Source: Listeria grayi DSM 20601
Lineage (GTDB): Bacteria > Bacillota > Bacilli > Lactobacillales > Listeriaceae
Reading direction: 5' to 3'
Length of the DNA: 64,000 nucleotides
Assembly: GCF_000148995.1 (NCBI RefSeq)
Contig: NZ_GL538352.1
Span: 310,001 to 374,000 of the forward strand
The notes beneath the pieces were generated by a model. It saw only the letters and a program-made list of their open reading frames with translations. It was not told the DNA's origin and made no database searches. This document shows positions 1-64,000 of this stretch, one piece after another (within the stretch, counting starts at the first letter, position 1; the number at the start of each line of letters is the position of its first letter). The translations under genes were made by a program, and so were the position numbers.

Positions 1-1909
1 GATTCACTTTATCAAATCCTTTTGGTGCATAGAAGCGAAGCAAGTCGCCGGCCAGAACGGAATCGGAAAGTTCTAGTTCTTTAGATACTAAATCTTTTGT
101 TTCCGTCATTTCTTTCGTAGGATCCTCAATTGGTTGACCGTCGTTTTGGTTATAGAATTTACCGCCGATCATGGAGTAATCTTTCGAAATAAAGTCACCG
201 TTACGGAATGGAACGAGCTGTTTATGGTCTTTCGAAAGCAAGTCCGTACCGAATTGCAAGTAATCTTTATTATCGATGCCTACTAAGTGTTCCAACGTAG
301 GTAGCAAGTCGATCTCGCCACCATATTGTTTTTGGATACCGCCTTTGACACCAGGAACATGGATCATTAGAGGAACACGTTGCGCTTGTGCATTTTGATA
401 AGCATCGTAGTCTTTCCCTAAGATCTTGCTCATTGCTTCGGAGTGATTGTCAGAAATACCATAGTGGTCACCATACATCACGATAACGGTATTGTCATAA
501 AGTCCTTTTTTCTTCAAGTACGTCATGAAATCTTTCACGGATTCATCAAGATAACGAGCCGTTTGGAAATACGTATCAACCGATTTATCACCAGTATCAG
601 CCGGTGCGATCGTTGCTTCCTTATCATCGATCGGATAAGGGAAGTGGTTCGTTAGCGTAATAAATTTCGTGTAGAAGGGTTGTTTCAAGTTCGAGATGTA
701 TTTCTCGGATTCCTTAAAGAATGGTTTATCTTTCAGTCCATAATTGGAAACATCTTCATCATTCATATCATAATAGTTAGCATCGAAGAAGTGATCATAG
801 CCAAAGTGTTTATAGATCTCGTCACGGTTCCAGAAACTCTTATAGTTACCATGGAACACAGCAGAAGTATAACCATGTTGACCAAAGATCGCTGGCGCAG
901 ACTCATAAGTGTTTTGGCTCTTCGATGTAAAAGCAGAACCTTGTGGTAGTCCATATAAGGAATTTTCCAGCATCATTTCGGCATCGGAAGTTTTCCCTTG
1001 ACCAGTTTGATGGAAGAAATTCGTAAAGCTGAGTGTATTCTTATCCTTAAAGAACGAGTTCAAGTACGGCGTTACTTCTTCACCATGCAGTTTATAATTG
1101 ATCAGGAACTGTTGGAAACTCTCCAAGTGGATGTACATGATGTTCATCCCTTTTGCTTTTCCAAAGTAGATCGAGTCCGGTGCTGCATGTTTTGATTTTG
1201 TATAATTGAGTACTTTTGTTACATCGCTACTGTCTGCCAGTGCACGTTCTGTAGAAGACTGTGTACTCTTGACTGCATCATAGATCTGGTAGTTCGTCAT
1301 ACCCAAATACTTCACGATGTAGTTTCTGTCAAATGTTCTTGTCAAAAGTTGCGGACGGTCGATTTCTGCAAGTCCTAAGTTTGCTAAGAACATCGCGATA
1401 CCGAGTGTCAGTACTCCGACTACTTTTCTTGCACGGATGCGAGCCGTTTTATCTGGTTTTACAAAACGGAAGGCAAGTAACCCGATCAAAATCAGGATAT
1501 CGATAAAGAAAAGAAAATCATGTGGACGTAGTAATGCAGAAATACTGCCACCTAGATCCCCAAAGTTTTGCATTTGTTTCGTATTTAAGTTAGGCAATGT
1601 GATGAAATCGCTGAAGAAACGATAATAAACCACATTGGCGAACAAAACAAATGTCAATAGAAAATCAATAACGATCATCCAAATGAAAGAACGGCGTCCT
1701 TTCGCAAATAGTGCTAGACCAAAGAAAAAGACGGTCGCACTGATTGGATTTATAAGTAGTAAAATATTTTGCATCAAGTTTTCAATACCTAGCTTGAAAT
1801 CAAGCTGATATGCCATATACGTTTTCAGCCAAAAAAGTATGACGGCTAGAATAAAAAAACCATAGTTTTTACTCAAAAAACCTTGGATTTTTCCTTTCCT
1901 ATCCTTCAT
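1..1909 (-). CDS. ltaS: Lipoteichoic acid synthase LtaS (3' end cut by the window edge)
   Basis: Polymerises glycerol phosphate from phosphatidylglycerol onto a glycolipid anchor at the outer face of the membrane. The 636 visible codons show about five N-terminal membrane segments (residues 15-175), an AxA-type signal peptidase site (ALA, about 223-225) that in LtaS separates the membrane part from the released enzyme domain, and the sulfatase-like domain with the nucleophile in GKTSDAE (Thr about 307). Start ATG at 1909 is preceded by AGGAGAGGTG. The family is about 650 residues, so only the last few residues lie outside the window. Identification is firm; in Listeria this is lmo0927. Confidence 0.95.
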   Translation of the reverse strand, partial: MKDRKGKIQGFLSKNYGFFILAVILFWLKTYMAYQLDFKLGIENLMQNILLLINPISATVFFFGLALFAKGRRSFIWMIVIDFLLTFVLFANVVYYRFFSDFITLPNLNTKQMQNFGDLGGSISALLRPHDFLFFIDILILIGLLAFRFVKPDKTARIRARKVVGVLTLGIAMFLANLGLAEIDRPQLLTRTFDRNYIVKYLGMTNYQIYDAVKSTQSSTERALADSSDVTKVLNYTKSKHAAPDSIYFGKAKGMNIMYIHLESFQQFLINYKLHGEEVTPYLNSFFKDKNTLSFTNFFHQTGQGKTSDAEMMLENSLYGLPQGSAFTSKSQNTYESAPAIFGQHGYTSAVFHGNYKSFWNRDEIYKHFGYDHFFDANYYDMNDEDVSNYGLKDKPFFKESEKYISNLKQPFYTKFITLTNHFPYPIDDKEATIAPADTGDKSVDTYFQTARYLDESVKDFMTYLKKKGLYDNTVIVMYGDHYGISDNHSEAMSKILGKDYDAYQNAQAQRVPLMIHVPGVKGGIQKQYGGEIDLLPTLEHLVGIDNKDYLQFGTDLLSKDHKQLVPFRNGDFISKDYSMIGGKFYNQNDGQPIEDPTKEMTETKDLVSKELELSDSVLAGDLLRFYAPKGFDKVN

Positions 1910-2127
1910 GTTACACCTCTCCTAAGCGCTAATTAAAGCTATATTATATTTTTTCCCTAAGCTAAATAAAAAAAGCAGTTCTTTAGTCACCTAAAATTCC
2001 GCCCAATTCCCATTATCTTATATTTTACCATACCTCCGCAAAAAAAGAAAAGAATAAAAGCATTGGCTCCGATAGTCGTCATTTAAACGCTTTTTTGATA
2101 CACTCGGGTAGAGAGGTGAAAACAGAA

Positions 2128-2757
2128 ATGGAGTCAAAAATAACTGCAGCATTTTTTCAAAACCGAACAACAATAGAAGTAGCACGGGATCTACTGGGAA
2201 CGGAACTAGTCCATATCACCCCACAAGGTGAGTTCGCGGGCTATATCGTAGAAACAGAAGCATATCTGGGACCAACCGATCAAGCGGCACACAGCTTTCG
2301 GAGTTTGCGGACAAAGCGAACCGAGATCATGTTTCACGAACCGGGACGGATCTATACCTATCAGATGCATCGCCAAGTACTCCTGAACTTCATCACGATG
2401 GCAGAAGGAATCCCTGAGGCAGTTTTGATCCGCGCCATCGAACCATATACCAATGAACTTCAAATGGAAGCAAATCGAAACGGTAAGCACGGCATTGAGC
2501 TTACTAATGGACCAGGCAAATTAACACAAGCTATGGGAATAAAGATGGACGACTATGGGAAAAGTCTTTTTGATCATTCGATTTTCTTACGCTCTGGCAA
2601 AACGCCTGCTGTAATCGCAATGAGCAGCAGGATCGGTGTTCCTAATAAGGGGATGGCAACGCATTATCCACTGCGATTCACAGTTGCCGGCAATCCCTAT
2701 TTATCTGGTAAGAAGCAACTTGCCACAGCTAACAATGGTTGGTTGGAACTTCCTTAG
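2128..2757 (+). CDS. 3-methyladenine DNA glycosylase (AAG/Mpg family)
   Basis: Base-excision repair enzyme that removes alkylated purines; 209 residues, normal for bacterial AAG proteins. Family landmarks are [16 protein letters not shown] (catalytic Glu within it), the [15 protein letters not shown] segment, VLIRAIEP and [14 protein letters not shown]. An in-frame ATG lies 33 bases upstream, but the ATG at 2128 has GAGAGGTG nine bases before it and gives the usual N-terminus ([10 protein letters not shown]). It is divergent from ltaS and has no clear terminator before the sortase gene, so it may be co-transcribed with it. No oddities. Confidence 0.92.
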
Positions 2758-2816
2758 AAATAGTTGTTTTCTAAAAACGATTCCGCTATAATGAAAAAAG
2801 CTAGAAGGAGGAAATA

Positions 2817-3482
2817 ATGGTAAAAAAAATAATTGCAATTATCTTGTTGATCATCGGAGTATTATTGATTTTATCTCCCTTTTTAAAAAATGAAATTGTT
2901 AAATATACGAGTCAGCATAATAAAATCACAGCGTTCACGGCAAAAGATATTGAAAAGAATAACCAGAAAAAAGCAGAATTCGATTATGACAGTGTTCAGC
3001 TGCCCTCCATGCGAAATGTCGCAGAAGGAGCCATGAAATTTGATAAAAAAGCCGTAGTTGGTGCGATCGCGATTCCTTCCGTCGATATTGATTTACTGAT
3101 CTTAAAAGGAACCAATACTGCGAATCTATTAGCAGGAGCCACCACTATGAAGCAGGAACAAAAAATGGGAGCAGGCAATTATGCGCTTGCCGGCCACCAT
3201 ATGCGCCGGGAATCGATCTTGTTCGGCCCACTTATGCAAGTAAAAGCAGGTACAAAAGTTTATCTAAGCGACCAAAAATACATTTACACCTATACGATCG
3301 ATTCAACAGAGATCATTCCGGATACCAATGTGGAAGTGCTTGATGAAACGAAAGAGGCAACGATCACATTGATTACCTGTGACAAACCGACAGAAACGGA
3401 TAAACGCTTTGTTGCAACTGGGAAATTAACAAAAAAAGAAGCTATAGCTGACAGCTCCGCAAGTAAATATTTCCAGCAATAA
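2817..3482 (+). CDS. srtA: Class A sortase
   Basis: Membrane transpeptidase that cleaves LPXTG-type sorting signals and links surface proteins to the peptidoglycan crossbridge. 221 residues: N-terminal membrane anchor (residues 4-24), then the sortase barrel with His127 (LAGHH), Cys188 (TLITC) and Arg197 (KRFVATG) as the catalytic set. SD AGAAGGAGG precedes the ATG. Listeria SrtA is 222 residues, so the gene is complete. It is the only sortase in this window and therefore the obvious candidate to anchor the giant surface protein at 47.6 kb, although that protein carries a variant signal (LLKTG). Confidence 0.95.
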   Translation: MVKKIIAIILLIIGVLLILSPFLKNEIVKYTSQHNKITAFTAKDIEKNNQKKAEFDYDSVQLPSMRNVAEGAMKFDKKAVVGAIAIPSVDIDLLILKGTNTANLLAGATTMKQEQKMGAGNYALAGHHMRRESILFGPLMQVKAGTKVYLSDQKYIYTYTIDSTEIIPDTNVEVLDETKEATITLITCDKPTETDKRFVATGKLTKKEAIADSSASKYFQQ

Positions 3483-3489
3483 TGAACCG

Positions 3490-3529
3490 GATCAAGACCA
3501 TTTGCAAAAGTGGTTTTGATCTTTTTTTT
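3490..3529 (+). terminator. Rho-independent terminator after srtA
   Basis: Stem GATCAAGACCA (3490-3500) pairs with TGGTTTTGATC (3511-3521) and is followed by a run of T. It separates srtA from the yhfI-lplA pair. Confidence 0.85.
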
Positions 3530-3575
3530 ATTGTATGATAGGGGTAAGCATAATAAAAGAAAGGAAGTAATTCAC

Positions 3576-4304
3576 ATGAAATTGACTGTATTCGGGCAAT
3601 GGGGCGGCTATCCAATTGCAAATGAAGGAACATCCAGCTATTTAATAGAAGAAGATGGTTTCCAATTGCTGATGGATGTCGGCGCCAGCGCGGTCTCCAT
3701 TATGCAGAACTATACGCAGCCGGAAACGATCGACGCTGCGATCATTTCTCATTATCATCCTGACCACATTGCCGATGTGGGTATCTTGCAGCACATTCGA
3801 TTACTATCCAAACAAACACCGAAACCGGAAGTTTTACCGATTTATGGTCATCAAGAAGATGAAAAGTACAAACTGCTGGCGATGGAGGGTGTGACAGAAT
3901 TCCGCGCATATTCCGGTAATGAACCGATTGAGATCGGACCATTTAAAATAACCTTTCTAAAAACGATCCATCCAGTTCCATGCTACGCTTTCCGAATCGA
4001 AGCAGGAGGAAAGGTACTCGTCTATACAGCAGATAGCGCTTACCAAGAGAGTTTTATCCCATTTGCTGATAAAGCGGATCTGCTGATCACTGACACAAAT
4101 TTTTTCCAAGATATGGCTGGAAAATCAAAGGTTCACATGGCGAGCACAGAAGTGGGAGAATTGGCACAAAAAGCTGGAACTAGACATCTACTTTTAAGCC
4201 ACTTGCCGCAAGTCGGTGATTTAAGTAAACTAAAAGCAGAAGCAGAGAGTAAATACTCTGGTAAGATCACCATTGCGACCAAAGGCTTGACGATCGAAAT
4301 TTAA
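3576..4304 (+). CDS. MBL-fold metallo-hydrolase, YhfI-like
   Basis: 242-residue metallo-beta-lactamase-fold protein with the zinc motif HYHPDHIAD (residues 59-67), a downstream TADSAY segment carrying the bridging Asp, and a C-terminal LLLSHL histidine. The substrate is unknown. The start at 3576 has AAGGAAG upstream; longer versions begin inside the previous terminator. It precedes the lipoate ligase by 19 bases, the same pairing as yhfI-yhfJ (lplJ) in Bacillus subtilis, so a shared transcript is likely. A link to lipoate metabolism is only suggested by context. Confidence 0.85.
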   Translation: MKLTVFGQWGGYPIANEGTSSYLIEEDGFQLLMDVGASAVSIMQNYTQPETIDAAIISHYHPDHIADVGILQHIRLLSKQTPKPEVLPIYGHQEDEKYKLLAMEGVTEFRAYSGNEPIEIGPFKITFLKTIHPVPCYAFRIEAGGKVLVYTADSAYQESFIPFADKADLLITDTNFFQDMAGKSKVHMASTEVGELAQKAGTRHLLLSHLPQVGDLSKLKAEAESKYSGKITIATKGLTIEI

Positions 4305-4323
4305 TAAAAAAGGGGAGAAAGAG

Positions 4324-5319
4324 ATGTATTTTGTCGACAACAACAATGAAAAAGACCCACGTATCAATTTAGCGATTGAGGAATTTATTTTAACAGAGCT
4401 GGAATTAGATGAACCAGTATTGCTGTTTTACATCAATAAACCATCCATCATCATTGGCAGGAATCAAAATACCGTTGAAGAGATCGACACCACATATGTC
4501 GATAATAATGATGTCATCGTTGTTCGCCGATTATCCGGTGGCGGCGCAGTGTATCATGATGAAGGGAATCTGAATTTCAGCTTCATCACAAAAGATGACG
4601 GCGATTCCTTCCATAATTTTGCTAAATTTACGCAGCCGATCGTAGAAGCTTTAAAACGGCTCGGTGTCAATGCCAAACTGGAAGGGCGCAATGATCTATT
4701 GATCGACGGCTATAAAGTTTCTGGAAACGCTCAATTTTCAACCAGAGGAAAGATGTTTTCTCACGGAACATTGATGTTGGATCTGAATTTAGATCACGTA
4801 GCGGCTTCGCTAAAACCGCGTAAAGATAAATTTGAATCAAAAGGAATCAAATCTGTCCGCAGCCGCGTAGCCAATATTTCACAGTTCTTAGACAAAAAGT
4901 TGACCACAGAAGAATTCCGCGATCTATTGCTCTTGTATATCTTTGACGTCGATCATGTAGAAGATGTGAAAGAATATAAATTAACGGAAAAAGACTGGCA
5001 ACGTATCCATGAGATTTCTAAAGCTCGCTATGCGAACTGGGATTGGAATTATGGCAAATCACCTAAATTCAACTTGGAACGCTCCAAACGATTCCCTTCT
5101 GGAAGCTTAGACGTACGCTTAGATGTGGAAAAAGGCACAATCGAAAACATCAAGATTTTCGGCGACTTTTTTGGGATCGGCGATGTAGAGGATATTGAAA
5201 CAAGATTGACAGGTGTCGCTTACAAACGGGAAACATTGGAAGAAGCATTATCCGACATAGACGTACCACATTATCTCGGAAAAATCACAGCTGAAGAATT
5301 CATTGATTTGATTTATTAA
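4324..5319 (+). CDS. lplA: Lipoate-protein ligase A
   Basis: Activates free lipoate with ATP and attaches it to the E2 or GcvH lipoyl domains of dehydrogenase complexes. 331 residues, two-part LplA architecture: large N-terminal domain with RRLSGGGAVYHD (about 68-79), GRNDLLIDGYKVSGNAQF with the conserved lysine, and a small C-terminal accessory domain from about residue 250. SD AAAGGGGAG. L. monocytogenes lacks de novo lipoate synthesis and its LplA1 (lmo0931) matters for intracellular growth; this gene is in the same place. Confidence 0.94.
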   Translation: MYFVDNNNEKDPRINLAIEEFILTELELDEPVLLFYINKPSIIIGRNQNTVEEIDTTYVDNNDVIVVRRLSGGGAVYHDEGNLNFSFITKDDGDSFHNFAKFTQPIVEALKRLGVNAKLEGRNDLLIDGYKVSGNAQFSTRGKMFSHGTLMLDLNLDHVAASLKPRKDKFESKGIKSVRSRVANISQFLDKKLTTEEFRDLLLLYIFDVDHVEDVKEYKLTEKDWQRIHEISKARYANWDWNYGKSPKFNLERSKRFPSGSLDVRLDVEKGTIENIKIFGDFFGIGDVEDIETRLTGVAYKRETLEEALSDIDVPHYLGKITAEEFIDLIY

Positions 5320-5328
5320 TCGGAAATA

Positions 5329-5370
5329 GTAACCTGGCATCACTGGACAAGACGGTGCCAGGTTACTATT
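5329..5370 (+). terminator. Hairpin after lplA, probable weak terminator
   Basis: An 11-bp inverted repeat, GTAACCTGGCA (5329-5339) with TGCCAGGTTAC (5356-5366), followed by only a short T-rich tract (TATTGT). It may be a leaky terminator, since the next gene starts just 23 bases later. Confidence 0.6.
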
Positions 5371-5388
5371 GTAAGGAGGACTAAATAT

Positions 5389-5847
5389 ATGGAACTACAG
5401 ATTTTTCAAGGAAAGACAGAAGAAAAGCAACAAGTAGAAAACTACCTATTAGAAAACACAGAATTTACTGCTCATCCCAAGGAACTGATCGGCAAAGACA
5501 AGCCGGAGCGCGCATTGATCAAAATCATCGTCGATCAAGAATTAGTAGGATTTTTTGCCCTTGATGAAAATGCAATGACTGAATTTTGCGGGGAAGCGCA
5601 TCTCGTGATCCGAGCCTTATCGATCTCCGAAGCGCACCGCCGCAAATACTACGCGAAAGAAGCTTTGGAAGCATTACCGGCATTTGTAGGCCAGCATTTC
5701 CCCAAAGCAGAAGTGCTTATTTTAGCAGTCAATCACGCTAACGAAAACGGTCAAAAGCTGTATCAGAAAGTCGGCTTTCACGATACGACCCAACGCAAGA
5801 TCGGAAAGCTCGGCGAACAATTTATCTTTAAAAAGGCACTAGGCTAA
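5389..5847 (+). CDS. GNAT-family N-acetyltransferase
   Basis: 152-residue acetyl-CoA-dependent acetyltransferase fold. Visible features are the beta-strand ending in LVIRALSISEAHRRKYYAKEAL (motif A region, R-x-x-G/A type loop around residues 85-95) and VNHANENGQKLYQKVGF (motif B, residues about 118-135). Substrate unknown. SD AAGGAGGA seven bases before the ATG. Its last nine bases overlap convergently with the end of the downstream membrane-protein gene on the other strand, so no dedicated terminator lies between them. Confidence 0.82.
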   Translation: MELQIFQGKTEEKQQVENYLLENTEFTAHPKELIGKDKPERALIKIIVDQELVGFFALDENAMTEFCGEAHLVIRALSISEAHRRKYYAKEALEALPAFVGQHFPKAEVLILAVNHANENGQKLYQKVGFHDTTQRKIGKLGEQFIFKKALG

Positions 5848-6444
5848 GTCTTTACGGGACATCCATTTTTCTAGTCGTTTACCAATCAGCCAAAGAACGA
5901 AGACGCTGATAATCAAAATAGCTGCCTTCACAGGTTGGTGGATAATGTTTACAAAGTCAAACCCAACATAGCTGATAGCAAACACCTTGATCAGTTTGCC
6001 GCTTACAAGGGCAAGCAAAAAGGGGAGTACACGGATTTTTGATAAGCCGGCAACCACATTTACCGCAGATGAGGGAGTAAAAGGCATTACCAGCAAAATG
6101 AAAATCGGTGAGAATCCGTGGCGTTCGATCCATTCCATTACCCGCTTAATAGCAGGATGATTGGTAATAAAGCTTAGAAAACGAGTCTGCCCGTATTTTC
6201 TTGCAAGGACAAAAACACCAAAACTGCCAAGTGTCGCTGCTAAGAAAGAAATCAAAAATCCGCCGAAGAGACCGTAAGCATTCACATTAACGATCACAAA
6301 AGCAATAAACGGCAGAAAGGGTAGGAATGCTTCAATAAATGGCAATCCGAACGCAAACAACAGACCAAAAGAACGGTATTTATCGAGTAGCACTGTGAGA
6401 TTATCGGCACTGAAAAAAGCCATAAGATGATGCCACCAGTCCAT
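5839..6444 (-). CDS. TVP38/TMEM64 (VTT/DedA-like) membrane protein
   Basis: 201 residues with five to six hydrophobic segments. The VTT-domain landmarks are the E-x(3)-P-F-L-P loop near residues 37-46, the G-FGVFVLARKYGQ segment (about 75-90) and FTPSSAVNVVAGLS (about 122-135). DedA/VTT proteins are implicated in lipid scrambling and envelope homeostasis; the role of this one is unknown. SD AAAGGGGGA eight bases before the ATG. Nothing between it and the tRNA gene other than the tRNA promoter. Confidence 0.83.
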   Translation of the reverse strand: MDWWHHLMAFFSADNLTVLLDKYRSFGLLFAFGLPFIEAFLPFLPFIAFVIVNVNAYGLFGGFLISFLAATLGSFGVFVLARKYGQTRFLSFITNHPAIKRVMEWIERHGFSPIFILLVMPFTPSSAVNVVAGLSKIRVLPFLLALVSGKLIKVFAISYVGFDFVNIIHQPVKAAILIISVFVLWLIGKRLEKWMSRKDLA

Positions 6445-6598
6445 ATGAGGTTCCCCCTTTCACAAAGCTTATCTTTAGTTTGACAGAAGAACATGAAAAT
6501 ACGTTAAAAATTTCCAATGAGTTTTGTCATAATAGCGCTTTCTTTTATTGTAAAAACAACTACTGAAAAAGTCCATCTAATTATTTTTAGGAAAGCTA

Positions 6599-6627
6599 TT
6601 GCCAAAATGGCATAGAAATGTTATTAT
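6599..6627 (+). promoter_or_regulatory. SigmaA promoter for tRNA-Gly
   Basis: TTGCCA (6599-6604), 17-bp spacer, TATTAT (6622-6627), about 35 bp before the mature tRNA. The spacing and match are good. The same transcript could run on into queG, since no terminator follows the tRNA. Confidence 0.65.
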
Positions 6628-6661
6628 ATAAAAGTTGTTAAAACACTAAAGCTTTTACCGT

Positions 6662-6732
6662 GCGGGTGTAGTTTAGTGGTAAAACTACAGCCTTCCAAGC
6701 TGTTGTCGTGGGTTCGATTCCCATCACCCGCT
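6662..6732 (+). tRNA. tRNA-Gly (anticodon TCC)
   Basis: 71 nt cloverleaf: acceptor GCGGGTG pairs with CACCCGC, discriminator T, anticodon loop CTTCCAA, T-arm GTGGGTTCGATTCCCAT. CCA is not encoded. I looked for an integrase or att duplication here and saw none; the housekeeping gene queG follows directly. Confidence 0.97.
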
Positions 6733-6821
6733 TTATAATAATTCTGTTATCAACGCAGTGTTTCGAACTTTTAAAAAGCGAAGCATTGCGTTATTTTATT
6801 TGGAAGAAAGGGCGGAGAATA

Positions 6822-7976
6822 ATGACCACACAAACTCCTATCGATTACGAGCAGCTCAAACAAGAGATCATTGCCTACTCCAAGACGATTGGCATTCAAA
6901 AAATCGGTTTTACAACCGCAGAACCTTTCTTATTCTTGAAAAAAAGGTTGGAAAAAGCAAAAGAAGAAGACGTTCTTACTGGCTTTGAACATCCCAATAT
7001 CGATGAACGTGTCTACCCCGAGTTGATTTTTGAAGCGCCCCAATCGATCATTGCGATCGCGCTGGCTTATCCATCTAAACTTAAAGAATCGCCCGTAAGC
7101 AAACGGGAAGCAAGACGCGGTGTCTTTGCGAGAGCTTCTTGGGGCACGGACTATCACACGATCCTCCGCGAAAAATTAGCTTTACTAGAAGCCTTTATCC
7201 AAGAAAAAGTTCCCGAAGCCAAATTCAAATCAATGGTCGATACTGGCGAACTCTCTGACGTCGCTGTAGCAGAACGCGCCGGTATCGGTTGGAGAGGCAA
7301 AAATACGCTATTGATCACTCCGGAATATGGCTCCTTTGTTTATTTAGGCGAAATGATCACAAATCTGGCTTTCCCGGCCGATCAGCCAATGGAAGATCTT
7401 TGTGGCAGCTGCAATCAATGCGTCAAAGCCTGCCCAACAGGATCACTGCTTGGCGAAGGAAAGATGAATCCAAAGATCTGCCTCAGTTATTTGACACAGA
7501 CAAAAGACATGCTACCGGAAGAATATCGCGAAATAATCCATAATCGGTTGTACGGTTGCGATACTTGCCAAGTCGTCTGCCCATTTAATCGTGGTCATGA
7601 TTTCCACCTCCATGAAGAAATGGAACCAGATCCGGAATTAGTCCGTCCTGAACTAAAGCCGCTACTGTCACTATCAAACAAAGAATTCAAAGAGAAGTTC
7701 GGAAAAATGGCAGGGTCTTGGCGTGGGAAAAAACCGCTTCAGCGCAATGCATTACTTATTTTAGCACGTTACAAGGATCAAACTGCCGTTCCTGACATCA
7801 TTCAATGCCTTGAAAAAGATCCGCGTCCAGTGATTCGTGGGACTGCTGCATGGTCACTTGCGAAGATCGGTGGTAAAGAAGCAAAAATCGCAATTTATCG
7901 GGCAAATCAAGTAGAAGAAAATGAAGAAGTCCAAGCAGAAATCAAACGAGCAATCCAAATTATAGAAACAAGGTGA
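6822..7976 (+). CDS. queG: Epoxyqueuosine reductase QueG
   Basis: Cobalamin-dependent iron-sulfur enzyme that performs the last step of queuosine synthesis on tRNA (epoxyqueuosine to queuosine). 384 residues. Motifs: MVDTGELSDVAVAERAG with the proposed proton donor Asp140; two [4Fe-4S] sites from Cys194, 197, 200, 204 and Cys220, 246, 249, 253; a HEAT-like repeat region at the C-terminus (from about 310) as in Bacillus QueG. The ATG at 6822 follows GGCGGAG; the open frame extends upstream into the tRNA gene but that cannot be coding. Overlaps or abuts trmL, so two wobble-base modification genes share a transcript. Confidence 0.94.
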   Translation: MTTQTPIDYEQLKQEIIAYSKTIGIQKIGFTTAEPFLFLKKRLEKAKEEDVLTGFEHPNIDERVYPELIFEAPQSIIAIALAYPSKLKESPVSKREARRGVFARASWGTDYHTILREKLALLEAFIQEKVPEAKFKSMVDTGELSDVAVAERAGIGWRGKNTLLITPEYGSFVYLGEMITNLAFPADQPMEDLCGSCNQCVKACPTGSLLGEGKMNPKICLSYLTQTKDMLPEEYREIIHNRLYGCDTCQVVCPFNRGHDFHLHEEMEPDPELVRPELKPLLSLSNKEFKEKFGKMAGSWRGKKPLQRNALLILARYKDQTAVPDIIQCLEKDPRPVIRGTAAWSLAKIGGKEAKIAIYRANQVEENEEVQAEIKRAIQIIETR

Positions 7977-7981
7977 AACTA

Positions 7982-8491
7982 TTGGCAAATCATATCGTAT
8001 TATATCAACCGGAAATTCCAGCAAATACAGGAAATATCTCACGCACATGCGCAGGAACAGATACGTTCCTCCATTTGATCCGACCACTCGGCTTCAGTAC
8101 CGATGATAAAATGCTCAAACGAGCAGGACTAGACTATTGGGATAATGTGAAATTAGTTTATCACGATTCTTTAGAAGCATTCTTGGAAGCAAGTAAGGAC
8201 GGCGAACTCTATTTTATCACTAAATTTGGTCGCCATGTATATAGTGATGTATCTTACCAAGATACAAACAAAGATTACTATTTTATTTTCGGAAAAGAAA
8301 CGACTGGTTTACCGGATGAACTATTACAGCAACATGAAGAAACGTGCCTGCGCATTCCAATGACAGATAAAATCCGATCACTTAACCTCTCTAATACCGC
8401 TGCTTTGGTAATCTATGAGGTATTACGCCAACAAAATTTTGGTGCGCTCGAGCAAGCTCCAAATTATGAACGCCAAGTATTTACAGATTGA
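7982..8491 (+). CDS. trmL: tRNA (cytidine(34)-2'-O)-methyltransferase TrmL
   Basis: SPOUT-class methyltransferase acting on the wobble base of tRNA-Leu. 169 residues from TTG at 7982; a GTG at 7973 overlaps the queG stop but would lack an SD, while AAGGTGA sits six bases before the TTG and gives the family N-terminus MANHIVLYQPEIPANTGN. Trefoil-knot motifs are NTGNISRTCAGT (about residues 16-27), FGKETTGLP (about 100-108) and the C-terminal IPM...RSLNLSNTAALVIYE. Old name cspR. Confidence 0.9.
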   Translation: MANHIVLYQPEIPANTGNISRTCAGTDTFLHLIRPLGFSTDDKMLKRAGLDYWDNVKLVYHDSLEAFLEASKDGELYFITKFGRHVYSDVSYQDTNKDYYFIFGKETTGLPDELLQQHEETCLRIPMTDKIRSLNLSNTAALVIYEVLRQQNFGALEQAPNYERQVFTD

Positions 8492-8532
8492 GAATTTTAA
8501 AAAACAGCCTTGCATAAGGCGGTTGAAATCGT

Positions 8533-8569
8533 AAAAAAAGAAGCCTTCCAGCGAAGACTTCTTTTTTAT
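8533..8569. terminator. Bidirectional terminator between trmL and the lmo0937-like gene
   Basis: AAAAAAGAAG (8534-8543) pairs with CTTCTTTTTT (8558-8567). A-tract and T-tract on both sides make it usable for both convergent genes. Confidence 0.75.
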
Positions 8570-8582
8570 TTGTATCCAAGTT

Positions 8583-8744
8583 TTATTTTCGCTTATTACG
8601 CGCTGACTGGATAAGATTCCAGATGATTAAAAGCACGACGATTATCAATAAGATATGCACTAATCCACCAGCAACATGGAAAACAACACCCAATAACCAG
8701 AATACGAATAAAACAACAATAATTCCCCAAATTAATCCTAGCAT
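8583..8744 (-). CDS. lmo0937-family small membrane protein
   Basis: 53 residues, two hydrophobic helices (about 3-22 and 27-45) ending in a short basic tail (SARNKRK). The ATG at 8744 is preceded by AGAGGGG; a longer frame to 8786 starts without an SD. Length and sequence (MLGLIWGIIVVLFVFWLLG) match the Listeria lmo0937 family, which is part of the SigmaB general stress regulon. A SigmaB-type promoter is visible upstream. Function unknown. Confidence 0.82.
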   Translation of the reverse strand: MLGLIWGIIVVLFVFWLLGVVFHVAGGLVHILLIIVVLLIIWNLIQSARNKRK

Positions 8745-8794
8745 AAGTAAAAACCCCTCTTTCTTTTGCAACATTTGATTGTACATAGAGTATA

Positions 8795-8819
8795 ATTCCC
8801 CGTTTAAGAGAGGCTAAAC
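8795..8819 (-). promoter_or_regulatory. SigmaB-type promoter of the lmo0937-like gene
   Basis: On the minus strand GTTTAG (8819-8814), 13-bp spacer, GGGAAT (8800-8795). This fits the Listeria SigmaB consensus GTTTaa-N12-15-GGGwaw. It lies in the gap right after the phosphatase stop codon, so the small gene can be stress-induced independently of its upstream neighbour. Confidence 0.65.
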
Positions 8820-8823
8820 ATTT

Positions 8824-9288
8824 TTAGAGTTGATAATCTTTTTTTATGGTTTCTAATAAGTAATGACAACCCTCCGAAACTAGCCTTTCAGTTTCATCAA
8901 AATTCCCCGTATAATAGGGATCAGGAACGCTTGCCTCTTGCTTATCAGGAACAAAGCTCATTAAACTTTTCACAGTTGCTTCTCCCTGATCAAATGATTC
9001 TAAATCTGCCATATTTTCTGCATCCATGCCGATAACATAGTCATTCTCCGTAAAGTCTGCTTGCGTGATTTTCCGCGCTCGCATCTCGCTAAAATCGATT
9101 CCGTGCTTTGCCAATACCCGTTGTGTACCTTCATGAGGCGCATTTCCGAGATTCCAGGTCCCAGTAGCAGCAGAATCCACTTGGATCTTATTCTCCAACC
9201 CCGAATCAGCGACAGCTTTTTTAAATAAACCTTCTGCCATTGGAGATCGGCAGATGTTGCCTAAACATACAAATAAAACATGAATCAT
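8824..9288 (-). CDS. Low-molecular-weight protein-tyrosine phosphatase
   Basis: 154 residues. The P-loop CLGNICRSP begins at Cys8 (nucleophile) with Arg14, and the general acid lies in DPYY (about residue 121). These enzymes remove phosphate from tyrosine, and sometimes arginine, residues of proteins. SD AAGGAG seven to eight bases before the ATG. Position corresponds to lmo0938 in L. monocytogenes. No adjacent kinase gene, so the substrate cannot be read from context. Confidence 0.92.
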   Translation of the reverse strand: MIHVLFVCLGNICRSPMAEGLFKKAVADSGLENKIQVDSAATGTWNLGNAPHEGTQRVLAKHGIDFSEMRARKITQADFTENDYVIGMDAENMADLESFDQGEATVKSLMSFVPDKQEASVPDPYYTGNFDETERLVSEGCHYLLETIKKDYQL

Positions 9289-9530
9289 TGCAAAAACTCC
9301 TTTATAGTCGACATGTACTCGAAGCGAATCATATTTTCCTACCAGAACGTCAACGGATTTTTTATAGGTTTACTATTAGTTTATCATAAACAAACTTTTT
9401 TCTGCCAATCAGTGATTTGTCGATAAGTAAACAGCGGGCAACAAAAGTGCTTTCTTTTCAGTAGAAAAACCATTACAATTTTAAGAAAGACAAATCATGC
9501 TGAAATAATAGCAGAATGGGGGGAGAGTAT

Positions 9531-10512
9531 ATGGCGGGGATAAAAATCGATCCTGATTTTTCAGGTGTTTTATTAGAAAATAAGGGGACACAAACGATTT
9601 TAAAAACATACGGGTATCGGGATAAAGCAAATAAATTAGTCAATGAGGAGCAGACTAGATTTGGCACGGCATCCCTTGGTAAAATATTTATCGCTGTTGC
9701 CATCATGCAGTTGATTGAAAAAGAAAGTATTCATTTTGATACCACGATCGATACATTTTATCCAACATCATTGGGGAACGTAGACTTGACGATCACCATT
9801 CAGGAACTTCTTACCCATACTTCCGGCTTGCAAGATTATTTTGATGAAGAAGTGAATGAAGACTATGAAGCATTATGGAAGGAACTACCCAATTATTCTA
9901 TCAGAAAAAACAAAGATATCTTTCCGCTCTTTATTCATAAAGAAAAAGAAACCACCAGAAGAGGCAGTTTTATTTATAATAATGCGGGCTATGTAGTCTT
10001 AGCTGATATCATCGAACAGCTAGCAGCAATGCCATTTGATCAGTACCTAGCCGAAAATATTTTTCAACCATTAGGCATGCATGACACGGGCTACTTTGAA
10101 ATGGATCAGCTTCCCGGCAACACTGCTTTCGGATATATCAAAGAAGAAAATAACCGCTATCGGACCAATATATGCGATCGACAGTAAGGGGACCGGGGCA
10201 GGTGGATGCTATACGACTGCTGGGGATATCCATACATTCTGGGCGGGATTATTTTCCCATCAACTGTTATCTGAAAAATATGTCGCAGAAATGATCAAAC
10301 CCCACATCGAACAAAATAAACAGAAATTCGGGATCGGTCTTTGGCTGGCGCAGTCTCATACAGATCATGTCTTCGCTTATATAGAGGGAAGTGATCCGGG
10401 AGTCTCCTGTATTTCGCTTTATGGATTAACTGTCCCTAATAGCCTCACGCTACTAAGCAATTGTGAAGATAATGTTTGGCAAATAGCGCGAGATTATTTG
10501 AAAACACAATAA
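9531..10512 (+). pseudogene. Serine beta-lactamase-family hydrolase, frameshifted
   Basis: The first frame (ATG at 9531, SD GGGGGGAG) carries the SxxK motif in TASLGKIF, then LLTHTSGLQDYF and the YxN motif in YNNAGY, and stops at 10187. The continuation, GTGAGGCYTTAGDIHTFWAGL to the stop at 10512, is in the +1 frame. Joining at about 10165-10175, near AATATATGCG, restores one continuous protein of about 326 residues, a normal length for class C/PBP4*-like esterases. One extra base (or two missing) explains it. Both halves keep good coding character, so the lesion is recent or a sequencing error. Confidence 0.8.
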
Positions 10513-10548
10513 CTGCTGCCAGGAAGTAATCAGGCAGCAGTTTTCTTT
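10511..10548 (+). terminator. Terminator after the serine hydrolase
   Basis: AACTGCTGCC (10511-10520) pairs with GGCAGCAGTT (10533-10542), followed by TTCTTT. Confidence 0.75.
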
Positions 10549-10554
10549 CAGCAT

Positions 10555-11301
10555 TCATGAATGCCATTCTTTATAGCTTTCGTTCAATTTTTCATTCTCC
10601 TGTTCGCTAGTCAGCAAGCGCTCTAAAAGGTTGTCCACTTGTTGGCGCGGCAATTTGCGCTTGAAATACAAAATTTGATTTTCAAGCAGCTCCACAGCGA
10701 GTTTATCATAGATGTTCTCCTCTCTGTCGACTAATTGCTCGATTTGTTGCAGATACCATTCCTTATCTGCCTCATCTTCCAAAACAAAGAGAATCGTTTT
10801 CCGTGTCTGCCAATTCCCCATTGCCAACATTTGTTCCAGTTTCGCCCTTGGATAAGTAAGAAGCAGAGCGTGATCGAACGGCGAGAAATAAAGCTTGTTT
10901 ACGAAAGCTGCAAAAGAATCTCCCACCTTTAAGACTTGAAGCGTTTCAAAATCCGTATAAACAATTTCCGGTTCGCTCTCGTCAGAATGATAAGAAAAAC
11001 CGATATATCTTTTTCCATCTTGGTGAAAATACACTTGCCTTCCCGGAATCTCTACTTCTGCTTCTTCATCGATTTTAAGGAGCAACCGCTCTAATCCAGT
11101 TATTTCATAAATTTCTCCATGATCGATGCCGTAAGAAGTCGGCTCCGATGTGGGGAAATGATTTTTCTTGATTAATCCGCCATTTTGTTCTTGAATGAGA
11201 GTTTTGTATAAAGCAGGGAGCTTGAGCTGCTGACTTTTCTCAAATTCCGCGATGGCCTCTTCTGTACAACCTTGATTTTGATTGCTGATCCATAATTCCA
11301 T
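10555..11301 (-). CDS. SMI1/KNR4 (SUKH)-family protein
   Basis: 248 residues. The N-terminal half resembles the SUKH fold: an opening helix EEAIAEFEKSQQLKLPALYKTLIQEQNGG (about 14-42) followed by short strands with YGIDHGEIYEITGLERLL. The C-terminal part (from about 150) is helical and charged. SUKH proteins often serve as immunity proteins to toxins, but also as cell-wall-linked regulators; no toxin gene is adjacent, so I do not assign an immunity role. SD AAGGAAGG eight bases before the ATG. Confidence 0.7.
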   Translation of the reverse strand: MELWISNQNQGCTEEAIAEFEKSQQLKLPALYKTLIQEQNGGLIKKNHFPTSEPTSYGIDHGEIYEITGLERLLLKIDEEAEVEIPGRQVYFHQDGKRYIGFSYHSDESEPEIVYTDFETLQVLKVGDSFAAFVNKLYFSPFDHALLLTYPRAKLEQMLAMGNWQTRKTILFVLEDEADKEWYLQQIEQLVDREENIYDKLAVELLENQILYFKRKLPRQQVDNLLERLLTSEQENEKLNESYKEWHS

Positions 11302-11482
11302 CTCGACACCTTCCTTTCTCCTTATTATCCCAAAAAAATAAAAAAGTACAATGTTTGCCGTGAAAAAATTTTGGGAACGATATTACTAACAAGCATTAAA
11401 ATAAAATGGGATTTCCCTAGTAGATTGAAAAGTAATAACATGCTATTATCGAAATAAGCGGTACCTCGATTATGGCAAACAT

Positions 11483-11508
11483 GTTTATTGCATCACATAT
11501 GTGGGAAA
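11483..11508 (+). promoter_or_regulatory. SigmaB-type promoter of fri/dps
   Basis: GTTTAT (11483-11488), 14-bp spacer, GGGAAA (11503-11508). Listeria fri is known to be transcribed from SigmaA and SigmaB promoters, and this matches the SigmaB consensus about 85 bp before the start codon. Confidence 0.65.
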
Positions 11509-11520
11509 TATAAAAAGTAG

Positions 11521-11557
11521 TGGACAATCCTTAAAATTTAATTTATAATTAATATAA
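11521..11557 (+). promoter_or_regulatory. SigmaA promoter with overlapping PerR box of fri/dps
   Basis: TGGACA (11521-11526), 17-bp spacer, TATAAT (11544-11549). The -10 lies inside TTATAATTAATATAA (11543-11557), which matches the PerR box TTATAATnATTATAA at all but one position. PerR bound here would block the -10, giving peroxide-responsive control. Confidence 0.8.
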
Positions 11558-11591
11558 ATTAATAATAATTCTAATCTAGGAGGAGATATTT

Positions 11592-12062
11592 ATGAAAACA
11601 ATTAATTCAGTAGACACAAAGGAATTCTTAAACCACCAAGTAGCTAATTTAAATGTATTTACGGTGAAAATCCATCAAATCCATTGGTATATGAAGGGTC
11701 ATAACTTCTTTACGATGCACGAGAAAATGGATGATTTATATAGCGAATTTGACGAACAAATGGATGAAGTAGCAGAACGTTTACTTGCTATCGGCGGCAA
11801 ACCATTTTCTTCTTTAAAAGAATTTTTGGAAAATGCTAGCATTGAAGAGGCTCCTTATACGAAAGAAAAATCGATGGATGAATTGATCGGCGACTTAGTT
11901 AGTTCGTTGGAATTGCTACGTGATGAATATCAACAAGGTATCAAGTTAACAGAAGAAGAAGGCGACGATGTAACCAATGATATGTTGATCGGCTATAAAA
12001 CAGAGATCGATAAACATATTTGGATGTACAAAGCATTTCTTGGAAAAGCACCGTTAGAATAA
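11592..12062 (+). CDS. fri: Ferritin-like Dps protein Fri
   Basis: 156-residue Dps subunit that forms a 12-mer, oxidises Fe2+ with H2O2 and stores iron, protecting against oxidative stress. The intersubunit ferroxidase ligands known from Listeria innocua Dps are all present at identical numbering: His31, His43, Asp58 and Glu62. SD AGGAGGAG seven bases before the ATG. It has its own PerR/SigmaA and SigmaB promoters upstream and a terminator downstream, so it is monocistronic. lmo0943 equivalent. Confidence 0.96.
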   Translation: MKTINSVDTKEFLNHQVANLNVFTVKIHQIHWYMKGHNFFTMHEKMDDLYSEFDEQMDEVAERLLAIGGKPFSSLKEFLENASIEEAPYTKEKSMDELIGDLVSSLELLRDEYQQGIKLTEEEGDDVTNDMLIGYKTEIDKHIWMYKAFLGKAPLE

Positions 12063-12073
12063 GAAGGCATTCC

Positions 12074-12101
12074 AAAAGAGGGGCATCAGCTCCTCTTTTT
12101 C
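12074..12101 (+). terminator. Terminator after fri
   Basis: AAAAGAGG (12074-12081) pairs with CCTCTTTT (12092-12099) around a ten-base loop, followed by T residues. Confidence 0.7.
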
Positions 12102-12164
12102 TATTTCTATCGATATCTGTTATATTACAAAATAACACAATATTCACTGTATTAAGACAAAAAG

Positions 12165-12190
12165 GTTTAACTTTTTTGAAAAACGTGTAT
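12165..12190 (+). promoter_or_regulatory. Possible SigmaB/SigmaA promoter of the HesB-like gene
   Basis: GTTTAA (12165-12170), 14-bp spacer, GTGTAT (12185-12190): SigmaB-like with one mismatch in the -10 (GGGTAT expected). TGTATAAT in the same place could also serve as a SigmaA -10, but a matching -35 is not evident. Confidence 0.4.
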
Positions 12191-12269
12191 AATAGAATTA
12201 ACTTACATGCAAAGTAGAGGCATTTTAGTAAAAAGTATCCTATAATACAATGGAAAAGGAGTGGCGATA

Positions 12270-12560
12270 ATGAAAATAGAAATCACGGAAGAAGCAAACA
12301 AATGGTTCCATGACGAGTTCAATGTGGAGAATGGAAACGGTATTCGGCTTTTTGCGAAGTATGGCGGCTCTAACAGTTCCCTACATCCTGGATTTTCCAT
12401 TGGTCTTGTTGCAGAAAAACCAAGTGAAGCTGTCGTGGAAGAAAAGCAAGATAACGTACTTTACTTTATTGAAGATCATGACTATTGGTATTTTAAAGAT
12501 CACGATTGGAAAATCGATTATGAACCAACTACAGAGGAAATCTCTTTCTCGTTTTCATAA
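12270..12560 (+). CDS. HesB/IscA-like (YneR-type) protein
   Basis: 96 residues with the core HesB/YadR/YfhF-like fold: ITEEANKWFHDEF at the start, GIRLFAKYGG and a C-terminal DWKIDYE. It lacks the conserved cysteines of Fe-S scaffold IscA proteins, as does B. subtilis YneR, so an Fe-S role should not be assumed. The ATG at 12270 has AAAGGAGTGG upstream; the GTG nine bases earlier lies inside that SD. lmo0944 equivalent; terminator follows. Confidence 0.8.
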   Translation: MKIEITEEANKWFHDEFNVENGNGIRLFAKYGGSNSSLHPGFSIGLVAEKPSEAVVEEKQDNVLYFIEDHDYWYFKDHDWKIDYEPTTEEISFSFS

Positions 12561-12570
12561 ACTAAAGAAA

Positions 12571-12618
12571 AAGCCTTGCAGATTCGCTTTTTAGCAAAGC
12601 TGGCAAGGCTTTTTTTAT
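12571..12618 (+). terminator. Terminator after the HesB-like gene
   Basis: AAGCCTTGC (12571-12579) pairs with GCAAGGCTT (12603-12611), followed by a T run. Confidence 0.85.
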
Positions 12619-12658
12619 TTGATTACAAATGAGAGAAACTTTTTTTAACTTTAATCAA

Positions 12659-12704
12659 ATTTTCATTTATTTTTCAGAACATTCTCTTTTTAAAAGATTA
12701 TAGT
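12659..12704 (+). promoter_or_regulatory. Putative promoter and direct-repeat activator box of the CU-rich sRNA
   Basis: Two TTTTCA copies (12660-12665 and 12671-12676) are spaced one helical turn (11 bp) apart, as in sites of OmpR-type response regulators. A weak promoter overlaps: TTCAGA (12673-12678), 17 bp, GATTAT (12696-12701), with TATAGT as an alternative -10. In L. monocytogenes LhrC sRNAs are activated by LisRK; whether this repeat is a LisR site is inference. Confidence 0.4.
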
Positions 12705-12707
12705 AGT

Positions 12708-12816
12708 AGTAAGCTAACAACAAGCAATAAATTTTCATTTCTTTCCCTTTTAGAGTGAAAATCCCAATTCCCTTGAGTCAGTGCGGTTTCCCCTTTTTCC
12801 CGCGCTGGCTTTTTTT
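12708..12816 (+). ncRNA. LhrC-like CU-rich small RNA candidate
   Basis: Between two genes lies a transcript-sized region with its own strong terminator. Stem-loop A: ATTTTCATT (12731-12739) pairs with AGTGAAAAT (12754-12762), its loop carrying TTTCCC. A single-stranded stretch holds ATCCC and TTCCC (12761-12772). The terminator AGTCAGTGCGG pairs (two G-U) with CCGCGCTGGCT and its loop has TTTCCCC and TTTTTCCC. Three separate UCCC-bearing regions, a size of about 110 nt and a terminator loop rich in C and U are the hallmarks of the Listeria LhrC family. From memory LhrC5 sits in the equivalent place (lmo0946-lmo0947), directly before the same MFS gene. Exact 5' end is a guess. Confidence 0.65.
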
Positions 12817-14035
12817 ATAATTTTTTATCCCTTGCGGCGCCAAGACCAAAGAAGAAGAGTAGTATTACAACAGCGACTAATAACCACATCGTAACTGCAT
12901 AGCTGCCGCTCCAATCATGTAGCGCTCCGAATAATGTCGGGCAGATCGCGGCGATTAGATAGCCGATCGATTGTGCCATTCCTGATAGATCTGCTGATTG
13001 TTGGGCCGTTCGTGTCCGCAAACTGAAGAACATCATGGAGAGGCTGAATGCTGATCCGCCTGCGACCCCATATAAAATCGCGGCGATGATAACGATCACC
13101 AAATTTCCTGTTTCCATCATAATGCCACCAAGACCGATCAGCCAAAGTACCGTTGTGAGGATGACCAAGAAAATTTGGTTTTTCATTTTCCCAGCAATGA
13201 TCGGCATAATAAAGGTGATTGGCATAACAGAGAATTGTAGGATAGATAAGACGATCCCGCCTGTTACTAGATCGATACCTTGTTCAGCCAGGATGTTCGG
13301 TAACCAAGCAACAGATACATAAAAAATAGCCGATTGTGCGCCCATAAAGACAGTGACCTGCCAAGCAAGAGGCGATTTCCAAATACTTTTATGTGCGGCG
13401 TGGAGATTTTTCGTATTCTTTTTCTCCATACAATTATGGCGTAATTGCAGGCTCCATACGATCAAGGCGATAATGGAGATCGTACCAAACAGCCAAAGTG
13501 TTCCTTGCCAGCCAAAATGTTTGTTTCGAGCGATCGGTGTCGCTAATCCGGAAGCAGTGGCAGCGATCAGATTCATAAAGATCGAATAAACACCTGTCAT
13601 CAAACCAAGCTTAAATGGAAACTCTTTCTTGATAACACTTGGGATCAAAACATTTCCAGCAGCGATTCCAATTCCGATCAACAAGGTCCCAAATAATAGG
13701 ATAGAGATATTACCTAACGGTCTTATCAAGTTCCCAAGCGTAATGGAGATCAAAGCGAGGAATAGGACGAGTTCCACACCATATTTGCGGCTCCATTTCG
13801 ATACAAATGGGGAAATAGCTGCAAAAGCTAACAATGGGAGTGTTGTTAAAAAGCCGGCTAATGTACCGGAAAAATGGAGATCATTCCTGATCGTGCCTAC
13901 TAATGGACCAAGAGTCGTAATCGGTGTCCGCAGGTTGATAGCGATCAGCAAAATTCCGAGGACTAATAATGTTTTTCTGGTCTTTTCTCGTTGTTCCTTT
14001 TCGTGTAACGGGATCGTTTCTTGATTTGATTGCAT
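12815..14035 (-). CDS. MFS transporter, CynX/NimT family
   Basis: 406 residues with 12 predicted membrane segments and the CynX-type pattern (NLRTPITTLGPLVGTIRNDLHFS near the N-terminus, followed by a GFLTTLPLLAFA segment). Members export or import cyanate, 2-nitroimidazole or other small anions; the substrate here is unknown. SD AAGGAG. It lies 17 bases after a GntR/FadR-type regulator and forms an operon with it, so the regulator's ligand may be the transported compound. lmo0947-like. Confidence 0.88.
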   Translation of the reverse strand: MQSNQETIPLHEKEQREKTRKTLLVLGILLIAINLRTPITTLGPLVGTIRNDLHFSGTLAGFLTTLPLLAFAAISPFVSKWSRKYGVELVLFLALISITLGNLIRPLGNISILLFGTLLIGIGIAAGNVLIPSVIKKEFPFKLGLMTGVYSIFMNLIAATASGLATPIARNKHFGWQGTLWLFGTISIIALIVWSLQLRHNCMEKKNTKNLHAAHKSIWKSPLAWQVTVFMGAQSAIFYVSVAWLPNILAEQGIDLVTGGIVLSILQFSVMPITFIMPIIAGKMKNQIFLVILTTVLWLIGLGGIMMETGNLVIVIIAAILYGVAGGSAFSLSMMFFSLRTRTAQQSADLSGMAQSIGYLIAAICPTLFGALHDWSGSYAVTMWLLVAVVILLFFFGLGAARDKKL

Positions 14036-14052
14036 AAAAATACTCCTTCTAT

Positions 14053-14712
14053 CTAAATTCGCTTTTTGAATGTGTGGATATAGTGATCGATTTCTTGCAT
14101 AGCGGCTTCCTGATCACGTACTTTGATTGCTTGAATGAGTTGCTGATGACCGATCGTGTAGTTATCGGCAAGAGAGACCGTTTTCTCGATACTGATTTTC
14201 ATCTGTTCGACGATATTGGTATACAACGTAAGCAATAGCGAGTTATGTGCAGCTTTGACAACAGAAATATGCAGGCTGATATCGGCATCGACAAAGCTGT
14301 CAAGTTCACCATCGGCAACAGCAGCGCGGCAGGCATGCATCCACTTCTCCATTTCGAGCATATCCTCGTCGGTGTAGCGAGCACAGGCCAACACTGCAGC
14401 TTCCTTATCTAAGGCATGACGAACATCCAAAATATCCGCGAGCGTTGATTTTGACAAACGGCGCTGCAGGATCGCATTCAATTCATCGCTGTGTGTGACA
14501 AAAGTTCCTTCGCCCTGTTTTGTAGTCAAAAGTCCAACATGAACCAGTGCGCGCACGGCTTCTCGTAATGTGTTACGGCTGATCCCAAATTGTTTCATCA
14601 GTTCTGTTTCGTTAGGGATCTTGCTACCGATCTGCCATTCATTATCATGGATTTTTTTCTCCATTTGACTATATACTTGTTCCACGAGTGTTTTCCGTTC
14701 GACTTTATCCAA
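14053..14712 (-). CDS. GntR-family regulator, FadR subfamily
   Basis: 219 residues: N-terminal winged helix (about 8-72, with KQFGISRNTLREAVRALVHVGLL) and an all-helical FCD effector domain (about 85-215) containing the metal/ligand histidines in DADISLHISVVKAAHN and GHQQLIQAI. TTG start with an excellent AAGGAGG seven to eight bases before it. First gene of the operon with the MFS transporter and likely its repressor; a binding site cannot be assigned with confidence. Confidence 0.9.
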   Translation of the reverse strand: MDKVERKTLVEQVYSQMEKKIHDNEWQIGSKIPNETELMKQFGISRNTLREAVRALVHVGLLTTKQGEGTFVTHSDELNAILQRRLSKSTLADILDVRHALDKEAAVLACARYTDEDMLEMEKWMHACRAAVADGELDSFVDADISLHISVVKAAHNSLLLTLYTNIVEQMKISIEKTVSLADNYTIGHQQLIQAIKVRDQEAAMQEIDHYIHTFKKRI

Positions 14713-14841
14713 TATTTTCCCCTCCTTAAAGGTAGGATGATTGGACTATTGTAAAATAGATTTTTATTTTTGTAAACCTCATTGCATAAGAATGGAAGAA
14801 AATATGGTAAGATAAAGAAAGAAATCAGAGGGGTATGAGAA

Positions 14842-15894
14842 ATGGAAAATATTCAGAAGTTATTTCACAACAAAAGTTTTCAGCGGGTACTGACATTTAT
14901 TCTGTTGATCGGTATTCTTTATTTGTTGCGCAGTGAATTGAATCTTATCTTATTGACATTTATCTTTGCATTTATTGCCACGAGATTGGAACGCCTGATT
15001 TTACGTTGGGTCAAAATTCCGCGCAAATTGATTGTTGTTATTTTGTACATATTGGTGACACTGGGGATATATGCGGGAATTACACATGTATTGCCTGTTC
15101 TGATCAAACAAATCTCGGAATTAGTAGATCTAGGGGTGAAATTGTATCATCATCCGCCGCAAAATGGCTTTACCGACTGGTTGTTAGATACAACTAAAAA
15201 TTCCCATATCCAATCCTATCTCCGGCAAGGGGCGGACCTGATCATGGATTCGTTGAAAAGCTTCGGCGCACTCGGCATGTCGTTCTTTTTAGCGCTTATC
15301 TTGAGTTTGTTTTTCTCCTTGGAAAAAGAGCGGGTCGCCAAATTTACTGCCCAATTCCAAACGAGCAAATTAAGCTTTTTATATGATAATCTTGCTTATT
15401 TTGGTAAAAAATTCGTTTCGACTTTTGGCGTTGTCCTTGAAGCGCAGTTGGTAATCGCCGTTATCAATACATTGATCACTTCGCTGGCATTATTCTTAAT
15501 GGATTTTCCGCAAATGCTAAGTCTGGTCATTATGGTTTTCCTATTCGGATTGATCCCAGTTGCCGGCGTGATTATTTCTTGCATTCCGCTTACGGTCATT
15601 GCGTATACGATCGGTGGGGTAGAAGACGTTATTTATCTGTTGATCACGATCGTGGTTGTTCACTGTATTGAAACGTATTTCCTCAACCCAAGATTGATGG
15701 CTTCTAAAACAAGCTTGCCAATCTTCTATACCTTTATCGTCCTGATATTTTCCGAAAGTTATTTCGGTGTGTGGGGACTGATCATTGGTATTCCAGTATT
15801 CGTGTTCTTACTTGATATCCTCGACGTTCGCAACGAGGAGCAGAAGCAGAAACATACTTTCTTTGGAAATCGGAAAAAAACACAGCATAAATAA
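14842..15894 (+). CDS. AI-2E/PerM family membrane protein
   Basis: 350 residues with the family layout: two to three N-terminal membrane helices, an amphipathic middle part (about 100-150) and four to five C-terminal helices, ending in a basic cytoplasmic tail (KQKHTFFGNRKK). The signature stretch NPRLMASKTSLP is present near residue 290. Despite the family name, many members transport ions or are of unknown role. SD AGAGGGG. Monocistronic with a strong terminator. Confidence 0.85.
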   Translation: MENIQKLFHNKSFQRVLTFILLIGILYLLRSELNLILLTFIFAFIATRLERLILRWVKIPRKLIVVILYILVTLGIYAGITHVLPVLIKQISELVDLGVKLYHHPPQNGFTDWLLDTTKNSHIQSYLRQGADLIMDSLKSFGALGMSFFLALILSLFFSLEKERVAKFTAQFQTSKLSFLYDNLAYFGKKFVSTFGVVLEAQLVIAVINTLITSLALFLMDFPQMLSLVIMVFLFGLIPVAGVIISCIPLTVIAYTIGGVEDVIYLLITIVVVHCIETYFLNPRLMASKTSLPIFYTFIVLIFSESYFGVWGLIIGIPVFVFLLDILDVRNEEQKQKHTFFGNRKKTQHK

Positions 15895-15900
15895 CCATAA

Positions 15901-15941
15901 AAAGACCGATAAAGTAATTATTACTTTATCGGTCTTTTTTT
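15901..15941. terminator. Bidirectional terminator between AI-2E-family and DUF915 genes
   Basis: AAAGACCGATAAAGTAA (15901-15917) pairs with TTACTTTATCGGTCTTT (15921-15937) with flanking A and T tracts; it serves both convergent transcripts. Confidence 0.9.
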
Positions 15942-16830
15942 AATCCCAAAGGAAATCAGCGATCCATTTATCTACTTTTTCACTGTCGTGTAAGTTAGAA
16001 TGTTTGCCTTCCTTCCCGGTGATGATTTTTTCTTTATAACTGGCTGCCCGTTTGTAAATGAATTTCCCGGAGAGTGCGCTTGCTATAGAAACCGAACCGT
16101 CACTTTTGCGACCATCTTTCGTATCACCGGCGACGTTCAGGACTTCTAGTTTATTTGAAATAACGGAGCTGTTTTTCAGCAATTCGGCATAGCGTTCTGA
16201 TTGCATGGCAGGACCTGTTGGTGTTAAGTCGTAAGGAGTCTTGCCATCATCGCCGATCGATAAGCCGTTTAAAGGAGCACCGAGCAGTGCAACTTTTTTA
16301 ACAGAGGGAACACTTTTATTGGTGGCATTTTTTTCGATATAATCAGTTAAACTCACGCCACCCATTGAATGACCAACGAGATTGACTTCTTCGATATGAT
16401 AAACGTTTTTTAGATCGATCATGGCATCTTTGATCCATTCACTTTGATTGACCATCGAACTTTTATTGTCTGCAAAAAGGAGCTGGATCAACGGATTTTT
16501 GGCATATTTGTCAAACGTGCCTTGGATTGCTAAATTACCATCGGGTTTGACTGTGATAACGAGCGAGCGGCTGCCTAAATTTTTGGAGGAAAATCTGTCG
16601 ATCATCGGACCAAAGCTGCTTTTTCCGCCAGAATAGCCATGGATAAAGAGAGTGGGTGTCGTGATCTCTTTTTTTGCGGTCTCTTTGCCGGCGATTTTCG
16701 CCTGTGGCTGTGGGGTCGTTTTTGTTGTTTCCTTCTTCTCGGGTGATCTTGTCGTGGTCGTGTGGAAAATAAAACCGATGATCACTAGGAAAATCACTGC
16801 GATCAGAAGACTAGGGATATTTTTCTTCAT
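15940..16830 (-). CDS. DUF915 alpha/beta hydrolase (paralogue 1)
   Basis: 296 residues. N-terminal signal anchor (about 5-23), a low-complexity Thr/Lys/Gln linker (27-55), then an alpha/beta hydrolase with the oxyanion HGYSGG and the nucleophile elbow GHSMGG; a late Asp and His (DGSVS, KHSNLHDS) complete a plausible triad. Likely outer-face or secreted esterase of unknown substrate. SD AAAGGAG. Forms a tandem pair with the next upstream gene, to which it is clearly paralogous. Confidence 0.85.
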   Translation of the reverse strand: MKKNIPSLLIAVIFLVIIGFIFHTTTTRSPEKKETTKTTPQPQAKIAGKETAKKEITTPTLFIHGYSGGKSSFGPMIDRFSSKNLGSRSLVITVKPDGNLAIQGTFDKYAKNPLIQLLFADNKSSMVNQSEWIKDAMIDLKNVYHIEEVNLVGHSMGGVSLTDYIEKNATNKSVPSVKKVALLGAPLNGLSIGDDGKTPYDLTPTGPAMQSERYAELLKNSSVISNKLEVLNVAGDTKDGRKSDGSVSIASALSGKFIYKRAASYKEKIITGKEGKHSNLHDSEKVDKWIADFLWD

Positions 16831-16844
16831 GTGTTACTCCTTTC

Positions 16845-17660
16845 TTACCGCCATAAAAAGTTACCTATGTAGTTATCAACGATAGGTAATTCATGCAGCG
16901 CAGAATGATTTGCATCTTTGCTTTTTAGGATGTGTAGCGTTAATTGTTGTTTGGTAAAGATCTTCTTTCCGTAACGAACACTGGCTGCGCTGACCTCACC
17001 GTCACTTTTGCTGCCGTCCAGAATGTCGCCGCCGATAATCAAGATCTGCGTTTTTTTCGGGAGGACTTGACTGATACGCTTGGCAAATCGGCCGTGTAGG
17101 TAAGAAGCGTGGTCGATTACAACTTCTTCAGAGCCGTTGAGGTATTCTTCTGGATAAAACGGAACGCCTAAAAAGACGATTTTATCTGCCATTGGATAAA
17201 CGGGATTGTCGCCTTCCGTTGCGAGATAAGAGATCCATGTCCCGCCACCCATTGAATGACCGACTGCATAAAATTTTTTGATCGCGTAATGTTTTTTTAA
17301 ATAGCGCATGGCTTTTTTTGTCCACGCCGATTGCTGTGCGATGGAAGCACGATTATCATCGAAAACGATATTTATTAAGGGATTTTTAGCATCAGTAGGA
17401 TAGCTTCCTTGCGTATGGAGCTTGCCAGATGTATCGACTCGAATATGAAGTGACTCGGTGCCCCAGTGGTATTTCTCGGAAAAACGTCTGATCATGCCAT
17501 GAAAAGAACGATCATTACCGGCATAGCCATGGATAAACACAGTGGGAATATGACGATTAGTTACTTTGAGCGGGGCAGGCTGCATTTTTATGAGGATAAA
17601 AACAGAAGCACCCACTAAGAGTAGCGGTATTAAAATAGTAAAGCTGAACCGCTTTAGCAT
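16845..17660 (-). CDS. DUF915 alpha/beta hydrolase (paralogue 2)
   Basis: 271 residues. N-terminal membrane anchor (6-24), no long linker, hydrolase domain with HGYAGN, GHSMGGG and DGSKSDGEVS plus a C-terminal histidine in DANHSALHE. It is co-transcribed with the downstream paralogue (14-base gap). The two share the same block order (FIHGY, KNPLI, W-x-K-A-M, GHSMGG, SDG-VS, H-S-LH), so they arose by tandem duplication. Substrate unknown. Confidence 0.85.
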   Translation of the reverse strand: MLKRFSFTILIPLLLVGASVFILIKMQPAPLKVTNRHIPTVFIHGYAGNDRSFHGMIRRFSEKYHWGTESLHIRVDTSGKLHTQGSYPTDAKNPLINIVFDDNRASIAQQSAWTKKAMRYLKKHYAIKKFYAVGHSMGGGTWISYLATEGDNPVYPMADKIVFLGVPFYPEEYLNGSEEVVIDHASYLHGRFAKRISQVLPKKTQILIIGGDILDGSKSDGEVSAASVRYGKKIFTKQQLTLHILKSKDANHSALHELPIVDNYIGNFLWR

Positions 17661-17798
17661 GCCGATCTTCCTTTCTTTGTGAAAATGTTACTTCTATACT
17701 ATAACTTTTTTTCTGGAAAAACGCACGGAGCAAGCAACTTAAAATAGTAGAAAAGTTAATTTAATTATGTAATAATAAGCGGGAGAGGGGGATTTCAC

Positions 17799-18254
17799 AT
17801 GATAAAACGAACTGGTGAAGTAACACTAGCAACTATTGGTCTGATTCTTGGGGCGATTTTACAAGGATTATTCTCTTTGGTAAGCAGCTGGGTAGGAAAT
17901 ATCACACAAAGTAATGCGGAAAGTTCGGATTTCGCAGCGCGGTATGAATCAGCGTTACGTGATGCTAATGTTTCGCCAAGCGACGCGCCAGATGTACATA
18001 CGGTTATTACCGGCCTGCATACGTTTGGAACTTGGTCATTGATCATTTTGATAGTCACAGTTATCATTTCCGTCTTGGGTATTTATTTTATCATTGGCAA
18101 TAAAAAGCCTGTACTTGCAGGGATCTTATTTTTGGTAGCAGCGATCGTTGTTTTATTAGCTACTCTGTTCGTAGGATTTATTCCGGCAATTTTATTATTT
18201 ATCGCCGCGCTAATGAGTTTTATCCGCAAACCAAGACCATTCGCTACATTATAG
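17799..18254 (+). CDS. DUF4064-like membrane protein
   Basis: 151 residues, N-terminal IKRTGEVTLATIGLILGAI typical of DUF4064, first helix (about 8-30), an extracytoplasmic stretch of about 45 residues, then three more helices (about 70-92, 98-120, 120-143). Function unknown. SD GAGAGGGGG. Corresponds to lmo0952 by position. Confidence 0.75.
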   Translation: MIKRTGEVTLATIGLILGAILQGLFSLVSSWVGNITQSNAESSDFAARYESALRDANVSPSDAPDVHTVITGLHTFGTWSLIILIVTVIISVLGIYFIIGNKKPVLAGILFLVAAIVVLLATLFVGFIPAILLFIAALMSFIRKPRPFATL

Positions 18255-18298
18255 CTGTTTTTAAAATCCCTTGCTGCTCGTGTAGCGGGGGCTTTTTT

Positions 18299-18323
18299 GT
18301 TTGTAAATGAGGAAAGAGGGAAA
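18299..18323 (+). promoter_or_regulatory. SigmaB-type promoter of the 76-residue protein gene
   Basis: GTTTGT (18299-18304), 13-bp spacer, GGGAAA (18318-18323), about 27 bp before the start codon. The lmo0953 position is, from memory, within the SigmaB regulon, which agrees. Confidence 0.55.
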
Positions 18324-18349
18324 CGAAAGATAGATAAGGAGGAATCGCT

Positions 18350-18580
18350 ATGAAAAAAGGATTTTGGATAGCGGGTTCTGTGATCGGACTAGTACTGCCC
18401 TTGTACCTTCTCAAGAAAAAAGACTTCGCAAACCGTGCCGCATTTGATGTTAGTTCCATTAGGAATCGTGCGGTAGAAGGATTGTTGACAGAGGAAGCGA
18501 CGATGGAAGAAGCTGACATGGTGTCAGAAGGTGCGCTCACGACCGTTCGCTATGAAAATGAACGTCAAGAATTGGAATAG
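18350..18580 (+). CDS. Small membrane-anchored protein (lmo0953-like)
   Basis: 76 residues: one N-terminal hydrophobic helix (about 4-21) followed by a basic patch (KKKDF) and an acidic tail with TEEATMEEADMVSEGA. SD AAGGAGG seven bases before ATG. It has its own SigmaB-like promoter and terminator, hence probably a monocistronic stress gene. No known domain. Confidence 0.72.
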   Translation: MKKGFWIAGSVIGLVLPLYLLKKKDFANRAAFDVSSIRNRAVEGLLTEEATMEEADMVSEGALTTVRYENERQELE

Positions 18581-18590
18581 GTTACCATCA

Positions 18591-18622
18591 AAGCGACCCT
18601 GCCTCTTAGGATCGCTTTTTTT
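18591..18622 (+). terminator. Terminator before liaIH
   Basis: AAGCGACCCT (18591-18600) pairs, with one mismatch, with AGGATCGCTT (18608-18617), then a T run. Confidence 0.7.
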
Positions 18623-18690
18623 ACAAGTAAAAGTTAAAATTAAGTCGCAAGTTGTATATAAATTTACACCCTTAGCTACTTTCCTATTAC

Positions 18691-18719
18691 TTGGTCAAAA
18701 GGTAAGATAGAGATACAAT
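18691..18719 (+). promoter_or_regulatory. Promoter of the liaIH-like operon
   Basis: TTGGTC (18691-18696), 17-bp spacer, TACAAT (18714-18719). In other Firmicutes this operon is switched on by LiaR under cell-envelope stress; I cannot place the LiaR box with confidence. Confidence 0.6.
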
Positions 18720-18759
18720 AAAGAAAACACTTAGTATTGTGGAAAAGAGGAGGATCAAG

Positions 18760-19074
18760 ATGCCATTAATCATTATTGGGATATTAGCGATTTTTCTTAT
18801 CTCCCTGATTTTTATGTTCTTGTGGCCCGTTATTATCGCGACACTTGGCGCTTTACTCGCTTATTTTTCTTTCCGTTATTTAAGAAAAGCACGCGGCTGG
18901 GGAGAAAAGATTCTATATGGTATTTTAGCTGTTATCGGAGTACTTCTGATCTTGGCACATTTAAAAGGCATTTTAGCCGTAGCGGTCATTGCCGCGATTA
19001 TTTATTTCTTTACAAAACGAAAACGCCCTCGCAAAAAAGACGACAGCACATTCGATTACCCATATGACAAATAA
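18760..19074 (+). CDS. liaI: LiaI-like membrane protein
   Basis: 104 residues with two hydrophobic segments (about 3-40, probably a hairpin, and 55-83) and a basic tail (TKRKRPRKKDD). The ATG at 18760 has GAGGAGGA upstream; the earlier GTG at 18739 lacks one. Sits 16 bases before the PspA-family gene, as liaI precedes liaH. LiaI anchors LiaH at the membrane during envelope stress. In L. monocytogenes lmo0954-lmo0955 are named LiaIH. The assignment rests on context more than on sequence. Confidence 0.65.
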   Translation: MPLIIIGILAIFLISLIFMFLWPVIIATLGALLAYFSFRYLRKARGWGEKILYGILAVIGVLLILAHLKGILAVAVIAAIIYFFTKRKRPRKKDDSTFDYPYDK

Positions 19075-19090
19075 ATTGGAGGAAAATAAA

Positions 19091-19906
19091 ATGGCAAACT
19101 TATTTGACAAATTAAAAGAATTGAACCAATCGTTAAACAATAAATTAGACGAACGCACAGAAAAGAAACGCAGCTCGGTTGCTTACTATATGGATCAGAC
19201 TAAAAGTGAAATAAAAGAGATCGAAAAAATGGTAGAAAAACAACGCGAGTTGAAGTCGCTTTTCTATAAAGAATACCAAGAAATGGAAACATACTTGGAG
19301 AAGAGACGCTATCAGAAAAAATTGGCAGAAGAAGCAGAAGAAACCAAACTTGCTGAATTTGTACAAAATGAGATCGATCAATACGAAGTGCAGCTAGCAG
19401 AAACAAAAGAGCATTATCAAAGTGCAAGTTCACAACTAGAAGAACTGGAAACACGAATGCAAGAAATGCGTTTGAAATGGAAAAACTTGAAAACGAAACA
19501 TTTGGCTGAAATCGCCGAAAAAAATGCAGAAGCCACTTCTAAAAAAATGGATAAAGTGATCCATGATATGAGCTGGGGAACCGTGACGGACTATCACGAA
19601 GCACAAAAACAGCGCGACCTGGAAGAAACTGCCCGCAAACGTGAAACGATCACAAAAGAACTTTCCCAGTCCTTCGATGATTTGATGGACGAACTTAATC
19701 GTAAGTCCCAAAAAAGCAAAGTAGTCATCAAAGATAAAGCGAGTCAATTCCATGATATGATCGATGACATGATCGAACAAGAAAAAATCAATTTCCGCAA
19801 ATCCAAAGATCCATCAATGGAAGAAAAATTGAGCGATCTTGAAAAACGTGCGAAAGAGAAGCCTTCTGATACAGAAGAGCAAGATGAAGATACACAAGAA
19901 AAATAA
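19091..19906 (+). CDS. liaH: LiaH-like PspA/IM30 family coiled-coil protein
   Basis: 271 residues, almost entirely charged coiled coil (residues 40-240), with the amphipathic N-terminal helix (LFDKLKELNQSLNNKL) that in PspA/LiaH binds membranes, and an acidic tail (DTEEQDEDTQEK). Such proteins oligomerise and shield the membrane during antibiotic stress. SD TTGGAGG ten bases before ATG. It is longer than PspA (about 222) and LiaH (225), mainly by an extended middle coil and tail. Confidence 0.72.
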   Translation: MANLFDKLKELNQSLNNKLDERTEKKRSSVAYYMDQTKSEIKEIEKMVEKQRELKSLFYKEYQEMETYLEKRRYQKKLAEEAEETKLAEFVQNEIDQYEVQLAETKEHYQSASSQLEELETRMQEMRLKWKNLKTKHLAEIAEKNAEATSKKMDKVIHDMSWGTVTDYHEAQKQRDLEETARKRETITKELSQSFDDLMDELNRKSQKSKVVIKDKASQFHDMIDDMIEQEKINFRKSKDPSMEEKLSDLEKRAKEKPSDTEEQDEDTQEK

Positions 19907-19915
19907 CTAGCTGAG

Positions 19916-19949
19916 GCTGAAACGCAGAAATGTGTTTCAGCTTTTTTTT
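19916..19949 (+). terminator. Terminator after liaH
   Basis: GCTGAAAC (19916-19923) pairs with GTTTCAGC (19934-19941) and a run of eight T follows. Confidence 0.85.
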
Positions 19950-19959
19950 CGCAGATTTC

Positions 19960-20002
19960 TTGCATTTTGGCATAATCGTGCTATAATAATTGGTATAGAC
20001 CA
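19960..20002 (+). promoter_or_regulatory. nagAB promoter with NagR (dre) operator
   Basis: TTGCAT (19960-19965), 16-bp spacer, TATAAT (19982-19987). Overlapping the start region is TGGTATAGACCA (19991-20002), which fits the dre-type palindrome bound by the GlcNAc regulator NagR/YvoA of Bacillus. The nagR gene is third in the operon, giving autoregulation. Confidence 0.8.
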
Positions 20003-20020
20003 GTCGAGGAGGAATTTGGT

Positions 20021-21166
20021 ATGATTACAAAAACAATCATCAATGCAACGATATACACTGGCAAACAAGTTCTAGAAAATGCGTATGTTCGTTTCGATAA
20101 AACTGTCCGCGAAGTAGGCAGCATGCAGGACTTTATCGCCTTAGACAAAGAAGAAGTCGTAGATGCAGAGGGGAAAAAATTAATTCCCGGCTTCATCGAT
20201 GTCCATTCGCATGGCGGTTACGGTTTTGATGCAATGGACGCAGATGCGGATCATTTGAAGAAGCAAGTCCGCAATATGCTGCGTGAAGGAATCACTACCT
20301 ATTTCCCAACCACGATGACACAATCCCATGAAAATATTGAAAATGCGCTTCGGGTCATTGGTGAAGTAGCAGAAGAAGAACCGGTGATTGGTGGGATCCA
20401 TTTAGAAGGACCTTTCGTTTCACCAGTATTCAAAGGTGCACAGCCGGAAGAATTTATCCAAGCACCGGATTTAGAACTATTTAAAAAATGGTTTGACATC
20501 TCAAAAGGCCAAATCAAATTAGTAACTTATGCTCCGGAACATGAAACGTCGGCAGCATTTGAAAACTTGTGCTTAGAGCTGGGTGTTGTACCAAGTGTCG
20601 GGCACTCGAATGATGTTAGAGAGCATTTGAAGACAAGTAAGGCTTCCCATGCCACACATCTTTATAATGCTTGCCACCGTATGACTCACCGTGAACCAGG
20701 AGTTCCCGGACATGTATTGCTAGAAGACGGGATCAACGCAGAATTGATTGTTGACGGCATCCATGTGCATCCTGACATGTGCAAACTCGCTTACCAAATG
20801 AAAGGCCCGGAACACATCAGTATCATTACGGATTCAATGCGGGCGAAAGGAATGCCAGAAGGAAAATCCGAACTAGGCGGCCAAACGGTTATCGTGAAAG
20901 ATAAGCAAGCTCGGTTAGAAGACGGTACCTTAGCAGGAAGCGTGTTGACATATGACGATGCTTTCCGCAATATGATCAAATTCACAAATTGTCCGATCGA
21001 GCATGCTGTATTGATGTCTTCGGTCAACCAAGCAACGGAATTCCATTTAACGACTAAAGGCGGTATCGCAGCTGGTAAGGATGCAGATTTCAATCTTTTA
21101 GACGAAGATCTAAACATCGTTTCCACATACTCCTTTGGACAATTATTTAATAGAGAGGACGTTTAA
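20021..21166 (+). CDS. nagA: N-acetylglucosamine-6-phosphate deacetylase
   Basis: Hydrolyses GlcNAc-6-P to glucosamine-6-P and acetate. 381 residues with the amidohydrolase landmarks: metal-binding VHSHGGYGFD (His62, His64), GIHLEGPF with the catalytic-site Glu, VGHSND and SHATHLYNAC histidines, and catalytic Asp in ITDSMRAKG. SD GAGGAGG eight to nine bases before the ATG. First gene of nagA-nagB-nagR, so the pathway ends at fructose-6-P. Confidence 0.95.
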   Translation: MITKTIINATIYTGKQVLENAYVRFDKTVREVGSMQDFIALDKEEVVDAEGKKLIPGFIDVHSHGGYGFDAMDADADHLKKQVRNMLREGITTYFPTTMTQSHENIENALRVIGEVAEEEPVIGGIHLEGPFVSPVFKGAQPEEFIQAPDLELFKKWFDISKGQIKLVTYAPEHETSAAFENLCLELGVVPSVGHSNDVREHLKTSKASHATHLYNACHRMTHREPGVPGHVLLEDGINAELIVDGIHVHPDMCKLAYQMKGPEHISIITDSMRAKGMPEGKSELGGQTVIVKDKQARLEDGTLAGSVLTYDDAFRNMIKFTNCPIEHAVLMSSVNQATEFHLTTKGGIAAGKDADFNLLDEDLNIVSTYSFGQLFNREDV

Positions 21167-21167
21167 T

Positions 21168-21872
21168 ATGCAAATCATCAAAACACAAAATAAATTAGCA
21201 GGTTCCCAAAAAGGCCTAGAAATCATCGAGGAAGCTATCCGCGCTGGGAAAGTAAATACACTTGGTCTAGCAACAGGAAGCACGCCAGAACTTTTTTATC
21301 AAGAATTAGTAAAAAGCGATGTCGATACATCGAATATCACGACAACAAATTTAGACGAATATGTTGGTCTTGCAGCAGATGACGTAAACAGTTATCATTA
21401 CTATATGAATGACCTGTTATTCTCGAAAAAAGCGTTTAAAGAAAGCTTCTTGCCAGATGGAACAGCAGAAGATCCAGAAGCAGAATGTGTTCGCTATGAA
21501 CGTGTACTCGCAGAACATCCTATCGATATCCAGATCCTTGGTATTGGTACAAATGGTCACATCGGATTCAATGAACCAGGAACTTCATTTGATTCATTGA
21601 CACATAAAGTGGAGTTGACCGTTTCAACTCGAGAAGCAAACAAAGTACACTTTGAGAAAGAAGAAGACGTACCTACTCATGCTTATTCCATGGGAATCAA
21701 ATCTATTATGAATGCGAAAAAAATAATTTTGTTTGCTTTTGGAACAAGTAAAGCAGAAGCAATCAAAAATGCTGTAAACGGACCAGTAGATGAAAATTGC
21801 CCAGGTTCTGTTTTGCAAAATCATCCAGATGTAACGATCATAGTAGATGAAGAAGCGGGTGCTCTTCTTTAA
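21168..21872 (+). CDS. nagB: Glucosamine-6-phosphate deaminase
   Basis: Converts glucosamine-6-P to fructose-6-P and ammonia. 234 residues, the short form without an allosteric C-terminal extension. Motifs: GLATGSTPE phosphate loop (about 35-43), TTNLDEYVGL with catalytic Asp, and GIGTNGHIGFNEPG. The ATG at 21168 follows the nagA stop by one base with GAGAGGACG as SD; a longer frame begins inside nagA. Confidence 0.95.
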   Translation: MQIIKTQNKLAGSQKGLEIIEEAIRAGKVNTLGLATGSTPELFYQELVKSDVDTSNITTTNLDEYVGLAADDVNSYHYYMNDLLFSKKAFKESFLPDGTAEDPEAECVRYERVLAEHPIDIQILGIGTNGHIGFNEPGTSFDSLTHKVELTVSTREANKVHFEKEEDVPTHAYSMGIKSIMNAKKIILFAFGTSKAEAIKNAVNGPVDENCPGSVLQNHPDVTIIVDEEAGALL

Positions 21873-21887
21873 AAAGAGGGCGAGAAA

Positions 21888-22607
21888 ATGATCGACAAAC
21901 AGTCAGGAATACCAATTTATATTCAAATTCAAAATGATATTAAACAGAAGATCGAAGAAGGTTATTGGCAAGTCGGCACTGCAATACCGGCCGAACGTCA
22001 GCTTGCGGAAATGTTTAATGTCAGCCGAATGACAGTAAGACAAGCTATTCAAGGATTAGTAGACGATGGCGTCTTACAACGCAGAGTCGGTGCGGGGACC
22101 TTTATTTCGGAACGTAAACTGACGGAACGTTTAGAGGCGGTCACTAGTTTTACCAACCTCATGATCCAAGAAGGAAAAACACCTTCGACTCGAGTAGTGG
22201 CATTTGGTATCAAACCTGCTAGTTTACAAGAAACAGAAGCGCTACAGCTGCCCCCGAACAGCAACGTCATGAAGGTGGAACGTGTCCGTTACGGTGATAA
22301 AGTTCCAATTCTGTATGAAACAGTAGCTATCCCAGAAATCGTAGCAGAGCAGCTTACGCGTGAAGATATCATGAACTCGCTTTATGAAGCGATCGTGACA
22401 AAACTCGGCCAATCGATCGGCGAGGCAGAACAAGTAATGGAAGCTGCGCTGATCTCCGAAAAAATCGCGCCATATCTGGAAGTGAAAATCGGAACGCCGG
22501 TGATGAAACTTCGGCAAATCACAAAGCTTTCCGATGGCCGGCCGTTCGAATTTACGCGCTCTCAATATGTCGGCAGTCGGTTCCAATTCGTAGCGAAAAT
22601 CAATTAA
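21888..22607 (+). CDS. nagR: GntR/HutC-family regulator of GlcNAc use (NagR/YvoA type)
   Basis: 239 residues: N-terminal winged helix (about 5-72, with AEMFNVSRMTVRQAIQGLVDDGVL) and C-terminal UTRA effector domain (about 90-235) that binds GlcN-6-P or GlcNAc-6-P in this subfamily. It closes the nagAB operon (15 bases after nagB) and is the likely binder of the palindrome at 19991-20002. SD AGAGGGCGAG. Confidence 0.9.
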   Translation: MIDKQSGIPIYIQIQNDIKQKIEEGYWQVGTAIPAERQLAEMFNVSRMTVRQAIQGLVDDGVLQRRVGAGTFISERKLTERLEAVTSFTNLMIQEGKTPSTRVVAFGIKPASLQETEALQLPPNSNVMKVERVRYGDKVPILYETVAIPEIVAEQLTREDIMNSLYEAIVTKLGQSIGEAEQVMEAALISEKIAPYLEVKIGTPVMKLRQITKLSDGRPFEFTRSQYVGSRFQFVAKIN

Positions 22608-22641
22608 AACAGCAGACTCACGATGAGTCTGCTGTTTTTTG
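22606..22641 (+). terminator. Terminator after nagR
   Basis: AAAACAGCAGACTCA (22606-22620) pairs with TGAGTCTGCTGTTTT (22624-22638), T run follows. Confidence 0.9.
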
Positions 22642-22707
22642 TTTAGCAAGCCAGATAGTTTGGTACTTATCAGTAAGCGATAATATTAAAATCAAGGAGG
22701 AAAGCGA

Positions 22708-23652
22708 ATGGCTCGATTAAAAATCTGCATGTACATATTATTAGCAAGTCTGGCTGTATCTACTCAAGAGATCGTTTTGAAATTAGCCGGCAACAGATTC
22801 GATCCTTTTTATTTCACGTTTCTGCGATTTTTGATCGCGGCTGTGATCATTTTGTTTTTTGCGGCAATGCTGACAAAACGTTTGCTTCAACACCTTGATC
22901 GAACTGCTTTCTCTTTGTTGACGCTAAATGGTTTCTTGTTCGTTGTTATCGGCATGGTCTTGTTCCAATTGGCGGTAGACGATACGAAAGCAGGAGTCGT
23001 AGCTGTTTTATTTAGCTGCAATCCAATATTTACATTAGTGTTGACATTTTTTGTGTTTAAAGAAAAACTGTCTATTTTCAGTATCATTTCGATCTTGATC
23101 AGTTTGGCTGGGATGTTGCTTGTCGTAGACCCGACTAATTTGACGAAACCGGTGGGGATCAGTTTGGCGTTGGGATCTGCGATGTTGTTTTCTATTTATA
23201 GTATTTTTTCTAGGAAAATCAGTTTGCGGACAGGAATGGATACATTGGAAGTAACGGGCTTTACGTTTTTATTTGGCAGTTTGGAACTTTATTTGCTAAT
23301 GGTTTGTAGCAAAATCCCACTTGTACAGCATTTTTTGACAAGCCATGAGGGATTTCAAGTATTTGCGGAGATTCCACTTTTTGTTCCGCTCCACTGGAAT
23401 GATCTTCCGCTAGTGCTTATTTCGGGGATTTTTAATACTGCACTCGGCTTTGTCCTTTATTTCTTTATTATGAAGGAGACAAGTACAACACTCGCAGCAA
23501 CACAATTCTTTGTCAAACCGGCTTTGGCGCCATTACTTAGTTTCTTGTTTTTAGGGGAACCATTGAAAGTGATGCTGATATTGGGTGTTGGTGTGATTTT
23601 GATCGGTTCTGCTTTCACGATCTATGGGGATCATCTTTATCGGAAACGATAA
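22708..23652 (+). CDS. EamA-family (DMT) transporter
   Basis: 314 residues with ten predicted helices arranged as two EamA repeats (about 5-140 and 155-310); the second repeat has GFVLYFFIMKETSTTLAATQFFVKPALAPLLSFLFLGE-type features. Probable metabolite exporter or importer; substrate not inferable. SD AAGGAGG nine bases before the ATG. Transcribed alone or with the following VOC gene (50-base gap). Confidence 0.85.
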   Translation: MARLKICMYILLASLAVSTQEIVLKLAGNRFDPFYFTFLRFLIAAVIILFFAAMLTKRLLQHLDRTAFSLLTLNGFLFVVIGMVLFQLAVDDTKAGVVAVLFSCNPIFTLVLTFFVFKEKLSIFSIISILISLAGMLLVVDPTNLTKPVGISLALGSAMLFSIYSIFSRKISLRTGMDTLEVTGFTFLFGSLELYLLMVCSKIPLVQHFLTSHEGFQVFAEIPLFVPLHWNDLPLVLISGIFNTALGFVLYFFIMKETSTTLAATQFFVKPALAPLLSFLFLGEPLKVMLILGVGVILIGSAFTIYGDHLYRKR

Positions 23653-23702
23653 GTGCTAGTATGTTATAGTAGAGACAAATCAAAATGAAAGAGGGGCTAG
23701 GG

Positions 23703-24122
23703 ATGCGAGGTACGATTCATCATATTGAATTTTATGTAAAGGACTTGGCAGTGAGTCGGGCATTTTATCAAAGCTTACTGGGAAAGCTTAGCTATCAGCT
23801 TTATCAAGAATGGGAGCAAGGATTTAGTTTCAAGCTTGGCGATACATATCTCGTTTTTGTCCAGGTGGAAGAGCCGTATCAAAAGAATGGCTACCATCGC
23901 AAAAATATTGGTCTGAATCATTTGGCTTTTTCGGTGGATAGTTATAGAGAGGTGGATGAACTGCGGGAATATCTGCTCAAGCACTCGGTTCCCTTGCTGT
24001 ATGACGAAAAATATCCATTTGCCGGGGGAGAGCAACACTATGCAGTGTTTTTTGAAGACCCGGATCGGATGAAATTGGAAGTAGCTGTGCGGAATACGGA
24101 GTTGCTGGAAGGAGAGAGCTAG
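23703..24122 (+). CDS. VOC-family (glyoxalase-fold) protein
   Basis: 139 residues, a pair of beta-alpha-beta-beta-beta modules: HHIEFYVKDLAVSRAFYQSLLG (about 5-26) and IGLNHLAFSV... with a final EDPDRMKLEV. Putative metal ligands are His6 or His7, His near residue 70, and Glu near the end. Could be a dioxygenase, glyoxalase or resistance protein. ATG at 23703 chosen because GAGGGG lies before it; the ATG at 23685 has no SD. The stop abuts the next start, so the two are translationally linked. Confidence 0.82.
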   Translation: MRGTIHHIEFYVKDLAVSRAFYQSLLGKLSYQLYQEWEQGFSFKLGDTYLVFVQVEEPYQKNGYHRKNIGLNHLAFSVDSYREVDELREYLLKHSVPLLYDEKYPFAGGEQHYAVFFEDPDRMKLEVAVRNTELLEGES

Positions 24123-24452
24123 ATGCGCGAGATAATTTGTTATTGCTTGCAGGATGACCCGGAGAGTGAGGAGCTTGAGATTTTTCGTGAAACAAAAAAA
24201 GCCATCGAGACAGAGGCGTTCAAAAGAATAATGGAGAAAACGCCAGAAATGCAGTTATACATAAAAACAGATTCCCCCGAAGCGTTTAGGAAGAATAGAT
24301 TGGTGGCGCAAAAGCTGGTGGATGAAGGAGAAGCAGCTTTTCCTTTAGTCTTTTTGGATGGAGCCATTTACCGAAGCGGTAAATTTATAGAAATGAAAGA
24401 ACTGGCAGCCCTTTTAAATATTGGGATCTCCATTCAGCGTGAAGAAGAATAA
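24123..24452 (+). CDS. Thioredoxin-fold protein resembling ArsD
   Basis: 109 residues. The C-terminal half (FPLVFLDGAIYRSGKFIEMKELAALLNI) resembles the end of ArsD-like and thioredoxin-like proteins, where P-L-V/T-F-x-D-G precedes a KxG...EELA helix. The arsenic-binding cysteine pairs of ArsD are missing; only Cys6 and Cys8 are present. ATG follows directly on the VOC gene stop codon. No ars genes nearby, so I do not assign metalloid function. Confidence 0.5.
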   Translation: MREIICYCLQDDPESEELEIFRETKKAIETEAFKRIMEKTPEMQLYIKTDSPEAFRKNRLVAQKLVDEGEAAFPLVFLDGAIYRSGKFIEMKELAALLNIGISIQREEE

Positions 24453-24454
24453 AT

Positions 24455-24487
24455 AAAAAGGCGAACCGTTATGGTCCGCCTTTTTTG
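24455..24487. terminator. Bidirectional terminator before the LCP gene
   Basis: AAAAAGGCGAACC pairs with GGTCCGCCTTTTT (with a mismatch), between two convergent genes. Confidence 0.75.
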
Positions 24488-25435
24488 TTATTGATTCATT
24501 TCTAAGTTCTTTGCGAGTTCATCGTGCAGTCTTGTACGCTCATTGTCACTAACACTGTAGTACCAAGGTCCGGAGTTATTGATCTTACCGCCTGTTCCTT
24601 GAACCTGCAGATTTTCAACATTATTGACAGCGCCACGATAATTTTTCGCGATTCGTGTCACATCTTCTAGTGTGAAGTCGGTTTGAACATTGTCGCCAAC
24701 GGCATTCATGATCTTATTGAAGCTCAATACCACATTTGCGGATAAAACTTTCTTCACGATCGCTGTAATAACTTGTTGTTGACGTTTTTGACGGCCAAAG
24801 TCACCTTGCGCATCAGTTTTACGGATACGAACATAAGCAAGTGCATTATCACCATCTAATGTTACGTTGCCTTTATGGAAAACCTTTTTACCTAAGCTGA
24901 TTCCTTCTGTATCATTGTAAACAGTGACACCACCAACAGCATCAACAAGGTCATGGAAGCCTTCCATGTTCATTTTAACGTAGTAATTAAAAGGAATACC
25001 TTTCAAAAATTCTGTTGTAGTATCGGATGCCATTTTTACGCCACCATAAGCATAGGCTGCATTGATCTTTTCGTTTGAGTTATGACCGATGATCTCAGTT
25101 TTGGTATCGCGCGGGATACTCAACATCTGCGTTTTATTTGTTTTCCCATTTATCGTGGTTGCGATCAATGTATCAGAACGACCACGGTCTCCAGGACGTT
25201 CATCGACCCCCATGATTAATACGGAAAACGGGGTAGAGCCATTAAGGGTGACACTTGTTTTCTTTTTGCCTTCGATCGGATTGTATATTTTATCAAAAGT
25301 TTTGTTTGTTTTCCAATATGCAATACCGAGAACTGCTGCGATTATAATAATGAGGAGCAGCAAGATAAGGAAAAAGATCTTTAAACCTTTTCTAGACTTT
25401 TTTTGGCGATGTTTATCTGAACGCACATTTTTCAT
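24488..25435 (-). CDS. LytR-CpsA-Psr (LCP) family ligase
   Basis: 315 residues: basic cytoplasmic N-terminus, one membrane helix (about 20-42), then the LCP domain with GVDERPGDRGRSDTLIAT (about 112-130) and IPRDTKTEI; conserved Arg and Asp residues for pyrophosphate handling are present. LCP enzymes attach teichoic acids or capsule from undecaprenyl carriers to peptidoglycan. It is divergent from tagO, whose product starts wall teichoic acid synthesis. The SD AGAGAGG is too close to the ATG at 25435; a GTG three codons later (25426) has better spacing and may be the true start. Confidence 0.9.
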   Translation of the reverse strand: MKNVRSDKHRQKKSRKGLKIFFLILLLLIIIIAAVLGIAYWKTNKTFDKIYNPIEGKKKTSVTLNGSTPFSVLIMGVDERPGDRGRSDTLIATTINGKTNKTQMLSIPRDTKTEIIGHNSNEKINAAYAYGGVKMASDTTTEFLKGIPFNYYVKMNMEGFHDLVDAVGGVTVYNDTEGISLGKKVFHKGNVTLDGDNALAYVRIRKTDAQGDFGRQKRQQQVITAIVKKVLSANVVLSFNKIMNAVGDNVQTDFTLEDVTRIAKNYRGAVNNVENLQVQGTGGKINNSGPWYYSVSDNERTRLHDELAKNLEMNQ

Positions 25436-25588
25436 CCTCTCTTAATCATATAGTTATATAATAGTATAAAAAGTTAAAAAGGTCACTCTTTTTCTTTGTT
25501 TTACCCGCTTGGTTATCCGTAAATTTGGCATATTCATGTTTGTGACTAAATAATTGCCAGTTTTTGTCTCAAATTCCATAAATGCGGA

Positions 25589-25617
25589 TTGTCAATTGAC
25601 AGATAAAAACGTATAAT
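25589..25617 (+). promoter_or_regulatory. tagO promoter with overlapping palindrome
   Basis: TTGTCA (25589-25594), 17-bp spacer, TATAAT (25612-25617). A perfect 12-bp palindrome, TGTCAATTGACA (25590-25601), covers the -35 and could be an operator. Confidence 0.6.
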
Positions 25618-25656
25618 GGGGTCAATAGGACTCATAAGAAAGGTGGGTTTGGTTTT

Positions 25657-26706
25657 ATGTGGACAGCAGCACTTGTTTGTTTTTTAGTGACTATCGTATT
25701 GACCCCCTTTGTCAGATGGGTCGTCATAAAGTGTGATATAACAGATAAACCGAATGAACGTCGAATCAATCAAAAACCAATCGCAAGTCTAGGCGGACTA
25801 GCTATTTATGCTGGCTTTGCTGTTGGATTATTTGTATTCCCAATTGACAAGAGCTTGATTTGGCCATTGTTTATTGGTGCGACATTGATCATGCTGACGG
25901 GATTTTTAGATGATCTCTTGGAATTGAAAGCACGTTATAAATTGATCGGGCAGCTTTTTGCAGCTGTTATTATTGTTGTCGGGGGCGGTCTAAGTATTGA
26001 ATTCATTAATTTGCCCTTTGGCGGGGAAATTCATTTCGGTATTTTTAGCATTCCGCTAACGATTCTTTGGGTCGTTTCGATCACCAATGCGATCAATTTG
26101 ATCGATGGTCTAGACGGTTTAGCAGCAGGCGTTTCCGGGATCGCGTTTTTCACGGTCTGTGGAATGGCGTTTATTATGGGAGATAGCTTTGTTATGGGAC
26201 TAGCGATCATCATGATCGCAGCCATTTTAGGATTCTTACCGTATAATTTCCATCCAGCTAAAATTTTCATGGGTGACACCGGTGCTTTGTTTTTAGGCTA
26301 TGTATTGGCAGTTTTGTCGATCATGGGCTTTAAAAATGTTACATTTATTTCACTCGTTGTTCCGATCTTGATTTTAGGTGTTCCGATCTCTGATACGCTC
26401 ATTGCCATTATTCGGCGATTGATCAACAAACAGCCAATCGCGATGGCTGATAAATCACATCTGCATCATAGTCTGCTCAATGTCGGATTTACACACCGAC
26501 AAACCGTTATTCTGATATATGCGATTTCGGCATTATTTTCGTTATTTGCTTTTATCTTTACAATGTCTTCTTTATGGGGATCTATGTTGCTGATCGGGAT
26601 CTTACTGATCTTAATCGAAGTGTTGATCGAGATCCTCGGTTTGATCGGAGATACATATAAACCACTACTAAGACTTCTGCAGTGGAATAAAAATAAAATC
26701 GACTAA
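25657..26706 (+). CDS. tagO: Undecaprenyl-phosphate GlcNAc-1-phosphate transferase TagO
   Basis: Transfers GlcNAc-1-P from UDP-GlcNAc to undecaprenyl phosphate, the first committed step of wall teichoic acid synthesis. 349 residues, about eleven membrane helices. Catalytic loops: FLDDLLELKARYK (Asp-Asp, about 89-101), NAINLIDGLDGLAAG (about 146-160), KIFMGDTGALFLGY and the histidine motif DKSHLHHSLLNVG. SD AAAGGTGGG. lmo0959 equivalent. Followed by a terminator. Confidence 0.93.
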   Translation: MWTAALVCFLVTIVLTPFVRWVVIKCDITDKPNERRINQKPIASLGGLAIYAGFAVGLFVFPIDKSLIWPLFIGATLIMLTGFLDDLLELKARYKLIGQLFAAVIIVVGGGLSIEFINLPFGGEIHFGIFSIPLTILWVVSITNAINLIDGLDGLAAGVSGIAFFTVCGMAFIMGDSFVMGLAIIMIAAILGFLPYNFHPAKIFMGDTGALFLGYVLAVLSIMGFKNVTFISLVVPILILGVPISDTLIAIIRRLINKQPIAMADKSHLHHSLLNVGFTHRQTVILIYAISALFSLFAFIFTMSSLWGSMLLIGILLILIEVLIEILGLIGDTYKPLLRLLQWNKNKID

Positions 26707-26708
26707 GG

Positions 26709-26746
26709 CGGTTCCCTTGTAAATGAGCAAGGGGGCTGTTTTTTTG
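26709..26746 (+). terminator. Terminator after tagO
   Basis: GTTCCCTTG with CAAGGGGGC around an eight-base loop, then seven T residues. Confidence 0.75.
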
Positions 26747-26821
26747 ATAAAAGCATTGCAGTAGCGCGCGGTTATGTGATACATTTATCAAGTAAAAGAA
26801 TTGGAAAAGAGGTTCTAAAAC

Positions 26822-27730
26822 ATGGAAATTATTGCGACTGTAGATTCGCTGGCGCAGGCTGAGCAGTTGCTCGAAGCAGGGGTCGATCGCTTGTATGTGG
26901 GACAAAGTCCATTTGGGCTTAGATTGCCGAGATCATTTTCGCTCGAAGAGATAAGTGAAATGACGAGCATGGCACATCAAGCAGGGAAAAAAATAACGGT
27001 AGCATTAAACGGCTTGATGCACAATAAAGAAATCAAGCAGTTGCCACCATTTTTGGAAGCACTGGATGAAATTGGTGTTGATGCTTTCACATGTGGAGAC
27101 CCGGGAACAATGCTGCTTGTAGAAGAATATGCAGCACATATCCCGTTTATTTATGATGCCCAAACATTTGTGACCAGTAGCGAACAAATCAAGTTTTGGG
27201 AAACGCATGGAGCTGTGGGTGCTGTATTGGCACGTGAACTAACGAGTGGAGAAATCGCGGATATCCAAAGTCATCTGACGATCCCAGTAGAAGTGCTTGT
27301 TTATGGACCAACATGTATCCATCATTCCAAACGAAAATTAGTGACGAATTATGAACATATCGTAAAGATAGAAGAAGATACGTCTTTGGCGCGGGGTCTT
27401 TTTTTACGTGAACCAAATGATGAAAACAGCCAATTGCCGATTTATGAAGATGAGACTGGTACTCATATTTTTTCAACCGAAGATATTTCATTGATGCCAT
27501 TCTTAGAGGAACTTTACCAGAACGGCATCAAATGTTGGAAACTTGACGGCATTCTGTGTGAGACAAGTAACTTTGTCCAAATCGCGAAGCTGTTCGTGGA
27601 AGCAAAGGCAGCTATCGAGGCTGGCAGTTATGTAGCTACTTATTTTGAAAATAAACTAGCGGCTTTGCAAAAACCGTCTAGACAATTAGCTCCGGGATTT
27701 TATACAAAAGATCCTAACGAAGTGAAGTAA
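26822..27730 (+). CDS. U32-family protein, TrhP1/YrrN-like
   Basis: 302 residues of the short U32 class (TIM-barrel start EIIATVDSLAQAEQLLEAGVDRLYVG, and VYGPTCIHHSKRKLVTNY with the U32 cysteine). Annotated historically as collagenase-like peptidase; in B. subtilis the YrrN/YrrO pair (TrhP1/TrhP2) is needed for prephenate-dependent 5-hydroxyuridine formation at tRNA position 34. It is five bases before the long U32 gene, the same two-gene arrangement. A tRNA hydroxylation role is therefore more likely than proteolysis. Confidence 0.82.
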   Translation: MEIIATVDSLAQAEQLLEAGVDRLYVGQSPFGLRLPRSFSLEEISEMTSMAHQAGKKITVALNGLMHNKEIKQLPPFLEALDEIGVDAFTCGDPGTMLLVEEYAAHIPFIYDAQTFVTSSEQIKFWETHGAVGAVLARELTSGEIADIQSHLTIPVEVLVYGPTCIHHSKRKLVTNYEHIVKIEEDTSLARGLFLREPNDENSQLPIYEDETGTHIFSTEDISLMPFLEELYQNGIKCWKLDGILCETSNFVQIAKLFVEAKAAIEAGSYVATYFENKLAALQKPSRQLAPGFYTKDPNEVK

Positions 27731-27735
27731 GGGGA

Positions 27736-28971
27736 ATGAAGAGCGTGAAAAAAGAATTAAAACGACCAGAAATACTTGCACCGGCAGGTAATTTAGAAAA
27801 ATTGAAAATTGCGATCCGCTATGGGGCTGATGCAGTTTATATAGGTGGACAAGCATTTGGGCTGCGTTCGCGAGCAGGTAATTTTAGTTTCGAAGAGATG
27901 GCAGAAGGAATCGCATTCGCGCATGAACATCAAGCAAAAGTATATGTAGCGGCAAACATGGTCGCACACGTGGGCGATACAGAAGGAGCAGGAGAATTTT
28001 TCCTTACGCTTCGTGATTTAGGAATCGATGCGGTGATCGTTTCGGATCCGGCACTGATCCAAATTTGCTTCGAGTCAGCGCCAGGCTTGCCAGTCCATCT
28101 TTCTACCCAAGCTTCGGCTACGAACTATAAGACGCTGGAATTTTGGAAACGTCAAGGATTAGAACGTGTCGTCTTGGCGCGAGAAGTTGGTATGGCGGAG
28201 ATCCAAGAGATCTCAGCAAATTCCGATGTCGAAATCGAGGCATTTATCCATGGGGCAATGTGTATTTCTTATTCGGGACGCTGTACATTGTCTAATCACA
28301 TGGCGAACCGTGATGCAAATCGAGGCGGATGCGCGCAAAGTTGCCGCTGGAAATATGAATTGTTTGAGATCGATAGAGGAGTCAGCAAAAATATCGTTGA
28401 TGAAGACGAAGAGCCATTTTCTATGAGTGCTGTAGATCTATCGATGATCCGCCATATCCCTGATATGATCGAAGCGGGCGTCGATAGCCTGAAAATTGAA
28501 GGACGAATGAAATCGATCCATTATGTTTCGACCGTGGCAAGTGTTTATCGCAAAGTCGTAGATACGTACCTAGCAGACCCTGAACACTTTGTTTTTGATC
28601 AAGCTTGGGAAGATGAACTGTGGAAAGTAGCACAACGTGAACTATCCAGCGGGTTTTACTACCATGAACCGACCGAAGACGATCAATTATTCGGGAAAAC
28701 AAGAAAGATCCCAAGTTATGCATTTGCAGCGCAAGTCTTAGATTATGACGAATCTACACAGATAGCGACACTACAGCAGCGAAATAATTTTGGCGTCGGC
28801 GAAGAAATCGAATTTTACGGACCAGATGATATTGGCTTTAAACAAACTGTGGCAGCGCTTTGGGACGAAAATGATGCACCGATCGATCGGGCTAAAAACG
28901 CTATGATGACGATTAAAATGAAAGTAGATGCGCCTGTAAAACCTTTTTATTTCATGCGGAAAAAGAAATGA
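27736..28971 (+). CDS. U32-family protein, TrhP2/YrrO-like
   Basis: 411 residues, with EILAPAGNLEKLKIAIRYGADAVYIGG at the start, the U32 signature EAFIHGAMCISYSGRCTLSNHM, and GGCAQSCRWKYEL whose cysteines, with those in the signature, form a likely Fe-S or metal site; the C-terminal peptidase_U32_C-like domain begins at about 325. A GTG three codons downstream (27745) has better spacing from AAGGGG than the ATG at 27736, so the real N-terminus may be MKKELKRPE. Operon with the short U32 partner. Confidence 0.87.
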   Translation: MKSVKKELKRPEILAPAGNLEKLKIAIRYGADAVYIGGQAFGLRSRAGNFSFEEMAEGIAFAHEHQAKVYVAANMVAHVGDTEGAGEFFLTLRDLGIDAVIVSDPALIQICFESAPGLPVHLSTQASATNYKTLEFWKRQGLERVVLAREVGMAEIQEISANSDVEIEAFIHGAMCISYSGRCTLSNHMANRDANRGGCAQSCRWKYELFEIDRGVSKNIVDEDEEPFSMSAVDLSMIRHIPDMIEAGVDSLKIEGRMKSIHYVSTVASVYRKVVDTYLADPEHFVFDQAWEDELWKVAQRELSSGFYYHEPTEDDQLFGKTRKIPSYAFAAQVLDYDESTQIATLQQRNNFGVGEEIEFYGPDDIGFKQTVAALWDENDAPIDRAKNAMMTIKMKVDAPVKPFYFMRKKK

Positions 28972-28990
28972 GAATAGGACTAGCGGATGA

Positions 28991-29020
28991 TTGTTAGTGG
29001 CTATCTTTTTCATGTATAAT
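28991..29020 (+). promoter_or_regulatory. Promoter of lemA-htpX
   Basis: TTGTTA (28991-28996), 18-bp spacer, TATAAT (29015-29020) preceded by TG; 30 bp before the lemA start codon. Confidence 0.6.
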
Positions 29021-29049
29021 ACATCTAAAGACTAAAGGAGGAATTTACA

Positions 29050-29607
29050 ATGCTAATTTTAATTATTATTGCCATTATTGTGGTCTTGGCTTTGATTTAT
29101 TTCGGACTATATAACGGATTAGTAAAAAAACGCAATCGGGTCGACGAAACATGGGCACAAATCGATGTGCAATTAAAAAGACGATATGACTTGATTCCGA
29201 ATCTAGTAGAAACTGTAAAAGGTTATGCATCACACGAAAAAGAAACACTGACAAAAGTTATCGAAGCACGGAATGAAATGGGAAATGCTCAAAGCGGCGA
29301 CAGCAGACAAGAACAATTGGATGCTGACAATAAGCTGTCTGGTGCACTTCGTTCGATCTTTGCATTAGGAGAAGCTTATCCGGATCTGAAAGCGAACCAA
29401 TCGTTCATCGAATTGCAACACGAACTTTCTTCCACAGAAAATAAAGTGGCGTATTCCAGACAACTATACAATACAACTGTCATGGATTATAACAACTCGG
29501 TTCAATCCGTACCATCCAACATCGTTGCCAAGATGCACAACTTCAGTGTTAGAGAAATGCTTTCAATCCCGACGGAAGAACGCGAAACACCAAAAGTTCA
29601 ATTTTAA
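29050..29607 (+). CDS. lemA: LemA family protein
   Basis: 185 residues: N-terminal membrane helix (about 3-22), then the four-helix LemA domain with NRVDETWAQIDVQLKRRYDLIPNLVETVKGYA (family hallmark) and YNTTVMDYNNSVQSVPSNI. Orientation predicted N-out with a cytoplasmic bundle. Function remains unclear; the lemA-htpX pair is conserved in Firmicutes and is linked to membrane protein quality control. SD AAGGAGG. Confidence 0.93.
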   Translation: MLILIIIAIIVVLALIYFGLYNGLVKKRNRVDETWAQIDVQLKRRYDLIPNLVETVKGYASHEKETLTKVIEARNEMGNAQSGDSRQEQLDADNKLSGALRSIFALGEAYPDLKANQSFIELQHELSSTENKVAYSRQLYNTTVMDYNNSVQSVPSNIVAKMHNFSVREMLSIPTEERETPKVQF

Positions 29608-29627
29608 GATAAAAGGAGAAGGTGCGA

Positions 29628-30545
29628 ATGTTATTCAAACAAATCGCTTCGAATAAACGAAAAACGGTACTTATCGTTTTTTGCTTCTTCCTTATTGTCC
29701 TTTTAGTTGGTGCAGCGATTGGTGTCTTAGTTTGGAATAATTATCTAAATGGGATTCTGATTGCAGCGGTTATCGGCATTGTTTATATTTTATTCATGAT
29801 CGGAAGTAGTTCTTCTGTCGTCATGGCCATGAATCATGCTAGGAGAATTAACAGTCGGGAAGAAGAACCAGTTTTATGGGATATCGTGGAAAATATGGCT
29901 ATGGTTGCTAATATCCCGATGCCGCAAGTTTATATCGTAGATGAAGCTAGTCCCAATGCCTTTGCCACTGGGATATCGCCTAAAAAAGGCGCGGTAGCAG
30001 TGACGCGTGGATTACTTCAGCGGCTGGAACGTTATGAACTAGAAGGCGTTATTGCCCATGAGATCTCGCATATCCGCAACTACGATATCCGCTTATCCAC
30101 GATCGCGATCGCACTTGTTTCCGTCATCGCCATTTTAAGCGACCTCGCGATGCGAATGCTCTTTTGGGGCGGCCTTACAGGCAATAATCGGAATAATCGT
30201 AAAGACAATAATGGCGGAGGCGCAGTTCAGATCGTCATCTATGTGGTGGCACTCGTTTTCGTGATCTTAGCACCTCTTATTGCAACAGCGATCCAATTCG
30301 CTTTATCTCGAAACCGCGAATACCTAGCAGATGCTAGCGCAGTTGAATTGACTCGTAACCCGCAAGGACTTATCGATGCACTTCAGAAAATCAGTGGCAA
30401 TACGCAAAAAATGGAAAATGTTAGCGCAGCAAGTGAATCGATTTACTTTTCATCACCGCTAAAAAAGAAAAACAAAGAAAAAGCTGGCTTATTTGATTCC
30501 CATCCACCGATCTCCATGCGGATCGAGCGACTAGAGTCGATGTAA
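29628..30545 (+). CDS. htpX: Membrane zinc metalloprotease HtpX
   Basis: 305 residues with four membrane helices (about 15-35, 42-62, 158-178, 200-225). HEISH (His144, Glu145, His148) is the active-site motif and the third ligand Glu lies in NREYLADASAVELT. HtpX degrades damaged membrane proteins. The ATG at 29628 follows AAGGAGAAGG; the GTG two codons upstream is within the SD. Terminator follows. Confidence 0.94.
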   Translation: MLFKQIASNKRKTVLIVFCFFLIVLLVGAAIGVLVWNNYLNGILIAAVIGIVYILFMIGSSSSVVMAMNHARRINSREEEPVLWDIVENMAMVANIPMPQVYIVDEASPNAFATGISPKKGAVAVTRGLLQRLERYELEGVIAHEISHIRNYDIRLSTIAIALVSVIAILSDLAMRMLFWGGLTGNNRNNRKDNNGGGAVQIVIYVVALVFVILAPLIATAIQFALSRNREYLADASAVELTRNPQGLIDALQKISGNTQKMENVSAASESIYFSSPLKKKNKEKAGLFDSHPPISMRIERLESM

Positions 30546-30550
30546 ATAGG

Positions 30551-30583
30551 AAAACCGAAGCACTTAGATGCTTCGGTTTTTTT
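30551..30583 (+). terminator. Terminator after htpX
   Basis: AAAACCGAAGCA (30551-30562) pairs with TGCTTCGGTTTT (30569-30580), T run follows. Confidence 0.9.
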
Positions 30584-30595
30584 AGTTAGAGTTAT

Positions 30596-30835
30596 TTAAT
30601 AGCTTCTACGATATAACCCACAAACATAAACAAAATAAAAACTGAAGCAGGCTAACAAATTTCCAATCAATAGATAATTTTTCTTAGTTTTGAGAGAAAT
30701 AAAAAAGCCAACGCCGCCTATCAGAAAAGTAAACATCACTGTTGGATTCCCTTGATCAAAAAAGAGGTTGGGAATTCATAACATAATGGAAATCAAGATA
30801 CAGAATAATGCGACTGTGTTGTAAAGTATCTTCAA
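30596..30835 (-). pseudogene. Small membrane protein gene with an in-frame stop
   Basis: In a 355-base region otherwise without a gene, the minus strand shows an 80-codon reading frame from TTG at 30835 (GAGGAG SD ten bases before it) to TAA at 30596, broken by a TGA at codon 20 (30776-30778). The translated parts, KILYNTVALFCILISIML and IPNLFFDQGNPTVMFTFLIG onward, look like three hydrophobic helices with a basic KTKKN loop and a basic end. The part after the TGA also starts with no good start codon and SD. Most likely a decayed gene; family unknown. Confidence 0.5.
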
Positions 30836-30901
30836 GTCGTTTTGCTCCTCTCACCAGTGTATCAAAAAAGCGAAGAGAAATATTTTCTCCTCGCTATCCA
30901 T

Positions 30902-31711
30902 TCAGCCAATATACTGCCATAAAATAGTTCCATCTTGCGAATCGATCGATACAACCTTTTGCTGTAAGATCCATTTTTTCATCTGGCGCTCGATTTGTTT
31001 ATACGGTAAATGATAGAAAGCAGCCATTTCTTCGATCGTCGTTAGCTTGATTTCTTTCATATATTCTTCCATCGAAGGCTTTTCATCACTTTCCGGAAAT
31101 TGCGCTAGCAGTTCCGAGAGAATGTGGACATAGATATCATAACTATGACAGCCTGTCAGCTTCACACCGGCATCTTCAATATTTTTATTGAAGAAAACAA
31201 CGGTTGGATTCTCCGTGATCTCCATTTCCCTGGCAACTTTCTGGTCACCGATGTAGGCACGCTTCGCAATGTTCGAACTCCAATCTTTTTGGAATTCTTT
31301 GAGATCAAGTCCTGTCGCAAGTGCTTGTTCAACAATGCAAGCATCATCGGCGATATCGCGACCTTCCAAGAAATAGGCTTGCTGTAGTTTACGCAAAAAG
31401 GAGATACCGAGTTTCTTCCCTTGCAGTTCTGCTGCTTTTACAGCGAGACAAGCTACATAAGAAAGCTGACTTTGTTCTTGCTGGTTTTTCATATCCGCAT
31501 TGTTTCCTTCACGTTTCTGCTTGCATAGGAAAGTCTGGAGGTTATTATGAAGAATATATCTTAATTTAAAGTATTTACCGTACTCCAACTGTAATCGTCT
31601 GATGTTGGCATCGACGTTCCAGCAATCGTTACAAACGGGATCGAAAAACAAATAGATTTCGATAGGTTTGCTATTTGCGATAGATTGGAGATATAAGTTT
31701 TGATTTATCAT
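30902..31711 (-). CDS. spxH: ClpXP adaptor protein SpxH (YjbH)
   Basis: 269 residues, DsbA-like thioredoxin fold with CNDC (Cys27-Cys30) and a helical insertion. YjbH/SpxH binds the redox regulator Spx and delivers it to ClpXP; stress-induced aggregation of YjbH frees Spx. ATG at 31711 with AGGTGA six bases upstream; the GTG at 31720 is inside that SD. Heads toward the convergent pseudogene. lmo0964 position. The usual neighbours yjbK, relQ, nadK and rluD-like follow. Confidence 0.9.
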
Positions 31712-31889
31712 TACAATCACCTGATTTTCAGATTCTGGTTCTTTTGTATTTCGTGCACGTAAAAAATAGTTTGTACCGGTGTGCGAAGAATAAATCTTTT
31801 ACAAACTACCGATACAACCTTTATCTACTTCTATTTTATCAGCGTCATTGTAAATTAACAAATAATAATCCTCGAAAAGCAAGATCTTC

Positions 31890-32471
31890 CTATTTATTTC
31901 CGTAAATATGGTCATAAAAGCGCTTTACTTTATTTGGCGCTTCATTTTCTTCAATACCATAGTCTTCTAAAAGATTGGAAAAGATCTTTTTTCCCTTTTC
32001 AAAATCGGCGACTTCATACTCCAAATCAAAGTCTGCAATGTTGCCGTAGAAATTTTTATCAAATACTAGCAGGCCATTTTTATAATCTTTTTCAGCACGA
32101 ATGGTTTGCAGGGAACCAAAATTTTCTAATTCTGTATGGTCAATGCTTAATTTTGCTAAAGCATCACGGATTTGACCGACAGGGATGTTGGAACCGGCAA
32201 TAATTCCTTCAGCTTGATCTGGTGCGAGAATCTGAGTAGTTTCTAGCAGACCAACTTTTTCTGGTGTTTTGAGTGTCAGTTCATAATTATTATTGCGAGC
32301 GCGGATGCGAAGCGCAGCGTGCAGTTCTTTGAGGGCAAATGCAGGTGTGTCAAAATAATAATTCGTCTGTTCGAAAAAATCAGCCTCTTTAAGTCCAAAA
32401 CTTTCAATCAGTTCCTGATACTCCTCTGCCGTGATCATATTTCTAAATTCGATTTCTAATTCTTTACTCAT
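31890..32471 (-). CDS. CYTH-domain protein YjbK (putative triphosphatase)
   Basis: 193 residues from ATG at 32471 (GGAGGAGG SD). The CYTH signature ExExK-like ELEIEF lies at residues 4-9, followed by YYFDTPAF, LRIRARNNNYELTLKTPE and E-x-x-Y stretches of the eight-stranded tunnel. CYTH proteins hydrolyse triphosphates or bind inorganic polyphosphate. Note the motif ends in Phe instead of Lys. Start overlaps the end of the upstream TPR gene by eight bases, so they are translationally coupled. Confidence 0.85.
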   Translation of the reverse strand: MSKELEIEFRNMITAEEYQELIESFGLKEADFFEQTNYYFDTPAFALKELHAALRIRARNNNYELTLKTPEKVGLLETTQILAPDQAEGIIAGSNIPVGQIRDALAKLSIDHTELENFGSLQTIRAEKDYKNGLLVFDKNFYGNIADFDLEYEVADFEKGKKIFSNLLEDYGIEENEAPNKVKRFYDHIYGNK

Positions 32472-32955
32472 GGGTATCCTCCTCCGTAACTTCATATCGA
32501 TAATCTAAGTTCTGCGTATAAAATGTCAATGCTCGTTCAAAGGCACGAATGTTTTTATCAGAAGCGTGCTGGATGATCAGCGTCAAAAGTTGACTGACAG
32601 CGGCCTTATAATCTGTTTGGTTATACTTTACCATTGCTTGAAAAACCTGTAAAACTGGTTCGTTCGGGAATTCTTGAATAGCTTGTTCCAGTAAATGATG
32701 GGCGCGCTCGTAATTGCCCGTGACGCGATAGGTACTTCCTAGTCCAATAAAAGCTTCTAAGCGATCAGTGGTGGTCAATTTTCCTGAAAGGGCCAGTTCG
32801 TAAAAAGGAATCGCAGCGGTTTCTCTACCTAAACTGTCGTTGGCCCAAGCTGCGTAGTAATTCAGTTCTGCGTCTTCCGGTGTCTTTTGCAGTTCTTTCT
32901 CTATTATTTCAAGTGCCTCTAAATAGGCTTTGTTTTGCAACTTTTCCCGGATCAT
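32464..32955 (-). CDS. Tetratricopeptide repeat protein
   Basis: 163 residues built of about four TPR-like helix pairs (AYLEALEIIEKELQKTPEDAELNYYAAWANDSLG and the following units with PNEPVLQVFQAMVKYNQTDY). Probably a protein-interaction scaffold. It is the first gene of a minus-strand pair with the CYTH gene and is divergent from relQ, which makes a shared role with the alarmone gene possible but unproven. lmo0966 position. Confidence 0.8.
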   Translation of the reverse strand: MIREKLQNKAYLEALEIIEKELQKTPEDAELNYYAAWANDSLGRETAAIPFYELALSGKLTTTDRLEAFIGLGSTYRVTGNYERAHHLLEQAIQEFPNEPVLQVFQAMVKYNQTDYKAAVSQLLTLIIQHASDKNIRAFERALTFYTQNLDYRYEVTEEDTHE

Positions 32956-33119
32956 TTTTCTCGCCTCCCGTTGTTTATCCCTAGTTTATCATATTCTGTA
33001 CAACCAGAAACCAAAAAAACACTTTTTGCGAGTGAAGGCTTTTTCTAATAGAGGCCATTTATGGTAGAATAAGATAGTATGGAAAACGCCTTGTTGCAAA
33101 AATAGTTGAGGTGAGAAAA

Positions 33120-33782
33120 ATGAATCATTGGGAAGAATTCTTGATGCCGTATACGCAGGCAGTAGATGAATTGAAAATGAAGTTGAAAGGGATCCGAAAG
33201 CAATTTCAGCTGGAAAATAACCATTCGCCCATCGAATTCGTGACTGGACGAGTAAAACCAGTAGTCAGTATTTTAGATAAAGCTGCACTCAAAAATATCC
33301 CGCTCGATCGTTTGGCGGAAGAAATGCAGGATATCGCCGGTCTGCGGATGATGTGTCAATTTGTAGATGACATTGAGCTCGTGGTACAATTACTCCGCGG
33401 CAGAAAAGATTTTCGAATCGTCGAGGAACGTGATTATATCAAAAACAAAAAGCCGAGCGGTTATCGTTCGTACCATGTCGTGATCGAATATCCGGTCGAA
33501 ACGATCAACGGTAAAAGAAAAATCTTAGCAGAAATACAGATCAGGACGCTTGCCATGAACTTTTGGGCAACGACGGAGCATTCCTTAAATTATAAATACC
33601 AAGGGGAACTTCCAGAAGCAATCAATCTGCGGCTGGAACGAGCAGCAGAAGCGGCTTTTCAATTGGATGAAGAAATGTCGCAGATTCGTGAAGAGATCCA
33701 AGAAGCGCAAGTTTATTTTTCACAAAATAAAGATGAGAAACGCAGTAAACCAGCTGGTCAAGAGCGATTAACTGGAAAATAA
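33120..33782 (+). CDS. relQ: Small alarmone synthetase RelQ (YjbM)
   Basis: Makes (p)ppGpp (and pGpp) from ATP and GDP/GTP; 220 residues, homotetrameric family without hydrolase domain. Motifs: RVKPVVSILDKA, IAGLRMMCQFVDDI with the catalytic Asp region, KPSGYRSYHVVIEYP and EIQIRTLAMNFWATTEHSLNYKY (Glu at the synthetase centre). ATG at 33120 with AGGTGAG upstream; GTG at 33111 is within the SD. Operon with nadK and an rluD-like gene, as in other Firmicutes. Confidence 0.93.
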   Translation: MNHWEEFLMPYTQAVDELKMKLKGIRKQFQLENNHSPIEFVTGRVKPVVSILDKAALKNIPLDRLAEEMQDIAGLRMMCQFVDDIELVVQLLRGRKDFRIVEERDYIKNKKPSGYRSYHVVIEYPVETINGKRKILAEIQIRTLAMNFWATTEHSLNYKYQGELPEAINLRLERAAEAAFQLDEEMSQIREEIQEAQVYFSQNKDEKRSKPAGQERLTGK

Positions 33783-33809
33783 TCTCACTGAGAATAGGAG
33801 AGAAATGTT

Positions 33810-34604
33810 TTGAAATATACAATCGTTTCTAAGGGGGATGAAAAATCCAACCTATTAAAAATGCAGATGAAGGAATCTTTTTCTCAGTATGATATGGAAT
33901 ATGATGAGAAAGAGCCTTCTGCAGTAATTTCGATCGGTGGAGATGGAACATTTCTCTCAGCATTTCATAAGTATCAGCATCGTTTAGACAGAGTCGCATT
34001 TATTGGGATCCACACGGGTCATTTAGGATTTTATGCGGACTGGCGACCGAATGAAGCCGAACGTTTAGTAGAGGCGATCGCGAACAAGGAATACAAGATC
34101 GTTTCCTATCCATTGTTGAAAATCACCGTCGTATTTGGAATGGGACATGAGCGCGAAGAGTACCTTGCACTGAATGAATCTACTATCAAGAGCTCCGGTG
34201 GTCCGTTTGTTGTGGATGTCAATATCAACGATTCACAGTTTGAACGCTTCCGTGGGGATGGGCTTTGCATGTCTACGCCAAGTGGAACGACAGCATATAA
34301 TAAATCATTGGGCGGCGCATTGATGCATCCTTCGATTGAAGCCATGCAGCTCACAGAGATGGCTTCGATCAATAACCGTGTTTATCGTACGATCGGGAGC
34401 CCGCTTGTCTTTCCAAAACATCACACGGTGCAGTTAGTACCAGTTCAAGATAAAAATTTCCAGATCTCGATCGATCACGTGAGTATCCTGCATCGTGATG
34501 TCAAAGAGATCATTTACCAAGTATCAGAAGAGAAAGCGAATTTTGCACGTTTCCGTTATTTTCCATTTTGGCGGCGGGTTCATGATTCCTTTATCGAAAA
34601 TTAG
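33810..34604 (+). CDS. nadK: NAD kinase
   Basis: Phosphorylates NAD to NADP. 264 residues. GGDGTFL (about residues 44-50) is the diphosphate-binding motif; NE-x-x-I (ALNESTIKSSGGPF) and the glycine-rich STPSGTTAYNKSLGG follow. TTG start with AGGAGAG seven bases before it, typical of this gene in Listeria. Follows relQ by 27 bases. Confidence 0.94.
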   Translation: MKYTIVSKGDEKSNLLKMQMKESFSQYDMEYDEKEPSAVISIGGDGTFLSAFHKYQHRLDRVAFIGIHTGHLGFYADWRPNEAERLVEAIANKEYKIVSYPLLKITVVFGMGHEREEYLALNESTIKSSGGPFVVDVNINDSQFERFRGDGLCMSTPSGTTAYNKSLGGALMHPSIEAMQLTEMASINNRVYRTIGSPLVFPKHHTVQLVPVQDKNFQISIDHVSILHRDVKEIIYQVSEEKANFARFRYFPFWRRVHDSFIEN

Positions 34605-34619
34605 GAGGAACAGGAAACT

Positions 34620-35516
34620 TTGTTATTAGAGTGGACAGCCACGGCTGAAGAAGAGGGACTGCTGTTGCGGACTTTCTTGAAACGAAAACATATTTCTAAA
34701 TTATTATTGACGGCGATCAAATACCATGAAGGCGGCAGGATAGCAGTCAATAACGCTACTGAAAATGTGTTGTACCGCGTGCGGTCTGGCGATAAAGTGA
34801 GCGTTATGCTGCCGGAAGAAAAGCAGAATGAACAATTGATCGCCGAGCATACCGATCTCGATATCCGTTATGAAGATGATTTTGTGATTGTTTTAAATAA
34901 ACCAGCGGGAATGCCCTCGATCCCTTCACAATATCATCCGACTGGTTCAGTGGCTAATTTCATCAAGGGCCATTATCAAGAGCAAAACTTAACTAATGCA
35001 GTTCATATCGTGACGCGGCTGGATCGGGAAACATCAGGATTGATGCTGATTGCGAAAACTCGTTTTGCCCATGCCCGGCTGAGCAGCTTTTTACAGAAGG
35101 GCGATTTAAAACGGAAATATCAAGCATTAACAATGGGGGATTTAGCGAATAAAGCAGGATACATCGAAGCACCGATCGGAAGAGATTCCGATATCAGTAT
35201 CATGGCAAGGAAAGTCACAGAAACCGGGAAATATGCCAAAACAAATTATCAAGTGATTGCAAGTTATCCGGATTTTGAACATGTAGATATCCAATTGGAA
35301 ACAGGGAGGACGCATCAGATCCGCGTTCACTTTTCACACATTGGACATTCACTGCTCGGGGACGACATGTACCACGGTGAGACTAGCCTGATCAGACGTC
35401 ATGCCTTGCATTCCTATCATCTGCATTTTATTCACCCTTTTACAGAAGAATACTTGTCATTTGAATGTGAATTACCTGAGGATATGGAAGAATTATTACG
35501 TATCTGGAAAAAATAG
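34620..35516 (+). CDS. RluD/RluA-family pseudouridine synthase
   Basis: 298 residues: N-terminal S4-like segment (about 12-70), catalytic domain with IVTRLDRETSGLMLIAKT (Asp nucleophile), the LKRKYQALTMG strand and TGRTHQIRVHFSHIGHSLLGDDMY. TTG start, AGGAGGAAC upstream. Third gene of the relQ-nadK operon, equivalent to yjbO. The target uridine in rRNA or tRNA is not determined by sequence. Confidence 0.9.
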   Translation: MLLEWTATAEEEGLLLRTFLKRKHISKLLLTAIKYHEGGRIAVNNATENVLYRVRSGDKVSVMLPEEKQNEQLIAEHTDLDIRYEDDFVIVLNKPAGMPSIPSQYHPTGSVANFIKGHYQEQNLTNAVHIVTRLDRETSGLMLIAKTRFAHARLSSFLQKGDLKRKYQALTMGDLANKAGYIEAPIGRDSDISIMARKVTETGKYAKTNYQVIASYPDFEHVDIQLETGRTHQIRVHFSHIGHSLLGDDMYHGETSLIRRHALHSYHLHFIHPFTEEYLSFECELPEDMEELLRIWKK

Positions 35517-35582
35517 TTTTAAAAATGTGCTGCTTCATGTAAAATATAAGAAGCGAGAGCACCAATTAGAGGAGGATAAAAC

Positions 35583-36371
35583 ATGAATTTATCATTAGAG
35601 GGAAAGACATACGTTGTTATGGGCGTAGCTAATAAGCGCAGTATCGCTTGGGGAATTGCACAATCTTTGAACGATGCAGGAGCAAGATTAGTGTTTACAT
35701 ATGCAGATGATCGTTCCAAAAAAAGCATTTTACAATTAGTAGAAAATCTAAGCGAAGTCAATCAAGAACCATTAGCACTTCCATGTGACGTTACCAGTGA
35801 CGAAGCAATTGAAGAAGCTTTTAGAACGATCTATGAAAAAGCTGGCAAGATCAGTGGGATCGCTCACTGTATCGCCTTTGCAAATAAAGATTATTTAGCT
35901 GGGGATTACTTGGAAGTCGACCGTGAAAGTTTCTTACAAGCCCACAATATCAGCGCTTATTCTTTCACTGCAGTGGCACGTGCAGCGAAGCATTTGGAAA
36001 TGCTAACAGAAGATGCAAGCCTTATTACATTAACTTACCTAGGCGGCGAACGAGTAGTTGAAAATTATAATATTATGGGTGTTGCTAAAGCGTCCTTAGA
36101 TGCGAGCGTTCGCTATTTAGCAATGGACTTAGGCGCACAAGGCGTTCGTGTCAATGCAATTTCTGCTGGTCCGATTCGTACCGTATCGGCACGTGGCGTG
36201 AGCGGATTTACAGATTCCCTTGCGATCGTGGAAGAAAGAGCACCGTTAAAACGGGCAACGCAGCAAGAAGAAGTTGGCGACACCGCTTATTTCTTACTAA
36301 GTAGATTATCCCGTGGGATCACAGGCGAAGTATTGCATGTCGACAGCGGTTATCATATTGTTGGATTTTAA
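35583..36371 (+). CDS. fabI: Enoyl-[acyl-carrier-protein] reductase FabI
   Basis: Last step of the fatty acid elongation cycle, target of triclosan-type inhibitors. 262 residues, short-chain dehydrogenase fold: GVANKRSIAWGIAQ nucleotide-binding start, catalytic Tyr and Lys in YNIMGVAKA (Tyr-x6-Lys), and the GPIRTVSARGVSGF substrate loop. SD GAGGAGG. In L. monocytogenes the next genes would be dltDCBA; here a terminator and rpiA follow directly. Confidence 0.95.
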   Translation: MNLSLEGKTYVVMGVANKRSIAWGIAQSLNDAGARLVFTYADDRSKKSILQLVENLSEVNQEPLALPCDVTSDEAIEEAFRTIYEKAGKISGIAHCIAFANKDYLAGDYLEVDRESFLQAHNISAYSFTAVARAAKHLEMLTEDASLITLTYLGGERVVENYNIMGVAKASLDASVRYLAMDLGAQGVRVNAISAGPIRTVSARGVSGFTDSLAIVEERAPLKRATQQEEVGDTAYFLLSRLSRGITGEVLHVDSGYHIVGF

Positions 36372-36375
36372 AATT

Positions 36376-36411
36376 AAAAACTTGGTAGCTTGTATGCTGC
36401 CAAGTTTTTTT
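36376..36411 (+). terminator. Terminator after fabI
   Basis: AAAAACTTGGTAGC pairs (one mismatch) with GCTGCCAAGTTTTT, T run follows. Confidence 0.85.
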
Positions 36412-36445
36412 GAAAATCATTTCATTTAAAATGGAGGCGTTAGGT

Positions 36446-37126
36446 ATGAACGCAAAACAATTGGCAGGCGAAAAAGCAGCAGAATGGGTCGAGGACGGAA
36501 TGACGATCGGTCTCGGAACAGGTAGTACGGTCTATTATACGATCGAGAAAATCGGTGAAATGGTCAAAAACGGGTTGCAGATCGTTGGTGTACCAACATC
36601 AGAACGAACACGCATTCAAGCAGAAGGATTGGGCATTCCATTAACAAGTTTAAATGAAGTAGAAAAAATCGACTTAACGATCGACGGTTCTGATGAAGTA
36701 GATGCTTCATTCCGTGGCATCAAAGGCGGTGGGGGAGCATTGCTGCGCGAAAAAATGGTTGCAGATATCTCAGATACGAATATTTGGGTCGTAAGCAGTA
36801 ACAAACGTGTGGATGTATTAGGTAAATTCCCACTTCCAATCGAAGTCATTCCTTTTGGCTATAAGCAAGTCGCAAATAAATTACAAAAACGCAGTGCTGA
36901 CGCAAGACTGCGCAAGACAGAAGACGGAGACATTTATGTCACGGATAACGGCAACTATATTTTAGATGTCTATGACCAAGCATTTACAGACCCAGCAGAA
37001 TGGCAAGATTGGCTGCAAAAGGTTCCTGGCATTGTCGAGCAAGGTTTTTTCCTTGGGATCGTGGATATCGTGATCGCAGCAAGTGAAAGCGGCGAAATTG
37101 AACTGTTTGAAAGTGAGAAGAGCTGA
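36446..37126 (+). CDS. rpiA: Ribose-5-phosphate isomerase A
   Basis: Interconverts ribose-5-P and ribulose-5-P in the pentose phosphate pathway. 226 residues. GLGTGSTVYYTI (phosphate loop), DLTIDGSDEVD (catalytic Asp) and KGGGGALLREK (catalytic Glu, Lys) are all present. ATG at 36446 with GGAGGCG; the upstream ATG at 36410 lies in the fabI terminator. The TGA stop (37124-37126) sits inside the first copy of a duplicated palindrome. Confidence 0.95.
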   Translation: MNAKQLAGEKAAEWVEDGMTIGLGTGSTVYYTIEKIGEMVKNGLQIVGVPTSERTRIQAEGLGIPLTSLNEVEKIDLTIDGSDEVDASFRGIKGGGGALLREKMVADISDTNIWVVSSNKRVDVLGKFPLPIEVIPFGYKQVANKLQKRSADARLRKTEDGDIYVTDNGNYILDVYDQAFTDPAEWQDWLQKVPGIVEQGFFLGIVDIVIAASESGEIELFESEKS

Positions 37127-37143
37127 ATCATGGATTCAGCTCT
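37118..37143. repeat. 26-bp palindromic terminator-type repeat, left copy
   Basis: Contains a perfect inverted repeat (AGAGCTGAATC ... GATTCAGCTCT). An identical 26-bp copy lies at 37315-37340. It holds the rpiA stop codon. Unlike the right copy it is not followed by a T run, so on its own it is no longer a terminator for rpiA. Confidence 0.85.
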
Positions 37144-37266
37144 CAGCTTGCCCGAAAAACGATCATCTTCGTCGTTAAAGTTTGCGTTCCGATGCTCACG
37201 TACACGAGTACGCTCCGCTTCGGTACTCGACTTTGCCTAGAATCTAATCATTTTTCGGACAAGCTG
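37144..37266. mobile_element. 123-bp element with imperfect terminal inverted repeats
   Basis: CAGCTTGCCCGAAAAACGA (37144-37162) and TCATTTTTCGGACAAGCTG (37248-37266) are inverted repeats with two mismatches. Inside is a second hairpin, CGAGTAC (37205-37211) with GTACTCG (37223-37229). It abuts the left copy of a duplicated 26-bp palindrome, suggesting a MITE or REP-like insertion. No coding capacity. Confidence 0.5.
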
Positions 37267-37279
37267 AAAACAGTAAAAA

Positions 37280-37306
37280 ATGATTGAAAGGATGTTTTCC
37301 TTCAAT
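37280..37306. repeat. Hairpin between the inverted-repeat element and the second palindrome copy
   Basis: TGATTGAAAGGA pairs with TCCTTCAATC around a short TGTTT loop. No T tract of terminator length follows. Confidence 0.5.
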
Positions 37307-37314
37307 CTAAGAGC

Positions 37315-37340
37315 AAGAGCTGAATCATGGATTCAGCTCT
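37315..37340. terminator. 26-bp palindrome, right copy, acting as terminator
   Basis: Identical to 37118-37143 and followed by TTTTTT on the plus strand. It also contains the stop codon (37325-37327) of the convergent GNAT gene. This was presumably the original shared terminator of rpiA and the GNAT gene. Confidence 0.75.
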
Positions 37341-37762
37341 TTTTTCATTTCTTTATGTGGGATATCGGCATCCAAAAATTCATCGGAACAAACGGTATAG
37401 CCTAATTTTTCGTAAAATGGAATCGCTGTGATCTGAGCACCGAGCCGAAGTTCCGTCACAGCTTGTGAGACGGCTTCGGCTTCGATCGCCTCCATGATGC
37501 GGCGACCAGCCCCTTTTCCGCGGGCTGCTTGTTGCGTGCAGATACGCTCTACTTTCCCATAATCGGGAAGGATTCGGAAACGCCCAGTTGCAAGCGGTGT
37601 ACCGTCTGAATCATAATCTACGAACATCAGCGCATCGGCTGCTTTATCATGCTCGTCCCATTCCAATTCAGGATCAATTTGTTGTTCGCCGATAAAAACA
37701 GCTTGTCGAATGGCAAAAGCATCTTGTTTTTCTTCTGGTGTCATCACTTTTTTTACTACCAA
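37325..37762 (-). CDS. GNAT-family N-acetyltransferase, YjcF-like
   Basis: 145 residues. VFIGEQQIDPELEWDEHDKAADALMFVDYD and ATGRFRILPDYGKVERICTQQAARGKGAGRRIMEAIEAEA carry strand 4 and the acetyl-CoA loop R-G-K-G-A-G (about residues 78-84); IPFYEKLGY is motif B. Related to B. subtilis YjcF, which also neighbours a YjcH-like esterase. Its stop codon lies within the terminator palindrome. Substrate unknown. Confidence 0.85.
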   Translation of the reverse strand: MVVKKVMTPEEKQDAFAIRQAVFIGEQQIDPELEWDEHDKAADALMFVDYDSDGTPLATGRFRILPDYGKVERICTQQAARGKGAGRRIMEAIEAEAVSQAVTELRLGAQITAIPFYEKLGYTVCSDEFLDADIPHKEMKKELNP

Positions 37763-37781
37763 TTATTAAACGTCCTTTCTT

Positions 37782-38531
37782 TTACACATGCATGCTTTCT
37801 AAGTCCAACTCATTTGCAGCCAACATATAACGCAGTGCGTCTTTTACAAGCGGCTGCCAATATTTCCATTTATGATCCCCTTCAAAAACCTGTGACCGAT
37901 GTTCAAATCCTTTTGCTGTCAAAACTTTTGTGAAAGCCAGATTTGGGGTGAGAAAATCAGCTTGCTGATCATCTGTTGTATGAACATCGGTCTCTTTGCT
38001 ACCGATAACATGATAGATCTTCAGCTTTGCCGGATCAGCTTTTTTTGCCGCAGTGAGCAAGCTGTCATCCATGAATGGGGAGTGTAGGATGACATTCCCA
38101 AAGGTATGGGGATAGCGCAAAGCAGTCTGCAAGGATACAGCAGCTCCAAGCGAATCCCCCATCAAGAAACGGCTTGCTGCCATTTGATAAGAAGGGAAGC
38201 GGTCTTCTACATAAGGAAGTAGTTCTCGAGCCAAAAATTTAACGTATGCGTCATTTTGGCTGCCTTCGGGGTGGTATTTCTCACGTCTATCCGTCACCGT
38301 TTTGTAAGGAACGCCGATGAAAATAGCTTTTTCCATTTCATCCTTTTCCACTAATTCATCAGAAAAGTGGGCTAATTTACCAAATTGGAAATAATCCTTG
38401 CCGTCTTGGACGATAAAAAGAGGATACTTATAGAGATGAGAGAAGTCCGGCGGGAGGTAAATAATCAAATCCAGTTCCTCCTTCAAATACTCACTGTAAA
38501 GCTTGTCATCTATCCATTTTCCCTGAGCCAT
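37782..38531 (-). CDS. YjcH-like alpha/beta hydrolase (esterase D family)
   Basis: 249 residues. GDSLGAAVSLQTALRYP contains the nucleophile elbow (Gly-Asp-Ser-Leu-Gly), an Asp near KETDVHTTDDQ and a late His in EGDHKWKYW complete the triad. Family members act on acyl or siderophore esters; the substrate here is unknown. I chose the second of two close ATGs (38531), nine bases from AAGGAG. Operon with the YjcF-like gene (19-base gap). Confidence 0.83.
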   Translation of the reverse strand: MAQGKWIDDKLYSEYLKEELDLIIYLPPDFSHLYKYPLFIVQDGKDYFQFGKLAHFSDELVEKDEMEKAIFIGVPYKTVTDRREKYHPEGSQNDAYVKFLARELLPYVEDRFPSYQMAASRFLMGDSLGAAVSLQTALRYPHTFGNVILHSPFMDDSLLTAAKKADPAKLKIYHVIGSKETDVHTTDDQQADFLTPNLAFTKVLTAKGFEHRSQVFEGDHKWKYWQPLVKDALRYMLAANELDLESMHV

Positions 38532-38651
38532 TTTCATCCGCTCCTTTCTTTTGAGTAGTCCTTTTATTTTAACACGAAAAAACAAAAAAGGAAGCGATAA
38601 AACCTAAGTTTTTGAAATTTATCTAAATTTTCTGTTTTTATAAAAGTCATG

Positions 38652-38680
38652 CTGATAGATTAATAAAAATATGCTATACT
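38652..38680 (+). promoter_or_regulatory. Promoter of ilvE
   Basis: CTGATA (38652-38657), 17-bp spacer, extended -10 TGCTATACT (TATACT 38675-38680). No T-box leader is visible between it and the start codon. Confidence 0.6.
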
Positions 38681-38743
38681 AGTGGATAAACAGAAAACTT
38701 ACTTGAATCAGAAGGTTTGTTAGGAGAAAGCGAGGAAATAGAA

Positions 38744-39766
38744 ATGAGCAATGTAAATATTGATTGGGCAAATCTAGGGTTTAGCTATATCAAAACAGAT
38801 AAACGCTATATCTCTTATTGGAAAGACGGAAAATGGGATGATGGAGCGTTGACAGAAGACAATACGCTACATATCAGCGAAGGTTCTACGGCACTCCATT
38901 ACGGGCAGCAATGTTTTGAAGGGCTTAAAGCTTATCGCAGTAAAGACGGATCAATCAATCTATTTCGTCCAGACCAAAATGCAGCTCGAATGAAGCGCAG
39001 CTGTGAGCGGTTATTGATGCCGCAAGTCCCAACGGATAAATTTATCGAAGCTTGCAAACAAGTGGTGAAAGCCAATGAAGCATATTTGCCTCCATATGGA
39101 ACAGGTGCTACGTTGTATTTACGTCCGTTCGTGATCGGAGTAGGAGATAACTTAGGTGTACACGCTGCCCCAGAGTATATATTTTCTATTTTTTGTTCGC
39201 CAGTCGGCCCTTATTTCAAAGGCGGATTAGTGCCGGCAAACTTTATCGTTTCTGATTTTGACCGTGCAGCTCCAAATGGTACCGGTGCGGCTAAAGTCGG
39301 TGGAAACTATGCGGCAAGCCTACTACCTGGCGAAGCAGCAAAAGAACGTGCTTTTGCCGATTCGATCTATTTAGATCCAGCAACACATACAAAAATCGAA
39401 GAAGTTGGTGCGGCAAACTTCTTTGGGATCACCAAAGACGACCGCTTCATTACCCCAGATTCTCCATCGATCTTACCAAGTATTACCAAATATTCCCTTC
39501 TTTACCTTGCAGAACACCGTTTAGGTCTGGAAGTGGAAGAAGGCGATGTCTATATCGATAAATTGGAGGATTTCAAAGAAGCAGGAGCATGTGGTACGGC
39601 TGCAGTAATCACTCCGATCGGCGGTATCCAGTATAAAGAGAATTTCCACGTTTTCCATAGTGAGACAGAAGTCGGACCAACTGTGAAGGCGTTATTTGAT
39701 GAATTATCGGGCATTCAATTTGGTGAAAAAGAAGCACCTGAAAATTGGATCGTGAAGGTAGATTAA
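38744..39766 (+). CDS. ilvE: Branched-chain amino acid aminotransferase
   Basis: PLP enzyme that transfers the amino group between glutamate and the branched-chain 2-oxo acids. 340 residues, fold-type IV class: [27 protein letters not shown] with the PLP lysine, [11 protein letters not shown], and [13 protein letters not shown] at 38744 with GAGG upstream rather than the TTG-type starts further upstream. Monocistronic. lmo0978 equivalent. Branched-chain precursors also feed anteiso fatty acid synthesis, which is important in Listeria. Confidence 0.95.
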
Positions 39767-39805
39767 AAAAACGGTAGCTGCAAAATTCGCAGCTACCGTT
39801 TTTTT
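39765..39805. terminator. Bidirectional terminator between ilvE and the MFS gene
   Basis: AAAAAAACGGTAGCTGC (39765-39781) pairs with GCAGCTACCGTTTTTTT (39789-39805). Confidence 0.9.
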
Positions 39806-41262
39806 GTTGCTTTTGGTAATAGGAAAAATAATAAAAAGGCAATCAAACAACAAAACAGCAATGTCAGAAATACCATGTTGAGGCCACTGTATAAAATCTC
39901 GCGCAACGGTTGTAGCAACGTTTTGGCAAGACTCGAAGCAGTAGTCGGACTGATGAGCTTATTGAGGTTCTCACTGCTGACTGCTTGGGCGCCATGTTGC
40001 CCGAATTGATTGTTGATAACACTGTTAAAAACTGTACCTAAAATCGCGACACCGATCGTTTGCCCAACATTTCGGAAAAGATTGTTGGTGGCTGTCGATA
40101 TACCGGTCTGTGATTTTGGAACAGCTTCCTGAACCGCAACCGTAGTGATCGTAAAGGCCATCCCAAAACCTAATCCCATCAGCGCACTATTCAAATAAAA
40201 ATAGATATCACTAGTACTTGCCGGGAAGAGGAAGAGGAGTAGAGCCCCTAAAACCGAAATAAATGTCCCAATTCCGATCGTTGCGCGCATTCCCCATTTT
40301 TTAAAGAGCCGATCGGATAAAAACGAACCGATGATCCAAGTCACAGATAATGGCGCAAGCATAAATCCAGCGACCGTTGCACCATGTCCTAGCATCCCCT
40401 GAGCCCACATCGGGATATACACATTGATCCCAATCAAAAAGACACTCAAAAAAAAGCCAATCAAATTAGAAATAAGTACAATTGGATTTTTGAACAAAAT
40501 AAACGGAAGTACGGGATCAGCAGCCTTTTTCTCATTTTTATAAAAAATAAAGAAGAAAATAAGTGCGCAAGCGAACAATACTAAAACAAGCGGATCTGCC
40601 CAATTCAGCGTTTCTCCAACTTGTTGTAATCCGAATAATAGTGCTAATAATGCTAATGTAAAGACAACGGCCCCTTTATAATCGATGGGCAATCGCTTAG
40701 GGGTAAGGTGTTCTTTAAAATAGAATCCTACTAAGATAATCGTCAAGATCCCGAACGGAATATTGATAAAAAAGATCCAATGCCACGACAGCTGATCCAC
40801 TAGGAAGCCACCCAATAATGGACCAAAGACACCGGCGATCCCCCATGCCGATCCCATGAAACCAAGAACGCGCGCTCTTTTCTCTGCGGGATAGATATCA
40901 GCAATGATCGTCATAGTGGAAGGAAGGATCCCTCCGGCACCGATTCCTTGAATCACCCGGAAAATGATCAGCATTTCCATACTTTGTGCTAGTCCACACA
41001 GCGTAGAGCCAATCAGGAAAATGACCGTAGCGGTGATAAAAATTTTTTTCCTTCCATAAATATCTGATAGTTTTCCGTATATAGGGATCGCGATCGATGA
41101 GGTGAGTAAAAATACAGAAAATACCCAATTCATCAATGCGATCCCATCTAAATGACTAACGATCGTCGGCATTGCCGTACTTACGATCGTTCCTTCAATT
41201 GCTGCCATAAATGTAGCCACAAATACGGAAAGCGTGACAGCCTTTCTCTTCGTCTGTTCCAC
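39793..41262 (-). CDS. MFS efflux transporter, DHA2 (EmrB/QacA) family
   Basis: 489 residues, 14 membrane segments expected for this family. Motifs: TFMAAIEGTIVSTAMPTI in helix 1 with the acidic D1-type residue, GKLSDIYGRKK (motif A), RVIQGIGAGGILPSTMTI (motif B) and GIAGVFGPLLGGFLVD (motif C). Likely drug or toxic-compound/proton antiporter. GTG at 41262 chosen because AAGGAG lies eight bases upstream and the cytoplasmic N-terminus is then short (MEQTKRKAV). lmo0981 equivalent. Confidence 0.9.
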   Translation of the reverse strand: MEQTKRKAVTLSVFVATFMAAIEGTIVSTAMPTIVSHLDGIALMNWVFSVFLLTSSIAIPIYGKLSDIYGRKKIFITATVIFLIGSTLCGLAQSMEMLIIFRVIQGIGAGGILPSTMTIIADIYPAEKRARVLGFMGSAWGIAGVFGPLLGGFLVDQLSWHWIFFINIPFGILTIILVGFYFKEHLTPKRLPIDYKGAVVFTLALLALLFGLQQVGETLNWADPLVLVLFACALIFFFIFYKNEKKAADPVLPFILFKNPIVLISNLIGFFLSVFLIGINVYIPMWAQGMLGHGATVAGFMLAPLSVTWIIGSFLSDRLFKKWGMRATIGIGTFISVLGALLLFLFPASTSDIYFYLNSALMGLGFGMAFTITTVAVQEAVPKSQTGISTATNNLFRNVGQTIGVAILGTVFNSVINNQFGQHGAQAVSSENLNKLISPTTASSLAKTLLQPLREILYSGLNMVFLTLLFCCLIAFLLFFLLPKATKKR

Positions 41263-41381
41263 GTCTTTCACTCCTTCTTCATCTAACGAATTATACCATA
41301 ATCTTTGCAAACAAAAAACATGCAACTTAGGGAGAGAAGGCATATAATAAAGGCAGCAAGAAGAAAAGGAGGCTACTGTCT

Positions 41382-42440
41382 TTGAGTTATCAACCAAATC
41401 CACTAGAGATTATGCATAAAATCCAAACTTTGACCAATATACCAAGCCCTACTGGAAATACGAGGGCGATCATCCAGCATATCGCGGAAGATTTAGAGCG
41501 CGACCACATTCCATTTCGCCTGAATAATAAAGGCGGGTTACTCGTAACACTTGAAGGGAAAAACAAAGATCAACACCGTATGCTGACTGCTCACGTAGAT
41601 ACACTGGGAGCAATGGTAAAAGCAATCAAGCCGGACGGTAGACTACAATTAGCGCTTATCGGCGGTTTTCGATTCAATGCGATCGAAGGCGAATATTGTA
41701 CAATCGAAACTTTGTCTGGAGAACGCTATTCTGGCACGATCTTGATGCACCAAACCTCTGTCCACGTCTATAAGGACGCGGGAAGTGCAGAACGGAACGA
41801 TACCAATATCGAAGTGCGATTGGATGCCAAAGTGTTCAGCAAAACGGAAACAGAGGCATTAGGCATTTCAGTGGGCGATTTCGTGTCTTTCGATCCCCGG
41901 ACTACTATTGTAAACGATGAATTTATAAAATCACGACATCTTGACGATAAAGCCAGCGTTGCCATTTTATTGCAGTTGATCACAACCATCCATACGAATA
42001 AAATAGTACTGCCATTCACAACGCATTTCTTGATTTCCAATAATGAAGAAATCGGCTACGGCGGTAATTCCAACATCCCGGAAGAAACTGTCGAATATTT
42101 AGCGGTCGATATGGGGGCGCTCGGAGACGGTCAAACTTCTGACGAATACACGGTATCGATTTGTGCAAAAGACGGAAGTGGTCCGTATCATTATGGGCTA
42201 CGCAAAAATTTGATCGAGCTGGCAGAACAAAATGAGATTGCCTACAAAGTAGATATCTATCCCTTTTATTCTTCCGATGCAAGTGCAGCGATCCATGCCG
42301 GCAATGACATCATCCATGGACTGATCGGGCCAGGTATCGATGCAAGCCATGCCTATGAACGCACACACAAAGATTCTCTGTACCATACAGAAAAGCTGGT
42401 ATATGCGTACCTACTTTCTGATAAATTAGCTAATCAATAG
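41382..42440 (+). CDS. M42-family metallopeptidase (glutamyl/deblocking aminopeptidase)
   Basis: 352 residues. Metal and catalytic motifs: TAHVDTLG (His, Asp), RHLDDKASVAILLQL (bridging Asp), SNNEEIGYGGNS (catalytic Glu-Glu), VDMGALGDG, and a late His in GIDASHAYERTH. These are dodecameric tetrahedral aminopeptidases that trim peptides in the cytoplasm. TTG start with AAGGAGG eight to nine bases upstream. Followed nine bases later by gpx, so a two-gene operon. Confidence 0.92.
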   Translation: MSYQPNPLEIMHKIQTLTNIPSPTGNTRAIIQHIAEDLERDHIPFRLNNKGGLLVTLEGKNKDQHRMLTAHVDTLGAMVKAIKPDGRLQLALIGGFRFNAIEGEYCTIETLSGERYSGTILMHQTSVHVYKDAGSAERNDTNIEVRLDAKVFSKTETEALGISVGDFVSFDPRTTIVNDEFIKSRHLDDKASVAILLQLITTIHTNKIVLPFTTHFLISNNEEIGYGGNSNIPEETVEYLAVDMGALGDGQTSDEYTVSICAKDGSGPYHYGLRKNLIELAEQNEIAYKVDIYPFYSSDASAAIHAGNDIIHGLIGPGIDASHAYERTHKDSLYHTEKLVYAYLLSDKLANQ

Positions 42441-42449
42441 GAGTAAAAA

Positions 42450-42920
42450 ATGATGACAGTATATGATTTTTCTGCAAAAGATATGGCAGGTAAAGAAGTA
42501 AAATTAGAAGATTATAAAGGTAAAGTCTTGATTATTGTCAACACAGCTAGCAAATGTGGATTGACTCCGCAGCTAGAAGGCTTAGAAACATTATATGAAA
42601 AATATAAAGAACAAGGATTAGAGATTTTAGGATTTCCTTGCAATCAGTTTATGCGCCAAGATCCAGGTTCAGATGAAGAGATCATGGAGTTTTGTCAGCG
42701 CAATTACGGTGTGACATTCCATATGTTCTCTAAAATCAAAGTCAAAGGCAAAGATGCGCACCCACTTTATCAATATTTGACAGAGCAAACAGGCGGTAAA
42801 AAAATCGAATGGAACTTTGCGAAATTTTTGATCAATCGCGAGGGCGAGATTGTAGAGCGTTTCCCATCGAAGCAACCACCAGAAAAAGCAGAAGAAGAAA
42901 TCGTCAAAGCATTAGCTTAA
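42450..42920 (+). CDS. Glutathione peroxidase-family thiol peroxidase
   Basis: 156 residues; reduces peroxides, in Firmicutes probably with thioredoxin or bacillithiol as reductant. [11 protein letters not shown] holds the peroxidatic Cys (about 36), encoded by TGT, so no selenocysteine. LGFPCNQF contributes the Gln and a possible resolving Cys, and WNFAKFLI the Trp-Asn pair. Two adjacent ATGs (42450, 42453) are both acceptable. lmo0983 equivalent and the last conserved gene before the accessory cluster. Confidence 0.93.
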
Positions 42921-42933
42921 TAAGAATGGTACG

Positions 42934-42987
42934 AAAAGTTCCGTCCCAAAATGAGTGTAAAGCTCATCTTGGGACGGAACTTTTTTT
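42934..42987 (+). terminator. Terminator after gpx
   Basis: AAAAGTTCCGTCCCA (42934-42948) pairs with TGGGACGGAACTTTT (42970-42984), T run follows. Marks the left border of the accessory cluster. Confidence 0.9.
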
Positions 42988-43042
42988 GTCACAAAATCTT
43001 CACAAATTAAGCTGAAAACAAGCGAAATTACATTTTTAGCTG

Positions 43043-43167
43043 TGCTATACTTCACGAAGGGCACTTAATCTTTGATAAAAATGGCCGTGTTTTTCCAAAT
43101 AATTTGACATATTTTGGTCAAATTTAGACACATTCTTTAATCAAAAATGCAAAAGGCCGTGTTTTTC
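43043..43167 (+). promoter_or_regulatory. Leader of the first Crp/Fnr-type regulator: extended -10, inverted repeat, direct repeats
   Basis: An extended -10 TGCTATACT is at 43043-43051. Downstream, GGCCGTGTTTTTC occurs twice (43083-43095 and 43155-43167). Between them is a perfect inverted repeat AATTTGAC (43101-43108), eight bases, GTCAAATT (43117-43124), which also contains TTGACA. It looks like an operator, possibly for the regulator that follows; a second promoter TTGGTC-16-TTTAAT may overlap it. Confidence 0.45.
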
Positions 43168-43203
43168 AGGTACTAAAATGAGAATGACAGGGAGGAAAAG
43201 AAG

Positions 43204-43893
43204 ATGCCATTTTTTGAAGAGAAGAAAGGAATTACTATACCACAAATTTTAGATGAACTAAAAGAAAACAGTTTTAACAACGCTTGGGTCGTAGAAAAGC
43301 GCATCAAGAAAAACACCGTATTAGTCAATAATACAAATTCACAGAATGTCGTTTTTGTAAATAATGGAATCCTCATTACACTTCTTGGGGATAAATATAA
43401 TAAAAAACACATTTTTGAATTTCACCGCCGTGATTCTGTTATTGGATTTGACTACATTATGAGTGACAATTTTTCCAATATGCAGTATGACATCAAGGCG
43501 CTGGAAGATTCTCATATTACCTTTGTAAATGGTGAGTTTTTGTTAAATTATTTATCTAATCGACCAACATTTATGGAGAAACTTACAAACAGTTTGGCGG
43601 AAAGGATTTTTTATATCAGCAACCGCCAGATGATGACGATCTACTCACGTGAAAGAAAGATCATCAATGGCTTAGTAGAATTGTGCCGACAGGTCGGCGA
43701 ACCGATCGATACGCGCAATTATCTGATCCCAGCGTGTATCAATAAAACGAATATCGCGGAATACTGCGGTGTAGATCGAAGTTATTTCTCTAAAGTTTAC
43801 CGTTTGCTAGAAGGAAATGGGGCAATCGAGTTGACACCCTCTAACAGCTTACTGATCGATATCGTCAAGCTGGAAGAAATCATGAATGAGTAG
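43204..43893 (+). CDS. Crp/Fnr-type transcriptional regulator (cluster regulator 1)
   Basis: 229 residues, similar in size and layout to Listeria PrfA-like Crp/Fnr proteins: an N-terminal beta-roll without recognisable cyclic-nucleotide residues (about 15-130), a long dimer helix (MEKLTNSLAERIFYISNRQMM) and a C-terminal winged helix whose HTH is NKTNIAEYCGVDRSYFSKVYRLLEGNGAIEL (about 178-208). No cysteine cluster for Fe-S binding. SD GGGAGGA. First gene of the accessory cluster with an operator-like leader, so autoregulation is likely. Confidence 0.8.
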   Translation: MPFFEEKKGITIPQILDELKENSFNNAWVVEKRIKKNTVLVNNTNSQNVVFVNNGILITLLGDKYNKKHIFEFHRRDSVIGFDYIMSDNFSNMQYDIKALEDSHITFVNGEFLLNYLSNRPTFMEKLTNSLAERIFYISNRQMMTIYSRERKIINGLVELCRQVGEPIDTRNYLIPACINKTNIAEYCGVDRSYFSKVYRLLEGNGAIELTPSNSLLIDIVKLEEIMNE

Positions 43894-44026
43894 CTAATGT
43901 CATTAAAAAGTCATAATTACGGACTAATCATTTGATGAATGTGCAAATAAGTTTGTAAATATATCGATAAAATAAGAATGCACTGGAAAATATCTTACTT
44001 TTGAGGAAGAGAAGGGAGGGGAAAAA

Positions 44027-44917
44027 ATGGATCTATTTGCAACCATTTGGCAGTTTATGCAACTGTTTTATCTGCTTCTTCCCGAAATAGTTCTAATTAT
44101 GGCTGGGTTTTTCCTAGTTAAATGGGTATTAGACCGCATGATCTTACATCATTTTGTGAAACTAGAACTGCTTACGTATGAAGTAGAGAAGCAAAATAAG
44201 CAATACGAAATGATGAAAGCAGAATTGCAGAAAGTGGCGGACATCCAAGACAAACAAGCTTCTTACCTACATTGGGGAGAACTTCAGAAACAACAGGAAG
44301 CATCGGTGTGGCTATCATTCCCATATCTATTGCACATCAAAATGATCGATCTGCTACCGCAATTCAACAAGCAGATGGAATGGTATAAGCAGTTGCTTGC
44401 AGAAAACAAAGTGGAACAGACCAAGCAACAGGAACCGAAACTAAAACTCGTCATCTCTCCGCTTCTTCGGATTCAGCGTCAGAAACTCAGCGAACGCTTG
44501 CAGGCCTTCCAAGCCGAACGACTCCTGTTTATGGAAGACTGTATTGAAGAGAATGACGGCTATCTGATTCATCTTCCAGCTATTTATCAGGCGGAAAAAT
44601 GGGCAGAACAGTTAGAAGAACAAAGTGAAACGGAAGCCTTCTTCTTAACACTGAAAAAAGACATCGATCAGACTAATTATCTGACAGCCGAGGAAAAGGA
44701 AGGCTTAGCGCAGTTTGCTGCATTTTATGAATCACAATGGGAATATATGAAGTCCATTTATATTGGCAAATTTGAAAATAGCACATCCTGTTATCTAACG
44801 GCTTATCAAAATGGAATGGAAGAATACTTACAAGATAAAGAGCCAATTGCGCCATATACATTGAGTTATTGGGAGGCAATATTGGAAGAGGAGAAAGGAA
44901 GAAAGGCATTTGCTTAA
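44027..44917 (+). CDS. Membrane-anchored coiled-coil protein of unknown family
   Basis: 296 residues, not recognised. One strong N-terminal membrane helix (about 17-38), then a heptad-like stretch KLELLTYEVEKQNKQYEMMKAELQKVADIQDKQ (45-80) and a largely helical, Gln/Glu-rich remainder with many aromatic residues, presumably cytoplasmic. SD GGGAGGGG seven to eight bases before ATG. It overlaps the next small membrane gene by eight bases, which couples their translation. The pair could form a membrane-bound complex with the Ig-like protein encoded next. Confidence 0.65.
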   Translation: MDLFATIWQFMQLFYLLLPEIVLIMAGFFLVKWVLDRMILHHFVKLELLTYEVEKQNKQYEMMKAELQKVADIQDKQASYLHWGELQKQQEASVWLSFPYLLHIKMIDLLPQFNKQMEWYKQLLAENKVEQTKQQEPKLKLVISPLLRIQRQKLSERLQAFQAERLLFMEDCIEENDGYLIHLPAIYQAEKWAEQLEEQSETEAFFLTLKKDIDQTNYLTAEEKEGLAQFAAFYESQWEYMKSIYIGKFENSTSCYLTAYQNGMEEYLQDKEPIAPYTLSYWEAILEEEKGRKAFA

Positions 44918-45272
44918 TAATCTATTGATTGCAATTGTGAGCTTAGCTGTTATTACTTATTGTGCTTTATACATTCGGCTCTTTTTCAGAACGACGCTAA
45001 CGAGAATAGATTTTTTCTTGATTGGCCCGTTAAAGAAGCACATGACTTTTTTTCAAACACACCATGCTGAAATGATTGCTCAGATCCGGCGTGTGTATAT
45101 CCACTACTTTTTATTCCTACTCAGCATTGATGTCTCCCTTTTCTTTAGACAGGAAAGTTGGGTATGGATCGTCTTGCTAGTTGTGATCGTTATGGCGATC
45201 CTCTGCTGGCGCGTAGACAAAAAATATGAGCAGATCATCAAGATGCGCGTGAAAGGGGAGATCCATAAATGA
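44910..45272 (+). CDS. Small multi-pass membrane protein, unknown family
   Basis: 120 residues from TTG at 44910 (AAAGGAAGAAAGG upstream). Predicted helices at about 4-26, 66-80 and 84-98, with a basic loop KKHMTFF...RRVYIH between the first two and a charged tail. Not recognised. Overlaps the preceding gene by eight bases and the following one by four (ATGA), so three genes are made as a tightly coupled set. Confidence 0.62.
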   Translation: MLNNLLIAIVSLAVITYCALYIRLFFRTTLTRIDFFLIGPLKKHMTFFQTHHAEMIAQIRRVYIHYFLFLLSIDVSLFFRQESWVWIVLLVVIVMAILCWRVDKKYEQIIKMRVKGEIHK

Positions 45273-47221
45273 AGGAAAAGAAAATACGCTTTTTGAATGA
45301 CCGTAATACTGAAACTGAAACAGCAGAAAAAACGGGCACGGTCATTCAAGGAGAACCGATCACGATCGAAAAAGGCACAAGTAGTGTCGACTGGTTGGAC
45401 TATGTGACTGCTTCCGATGCAGTAGATGGAGACATCACAGCACAAGTGAAGGTGAATGACAGTTTTGTTCATTTGAACGAAAGCGGTCAATACCTATTAG
45501 TTTATGAAGTAACTAACAGTCGGAAACAAACGACTTATAAAAGTATTTTAGTAACGGTTCAAGATAAAACGGAAGAGACACAAGAAATCTCAAAACCGCC
45601 TATTTTAGAAGATCTCCCTGATGAGCCAGAAAAAGAACTGGGCGAATTAGTCGAAGAGATCTATCAACATGAGGAACAAAAAGCAAATACGCTTGTAAAA
45701 GAACAAGAAGCTGATTATGCGGACGATCCGATTGAAGCATTCAGACAAGATGCTCGAGAAACGTCTTCCTCGGAACATAAAGAATTGCGTATCCCCAGCA
45801 ACAGTGAACCTGCTTTTCTCGAAAAACTTCTGACAGAAGGTATCCAGTTATCGTCCGGAGAATTGATCTGGCTCGATAAAGCGTATCTGCAAAAACACCA
45901 TTTTCAACTTGGAGAGCCGGGACGCTATTGGGTGCCGTATCGAACGCATCCAAATGAATTAGGGAATTCTCACTATGAAAGTCAGCCGGAGCATTGGCTG
46001 CTGATCATTGTCGGAAGAGAACGTCCTTTACTATACGCCAATGATATGGAAATCAAAGCGGGCACACCGCGAGCGCAAATCGATTGGCTTAAAGGCGTCA
46101 TCGCATTTGATCCATTTGATCAAAACATCACAGCAAAAATCAAATGCGAACCACAAATGGTATCGCTCAGCAAAGAAGGCCTATATCCTGTCACTTATCT
46201 GGTAACGAATTCAGCTGGGGTAACGACAACATTATACCGATTAGTAGCTGTCAAAGCAGAGCGTCCTACATTGAAAGTAGCGAGTTTGCAGATCGAAGCA
46301 GGTTCAGAGCCGCGAGATATTGATTGGTATAAGAGTATAACAGCCTACGATGTCGTCGATGGGAATATTGTTCAAAATTGTCAAGTGGACTACAGCAAAG
46401 TGAATTTTGAACAAGATGGCACCTATCCAATTGTTTATACCGTGCGGAACAGCAATGGTAAAGAACAAAAAGCATGGACTGAAGTTGAAGTAAATGCAGT
46501 AGAGCCAATTATTTCCGGCGAACCTTTTGAAGTGACGGCAGGAAGTTCCGTCCACGACATTGACTGGAAAGCCAATATCCATGTATATGATCCTGTCGAT
46601 CAAGATCTACTTGAAGAAGTAGAAGTGGATCTGGGAAATGTAGATATTTCCAAAGAAGGCCAATACGAAGTTCACTATAAAGTAGCTAATAGCAATCATA
46701 AAATAGGCGAGCTACGAATCCAAGTTTTTGTAAAAGCCGAAGTTCCGCATCTCCATTCCGATCCGATCACGATCACTGCAAACCGGATCATCGACTCGCG
46801 AATGGATTGGAAGCAAAATCTAATCGCGGAGGACAAAGTCGATGGCAATATCGCAGAGAAAGTACGCGTCGACTTTTCACAAATAGATCCGCAAGTGGAA
46901 GGAACGTATCAAATCTACTTTGAGGTAAGTAATTCTAATAATAAAACAGCCAAGATCGAAGTACCTGTTTTTGTAAAAGCAGAAGCACCAACGATCGTTG
47001 CCTCGCCGATCCATATGTCGCTTGGAACCGAAGTCGATCATTTCGACTGGCTGAACGGCGTCTTGGCAACGGATAAAGTCGATGGCGACATTACCACGAA
47101 TCTGACCGTGTTTTATCAGCAGGTCGACAGTAATACAGCAGGCGAATACACAGTTACGTATTTAGTAAGAAATTCTAATCATAAACAAGGCAGCCGCACA
47201 ATGGCTGTTAAAGTCCAATAG
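45269..47221 (+). CDS. Protein of tandem Ig-like (DUF5011-type) repeats without export signal
   Basis: 650 residues. Six clear bacterial Ig-like units, each with a pattern such as I-x-x-G-x(4)-D-W...A-x-D-x-V-D-G-x-I...G-x-Y-x-V-x-Y-x-V-x-N-S: one at about 23-97, and five in a row from about 252 to the end, plus a degenerate one near 180-248. Between the first and the degenerate unit lies an acidic, probably unstructured linker. The N-terminus (MKEKKIRFLNDRNTETET) is no signal peptide, and there is no membrane helix or sorting signal. The ATGA overlap with the preceding gene fixes the start. Either it stays inside or leaves by a non-classical route. Confidence 0.78.
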   Translation: MKEKKIRFLNDRNTETETAEKTGTVIQGEPITIEKGTSSVDWLDYVTASDAVDGDITAQVKVNDSFVHLNESGQYLLVYEVTNSRKQTTYKSILVTVQDKTEETQEISKPPILEDLPDEPEKELGELVEEIYQHEEQKANTLVKEQEADYADDPIEAFRQDARETSSSEHKELRIPSNSEPAFLEKLLTEGIQLSSGELIWLDKAYLQKHHFQLGEPGRYWVPYRTHPNELGNSHYESQPEHWLLIIVGRERPLLYANDMEIKAGTPRAQIDWLKGVIAFDPFDQNITAKIKCEPQMVSLSKEGLYPVTYLVTNSAGVTTTLYRLVAVKAERPTLKVASLQIEAGSEPRDIDWYKSITAYDVVDGNIVQNCQVDYSKVNFEQDGTYPIVYTVRNSNGKEQKAWTEVEVNAVEPIISGEPFEVTAGSSVHDIDWKANIHVYDPVDQDLLEEVEVDLGNVDISKEGQYEVHYKVANSNHKIGELRIQVFVKAEVPHLHSDPITITANRIIDSRMDWKQNLIAEDKVDGNIAEKVRVDFSQIDPQVEGTYQIYFEVSNSNNKTAKIEVPVFVKAEAPTIVASPIHMSLGTEVDHFDWLNGVLATDKVDGDITTNLTVFYQQVDSNTAGEYTVTYLVRNSNHKQGSRTMAVKVQ

Positions 47222-47240
47222 AAGAAAGTAGGAAAAAATA

Positions 47241-47480
47241 ATGACAAAAACAAATGCATGGAAACAAATCAAAGTAGGTATGATCGGGATTTTGTTAGTA
47301 AGCAGTTTATCCCTAGCAGCATGTTCCAATGATAAGAAAGAAACAAAAAAAGATACAAAACCAAAAACAGAACACAAAGTAAAATCGATCGAAAAGAAAT
47401 CCAACGCAGCAACAGTGAAAGTAGTACCTAAAAAAGAAGGTAAAAAAACAGAAAAGAAAAAACCAGCAAATAAAAAATAA
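47241..47480 (+). CDS. Lysine-rich small lipoprotein
   Basis: 79 residues. Signal peptide with a lipobox, LSLAAC (cleavage before Cys about 29), then 50 residues dominated by Lys with Thr, Glu and Pro (for example KKETKKDTKPKTEHKVKS, KKEGKKTEKKKPANKK) and no predicted fold. The strong positive charge on the outer face of the membrane could bind teichoic acids or other polyanions. SD GAAAGTAGGA-type, weak. Follows the Ig-repeat gene by 19 bases. Not a known family. Confidence 0.72.
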   Translation: MTKTNAWKQIKVGMIGILLVSSLSLAACSNDKKETKKDTKPKTEHKVKSIEKKSNAATVKVVPKKEGKKTEKKKPANKK

Positions 47481-47558
47481 TCGTTTGCCACAAATTGCTC
47501 GCAACACTTGAGTGATTTGTGTGAACTAAAATGATTGATAATATAGAAGATTACAAAA

Positions 47559-47591
47559 GAAGATGGAGAGTATCACGATACCTCCATCTTC
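47559..47591 (+). promoter_or_regulatory. Stable hairpin upstream of the giant surface protein gene
   Basis: GAAGATGGAG (47559-47568) pairs with CTCCATCTTC (47582-47591), and the interior GTATC/GATAC pair too, leaving almost no loop. Only a weak T-rich tract follows (TTCCGTATT). It may be a terminator of the upstream operon, an attenuator, or an mRNA-stabilising structure. Confidence 0.5.
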
Positions 47592-47643
47592 TTCCGTATT
47601 AAAACAGGCTGTAGTCATGTGAATGACAAAGGGAGGAAAAATA

Positions 47644-50600
47644 ATGAAAGCAAAAAAATACACCATTTGGGCCGTTACCATATTACTGCTTTTAAGCGTA
47701 TTTATTGCCTTAGCGAAACCGATCAATCATCTCTATACGCAAGTCAATACACAAAAGAGTGCAGATGCGGCGGAACCACCTTATTTTACTGGTGTGGAAG
47801 ATACGACAATTGAAAAAGGGTCGCTTTGGAGTCCATATCAAGGGGTTATAGCCCGAGATCCGGGTCAAAATAATGTCGATATCTCTGGCTACATTGAGGT
47901 AGAGGATAATGTGAAATCGAATAAATGGGGTACATACAAAGTTTACTATTCTGTTAAAAGTCCAAAGACAGGACTTGAAGCGACAGCTGAGCGAACGGTA
48001 AAAGTAGTGGTCTCAAGCGTTTCCAAAGCTACTTTGACAGTACCAGCTACAAAGGAGATCAAAAAAGGAGACGCCTTTTCCAATAAGATCGCGATGGAAG
48101 GAATCGTTGCGACAGACGGCGATGGCACTAATCTTGCCGCTCGTGTTTCTTGGGATTCCAGCAAACTGGATACGAATACTATTGGGAGTTACCCGGTTGT
48201 TTATAGTGTGACCGGACAAAATGGCCAAGAAGTGACAGCTGTTTCTACGATCAAGGTAGTAGAAGGCTCGAATGAAGTTATTGGAGATGCGACGATCGAA
48301 GCTTCTGACAAGACGGTCACAGAAGGGGACACATTCGATTATTATGAAGGTGTCAAAGCGTTCGATGGCGATGCGAAACATACGGATATCAGCGCTAATG
48401 TTAAACACCAAGGACGGGTCAATACGAACAGTCCCGGCAAATATCAGGTCATTTACCGGGTTACCGGAGCAAATGGGAATGAAGTGACGAAATCAATCAC
48501 AGTAACAGTAACAAAGAAACAAGAAACGATTACAAATGCGACGATCCAAGCATCTGACAAGACGATCACAGAAGGGGATACGTTTGATTATCTTAAAGAT
48601 GTTACGGCTAAAGACGGCGACGCGAAGCAGACAGATATTACTTCTAAATTAACATATCGGGGAACAGTCGATACTTCTAAACCAGGTAAATATACCATCA
48701 CTTATGAAGTTACTGGAGCGAACGGTAACAAAGTGACTCAAAATATTACAGTAACTGTCATTGCAAAACCAACTAATCTTGTTGATGCCACGATTTTTGC
48801 TAAAAACCAAACTGTCTATGTTGGTAGTACCTTTGATTATAAGAAAAACATCAGCGCTATCGACGGGGATGCAGCGAAAACGGATATTACTTCTAAAGTT
48901 ATTTACCAGGGAACAGTCAATATGTCTAGTCCGGGTGTGTATCCGATCACTTATAAAGTAACTGGAGCAAATGGAAATGAAGTCAGCAAAACGATTCAAG
49001 TAACAGTCATCTATAAAACTGGCGAACTATCGATCAGTAAAAAGTTGATCACAGCTACGGGAGAAGATTTCAAAGCAACAGCGGTCAATCCAGGAGATAC
49101 ACTTTATTATAAGATCACGGTTACAAATACAGTTGCCAACAGCGTAGTAGAAGCTGTAACTGTTAGTGATCAGCTTCCAGCAGGTTTGACTTATCAGGCT
49201 GACAGTTTGGAAGTGGATAATAAAAAAGTCGCAAATGCAGACTTAAAAGCAATTCATGTGGAAGATCTTTTAGGAAATAAAAGTCATCAGATCACTTTTG
49301 CCGCTAAAATAAATATGAACACCTCAGGAACAATCACAAACGTTGCTGGCGTTACAGGTAAAACGGTCGATAATAAACAATATGAAGCATCGACAGACGT
49401 ACGGAATCTCGAAAATGCGACGATCAATGCTAGCGATAAAGAAATCACAGTAGGGGATCCATTCGATTACAAGAAAGGGGTTACCGCTAAAGATGGTGAT
49501 CTGGCTCATACAGATATTACCGCCAAATTAACATACGACCAAAATGTCAATACTAGCAAAGCAGGCATTTACACGGTTACCTACAAAGTCACAGGTAAAA
49601 ATGGCGTGGAAGTCAAAAAGGCGATCAAAGTAACAGTAAAAGAGAAAGAAGTTCCTGTTACCAATGCGACCATTACCGCGAGCGACCGGACGATCGAATT
49701 GAACGAGTCATTCGACTACATGGCAGGAATAAAAGCCGTTGACGGCGACAAAGAAAAAACGGACATCACGAATAAAGTGACACATGAAGGAACGGTAGAT
49801 ACTTCCAAAGCAGGAAAATATACCGTTACCTACAAAGTAAAAGGCAAAAACAATAATGAAGTCAGCATTTCCATCAAAGTTACGGTAGTTGCTAAAAATG
49901 CCGTGATCACAGCTAATGACCGTTCCATTCAATTAGGACAGTCATTCGATCCGCTAAAAGAAGTACAAGCGAAAGATACAGATGGCTATCAAACGGATCT
50001 GACCTCAAAGATAAAAGTCAAAAGTAATAACGTCAATACCAATAAAACAGGAAAATATACTGTCATTTATGCCGTGACAGGTTCAAATGGGAATACCGTC
50101 GAAAAAACGATCCAGGTGACTGTCTTGCCAAAAGATGCTGAGATCATCGCAACCGACAAAACGATCCATCAGGGCGACGCTTTTGATCCAAAACAAGGCG
50201 TATCTGCCATCGATGGAGATGGAAACAATACAGATCTTACTGCAAAAATCACAATCGAAAAAAATACTGTCGATGTTTCCAAAGCAGGACAGTATGAAGT
50301 AACATACGGCGTTATCGGCTCTAGCAAAAACAAAGTGGTTAAAACAGTTAAGATCACTGTCATAGCCAACCAAGGGGATTTGACGATCACTAAAAAGGTC
50401 GAAAATGCTGCTGGGGAAGATTTAAATCAGCAGACGGTCATAGCTGGCGATGAGATCATTTACAAGATCAAAGTGAAAAATCCAATTGCTAATAGTGCCG
50501 TGCAACAAGTGGCATTAACGGACACCGTTCCAGCAGGAGCCGAGGTCCAAACCGATGCGGTTACTGTGAAAGGTACAAAAGCGACTCCGGTATGGAAAGG

Positions 50601-53082
50601 CAATAAAGTCACTCTTACTGCCGGAACGGTAACGGATAAAGATGAGATCGAAGTGATTATCTCAGTAAAAGTGAAGGCTGATTACTCAGGAGAACTTACG
50701 AATATTGCCAATGTTACTGGCGAAGCAGTCGCGGATAAAAACGCCAGCACGAGCATTGGAAGCAGAGAAGCAAATAAAGCTTCTATTATCGCCATCAATA
50801 AAAAAATCGAGATCGGCAATACTTTTGACCCGCTTCAAAATGTTACAGCAATCGATGAAGATGGATCCGATATAACGGCCAGTCTAAAAGTGATCAGCAA
50901 CAACGTCGATCCGCTTCGAATCGGTGTTTATAAAGTTGTCTATGAAGCAGAAGCAAGAAATGGAAAAATAACAAAAGAAATCGAGATCAAGGTCATTGGT
51001 AGGGATGCAACGATCATAGCGGATGATCAAGAATTATACGTGAATGATTCTTTTGATCCGCTTGGCATTGTAACGGCAATCGACGGCGATGGAGTCAACA
51101 CAGATATTTCTCGAAACGTGCGAGTAATCAATAGTAATGTAGATACCAGTGTATCCGGAAATTATCAGGTCACTTTTGCTGTAGTTGGTATAAACGGCAA
51201 CGAGATCAGTAAAACGGTCAAAGTAAAAGTAATCGCAAATGATGCCGTTATCCAAGCCGACAATCGAATAAGTATAATCGGAGAAGATTTCGATGCACGA
51301 AAAGAAGTCCGAGCAATCGATGGCGATGGACGTGAAACGGATTTAACCGCTGATTTGAAAATCACGATGAATACCGTGGACACGCAGCATGCCGGTGAAT
51401 ATGATGTTCGTTATGAAGTTACAGGCGAGAACGGGAATCTTGTTTCTAAAACGATTCGAGTGACCATTGTCGCTAAAGATGCAGTCATTCAGGCAACAGA
51501 CAAAAAAATAGCTGTTGGCGATTCCTTTGATCCACTTAAAGACGTTACAGCAGTTGATGGGAATGGCTATGATACAGACTTGACTTCCAACATCAATATT
51601 ACTGCTAATACGGTAGATACTTCCCATCCTGGCAATTACACCGTTACGTACAGCGTCACTGGCGAAAACGGGAATGAAGTCACTAAAACGATTAATGTGG
51701 TCGTTCAAGAAAATCCAGGCGACCTGACTATTTCCAAAGAAGTTGCTAACACAAACGGTAATACAACAGCGGCGCCTGGTGATGAGATCATGTATACAAT
51801 CAAAGTGAAAAACCCTACTACTAAAGGAAATGTGCATGAAGTTGTTATCAAGGATGATCTACCGAAAGGGATCCAGCTCAATGAAGCGAGCATAAAAGTA
51901 AATCAAGAAAATGCAAGCTACGAATTAGCAGGAAACAAATTGAAACTGACCATCGGTGATATTTTGGCGAATGAAGAGAAAGTTATTACTTTCAAAGCCA
52001 AAGTGACAGCCGAAGCAGCAGTAGAGATCACAAATATCGCTAAAGTAACAGGTGTAAATACGGCCCATGATTCAGAAGCAGATGCAGTTATCGAAGGAGA
52101 ATATCAAGATGCAAGTATCTACGCATTTGATAAAACGATCCAAGTCGGAGACAAATTTGATCCGCGGAAAGCTGTAACTGCTAAAGACTCCGATGACCGC
52201 GACCTTACCGCTATGCTCCAAATCAAAGAAAACACAGTAGACACGAACCAAGTTGGCGAATACAAGGTGGTTTACGGTGTTACTGGTAAAAATAAAAAAG
52301 AAGTAGTGAAAGAAGTCAAAATCACAGTTGTTTCTAAAAATGCGATCATTGTTGTTGATGATAGCACACTAACACTTGGCGATTCCTTTGATCCAATGAA
52401 GGGTGTCCGCGCCTATGACGGTAATGTCAGCCTCGTCCAAAAAGCAGCTTCTCAAGCTACTGATATTACTTCTGCTGTTACGATCGAAAGCAACAATGTC
52501 GACACGAAAAAAGTTGGAGAATATCAAGTTGTGTATACGGTCGCAGGTTCGAATGGAATCCAAGTCAAGAAGACAAGGAAGATTTCGATATTGGCGAAAG
52601 ACGCCGTGATCAAAGCAGAAAACAGCACGATCAAAGTCGGAGAAACTTTCCAACCGCTTAAAACAGTCAAAGCCTATGACGGCGATGAAAAGCATACTGA
52701 CATCAGTGCGAAGATCGAAGTGAAACAAAACAAAGTCGATAATAAAAAAGTCGGTAGCTATCCAGTTACTTATGCAGTGGTAGGAAGCAACGGCAAAGAA
52801 ATAACGAAACAGATCGCAGTTACCGTTAAAAAAGATAAGAAACGAGATTCCTCGTCTGGCGGTACCAAACCAAAAGATCCGGAAATCAAACCTGATCCAA
52901 GTGATCCAAAAGATCCAAAAGATCCAAATCCGGTAAAAGTCACTGAAACAAAAGCTAAAAAAGCAGTGAAACGATTATTGAAGACAGGTGATGTCTCAAC
53001 GATTTACTATACAGGACTCGGATCATTGCTGATCATCGGTGCGTGGTTACTACGCAGATATAATCGTAATAACTGGATCTAA
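47644..53082 (+). CDS. Giant cell-wall surface protein: 16 Ig-like and 3 DUF11-like domains, variant sorting signal
   Basis: 1812 residues. Signal peptide (hydrophobic 8-24, likely cut after ADA near 42). Then Ig-like DUF5011-type units of about 78-85 residues, with x-D-K-x-I-x-x-G-D-x-F-D near the start, D-G-D...T-D-I/L-T in the middle and G-x-Y-x-V-x-Y-x-V-x-G-x-N-G-x-E-V at the end. Order: five Ig, DUF11-like, four Ig, DUF11-like, four Ig, DUF11-like, three Ig. The DUF11-like units begin G-[ED]-L-[ST]-I-[ST]-K and hold PGD-type and LPAGL-type motifs. A Pro/Asp/Lys linker (DPSDPKDPKDPNP) precedes LLKTGD, a membrane helix and RRYNRNN. SD GGGAGG; the ATG at 47623 is too early. Probably a wall-anchored fibrous adhesin. 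Confidence 0.9.
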   Translation: MKAKKYTIWAVTILLLLSVFIALAKPINHLYTQVNTQKSADAAEPPYFTGVEDTTIEKGSLWSPYQGVIARDPGQNNVDISGYIEVEDNVKSNKWGTYKVYYSVKSPKTGLEATAERTVKVVVSSVSKATLTVPATKEIKKGDAFSNKIAMEGIVATDGDGTNLAARVSWDSSKLDTNTIGSYPVVYSVTGQNGQEVTAVSTIKVVEGSNEVIGDATIEASDKTVTEGDTFDYYEGVKAFDGDAKHTDISANVKHQGRVNTNSPGKYQVIYRVTGANGNEVTKSITVTVTKKQETITNATIQASDKTITEGDTFDYLKDVTAKDGDAKQTDITSKLTYRGTVDTSKPGKYTITYEVTGANGNKVTQNITVTVIAKPTNLVDATIFAKNQTVYVGSTFDYKKNISAIDGDAAKTDITSKVIYQGTVNMSSPGVYPITYKVTGANGNEVSKTIQVTVIYKTGELSISKKLITATGEDFKATAVNPGDTLYYKITVTNTVANSVVEAVTVSDQLPAGLTYQADSLEVDNKKVANADLKAIHVEDLLGNKSHQITFAAKINMNTSGTITNVAGVTGKTVDNKQYEASTDVRNLENATINASDKEITVGDPFDYKKGVTAKDGDLAHTDITAKLTYDQNVNTSKAGIYTVTYKVTGKNGVEVKKAIKVTVKEKEVPVTNATITASDRTIELNESFDYMAGIKAVDGDKEKTDITNKVTHEGTVDTSKAGKYTVTYKVKGKNNNEVSISIKVTVVAKNAVITANDRSIQLGQSFDPLKEVQAKDTDGYQTDLTSKIKVKSNNVNTNKTGKYTVIYAVTGSNGNTVEKTIQVTVLPKDAEIIATDKTIHQGDAFDPKQGVSAIDGDGNNTDLTAKITIEKNTVDVSKAGQYEVTYGVIGSSKNKVVKTVKITVIANQGDLTITKKVENAAGEDLNQQTVIAGDEIIYKIKVKNPIANSAVQQVALTDTVPAGAEVQTDAVTVKGTKATPVWKGNKVTLTAGTVTDKDEIEVIISVKVKADYSGELTNIANVTGEAVADKNASTSIGSREANKASIIAINKKIEIGNTFDPLQNVTAIDEDGSDITASLKVISNNVDPLRIGVYKVVYEAEARNGKITKEIEIKVIGRDATIIADDQELYVNDSFDPLGIVTAIDGDGVNTDISRNVRVINSNVDTSVSGNYQVTFAVVGINGNEISKTVKVKVIANDAVIQADNRISIIGEDFDARKEVRAIDGDGRETDLTADLKITMNTVDTQHAGEYDVRYEVTGENGNLVSKTIRVTIVAKDAVIQATDKKIAVGDSFDPLKDVTAVDGNGYDTDLTSNINITANTVDTSHPGNYTVTYSVTGENGNEVTKTINVVVQENPGDLTISKEVANTNGNTTAAPGDEIMYTIKVKNPTTKGNVHEVVIKDDLPKGIQLNEASIKVNQENASYELAGNKLKLTIGDILANEEKVITFKAKVTAEAAVEITNIAKVTGVNTAHDSEADAVIEGEYQDASIYAFDKTIQVGDKFDPRKAVTAKDSDDRDLTAMLQIKENTVDTNQVGEYKVVYGVTGKNKKEVVKEVKITVVSKNAIIVVDDSTLTLGDSFDPMKGVRAYDGNVSLVQKAASQATDITSAVTIESNNVDTKKVGEYQVVYTVAGSNGIQVKKTRKISILAKDAVIKAENSTIKVGETFQPLKTVKAYDGDEKHTDISAKIEVKQNKVDNKKVGSYPVTYAVVGSNGKEITKQIAVTVKKDKKRDSSSGGTKPKDPEIKPDPSDPKDPKDPNPVKVTETKAKKAVKRLLKTGDVSTIYYTGLGSLLIIGAWLLRRYNRNNWI

Positions 53083-53097
53083 AACGATAGAAGCGTA

Positions 53098-53124
53098 TCA
53101 GCGGACACATTAGTTGTTCGCTGA
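53098..53124 (+). terminator. Hairpin after the giant surface protein gene
   Basis: TCAGCGGACA (53098-53107) pairs, one mismatch, with TGTTCGCTGA (53115-53124), followed by CCGCTCTTTCTT. A partial terminator at best; downstream genes could still be read. Confidence 0.5.
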
Positions 53125-53159
53125 CCGCTCTTTCTTGTTAGGAAAGGAGTGGAAGATAA

Positions 53160-53552
53160 GTGGAATACGAAGCTATCCATGTAGAAATGCTTTCGTTAGA
53201 GCAAGGTGAATTTGAAGCAAAGAATACTATCGATGCGACTGCACAAGAATTATTGCTGGGAGATCAAAAACTGCATATCCAATTAAACGTTCCATTTGCG
53301 ATCGCAGACAAACATTACCGCATTTCTGGAAAAATCAAACAGATCATTCATATCGAAAAAAATGAAAGCAACTCCTTTAAAGCATTTATGGCGGAAAGAG
53401 AAAAAACAATTTTTGTTCCTTTATTAGAAAGAATGCAACAACTGGTTGCCTCTGTCACCAAAGAAGTATGGCAGGAAGAACAAAACTGGCAATTCTCAGT
53501 GCCACAAAGAAACCCGCAGCTTCACGTCGTAGAAGATAAGACAAGGCAATAG
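53160..53552 (+). CDS. Hypothetical protein with SecB-like features
   Basis: 130 residues from GTG at 53160 (AAAGGAGTGG upstream). No signal or membrane segment. Four to five beta-strands (HVEMLSLEQGEFEA, DQKLHIQLNVPFAI, HYRISGKIKQIIHI) are followed by a long helix PLLERMQQLVASVTKEVW and a terminal strand (NWQFSV). This strand-strand-strand-helix order resembles SecB and SecB-like proteins of Firmicutes (DUF1149 group). Placed directly after a giant exported protein it might be its export chaperone. The similarity is by eye and weak. Confidence 0.45.
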   Translation: MEYEAIHVEMLSLEQGEFEAKNTIDATAQELLLGDQKLHIQLNVPFAIADKHYRISGKIKQIIHIEKNESNSFKAFMAEREKTIFVPLLERMQQLVASVTKEVWQEEQNWQFSVPQRNPQLHVVEDKTRQ

Positions 53553-53575
53553 GTGTAAAGGGGGAGAATCAAGTA

Positions 53576-53911
53576 ATGGGAATGCTCATCATGTTTCTAA
53601 CGATTAGTTACTTGATTATAAATGGGGGGATGATTGGGCTTATTATTTTCAGGTTATTCCGAAAAGGGCCTGTATGGGTGGAAAATGCAAAGCGGACTGC
53701 TCTATATAGTTCCTATATCGTTGGTCTGCTTTGTTGTTTATTGGAAGTTGGAAACGTTTTTAATGTGCTGTTTAACGGCTTAAAGTTTCGATTGAATATT
53801 TTTATATATTTATTTTGGATAACAGCGACATTTTTCATTGTATATTATGTGGCGAGAGGATTTTTTTACCGCAAGTATACGAACCAAAAAGAGAAAGGTA
53901 AGGAAATATAA
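53576..53911 (+). CDS. Small membrane protein of unknown family (A)
   Basis: 111 residues with three helices (about 3-25, 42-66, 73-95) and basic ends (FRKYTNQKEKGKE). SD GGGGGAG ten bases before ATG. No family recognised. One base separates it from the next gene, so the two are co-translated; both are of similar size and topology and may form a pair. Confidence 0.6.
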   Translation: MGMLIMFLTISYLIINGGMIGLIIFRLFRKGPVWVENAKRTALYSSYIVGLLCCLLEVGNVFNVLFNGLKFRLNIFIYLFWITATFFIVYYVARGFFYRKYTNQKEKGKEI

Positions 53912-53912
53912 A

Positions 53913-54269
53913 ATGGGGAAACATACATTTATCATTGGCAGGCTCATCAAAATTAGCGCTATCTTTTTCACTGTCATTGGGATTGTTAGCCTATATATAA
54001 TCGCTTACCAAGTGTTAACGTCTATTAATAACGAGAAAGAATTATATGAAAAACTAACGGGATATGTTTATAATGTCGTTCTACCAATGTTATTCAGTTT
54101 GATATGGCTGTTTTTCAACTATCAAATTTGGGACATTATTTTTTTAAAGATAAGAAGTAAGATAATTTATGTTTTTGTTTGCTTATTTGCAATTAGCATG
54201 TTAATTAGCGGCTTTATTGCTTTTTATACAAAAGATATTCTTTTGTATTGGCTTCATTTTATTGTTTAA
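53913..54269 (+). CDS. Small membrane protein of unknown family (B)
   Basis: 118 residues, three or four helices (about 10-34, 50-70, 78-98, and a shorter hydrophobic end). ATG at 53913 with AAAGGTAAGG upstream; a longer frame begins inside the previous gene in another frame and is not credible. Not recognised. Sits between membrane protein A and the second regulator. Confidence 0.58.
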   Translation: MGKHTFIIGRLIKISAIFFTVIGIVSLYIIAYQVLTSINNEKELYEKLTGYVYNVVLPMLFSLIWLFFNYQIWDIIFLKIRSKIIYVFVCLFAISMLISGFIAFYTKDILLYWLHFIV

Positions 54270-54288
54270 AATTTGGAGGATGATGAAA

Positions 54289-54858
54289 ATGAAAAAAACT
54301 CTCATGACGAATAAACCTTTAGCTAAACAAGAGTATTATCAAATCAACAAGAACCAGGCTTTCTTTCATAAAGGGAGTTTTTATATCTTATCAGGCATCA
54401 TTGTTTGCCTTTATAAAGAACAATTCATTGCCGCTTATCAGGCAGGGGATACTTTCTTTATGGATGAAGACATTATCCCCAACCTTACTTTTGTTGCAAA
54501 ACGGGATACACATTTAATTGCTTCGGAAGCCTATATGATAGAAGAAAAAAGGAATCAGCTGATCCATCAATTTTTCAATCAGTTATCCAGCCGTTTGGTC
54601 AACTATTCTTACCGGACGGAAGAGCGGATCACAGCATTATTTTTTACATTAGGATGCCAGATCGGTGAGGTGAAAAATAACAGCTGTACGATACCATCGA
54701 TTTTTACACAAAAAGAACTGGCTTCTTTTACAAATGTAACCAGAGAATACTATAATGCTCTATATAAGAAGTGGAAAGATGAGGCCGTTATTACTTATAG
54801 TAAGAAAAACTGGATCTTAAATAATTGGACTAGCTGGGTAGCGCGACATCAGATGTGA
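54289..54858 (+). CDS. Divergent Crp/Fnr-type regulator (cluster regulator 2)
   Basis: 189 residues from ATG at 54289 (TTTGGAGG, nine bases). Short N-terminal beta-roll (about 15-85, with KGSFYILSGIIVCLYKEQFIAAYQAGD), dimer helix (EEKRNQLIHQFFNQLSSRLVNY) and C-terminal winged helix with FTQKELASFTNVTREYYNALYKKWKDEAVI (about 143-172). It is about 40 residues shorter than regulator 1, mainly in the sensor domain, and no effector-binding residues can be recognised. Last gene of the cluster; followed by a terminator. Confidence 0.7.
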   Translation: MKKTLMTNKPLAKQEYYQINKNQAFFHKGSFYILSGIIVCLYKEQFIAAYQAGDTFFMDEDIIPNLTFVAKRDTHLIASEAYMIEEKRNQLIHQFFNQLSSRLVNYSYRTEERITALFFTLGCQIGEVKNNSCTIPSIFTQKELASFTNVTREYYNALYKKWKDEAVITYSKKNWILNNWTSWVARHQM

Positions 54859-54870
54859 GAGCCAGAAAAA

Positions 54871-54906
54871 ATGCGGAGTGGATGATTTCACGTCCGCTTT
54901 TTTTTT
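54871..54906 (+). terminator. Terminator at the right border of the accessory cluster
   Basis: GCGGA with TCCGC plus an inner GTG/CAC pair, followed by nine T residues. Confidence 0.75.
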
Positions 54907-54982
54907 ACCAGAACCATGTCTTTTAACGCGTATTCTATGATATACTTATGCAATATGAGTTTATCTAGGAGGAAGAAAAGGA

Positions 54983-56551
54983 ATGAGTCAGGATTTGCAC
55001 AAGGAAGTCCAATCTCGAAAGACATTTGCGATTATTTCTCACCCCGATGCTGGTAAAACAACAATGACAGAGCAGTTGTTATTATTCGGCGGCGTTATTC
55101 GTTCAGCGGGTACGGTAAAAGGGAAAAAATCTGGTAAATTTGCCACAAGTGATTGGATGGAAATCGAAAAACAACGCGGGATCTCTGTAACAAGTTCAGT
55201 GATGCAGTTTGATTATGAGGGATCGCGAATCAATATTTTAGATACACCGGGGCACTCGGATTTCAGTGAGGATACATATCGAACGCTTATGGCGGTCGAC
55301 AGTGCAGTTATGGTCATCGATGCTGCGAAAGGGATCGAAGCACAGACGATGAAATTGTTCAAAGTCTGCCGGATGCGTGGAATCCCAATTTTTACGTTTA
55401 TCAATAAGATGGATCGTCAAGGGAAAATGCCACTAGAACTGCTTGCAGAGTTAGAAGAAGTGCTTGGCATCGAGTCATACCCGATGAACTGGCCGATTGG
55501 TATGGGGAAAGAATTGATGGGCTTATACGACCGTTATCACCGCGTGGTAGAACAATATCGTGTGCCGGAAGAAGACCGCTTTTTAGAGTTAGGCGAAGAG
55601 GGCGATTTGAAAGCAGCAAATCCGCTGCAAGATTCTGGTTACTATCAACAAGCATTGGAAGAAATCATGTTGCTAGATGAAGCCGGAAATGAATATGATG
55701 AACAAAAGATCCAGCAAGGCGAACTAACGCCTGTATTCTTTGGTAGCGCACTTGCTAACTTTGGTGTGGAAACATTCTTGCGGACTTTTGTTAATTTTGC
55801 ACCTGCACCATCTGCGCATGAAGCAAACGTTGGCAATGTAGAAGCAAACGAAAATTATTTTTCCGGATTTGTCTTTAAAATCCAAGCGAATATGAACCCC
55901 GCTCACCGAGACAGAATCGCATTTGTACGGATTTGTTCCGGTGAATTTGATCGAGGGATGAGTGTAACACTCACTCGGACAGGAAAAGCAATCAAACTTG
56001 CGAATTCCACCCAGTTTATGGCAGACGATCGGGAAACGCTGAATCGGGCCGTAGCTGGAGATATCATCGGATTATATGATACTGGGAATTATCAGATTGG
56101 TGATACGATCACAAATGGACCAAAACAACTACAGTTTGAAAAATTACCACAGTTTACACCGGAATTATTTATGAAAGTCTCTGCTAAAAATGTCATGAAG
56201 CAAAAGCATTTCCATAAAGGCGTGGAACAGCTTGTTCAAGAAGGTGCGATCCAGCTCTTCAAGACATGGCGTTTGGAAGAATATATCATTGGTGCCGTTG
56301 GACAACTTCAATTTGAAGTTTTTGAACATCGGATGCGCAATGAGTATAATTCGGAGATCATTATGGAACCAATCGGTAAAAAGATCGCCCGCTGGATCCG
56401 CGAAGAAGATGTCGATGAAAAACTTTCGACTGCACGGAGCATGCTAGTGAAAGACAGATTCGATCAGCCGCTATTCTTATTTGAAAATGAGTTTGCAGTA
56501 AATTGGTTCAAGGATAAAAATCCGGATATCGAACTGACTTCGCTGCTCTAA
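54983..56551 (+). CDS. prfC: Peptide chain release factor 3
   Basis: GTPase that recycles RF1/RF2 from the ribosome. 522 residues. G1 [13 protein letters not shown] (about 19-31), G3 [15 protein letters not shown]4 INKMDR, then domain II (from about 295) and the C-terminal domain III with the [14 protein letters not shown] segment. SD TAGGAGG. Housekeeping gene that closes the accessory cluster on the right; lmo0988 equivalent. Confidence 0.96.
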
Positions 56552-56562
56552 GTAAGAAGCAG

Positions 56563-56592
56563 TTGACTTTTAACTGAGCAGCATGCTATTAT
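56563..56592 (+). promoter_or_regulatory. Promoter of the Mn2+ riboswitch and first TerC gene
   Basis: TTGACT (56563-56568), 18-bp spacer, extended -10 TGCTATTAT (TATTAT 56587-56592). Overlaps the region just after the prfC stop. Confidence 0.7.
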
Positions 56593-56624
56593 TTAGTTAT
56601 TAATTGAATAGTACTTTGACATGT

Positions 56625-56766
56625 GTCAAAGGGGAGTAGCATCAAATCCAGGACTGGATTTGAGATAAAGTCGTCATTACGTGGCATCCGTGCCATCGGT
56701 TTTATCAACATTTAAAATGTCAGCGAGACCTTTGCCCTTATTTATAGGGTGGGTCTCGTTTTTTTA
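56625..56766 (+). ncRNA. yybP-ykoY manganese riboswitch with terminator
   Basis: Conserved core elements of the Mn2+-sensing yybP-ykoY motif are present in order: TCAAAGGGGAGTAGC (56626-56640), GTCGTCATTACG (56670-56681), the CATCGGTTTTATCAAC pairing partner and CAGCGAGACCTTTGCC (56721-56736). The last part forms a terminator, CGAGACC with GGTCTCG (56724-56730 and 56752-56758), before a T run. Mn2+ binding is expected to prevent termination and switch on the TerC gene. Confidence 0.92.
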
Positions 56767-56809
56767 TTGTCAGACCTAGCGCAAGGAAAAGACAAAGGAG
56801 GATATTTAA

Positions 56810-57565
56810 ATGGATATGTCGATGATTTTAGAATATGGGTGGGTGCTACTTGTCTTGATCGGTTTGGAAGGCATACTGGCAGCAGATAATGCAGTTGTGA
56901 TGGCGGTAATGGTAAAACATTTGCCTCCAAAAGAACAGAAAAAAGCATTGTTTTACGGCTTGCTTGGTGCTTTCGTTTTCCGTTTCACTGCATTGTTCTT
57001 GATTTCCTTTTTAGCAAATGTTTGGCAGGTACAAGCACTAGGAGCAGCTTACTTGTTATACATTGCCGGAAATCATTTGTGGAAAAATCGCAAAGGGCAT
57101 GAAGCAGGATCGGAACAAGATAAAGCGAAAAAATCTGGATTTTGGATGACCGTGCTAAAAGTAGAAATTGCTGACATCGCTTTTGCGATCGACTCGATGC
57201 TTGCGGCGGTCGCACTGGCGATCACATTGCCGAAAACAGGTTTTGGACATATTGGCGGAATCGACACTGGGCAGTTCGCGATCATGTTTTTAGGCGGATT
57301 GATCGGGCTTGTTATCATCCGTTTTGCCGCAACACAGTTTGTAAAGCTATTGAAAACCTATCCGAAGTTGGAAACGGCAGCTTTTCTGATCGTCGGTTGG
57401 GTTGGCGTGAAATTAGTTATTTACACGCTAGCACATCCAAGCCTAGGAGTGATCGACCATCATTTCCCAGAATCCACCATGTGGAAACTGATTTTTTGGG
57501 GCGTGATGATCGGGCTAGTCGTATGGGGCTGGTTGACTTCGAGAATGACACGGACCGAACAGTAG
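56810..57565 (+). CDS. TerC-family membrane protein (YkoY/MeeY-like), riboswitch-controlled
   Basis: 251 residues, seven helices. TerC signatures: EGILAADNAVVMAVMVKHLP (about 20-39, with the conserved Asp-Asn) and EIADIAFAIDSMLAAVALA (second Asp pair). In B. subtilis the riboswitch-controlled homologue exports Mn2+ and helps metallate secreted enzymes. SD AAGGAGG. The upstream yybP-ykoY element makes Mn2+ export the best reading. A paralogue follows. Confidence 0.9.
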   Translation: MDMSMILEYGWVLLVLIGLEGILAADNAVVMAVMVKHLPPKEQKKALFYGLLGAFVFRFTALFLISFLANVWQVQALGAAYLLYIAGNHLWKNRKGHEAGSEQDKAKKSGFWMTVLKVEIADIAFAIDSMLAAVALAITLPKTGFGHIGGIDTGQFAIMFLGGLIGLVIIRFAATQFVKLLKTYPKLETAAFLIVGWVGVKLVIYTLAHPSLGVIDHHFPESTMWKLIFWGVMIGLVVWGWLTSRMTRTEQ

Positions 57566-57594
57566 AAAAAATGCATATAAATGCTTATTTTTCA

Positions 57595-57640
57595 GGCAAG
57601 TGGGTACTTCTAAATAGAGAAGCGCCGACTTGCCAGTTTT
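57595..57640 (+). terminator. Hairpin between the two TerC-family genes
   Basis: GGCAAGT (57595-57601) pairs with ACTTGCC (57628-57634) and an inner CTTCT/AGAAG pair extends it; TTTT follows. Weak terminator, suggesting the second gene has its own promoter. Confidence 0.5.
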
Positions 57641-57707
57641 GATAAAAAGTTATTCTTTTTCCAGCATTTATATGGTAAAGTAATGACAGAATGAAAGGTG
57701 AATGACT

Positions 57708-58478
57708 ATGGATATCTCACTTTGGGGCGAATACATCTTTGTGTTTTTTGTGCTCGTGGCATTAGAAGGCATTCTCTCTGCGGATAATGCAGTCGTTATG
57801 GCTGTGATCGTAAAGGCGCTTCCGCATGAAAAGCAGAAGAAAGCATTATTTTATGGGCTGCTGGGCGCGCTCGTTTTTCGTTTGATTGCCCTTTTACTGA
57901 TCTCGTTTTTAGTGAAAGTTTGGGAAATCCAAGCGATCGGGGCATTGTATTTATTATATCTGGCCATCAAGCATATGCTTGATCTGCGCCGGGAAAATGC
58001 GGGAATAAAAAAAGAAGAGGAAACTCCGAAACCTGCGAAATCCTTTTGGGGAACAGTAGCGAAAGTGGAATTTACAGATATTGCTTTTGCGATCGATTCG
58101 ATGCTTGCTGCGGCGGCATTGGTAGTTGGCCTTCCTCAGCTAGGTGATTTTCATATTGGAGGAATGAACGGCGGCCAATTCATTGTGATGTTTTTAGGCG
58201 GGATCGCTGGGTTGATTGTGATTCGTTTTGCGGCAACGCAAGTGATCAAATTATTAGACCGTTATCCGACTCTCGAAACAGCCGCATTTTTGATCGTAGG
58301 CTGGGTCGGGATAAAACTAGCTGTGAGCACGCTTGCTCATCCTGCAGTACATGCTATTCCAGAATCGTTTCCTGAGAGTACGTTATGGAAGGCGATATTT
58401 TGGGTTGTCATGATAATGATAGCTTTAGGTGGTTATATAATTGCGAGAAGAAAAGAACGATCCTCTAAAAAAGAATGA
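57708..58478 (+). CDS. TerC-family membrane protein (second copy)
   Basis: 256 residues, same seven-helix layout: EGILSADNAVVMAVIVKALP and EFTDIAFAIDSMLAAAALV. Closely related to the upstream copy but with a longer charged cytoplasmic loop (RRENAGIKKEEETPKPAKS, about 95-112). No second riboswitch is visible in the 142-base gap, so its control differs. ATG at 57708 preferred over 57702 for its spacing to AAAGGTGA. Likely another metal exporter. Its end overlaps the next gene by 38 bases. Confidence 0.88.
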   Translation: MDISLWGEYIFVFFVLVALEGILSADNAVVMAVIVKALPHEKQKKALFYGLLGALVFRLIALLLISFLVKVWEIQAIGALYLLYLAIKHMLDLRRENAGIKKEEETPKPAKSFWGTVAKVEFTDIAFAIDSMLAAAALVVGLPQLGDFHIGGMNGGQFIVMFLGGIAGLIVIRFAATQVIKLLDRYPTLETAAFLIVGWVGIKLAVSTLAHPAVHAIPESFPESTLWKAIFWVVMIMIALGGYIIARRKERSSKKE

Positions 58479-59859
58479 ATATAGGCGGGAATTGCGACTA
58501 AGAAAACGCCTACGGGCTTTTCTGTCGCATATGACTCCCATCCAGGTTATCATCGCTTACTATGTGGTAGCTGTTTCTGTTTCAACGATTTTGCTGAGCT
58601 TACCGATGACCAAGCAAAAAGGTGTACATGTATCTTTTATCGATACGCTGTTTACGGCCGCTAGTTCGGTCAGTGTAACTGGACTTAGTTCTGTCGATGT
58701 GCATCATACGTATAGCACGTTTGGGATCTGGATCCTGATGGGCATTTTCCAGATTGGCGGACTTGGTGTCATGATGCTGAGTACGTTTTTCTACTTGATC
58801 CTTAGACGACGGATCGGTTTGAAACAGCGCCAACTGATCATGACCGATACCAATCAGTTTTCAATGAGCGGAATGGTGCGGATGCTGCGCGACATTTTAG
58901 TATTGATTTTTGGCATCGAATTGCTGGGGACATTGATATTGGGAATTTACTTTATCCCGCATTATCAGTCAATTCCTGAGGCGATGTTCCAAGGCTTATA
59001 TAATTCGGTTTCGCTGGTGACCAATGCGGGTGTCGACATTACTGGGCATTCCTTGATGCCGTTCGCAAATGACTATTTCGTCCAGATCATTTCGATTTTG
59101 CTGATCATGGCTGGAGCGATCGGATTTCCGGTATTATTGGAAACAAAAAAATTCTTATCGATCAAAAATGCTTTGATCCCGTTTCGCTTTTCCTTATTTG
59201 TAAAAGTGACGACGCTGACATATTTTATTCTGTTGATTGGCGGCGGGCTGTTTATCTGGCTTTTGGAATTCAAGCATTTCTATGCGCATTCCAGTGTGGC
59301 AGAAGGATTTTTCAATTCGATGTTTTTGTCGGCTACTTCGCGAAGTGCCGGCCTAGAAACGATCGACAGCAATTTGTTAAGTGTGCCGACATTGATCTTG
59401 GTATCCTTCTTGATGTTTATCGGGGCGTCGCCAAGTTCTGTGGGCGGCGGGATACGAACCACGACATTTGCGATCACGATGATGTTTGTGTATTCGGTTA
59501 TCCGCGGCCGGACGCATGTATATGTGTTTGGTAGAGAACTTTATCAAGAAGACGTGAGGAAGTCGCTAGCAGTTACTTTTTGTGCGGGATTCTTATGTAT
59601 GCTCGCCATTATGTTGATGGCACAAACCGAGCCACATGCGCCGCTGATGGCCATTATTTTTGAAGTGCTGTCCGCGTTCGGAACCTGTGGACTGTCATTA
59701 GGACTAACGCCAGATCTAAGTGTGGCTGGTAAGATCATCATTATTATACTGATGTTTATTGGCCGGATCGGAATCTTGTATTCCTTGCTTTCGTTCCGCA
59801 ATAAGAACCTGCCGAAAAATGCGATTCGTTTGCCGAAAGAAAAGATCATTACAGGCTGA
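58441..59859 (+). CDS. TrkH/KtrB-family potassium transporter membrane subunit
   Basis: 472 residues, four channel-like repeats: selectivity-filter glycines lie in SSVSVTGLSSVD, SLVTNAGVDITG, SATSRSAGLETID and SAFGTCGLSLGL. Basic N-terminal tail (RRELRLRKRLRAF). KtrB works with the RCK protein KtrA or KtrC, which is not encoded nearby. TTG at 58441 with AGGTGG seven bases upstream, lying in the end of the TerC gene; a downstream TTG at 58492 is possible. B. subtilis KtrB/KtrD are the nearest functional models. Confidence 0.88.
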   Translation: MREEKNDPLKKNEYRRELRLRKRLRAFLSHMTPIQVIIAYYVVAVSVSTILLSLPMTKQKGVHVSFIDTLFTAASSVSVTGLSSVDVHHTYSTFGIWILMGIFQIGGLGVMMLSTFFYLILRRRIGLKQRQLIMTDTNQFSMSGMVRMLRDILVLIFGIELLGTLILGIYFIPHYQSIPEAMFQGLYNSVSLVTNAGVDITGHSLMPFANDYFVQIISILLIMAGAIGFPVLLETKKFLSIKNALIPFRFSLFVKVTTLTYFILLIGGGLFIWLLEFKHFYAHSSVAEGFFNSMFLSATSRSAGLETIDSNLLSVPTLILVSFLMFIGASPSSVGGGIRTTTFAITMMFVYSVIRGRTHVYVFGRELYQEDVRKSLAVTFCAGFLCMLAIMLMAQTEPHAPLMAIIFEVLSAFGTCGLSLGLTPDLSVAGKIIIIILMFIGRIGILYSLLSFRNKNLPKNAIRLPKEKIITG

Positions 59860-59894
59860 TAAGGGCAATAGGAGCCCTATAGATAAAACAAATA

Positions 59895-59926
59895 CCCCCG
59901 CTCTTTATTATAAAAGAGCGGGGGTT
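59895..59926. terminator. Bidirectional terminator between ktrB-like and acyltransferase genes
   Basis: CCCCCGCTCTTT pairs with AAAGAGCGGGGG, a strong GC stem between convergent genes; the T tracts on either side are modest. Confidence 0.75.
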
Positions 59927-59952
59927 AGTCATGCTTATGACGACGGAGTAAC

Positions 59953-61011
59953 TTAATAACTTTGTTTTTGAAATCGACCTGCCCACTTAGTGAACATATT
60001 TCTGATTTTTGAAAAACGGAGTTCGATGACTGGTTGAACGATCGTCGTTACTACTTTACTCGATAAAATGATGGTCAATCCAAGTGAAATAGCCATTAGC
60101 AAGAAAATCGTCTGCAATTTGTAATCGACGGTTTGAACGGAGCCTTCTCTAAATAATTTAATGAAGAAACCGTGTAATAGGTATACATATAAGGTGTTTT
60201 TCCCCCATTTTGTAAAGAAGAGCTGTCTTTTCGGCACGAAGCTGAAAAAGGCGCTGATCGAAGCAAAGGAAATCGCATAGACGAAGAGACGAATGAAAAC
60301 ACCTAAAGTGCGATTATCGAGAAAATTGGCGTAAGGTTTAGAACCTAAGAACCAATTTTCATTCAAAGCAGGGTGAGCGATGATAAAACTTACAATCGCT
60401 ATAATTACACCAGCACCGATCCATTTAGCCAGTTTTGTTTGTAAATACTGGAAGTGCTGTTTGGTCAAATAAAAGCCAGCTAAAAAGAATGGGAAGAAGA
60501 CAAATGTTCTTGATAGACTCAGATAGCCGTCAATTTGATTAAAGTAACCTGCCACTAAGCCGATAACGATCGCAATTGGCATCGCGTAACGCGCAGATAG
60601 TTTGGCAAAGCCGATCAGCATGATATTCCAAAAGAATAAGCTGAGTAGGAACCAAAGCGACCATTCCGGTGCGAATAATTGGATCGAAAAGCTGCTCTTG
60701 CCAAGTAAAAAATAATAGAAAATACTATAAATACATTGGAAGAAGACATACGGTAAAATAAGCTTTTTCATTGTTTTTGTGATATAGCCAGGTTTCCGGA
60801 AGTTTTTGGCAAAAAAACCGGAAATCAAGATGAAGGCTGGCATATGAAAAGTGTACACATAAATATAAAGCACACGAATGCTGGCATATTCTGTAATATA
60901 ACTTTGCATCAGATGTCCAAAAACAACTAAAAAAATCAAAATAAATTTTGCATTATCAAAGTAGCTGTCGCGACCTTTGACTGGGGTAGTAGTTGGCATG
61001 AAAATCACCAC
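59953..61011 (-). CDS. Acyltransferase-3 family membrane protein
   Basis: 352 residues, ten helices. Family start DSYFDNAKFILIFLVVFGHLMQ with the conserved His (about 37), then YTFHMPAFILISGFFAKN and the basic KTMKKLILPYVFF. Such enzymes O-acylate envelope sugars or other acceptors; it lacks the extra SGNH domain of OatA. GTG at 61011 follows AAAGGA by seven bases; an ATG at 60999 is an alternative. Similar to B. subtilis YkrP. Substrate unknown. Confidence 0.82.
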   Translation of the reverse strand: MVIFMPTTTPVKGRDSYFDNAKFILIFLVVFGHLMQSYITEYASIRVLYIYVYTFHMPAFILISGFFAKNFRKPGYITKTMKKLILPYVFFQCIYSIFYYFLLGKSSFSIQLFAPEWSLWFLLSLFFWNIMLIGFAKLSARYAMPIAIVIGLVAGYFNQIDGYLSLSRTFVFFPFFLAGFYLTKQHFQYLQTKLAKWIGAGVIIAIVSFIIAHPALNENWFLGSKPYANFLDNRTLGVFIRLFVYAISFASISAFFSFVPKRQLFFTKWGKNTLYVYLLHGFFIKLFREGSVQTVDYKLQTIFLLMAISLGLTIILSSKVVTTIVQPVIELRFSKIRNMFTKWAGRFQKQSY

Positions 61012-61138
61012 GCTATCCTTTCTATTTAGGTTCTAGTATAGTAGTAAATACCCTGCTTCGTGTAACAAATAACCGACATTACAATGACAGTTTAGTAAAG
61101 AAGAAGCAAAACTTTGTAATGTTTTCTGAAAAAAGGAG

Positions 61139-61167
61139 TTGACTTTTTTCAAATTTGTCGCCATAAT
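61139..61167 (+). promoter_or_regulatory. Promoter of the riboflavin operon
   Basis: TTGACT (61139-61144), 17-bp spacer, CATAAT (61162-61167), about 20 bp before the FMN riboswitch. Confidence 0.7.
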
Positions 61168-61187
61168 CGTAGGTAATTGAATATCAT

Positions 61188-61325
61188 TTCTTCGGGGCAG
61201 GGTGTAATTCCCGACCGACGGTGACAGCTTCCTTTTGGTAGCTGAAGTCCGTGACCCGCATTAATTTGCGGTTGATCTAGTGAAAATCTGGAACCGACAG
61301 TGAAAGTCTGGATGGGAGAAGAAGT
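61188..61325 (+). ncRNA. FMN riboswitch (RFN element)
   Basis: All conserved blocks of the RFN element appear in order: TTCTTCGGGGCAGGGTG, TTCCCGACCGACGGTGACAG, GAAGTCCGTGACCCGC, GATCTAGTGAAAATCTGGAACCGACAGT (in part) and GTCTGGATGGGAGAAGAA. It is followed after about 105 bases by a terminator, then ribD. FMN binding is expected to favour termination and shut the operon. Confidence 0.97.
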
Positions 61326-61430
61326 ACGTGCGATTTTGTAAGGAGATCGTTTTTTTTACCAGTGCAATAAACAAGGGGGAAGTTTACCTTTTATTTGCTG
61401 CTGTGTAAGTTTCTTTGTGTTGAAATTTGG

Positions 61431-61458
61431 AGCCCTGCCATTTTGGTGGGGCTTTTTT
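61431..61458 (+). terminator. Riboswitch-controlled terminator before ribD
   Basis: AGCCCTGCCA (61431-61440) pairs with GGTGGGGCT (61445-61453), followed by TTTTTT. It is the expression platform of the FMN riboswitch. Confidence 0.85.
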
Positions 61459-61482
61459 ATGTATAAAGGGGTGAAAAGAGTT

Positions 61483-62601
61483 TTGGATAAACATGAAAAA
61501 TGGATGGCAATCGCTATAAAAGAAGCGAGGAAAGGGCGTGGAAAAACGTATAAAAATCCGTTGGTCGGTGCTGTTATCGTCAAAGCAGACCGTTTGATCG
61601 GAAAAGGTTATCACGCCAGCTATGGAGACGTCCATGCAGAAGTGAACGCCTTTCAAAATGTTTCCAACCCCGAAGAAACGAAGCATTCAAGTATCTATGT
61701 CACCTTGGAACCATGCGCCCATCATGGCAAACAGCCACCCTGCTGCGAAAAAATCGTGGAAATGGGGATCGAGCATGTTTACGTGGCACAGTTAGATTCC
61801 AATCCGCTAGTTCGCGGGAAAGGTGTTGCCTATTTGGAAGCACATGGAATCAAAGTGACTATAGGTGTTTTAGAGAAAGAAGCAGAGCAGCTGAATCCAG
61901 CTTTTCATTTCTTTCATCGTCATCGCCGTCCGCTTGTTACTTTGAAACAAGCCGTCACCATCGATGGCAAAACTAACAGCTCGGCGGCTAGCCGCACATA
62001 TTTGACGGATGAAAAGACGAGCGAAGATGTACAGCAACTGCGAATGGGATCTCAAGCGATTCTGGTCGGCAGTGAAACAGTTCTGATCGATGATCCTGCA
62101 CTTACGATTCGAAGTAACGTTGTGCCTTATCCGCCCGTCCGCATCGTGCTCGACAGACGCGGACGGACAGTGGATCAAAAGTTCCAGCTTTGGCGAGATG
62201 GTCTCGCAGAAACATGGCTTTTTACAGGCAACGAGCCAGATATTAATTTCGCAGAACATGTCCGTGTCTTTGTTGACCCGGACTGGACGACTGAAAAGGT
62301 GATCCGCATTTTAGCGGAAGAAGGAATTCAATCTCTTTGTATAGAGGGTGGCGCAGCAATACATGATGCCTTTTTAGCAGCTGGCAAAGTCGATCGGATC
62401 GTAAGTTATGTTGCTCCTTACTTACTGGGAGGAAATGCTCGTCCAGCTGTAGCAAGCAAGAGACAAACAGACGCTTTGACGGCATTTGAGCTTAGCCATG
62501 TAGAACAATTGAAAGAAGATGTGAAGTTAGTGTATCACAGAAGGGAGGCAGACAAATGTTTACCGGAATCATCGGAGCGATCGGTAAGATCACTCAGGTA
62601 A
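61483..62601 (+). CDS. ribD: Bifunctional riboflavin biosynthesis deaminase/reductase RibD
   Basis: Deaminates and then reduces the pyrimidine intermediate after GTP cyclohydrolase II. 372 residues from TTG at 61483, chosen because AAAGGGGTG lies about ten bases before it; the frame open further upstream runs through the terminator. Zinc motif HAEVNAF and PCAHHGKQPPCCEKI (deaminase domain, 1-145), then the NADPH reductase domain (from about 150) with LKQAVTIDGK, GSETVLIDDPALTIR and IEGGAAIHDAFL. Its end overlaps ribE by 46 bases. Confidence 0.94.
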   Translation: MDKHEKWMAIAIKEARKGRGKTYKNPLVGAVIVKADRLIGKGYHASYGDVHAEVNAFQNVSNPEETKHSSIYVTLEPCAHHGKQPPCCEKIVEMGIEHVYVAQLDSNPLVRGKGVAYLEAHGIKVTIGVLEKEAEQLNPAFHFFHRHRRPLVTLKQAVTIDGKTNSSAASRTYLTDEKTSEDVQQLRMGSQAILVGSETVLIDDPALTIRSNVVPYPPVRIVLDRRGRTVDQKFQLWRDGLAETWLFTGNEPDINFAEHVRVFVDPDWTTEKVIRILAEEGIQSLCIEGGAAIHDAFLAAGKVDRIVSYVAPYLLGGNARPAVASKRQTDALTAFELSHVEQLKEDVKLVYHRREADKCLPESSERSVRSLR

Positions 62602-63188
62602 AACAGACCCATCAAACTATCGTGATTGGTGTGGCGGCGCCAGAACCATTTTTGGAAAACTATAAAATCGGTGACAGTATGGCCGTGAATGGTGTATGCC
62701 TGACTGCAATTTCCATAACGGCCAATAGTTTCCAAGCAGACGTGATGCCAGAAACATTTCGCGCTACTAATTTAAGCCGCTTGCAGATCGGATCGCCAGT
62801 CAATCTTGAACGAGCACTACCTTTAAACGGCAGATTGGAAGGGCACCTGGTAGCAGGGCATGTCGATGCAACTGCGAAAATCGAACGAATCTGGCAAGAG
62901 GAGAATGCGATTCGCTATCAATTTGTATTTCCTGCTTCTTTAGCAAATGAGATCGTTCGCAAGGGTTCCGTTGCTATCGATGGGACAAGTTTGACGATCA
63001 TTGATGTAGCTGGAACAACTTTTTCCGTTGGTTTGATTCCGCATTCGCAAGCAACGACTATTTTAGCAAACAAAAAAGTTGGTGAGCTTGTCAATATCGA
63101 AACAGATCTGGTTGCCAAGTATCTTTTAAAGGAGCAGTCTGGGAATTCGCTATTGACTGCTAAGTATTTACAAGAACATGGATTTTGA
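62556..63188 (+). CDS. ribE: Riboflavin synthase alpha subunit
   Basis: Dismutates two molecules of 6,7-dimethyl-8-ribityllumazine to riboflavin. 210 residues made of two lumazine-binding repeats: MFTGIIGAIGKI start, then GDSMAVNGVCLTAI (repeat 1), GHLVAGHVDATAKI and GSVAIDGTSLTIIDV (repeat 2). SD GGGAGG inside ribD. Second gene of the operon in the usual Firmicute order. Confidence 0.96.
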   Translation: MFTGIIGAIGKITQVKQTHQTIVIGVAAPEPFLENYKIGDSMAVNGVCLTAISITANSFQADVMPETFRATNLSRLQIGSPVNLERALPLNGRLEGHLVAGHVDATAKIERIWQEENAIRYQFVFPASLANEIVRKGSVAIDGTSLTIIDVAGTTFSVGLIPHSQATTILANKKVGELVNIETDLVAKYLLKEQSGNSLLTAKYLQEHGF

Positions 63189-63202
63189 AGGAGGAAAGAA
63201 GG

Positions 63203-64000
63203 ATGGATCATAAAGTAGAGCAAGCGCTACAAGCATTGCAAGCTGGAAAACTAGTCATCGTCATGGATGATGAAGACCGGGAAAGCGAAGGAGATCTAGT
63301 CGGCATCAGTCAGTTTGTAACTCCGGAAGCCGTTAATTTTATGACAACTTATGCACGTGGGCTGATTTGTGTGCCTTTAGCCAAAGAATTGGCGGAAGAA
63401 TGGGATTTGCAGCCAATGACAGGACATAATACAGATAAGTTCGGGACCAATTTTACCATCAGCGTGGACCATCGCTCCACCTCAACAGGAATTTCTGCAT
63501 TTGACCGCGCAGCAACGATCCAAGCGTTGGGAAATAAACAGACCACAGCAGCAGACTTTTATCTGCCAGGGCATATTTTTCCGCTGATTGCAGAAACTGG
63601 CGGGGTTTTAAAGCGGCGTGGACATACAGAAGCAGCGGTAGATCTGGCTCGCTTAGCAGGCGCAGTACCGGCGGGGTACATCTGCGAGATCTTAAATCCG
63701 GATGGCACGATGGCAAGACGAGCAACGTTAGAAAAATTGGCAGAAGAGTGGGGATTGATAATGATAACGATAGATGATATTGTTCGCTACCGCCAATTGG
63801 AAGACACGCCAGTAGAATCCGAAGTAACGGTCAGCTTACCTACAGCTTATGGCAATTTCTCCTTAGAAGCATTTACGTCATTAGATGACGGTCAATTGCA
63901 GTTATTAGTATCAAAAGGAAAACTGGATACCGACGAGCCACTGCTAGTCCGCTTGCATTCAGAATGTTTGACTGGTGACGTCCTTGGATCGCACCGTTGC
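63203..64000 (+). CDS. ribBA: Bifunctional DHBP synthase/GTP cyclohydrolase II RibBA (cut by the window end)
   Basis: Supplies both riboflavin precursors. The 266 visible codons contain the whole 3,4-dihydroxy-2-butanone-4-phosphate synthase domain (DDEDRESEGDLVG at about 23-35, TSTGISAFDRA, and HIFPLIAETGGVLKRRGHTEA) and the beginning of GTP cyclohydrolase II with its zinc cysteines starting at HSECLTGD. The remaining part of the domain lies beyond the window. The usual Asn of DRENEGD is Ser here. SD GGAGGAAAG. ribH would be expected next. Confidence 0.95.
   Translation, partial: MDHKVEQALQALQAGKLVIVMDDEDRESEGDLVGISQFVTPEAVNFMTTYARGLICVPLAKELAEEWDLQPMTGHNTDKFGTNFTISVDHRSTSTGISAFDRAATIQALGNKQTTAADFYLPGHIFPLIAETGGVLKRRGHTEAAVDLARLAGAVPAGYICEILNPDGTMARRATLEKLAEEWGLIMITIDDIVRYRQLEDTPVESEVTVSLPTAYGNFSLEAFTSLDDGQLQLLVSKGKLDTDEPLLVRLHSECLTGDVLGSHRC

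Follow-up and report, generated by a model that had tools for sequence, protein, structure and literature searches.

A ten-gene cluster of Listeria grayi with a possible role in making and regulating a giant surface fibre

The junction between gpx and prfC in the window analysed here (64,000 nucleotides from Listeria grayi DSM 20601) contains ten open reading frames, all on the plus strand (43204-54858), whose products may jointly assemble and regulate a single giant surface fibre, an Ig-repeat protein of 1812 residues. In our best reading the known element of this locus is the arrangement of a Listeria regulator 5′ of an adhesin, while the new element is the elaborated cluster, made up in part of proteins without recognisable relatives. 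The block could be a species- or strain-specific, elaborated form of the regulator-plus-adhesin arrangement, with proposed roles in export, complex formation and feedback, an interpretation that we put forward tentatively, as possible and not far from probable. The steps proposed below, and function as a unit, are what we infer from the genes, their domains and borders, and the genomic habits of their relatives.

ORF analysis verified the positions of the genes, bearing out the ten-gene block between gpx and prfC described in an initial annotation, and a purine-rich, ribosome-binding-like stretch precedes the start of all ten. The two gene overlaps reported there are also present, of 8 bases (44910-44917) and 4 bases (45269-45272), as are terminator-like hairpins at both ends of the cluster. 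The left-hand structure, after gpx (42934-42990), has 22-nt arms (42934-42955 and 42963-42984) that are 95% complementary and are followed by a T run, and the right-hand structure, between regulator 2 and prfC (54875-54908), comprises a 10-pair stem (hairpin 54875-54900) and a T run. A consensus terminator scan listed the hairpin after regulator 2 and missed that after gpx, which was identified from inverted repeats; overall, the scan returned 11 sites against a mean of 10.5 in shuffled sequences, with no excess. The single strand, the borders and the overlaps, together with the lipoprotein genes that follow adhesins in loci of regulator-1 relatives, are points in favour of a unit. The ten genes are not one tight operon: the coiled-coil gene is preceded by a gap of 133 bases, the giant gene by one of 163 and the DUF1149 gene by one of 77, and such gaps allow several transcripts.

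The first gene (43204-43893) encodes regulator 1, a Crp/PrfA-like protein of 229 residues in which a cNMP-type sensor domain (Pfam cNMP_binding) and a C-terminal Crp HTH (HTH_Crp_2) were both found, with scores below the Pfam cut-offs. Residues 15-198 align with Lmo0740 (4rfa; phmmer E 7e-7), and the family profile of the regulator (alignment A2) matches Lmo0740 and CRP structures. PrfA is in the same superfamily as Lmo0740-type Crp/Fnr regulators, and the Fnr sub-type is defined by an N-terminal Cys cluster for Fe-S. The original label of Crp/Fnr-type is consistent with these data at the level of the Crp family; the cysteines of regulator 1 (positions 161, 178 and 188) form no N-terminal cluster, and the Fnr sub-type was dropped. 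Regulator 1 shares with PrfA/Lmo0740-type regulators its alignment to Lmo0740 and its membership of a large Listeria regulator set, but differs from them in that its closest relatives are often found 5′ of adhesins. Among 22 close relatives (20 of the 22 best matches and two weaker ones from the genome of the cluster) the gene immediately 3′ encodes an exported protein of 300 residues or more in 10 cases when scored by script and in 16 by reading; of 115 control genes, 3 have such a neighbour (Fisher p 3e-7 for 10/22, a value that ignores kinship among the loci). The pairing weakens with distance from regulator 1, being seen for 3 of 20 lower-ranked relatives (Fisher p 0.04 against the same 115-gene control). 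Within the genome of the cluster, an LPSTG protein is encoded immediately 3′ of the best relative (9e-28), a second relative stands beside the gene for an LPKTG protein and a third has no surface gene beside it. Ten proteins of the relatives' loci contain Big_15, Big_6, Bact_surface_Ig-like, MucBP, FNG or lectin domains, and a lipoprotein gene follows the adhesin in five of these loci. Regulator 1 is in a Crp/PrfA-like branch, the members of which tend to stand directly 5′ of big exported Listeria adhesins. Counting against our reading, it directly precedes not an adhesin gene but the coiled-coil gene, whose product is not exported, and the giant gene follows on the same strand with four genes between; regulator 1 would most likely control these downstream genes. 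A candidate regulatory element upstream of it is a 31-nt direct repeat (two copies, 43065-43095 and 43137-43167) with identical 13-nt ends; a 13-nt exact repeat occurred in 5 of 1000 shuffles of the stretch. The palindrome AATTTGAC-N8-GTCAAATT (43101) was rejected as the operator of regulator 1, as 137 of 1000 shuffles contained a match, which is not significant; its core was missing upstream of 13 related regulators.

The giant gene (47644-53082; the start was set at 47644, as in the initial annotation) encodes a signal peptide, a Bact_surface_Ig-like domain (PF16403) in 16 stretches and a DUF11/isopeptide-type domain in 3 stretches. The C-terminus displays an LLKTGD sorting-like motif with a hydrophobic stretch and a positive tail, scoring 19.0 bits against the Gram_pos_anchor cut-off of 20. 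In its signal peptide, Ig array, three DUF11/isopeptide-type stretches and sorting-like tail the protein resembles sortase-type proteins of the Bact_surface_Ig-like (DUF5011)/DUF11 kind. It differs from these in the LLKTG sequence that replaces LPxTG, which is also unlike the 11 LPxTG tails read elsewhere in the same genome, and in the cytosolic-looking Ig array encoded close by. The view that the giant is a wall protein stands in respect of the signal peptide and the sorting-like tail and fails in respect of an LPxTG motif; its display on the wall is unproven. Sec would export the protein, which could be retained at the surface through the C-terminal signal. Cysteine is absent from the giant, as it is from 12 of the 14 surface proteins used for comparison. 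Two stem-loops without a U-run (47489-47598; inverted repeats) lie in the 163-nt leader of the gene, and the predicted RNA fold of 47481-47660 has a z of -4.4, none of 200 shuffles being equally stable. RNA-family searches returned two eukaryotic families far under their gathering scores, which were regarded as chance. The gene before the leader (47241-47480) encodes a Lys-rich lipoprotein of 79 residues with a lipobox-like LAAC, recognised by reading, for which all matches in profile searches were far under the cut-offs; it may be a surface accessory.

A GTG-initiated gene downstream of the giant (53160-53552) encodes a DUF1149 protein of 130 residues (PF06619, 36.1 bits against a cut-off of 25). 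In PMC6201924 the DUF1149 protein of Lactobacillus casei is proposed as a SecB homologue and DUF1149 models resemble SecB; with this ‘SecB homolog’ and other DUF1149/SecB-like proteins (2hng, 2o2a) the cluster protein shares PF06619, its size and seven residues that are invariant over all 15 rows of an alignment. It differs from them at 14 of the 21 columns conserved in the other 14 rows, to which it is 20-28% identical, in being the sole DUF1149 found in its genome, and in adjoining a giant surface gene. The proposal of a SecB-like protein is consistent with the PF06619 match and membership of the DUF1149 family. The protein is a divergent member, and its role as dedicated export helper of the giant is unproven. 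The gene could instead be the general DUF1149 gene of the lineage, relocated to the cluster and serving many precursors, consistent with its being the only copy in a genome in which the usual DUF1149 place beside a phosphate-permease-like gene is vacant. Such a move is, however, difficult to reconcile with the divergence of the protein, which at 36 bits, compared with 124-162 bits for the four core copies tested, and with the identities and column changes given above, is beyond that expected for a moved orthologue; the 14 altered columns also speak against an unchanged DUF1149 role, and the gene starts only 77 bases after that of the giant. We judge relocation to be a serious contender, only somewhat less than probable. 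If the locus is an elaborated regulator-plus-adhesin cluster, the DUF1149 protein would act like SecB, as a holdase preventing the long precursor of the giant from folding before it reaches SecA. The locus provides a test case for whether a SecB-like protein of a Gram-positive bacterium is devoted to a single giant client.

The second Ig-repeat protein (45269-47221; 650 residues) contains PF16403 in 6 stretches and has no recognisable signal peptide or anchor. It had been described as lacking an export signal, and indeed a crude signal test was negative, no membrane segment was detected and the product looks cytosolic. The protein has a net charge of -45 and 2 cysteines; as about 3.7 would be expected in 650 residues at the window average, this number is a mild sign at most. 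Immediately upstream are genes for a coiled-coil protein (44027-44917; 296 residues, one N-terminal hydrophobic segment at residues 13-31, the coiled coil assigned by reading of the sequence alone) and a small membrane protein (44910-45272; 120 residues, TTG start), the latter overlapping its neighbours by 8 and 4 bases. The three products may assemble on the cytosolic side of the membrane into a complex that helps or gates export of the giant. Profile searches assigned the coiled-coil protein to no family, it has no match anywhere in 35 other Listeriaceae genomes, and neither 395 genomes of the order nor a pattern scan covering 84,980 species, one genome each, yielded a convincing relative; the 120-residue protein has no Pfam family and no relative among plasmids. 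Three genomes of the order gave weak matches to the coiled-coil protein (E 9e-4 to 7e-3) and two gave weak matches to the central part of the 650-residue protein; these were taken as chance, because the neighbourhoods examined, four of the five, contained no match to any other cluster protein at E 0.05.

The 650-residue protein could descend from a surface protein, its signal peptide and anchor having been lost, and now be a useless product beside coiled-coil and small membrane genes unrelated to the fibre. Its plasmid relatives are annotated as Ig-like or DUF5011, a domain type that is usually extracellular, and of the two Ig arrays in the cluster it is the one without an export signal. We nevertheless consider decay unlikely in view of the intact 650-codon frame, with its typical codon usage, ribosome-binding-like site and 4-base overlap with the upstream gene, and of its two cysteines, a residue missing from 12 of the 14 exported proteins compared. 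The usual location of the domain would also suit a second surface subunit exported by a non-Sec route, which is very unlikely given the missing signal, the two cysteines and the finding of no known exporter family among neighbouring proteins in profile searches. Derivation as a fragment of the giant was rejected, as the repeats look to be of another sub-type (a DW...DG motif, by reading) with 24-35% identity in the matched stretches. A more ambitious proposal, that the locus is a new kind of dedicated assembly system for a giant Gram-positive fibre, in which the cytosolic Ig protein, held at the membrane by the coiled-coil and 120-residue membrane proteins, mimics or holds the fibre repeats together with the divergent SecB-like chaperone and export is coupled to the pair of Crp-type regulators, strikes us as quite improbable. 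The locus is a test case for the role of an Ig-repeat array inside a cell.

The cluster is completed by genes for two small proteins with three membrane segments each (53576-53911, 111 residues; 53913-54269, 118 residues, GC 0.286) and for regulator 2 (54283-54858), a short Crp-type protein of 191 residues. Profile searches gave no match over cut-off for the 111-residue protein and no family for the 118-residue protein. In regulator 2 the Crp HTH alone was found (HTH_Crp_2 E 1.7e-5, scoring 25.1 bits where the cut-off is 27), and the cysteines at 42, 125 and 135 do not constitute an Fnr-type N-terminal cluster. Relatives of regulator 2 often close surface-polysaccharide clusters: in about 12 of 20 loci a gene of this type comes last, 3′ of the polysaccharide genes (by reading; no control set). 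Regulator 2 and the two membrane proteins could provide end-of-operon feedback. Listeria genomes encode many Crp/PrfA-like regulators, most of which, to our knowledge, have no assigned role; as members of one branch often adjoin adhesin genes and those of another polysaccharide clusters, these regulators become testable as local cell-surface switches.

Accessory Sec systems (SecA2/SecY2/Asp) encode cytosolic and membrane helpers beside one giant serine-rich exported fibre. The likeness to the present cluster lies in this idea of neighbouring helpers for a single giant substrate, whereas profile searches of the ten proteins identified none of the SecA2, SecY2, Asp and glycosyltransferase families. 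At locus L178 a relative of regulator 1 accompanies a cluster encoding proteins with putative WxL-like motifs at their ends; the ten-gene cluster has no WxL family match in Pfam. A phage origin was rejected: a PHROGs search with eight of the ten proteins gave a single weak match, of unknown function, and pattern scans of viral contigs revealed no relative of the coiled-coil or 650-residue proteins, the latter showing mere Ig-type similarity to 5 phage records. No near DNA match was present among plasmids, and a plasmid origin was likewise discarded. PADLOC analysis of seven proteins for a defence system yielded matches only at E 0.004-0.01, taken as chance. In a literature search of limited scope, neither the locus nor the regulator-adhesin pairing was described among the matches listed.

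The gpx-prfC slot is variable, and among 36 Listeriaceae genomes surveyed the ten-gene cluster occupies it in this genome alone. With none of the 35 other slots containing it and the coiled-coil protein lacking a convincing relative, the gene order is not recurrent in the genomes searched, contrary to the recurrence predicted for a unit. The initial view of a functional unit is supported indirectly by the habits of the regulators, type 1 relatives at adhesins and type 2 at polysaccharide clusters, and weakened by the unique order and the orphan coiled-coil protein. The possibility raised at the outset that the flanking genes occur independently of the giant is borne out in part, as both regulator types and DUF1149 are widespread without it. 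These observations are consistent with a composite island, a slot that accumulated the giant, an unrelated membrane pair, DUF1149 and two regulators acting on neighbours or elsewhere, with no common function. Base composition also differs among the parts: low GC values of 0.29-0.37 (compared with 0.421, sd 0.025, for 40 background ORFs) mark both regulators and the pair of small membrane genes upstream of regulator 2 as AT-rich, unlike the giant and 650-residue Ig genes. Although this unevenness suits a composite island, the point is weakened by the similarly AT-rich composition of gpx, a core gene (GC 0.372), and the uniform strand, two overlaps and terminator-like borders, as well as the adhesins habitually found at close relatives of regulator 1, argue against such an assembly, which we regard as a realistic possibility, if a rather less than probable one. 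The slot was also considered as an adhesin hotspot, suggested by a 1268-residue exported protein in one relative, a reading that was dropped because Pfam assigns the protein as a pullulanase; it is encoded beside a subtilase and a flotillin. Of the 35 other genomes, 15 contain an ABC/LytTR set, nine have an empty slot, nine carry other genes and two have no gpx within the stretch read. The set, seen in 15 Listeria genomes and consistent with the L. monocytogenes genes named in the initial annotation (lmo0984-0987), encodes a small protein, a 142-residue protein, an ABC ATPase (assigned by reading the Walker motif) and a 284-residue protein; LytTR was assigned by Pfam in the one small protein tested. 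In one of the 15 genomes the 284-residue protein is split into two pieces.

The cluster consists of ten plus-strand genes (43204..54858) between gpx and prfC. An ORF check recovered all ten genes named in the initial annotation and confirmed the lengths, overlaps and borders given there. In order, the genes encode the Crp-type regulator 1 (43204..43893; 229 aa), a coiled-coil protein of 296 aa with a single N-terminal membrane segment, a small membrane protein (120 aa), an Ig-repeat protein (45269..47221; 650 aa), a Lys-rich lipoprotein (79 aa), a giant Ig-repeat surface protein (47644..53082; 1,812 aa), a DUF1149 protein (130 aa), two small membrane proteins (111 and 118 aa) and the Crp-type regulator 2 (54283..54858; 191 aa). 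The genome comprises 4 contigs totalling 2.6 Mb.

The region upstream of prfC was surveyed in 36 Listeriaceae genomes, including the window's own; the stretches from the other 35 were mostly 12 kb each, a few being shorter where the contig or stretch ended. The gpx-prfC distance is 2.8-3.4 kb in 15 of the 36, where the slot holds four genes that correspond in order and size; Pfam identified the single small protein tested as a LytTR protein, and reading revealed an ABC ATPase motif in another of the four. Spacing is 93-535 bp in nine genomes, and in a further nine other genes, spanning 4-11 kb, occupy the slot (flotillin, subtilase and pullulanase in one of them, by Pfam). In two genomes gpx is absent from the stretch read, and the remaining slot is that of the window's genome. 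Recurrence of the cluster, to which the initial annotation had looked for support, was not observed: none of the 35 other stretches encodes any cluster-like protein at E 1e-3, in a search that was positive for the flanking genes in the same stretches. That the cluster is an unrelated island, a composite whose genes have no common function, is a serious reading that we consider somewhat less likely than not.

Regulator 1 has matches at E 1e-5 in 33 of the 36 family genomes. The 22 loci compared (L170-L191) hold 20 of its best 22 non-self matches (two were skipped) and two weaker ones from the window's genome. Adhesin pairing was scored where the next same-strand gene codes for 300 aa or more and its product is predicted to be exported, by a crude home-made test and not by a trained predictor. 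Such a gene directly follows the regulator in 10/22 loci, compared with 3/115 control genes, which were drawn from six of the genomes, in 19 regions at round positions (Fisher p 3e-7, with orthologous loci counted as independent). Reading adds six loci (L176, L177, L181, L183, L185 and L190), where the surface gene is fragmented or the ORF rule had set its start wrongly, giving 16/22, but the fair comparison is 10/22 against 3/115 because the control received no equally generous reading. The surface gene lies 5' of the regulator in L180 and L182; L188, L189 and L191 have no surface gene, and in L173, a short contig, no gene is within reach. Ten surface proteins from these loci contain, by Pfam, Big_15, Bact_surface_Ig-like, Big_6, MucBP, FNG, lectin and pectate-lyase-like adhesive domains. 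Among 20 hand-picked lower-ranked matches (E about 2e-12 to 4e-8) the pairing occurs in three (p 0.04), and the adhesin habit therefore belongs mainly to the branch nearest regulator 1. A conserved motif of this family, searched against the genome collection, yielded 11 confirmed loci, all in Listeria.

In L172, L174, L175, L179 and L187 the regulator-adhesin pair is followed by a lipoprotein gene, an apparent three-gene cassette; four of the five lipoproteins are clearly interrelated. The surface genes of L176, L177 and L190, and the regulator itself in L178, are fragmented, which may reflect decay, switching or sequencing error.

Regulator 2 has matches at E 1e-3 in 34 of the 36 genomes. Of its best 20 non-self matches (L221-L240), 18 come from genomes classed in a second Listeria genus. 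About 12 of the 20, in an uncontrolled count made by reading, stand where genes for surface polysaccharide finish, either right at the 3' end or no more than two genes away from it. Nine upstream neighbours gave, by Pfam, six glycosyltransferase, epimerase, UDP-sugar dehydrogenase or O-antigen-ligase proteins, one ABC ATPase and two without a match. An exported protein is encoded directly downstream in only 1/20, which sets the genomic habit of this regulator type apart from that of the other: the regulator-1 branch of these Listeria Crp-like proteins often seems to lie 5' of adhesins, and the regulator-2 branch to follow surface-polysaccharide genes at their 3' end. As judged from sequence, these habits support a putative role in controlling a surface structure. 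Anchoring of the giant, the roles of the helpers and the unit itself are inferences; that the ten genes form a functional unit, jointly building and controlling one giant surface fibre, seems to us a little short of an even chance. Other explanations concern single parts only and overlap with the unit and island readings, and the probabilities do not sum to one.

Only the coiled-coil and small membrane proteins fall outside known kinds of protein. The coiled-coil protein matched only itself in the 36 family genomes, itself and three weak matches without cluster neighbours in 395 genomes of the order, and nothing in plasmids or viral contigs; a pattern scan of 84,980 species, each represented by a single genome, was sensitive to close relatives only and confirmed none. 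Searches with the small membrane proteins covered Pfam, NCBIfam, PHROGs and PADLOC, and none of the three has a Pfam family above its cut-off; the 120-aa one was also compared with plasmids, where it has no relative. When all four proteins were searched against the fetched loci, only the 111-aa protein matched (E 5e-4), self copies aside.

The middle part of the Ig protein found itself and two weak matches in the 395 genomes. It and the giant have a mutual Ig-type similarity that is common to many other proteins, and its oddity is its place. The protein looks cytosolic, because it has two Cys (about 3.7 being average for its length), a net charge of -45, and neither a membrane segment nor a signal detectable by the crude export test. 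The giant has no Cys; the mature part is Cys-free in 12/14 exported proteins of the compared loci (the others carry 2 and 1), and window ORFs of at least 200 aa average 0.57 Cys per 100 residues. A search of the window's genome with the anchor family gave 15 matches at E up to 1, of which 12 read as real sorting tails, with LPxTG in 11 and LLKTG in the giant. The sortases listed in the available part of the review PMC9126251 accept proline in this position, alanine in some cases and, for one evolved enzyme, methionine, leucine not being among the residues given there. Wall attachment of the giant is therefore putative, and the LLKTG tail may be a membrane anchor.

In eight other Listeria loci the DUF1149 gene adjoins a phosphate-permease-like gene (named by reading), with a glyoxalase-like gene in between in five. 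The window's genome retains this conserved locus (L169:5724-7217) without DUF1149 or the glyoxalase-like gene; there the permease-like gene stands immediately before the gene that lies next to DUF1149, on its far side, in the other loci. Searching the whole genome at E values as high as 10 gave the cluster copy as the only DUF1149. This copy scores 36 bits, against 124-162 for four core copies (two from Listeria, two from other genera), is 20-28% identical to 14 others and is altered at 14 of the 21 columns that these conserve. A Lactobacillus casei DUF1149 protein is termed a SecB homologue from its modelled structure in PMC6201924.

Two strong stem-loops (47489-47598; z -4.4) lie in the 163-nt leader of the giant gene. 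They are not followed by a U-run, and a processing or translational control site therefore seems more likely than a terminator. Upstream of regulator 1 is a direct repeat of 31 nt with an identical 13-nt end; an exact 13-nt repeat arose by chance in 5 of 1,000 shuffles.
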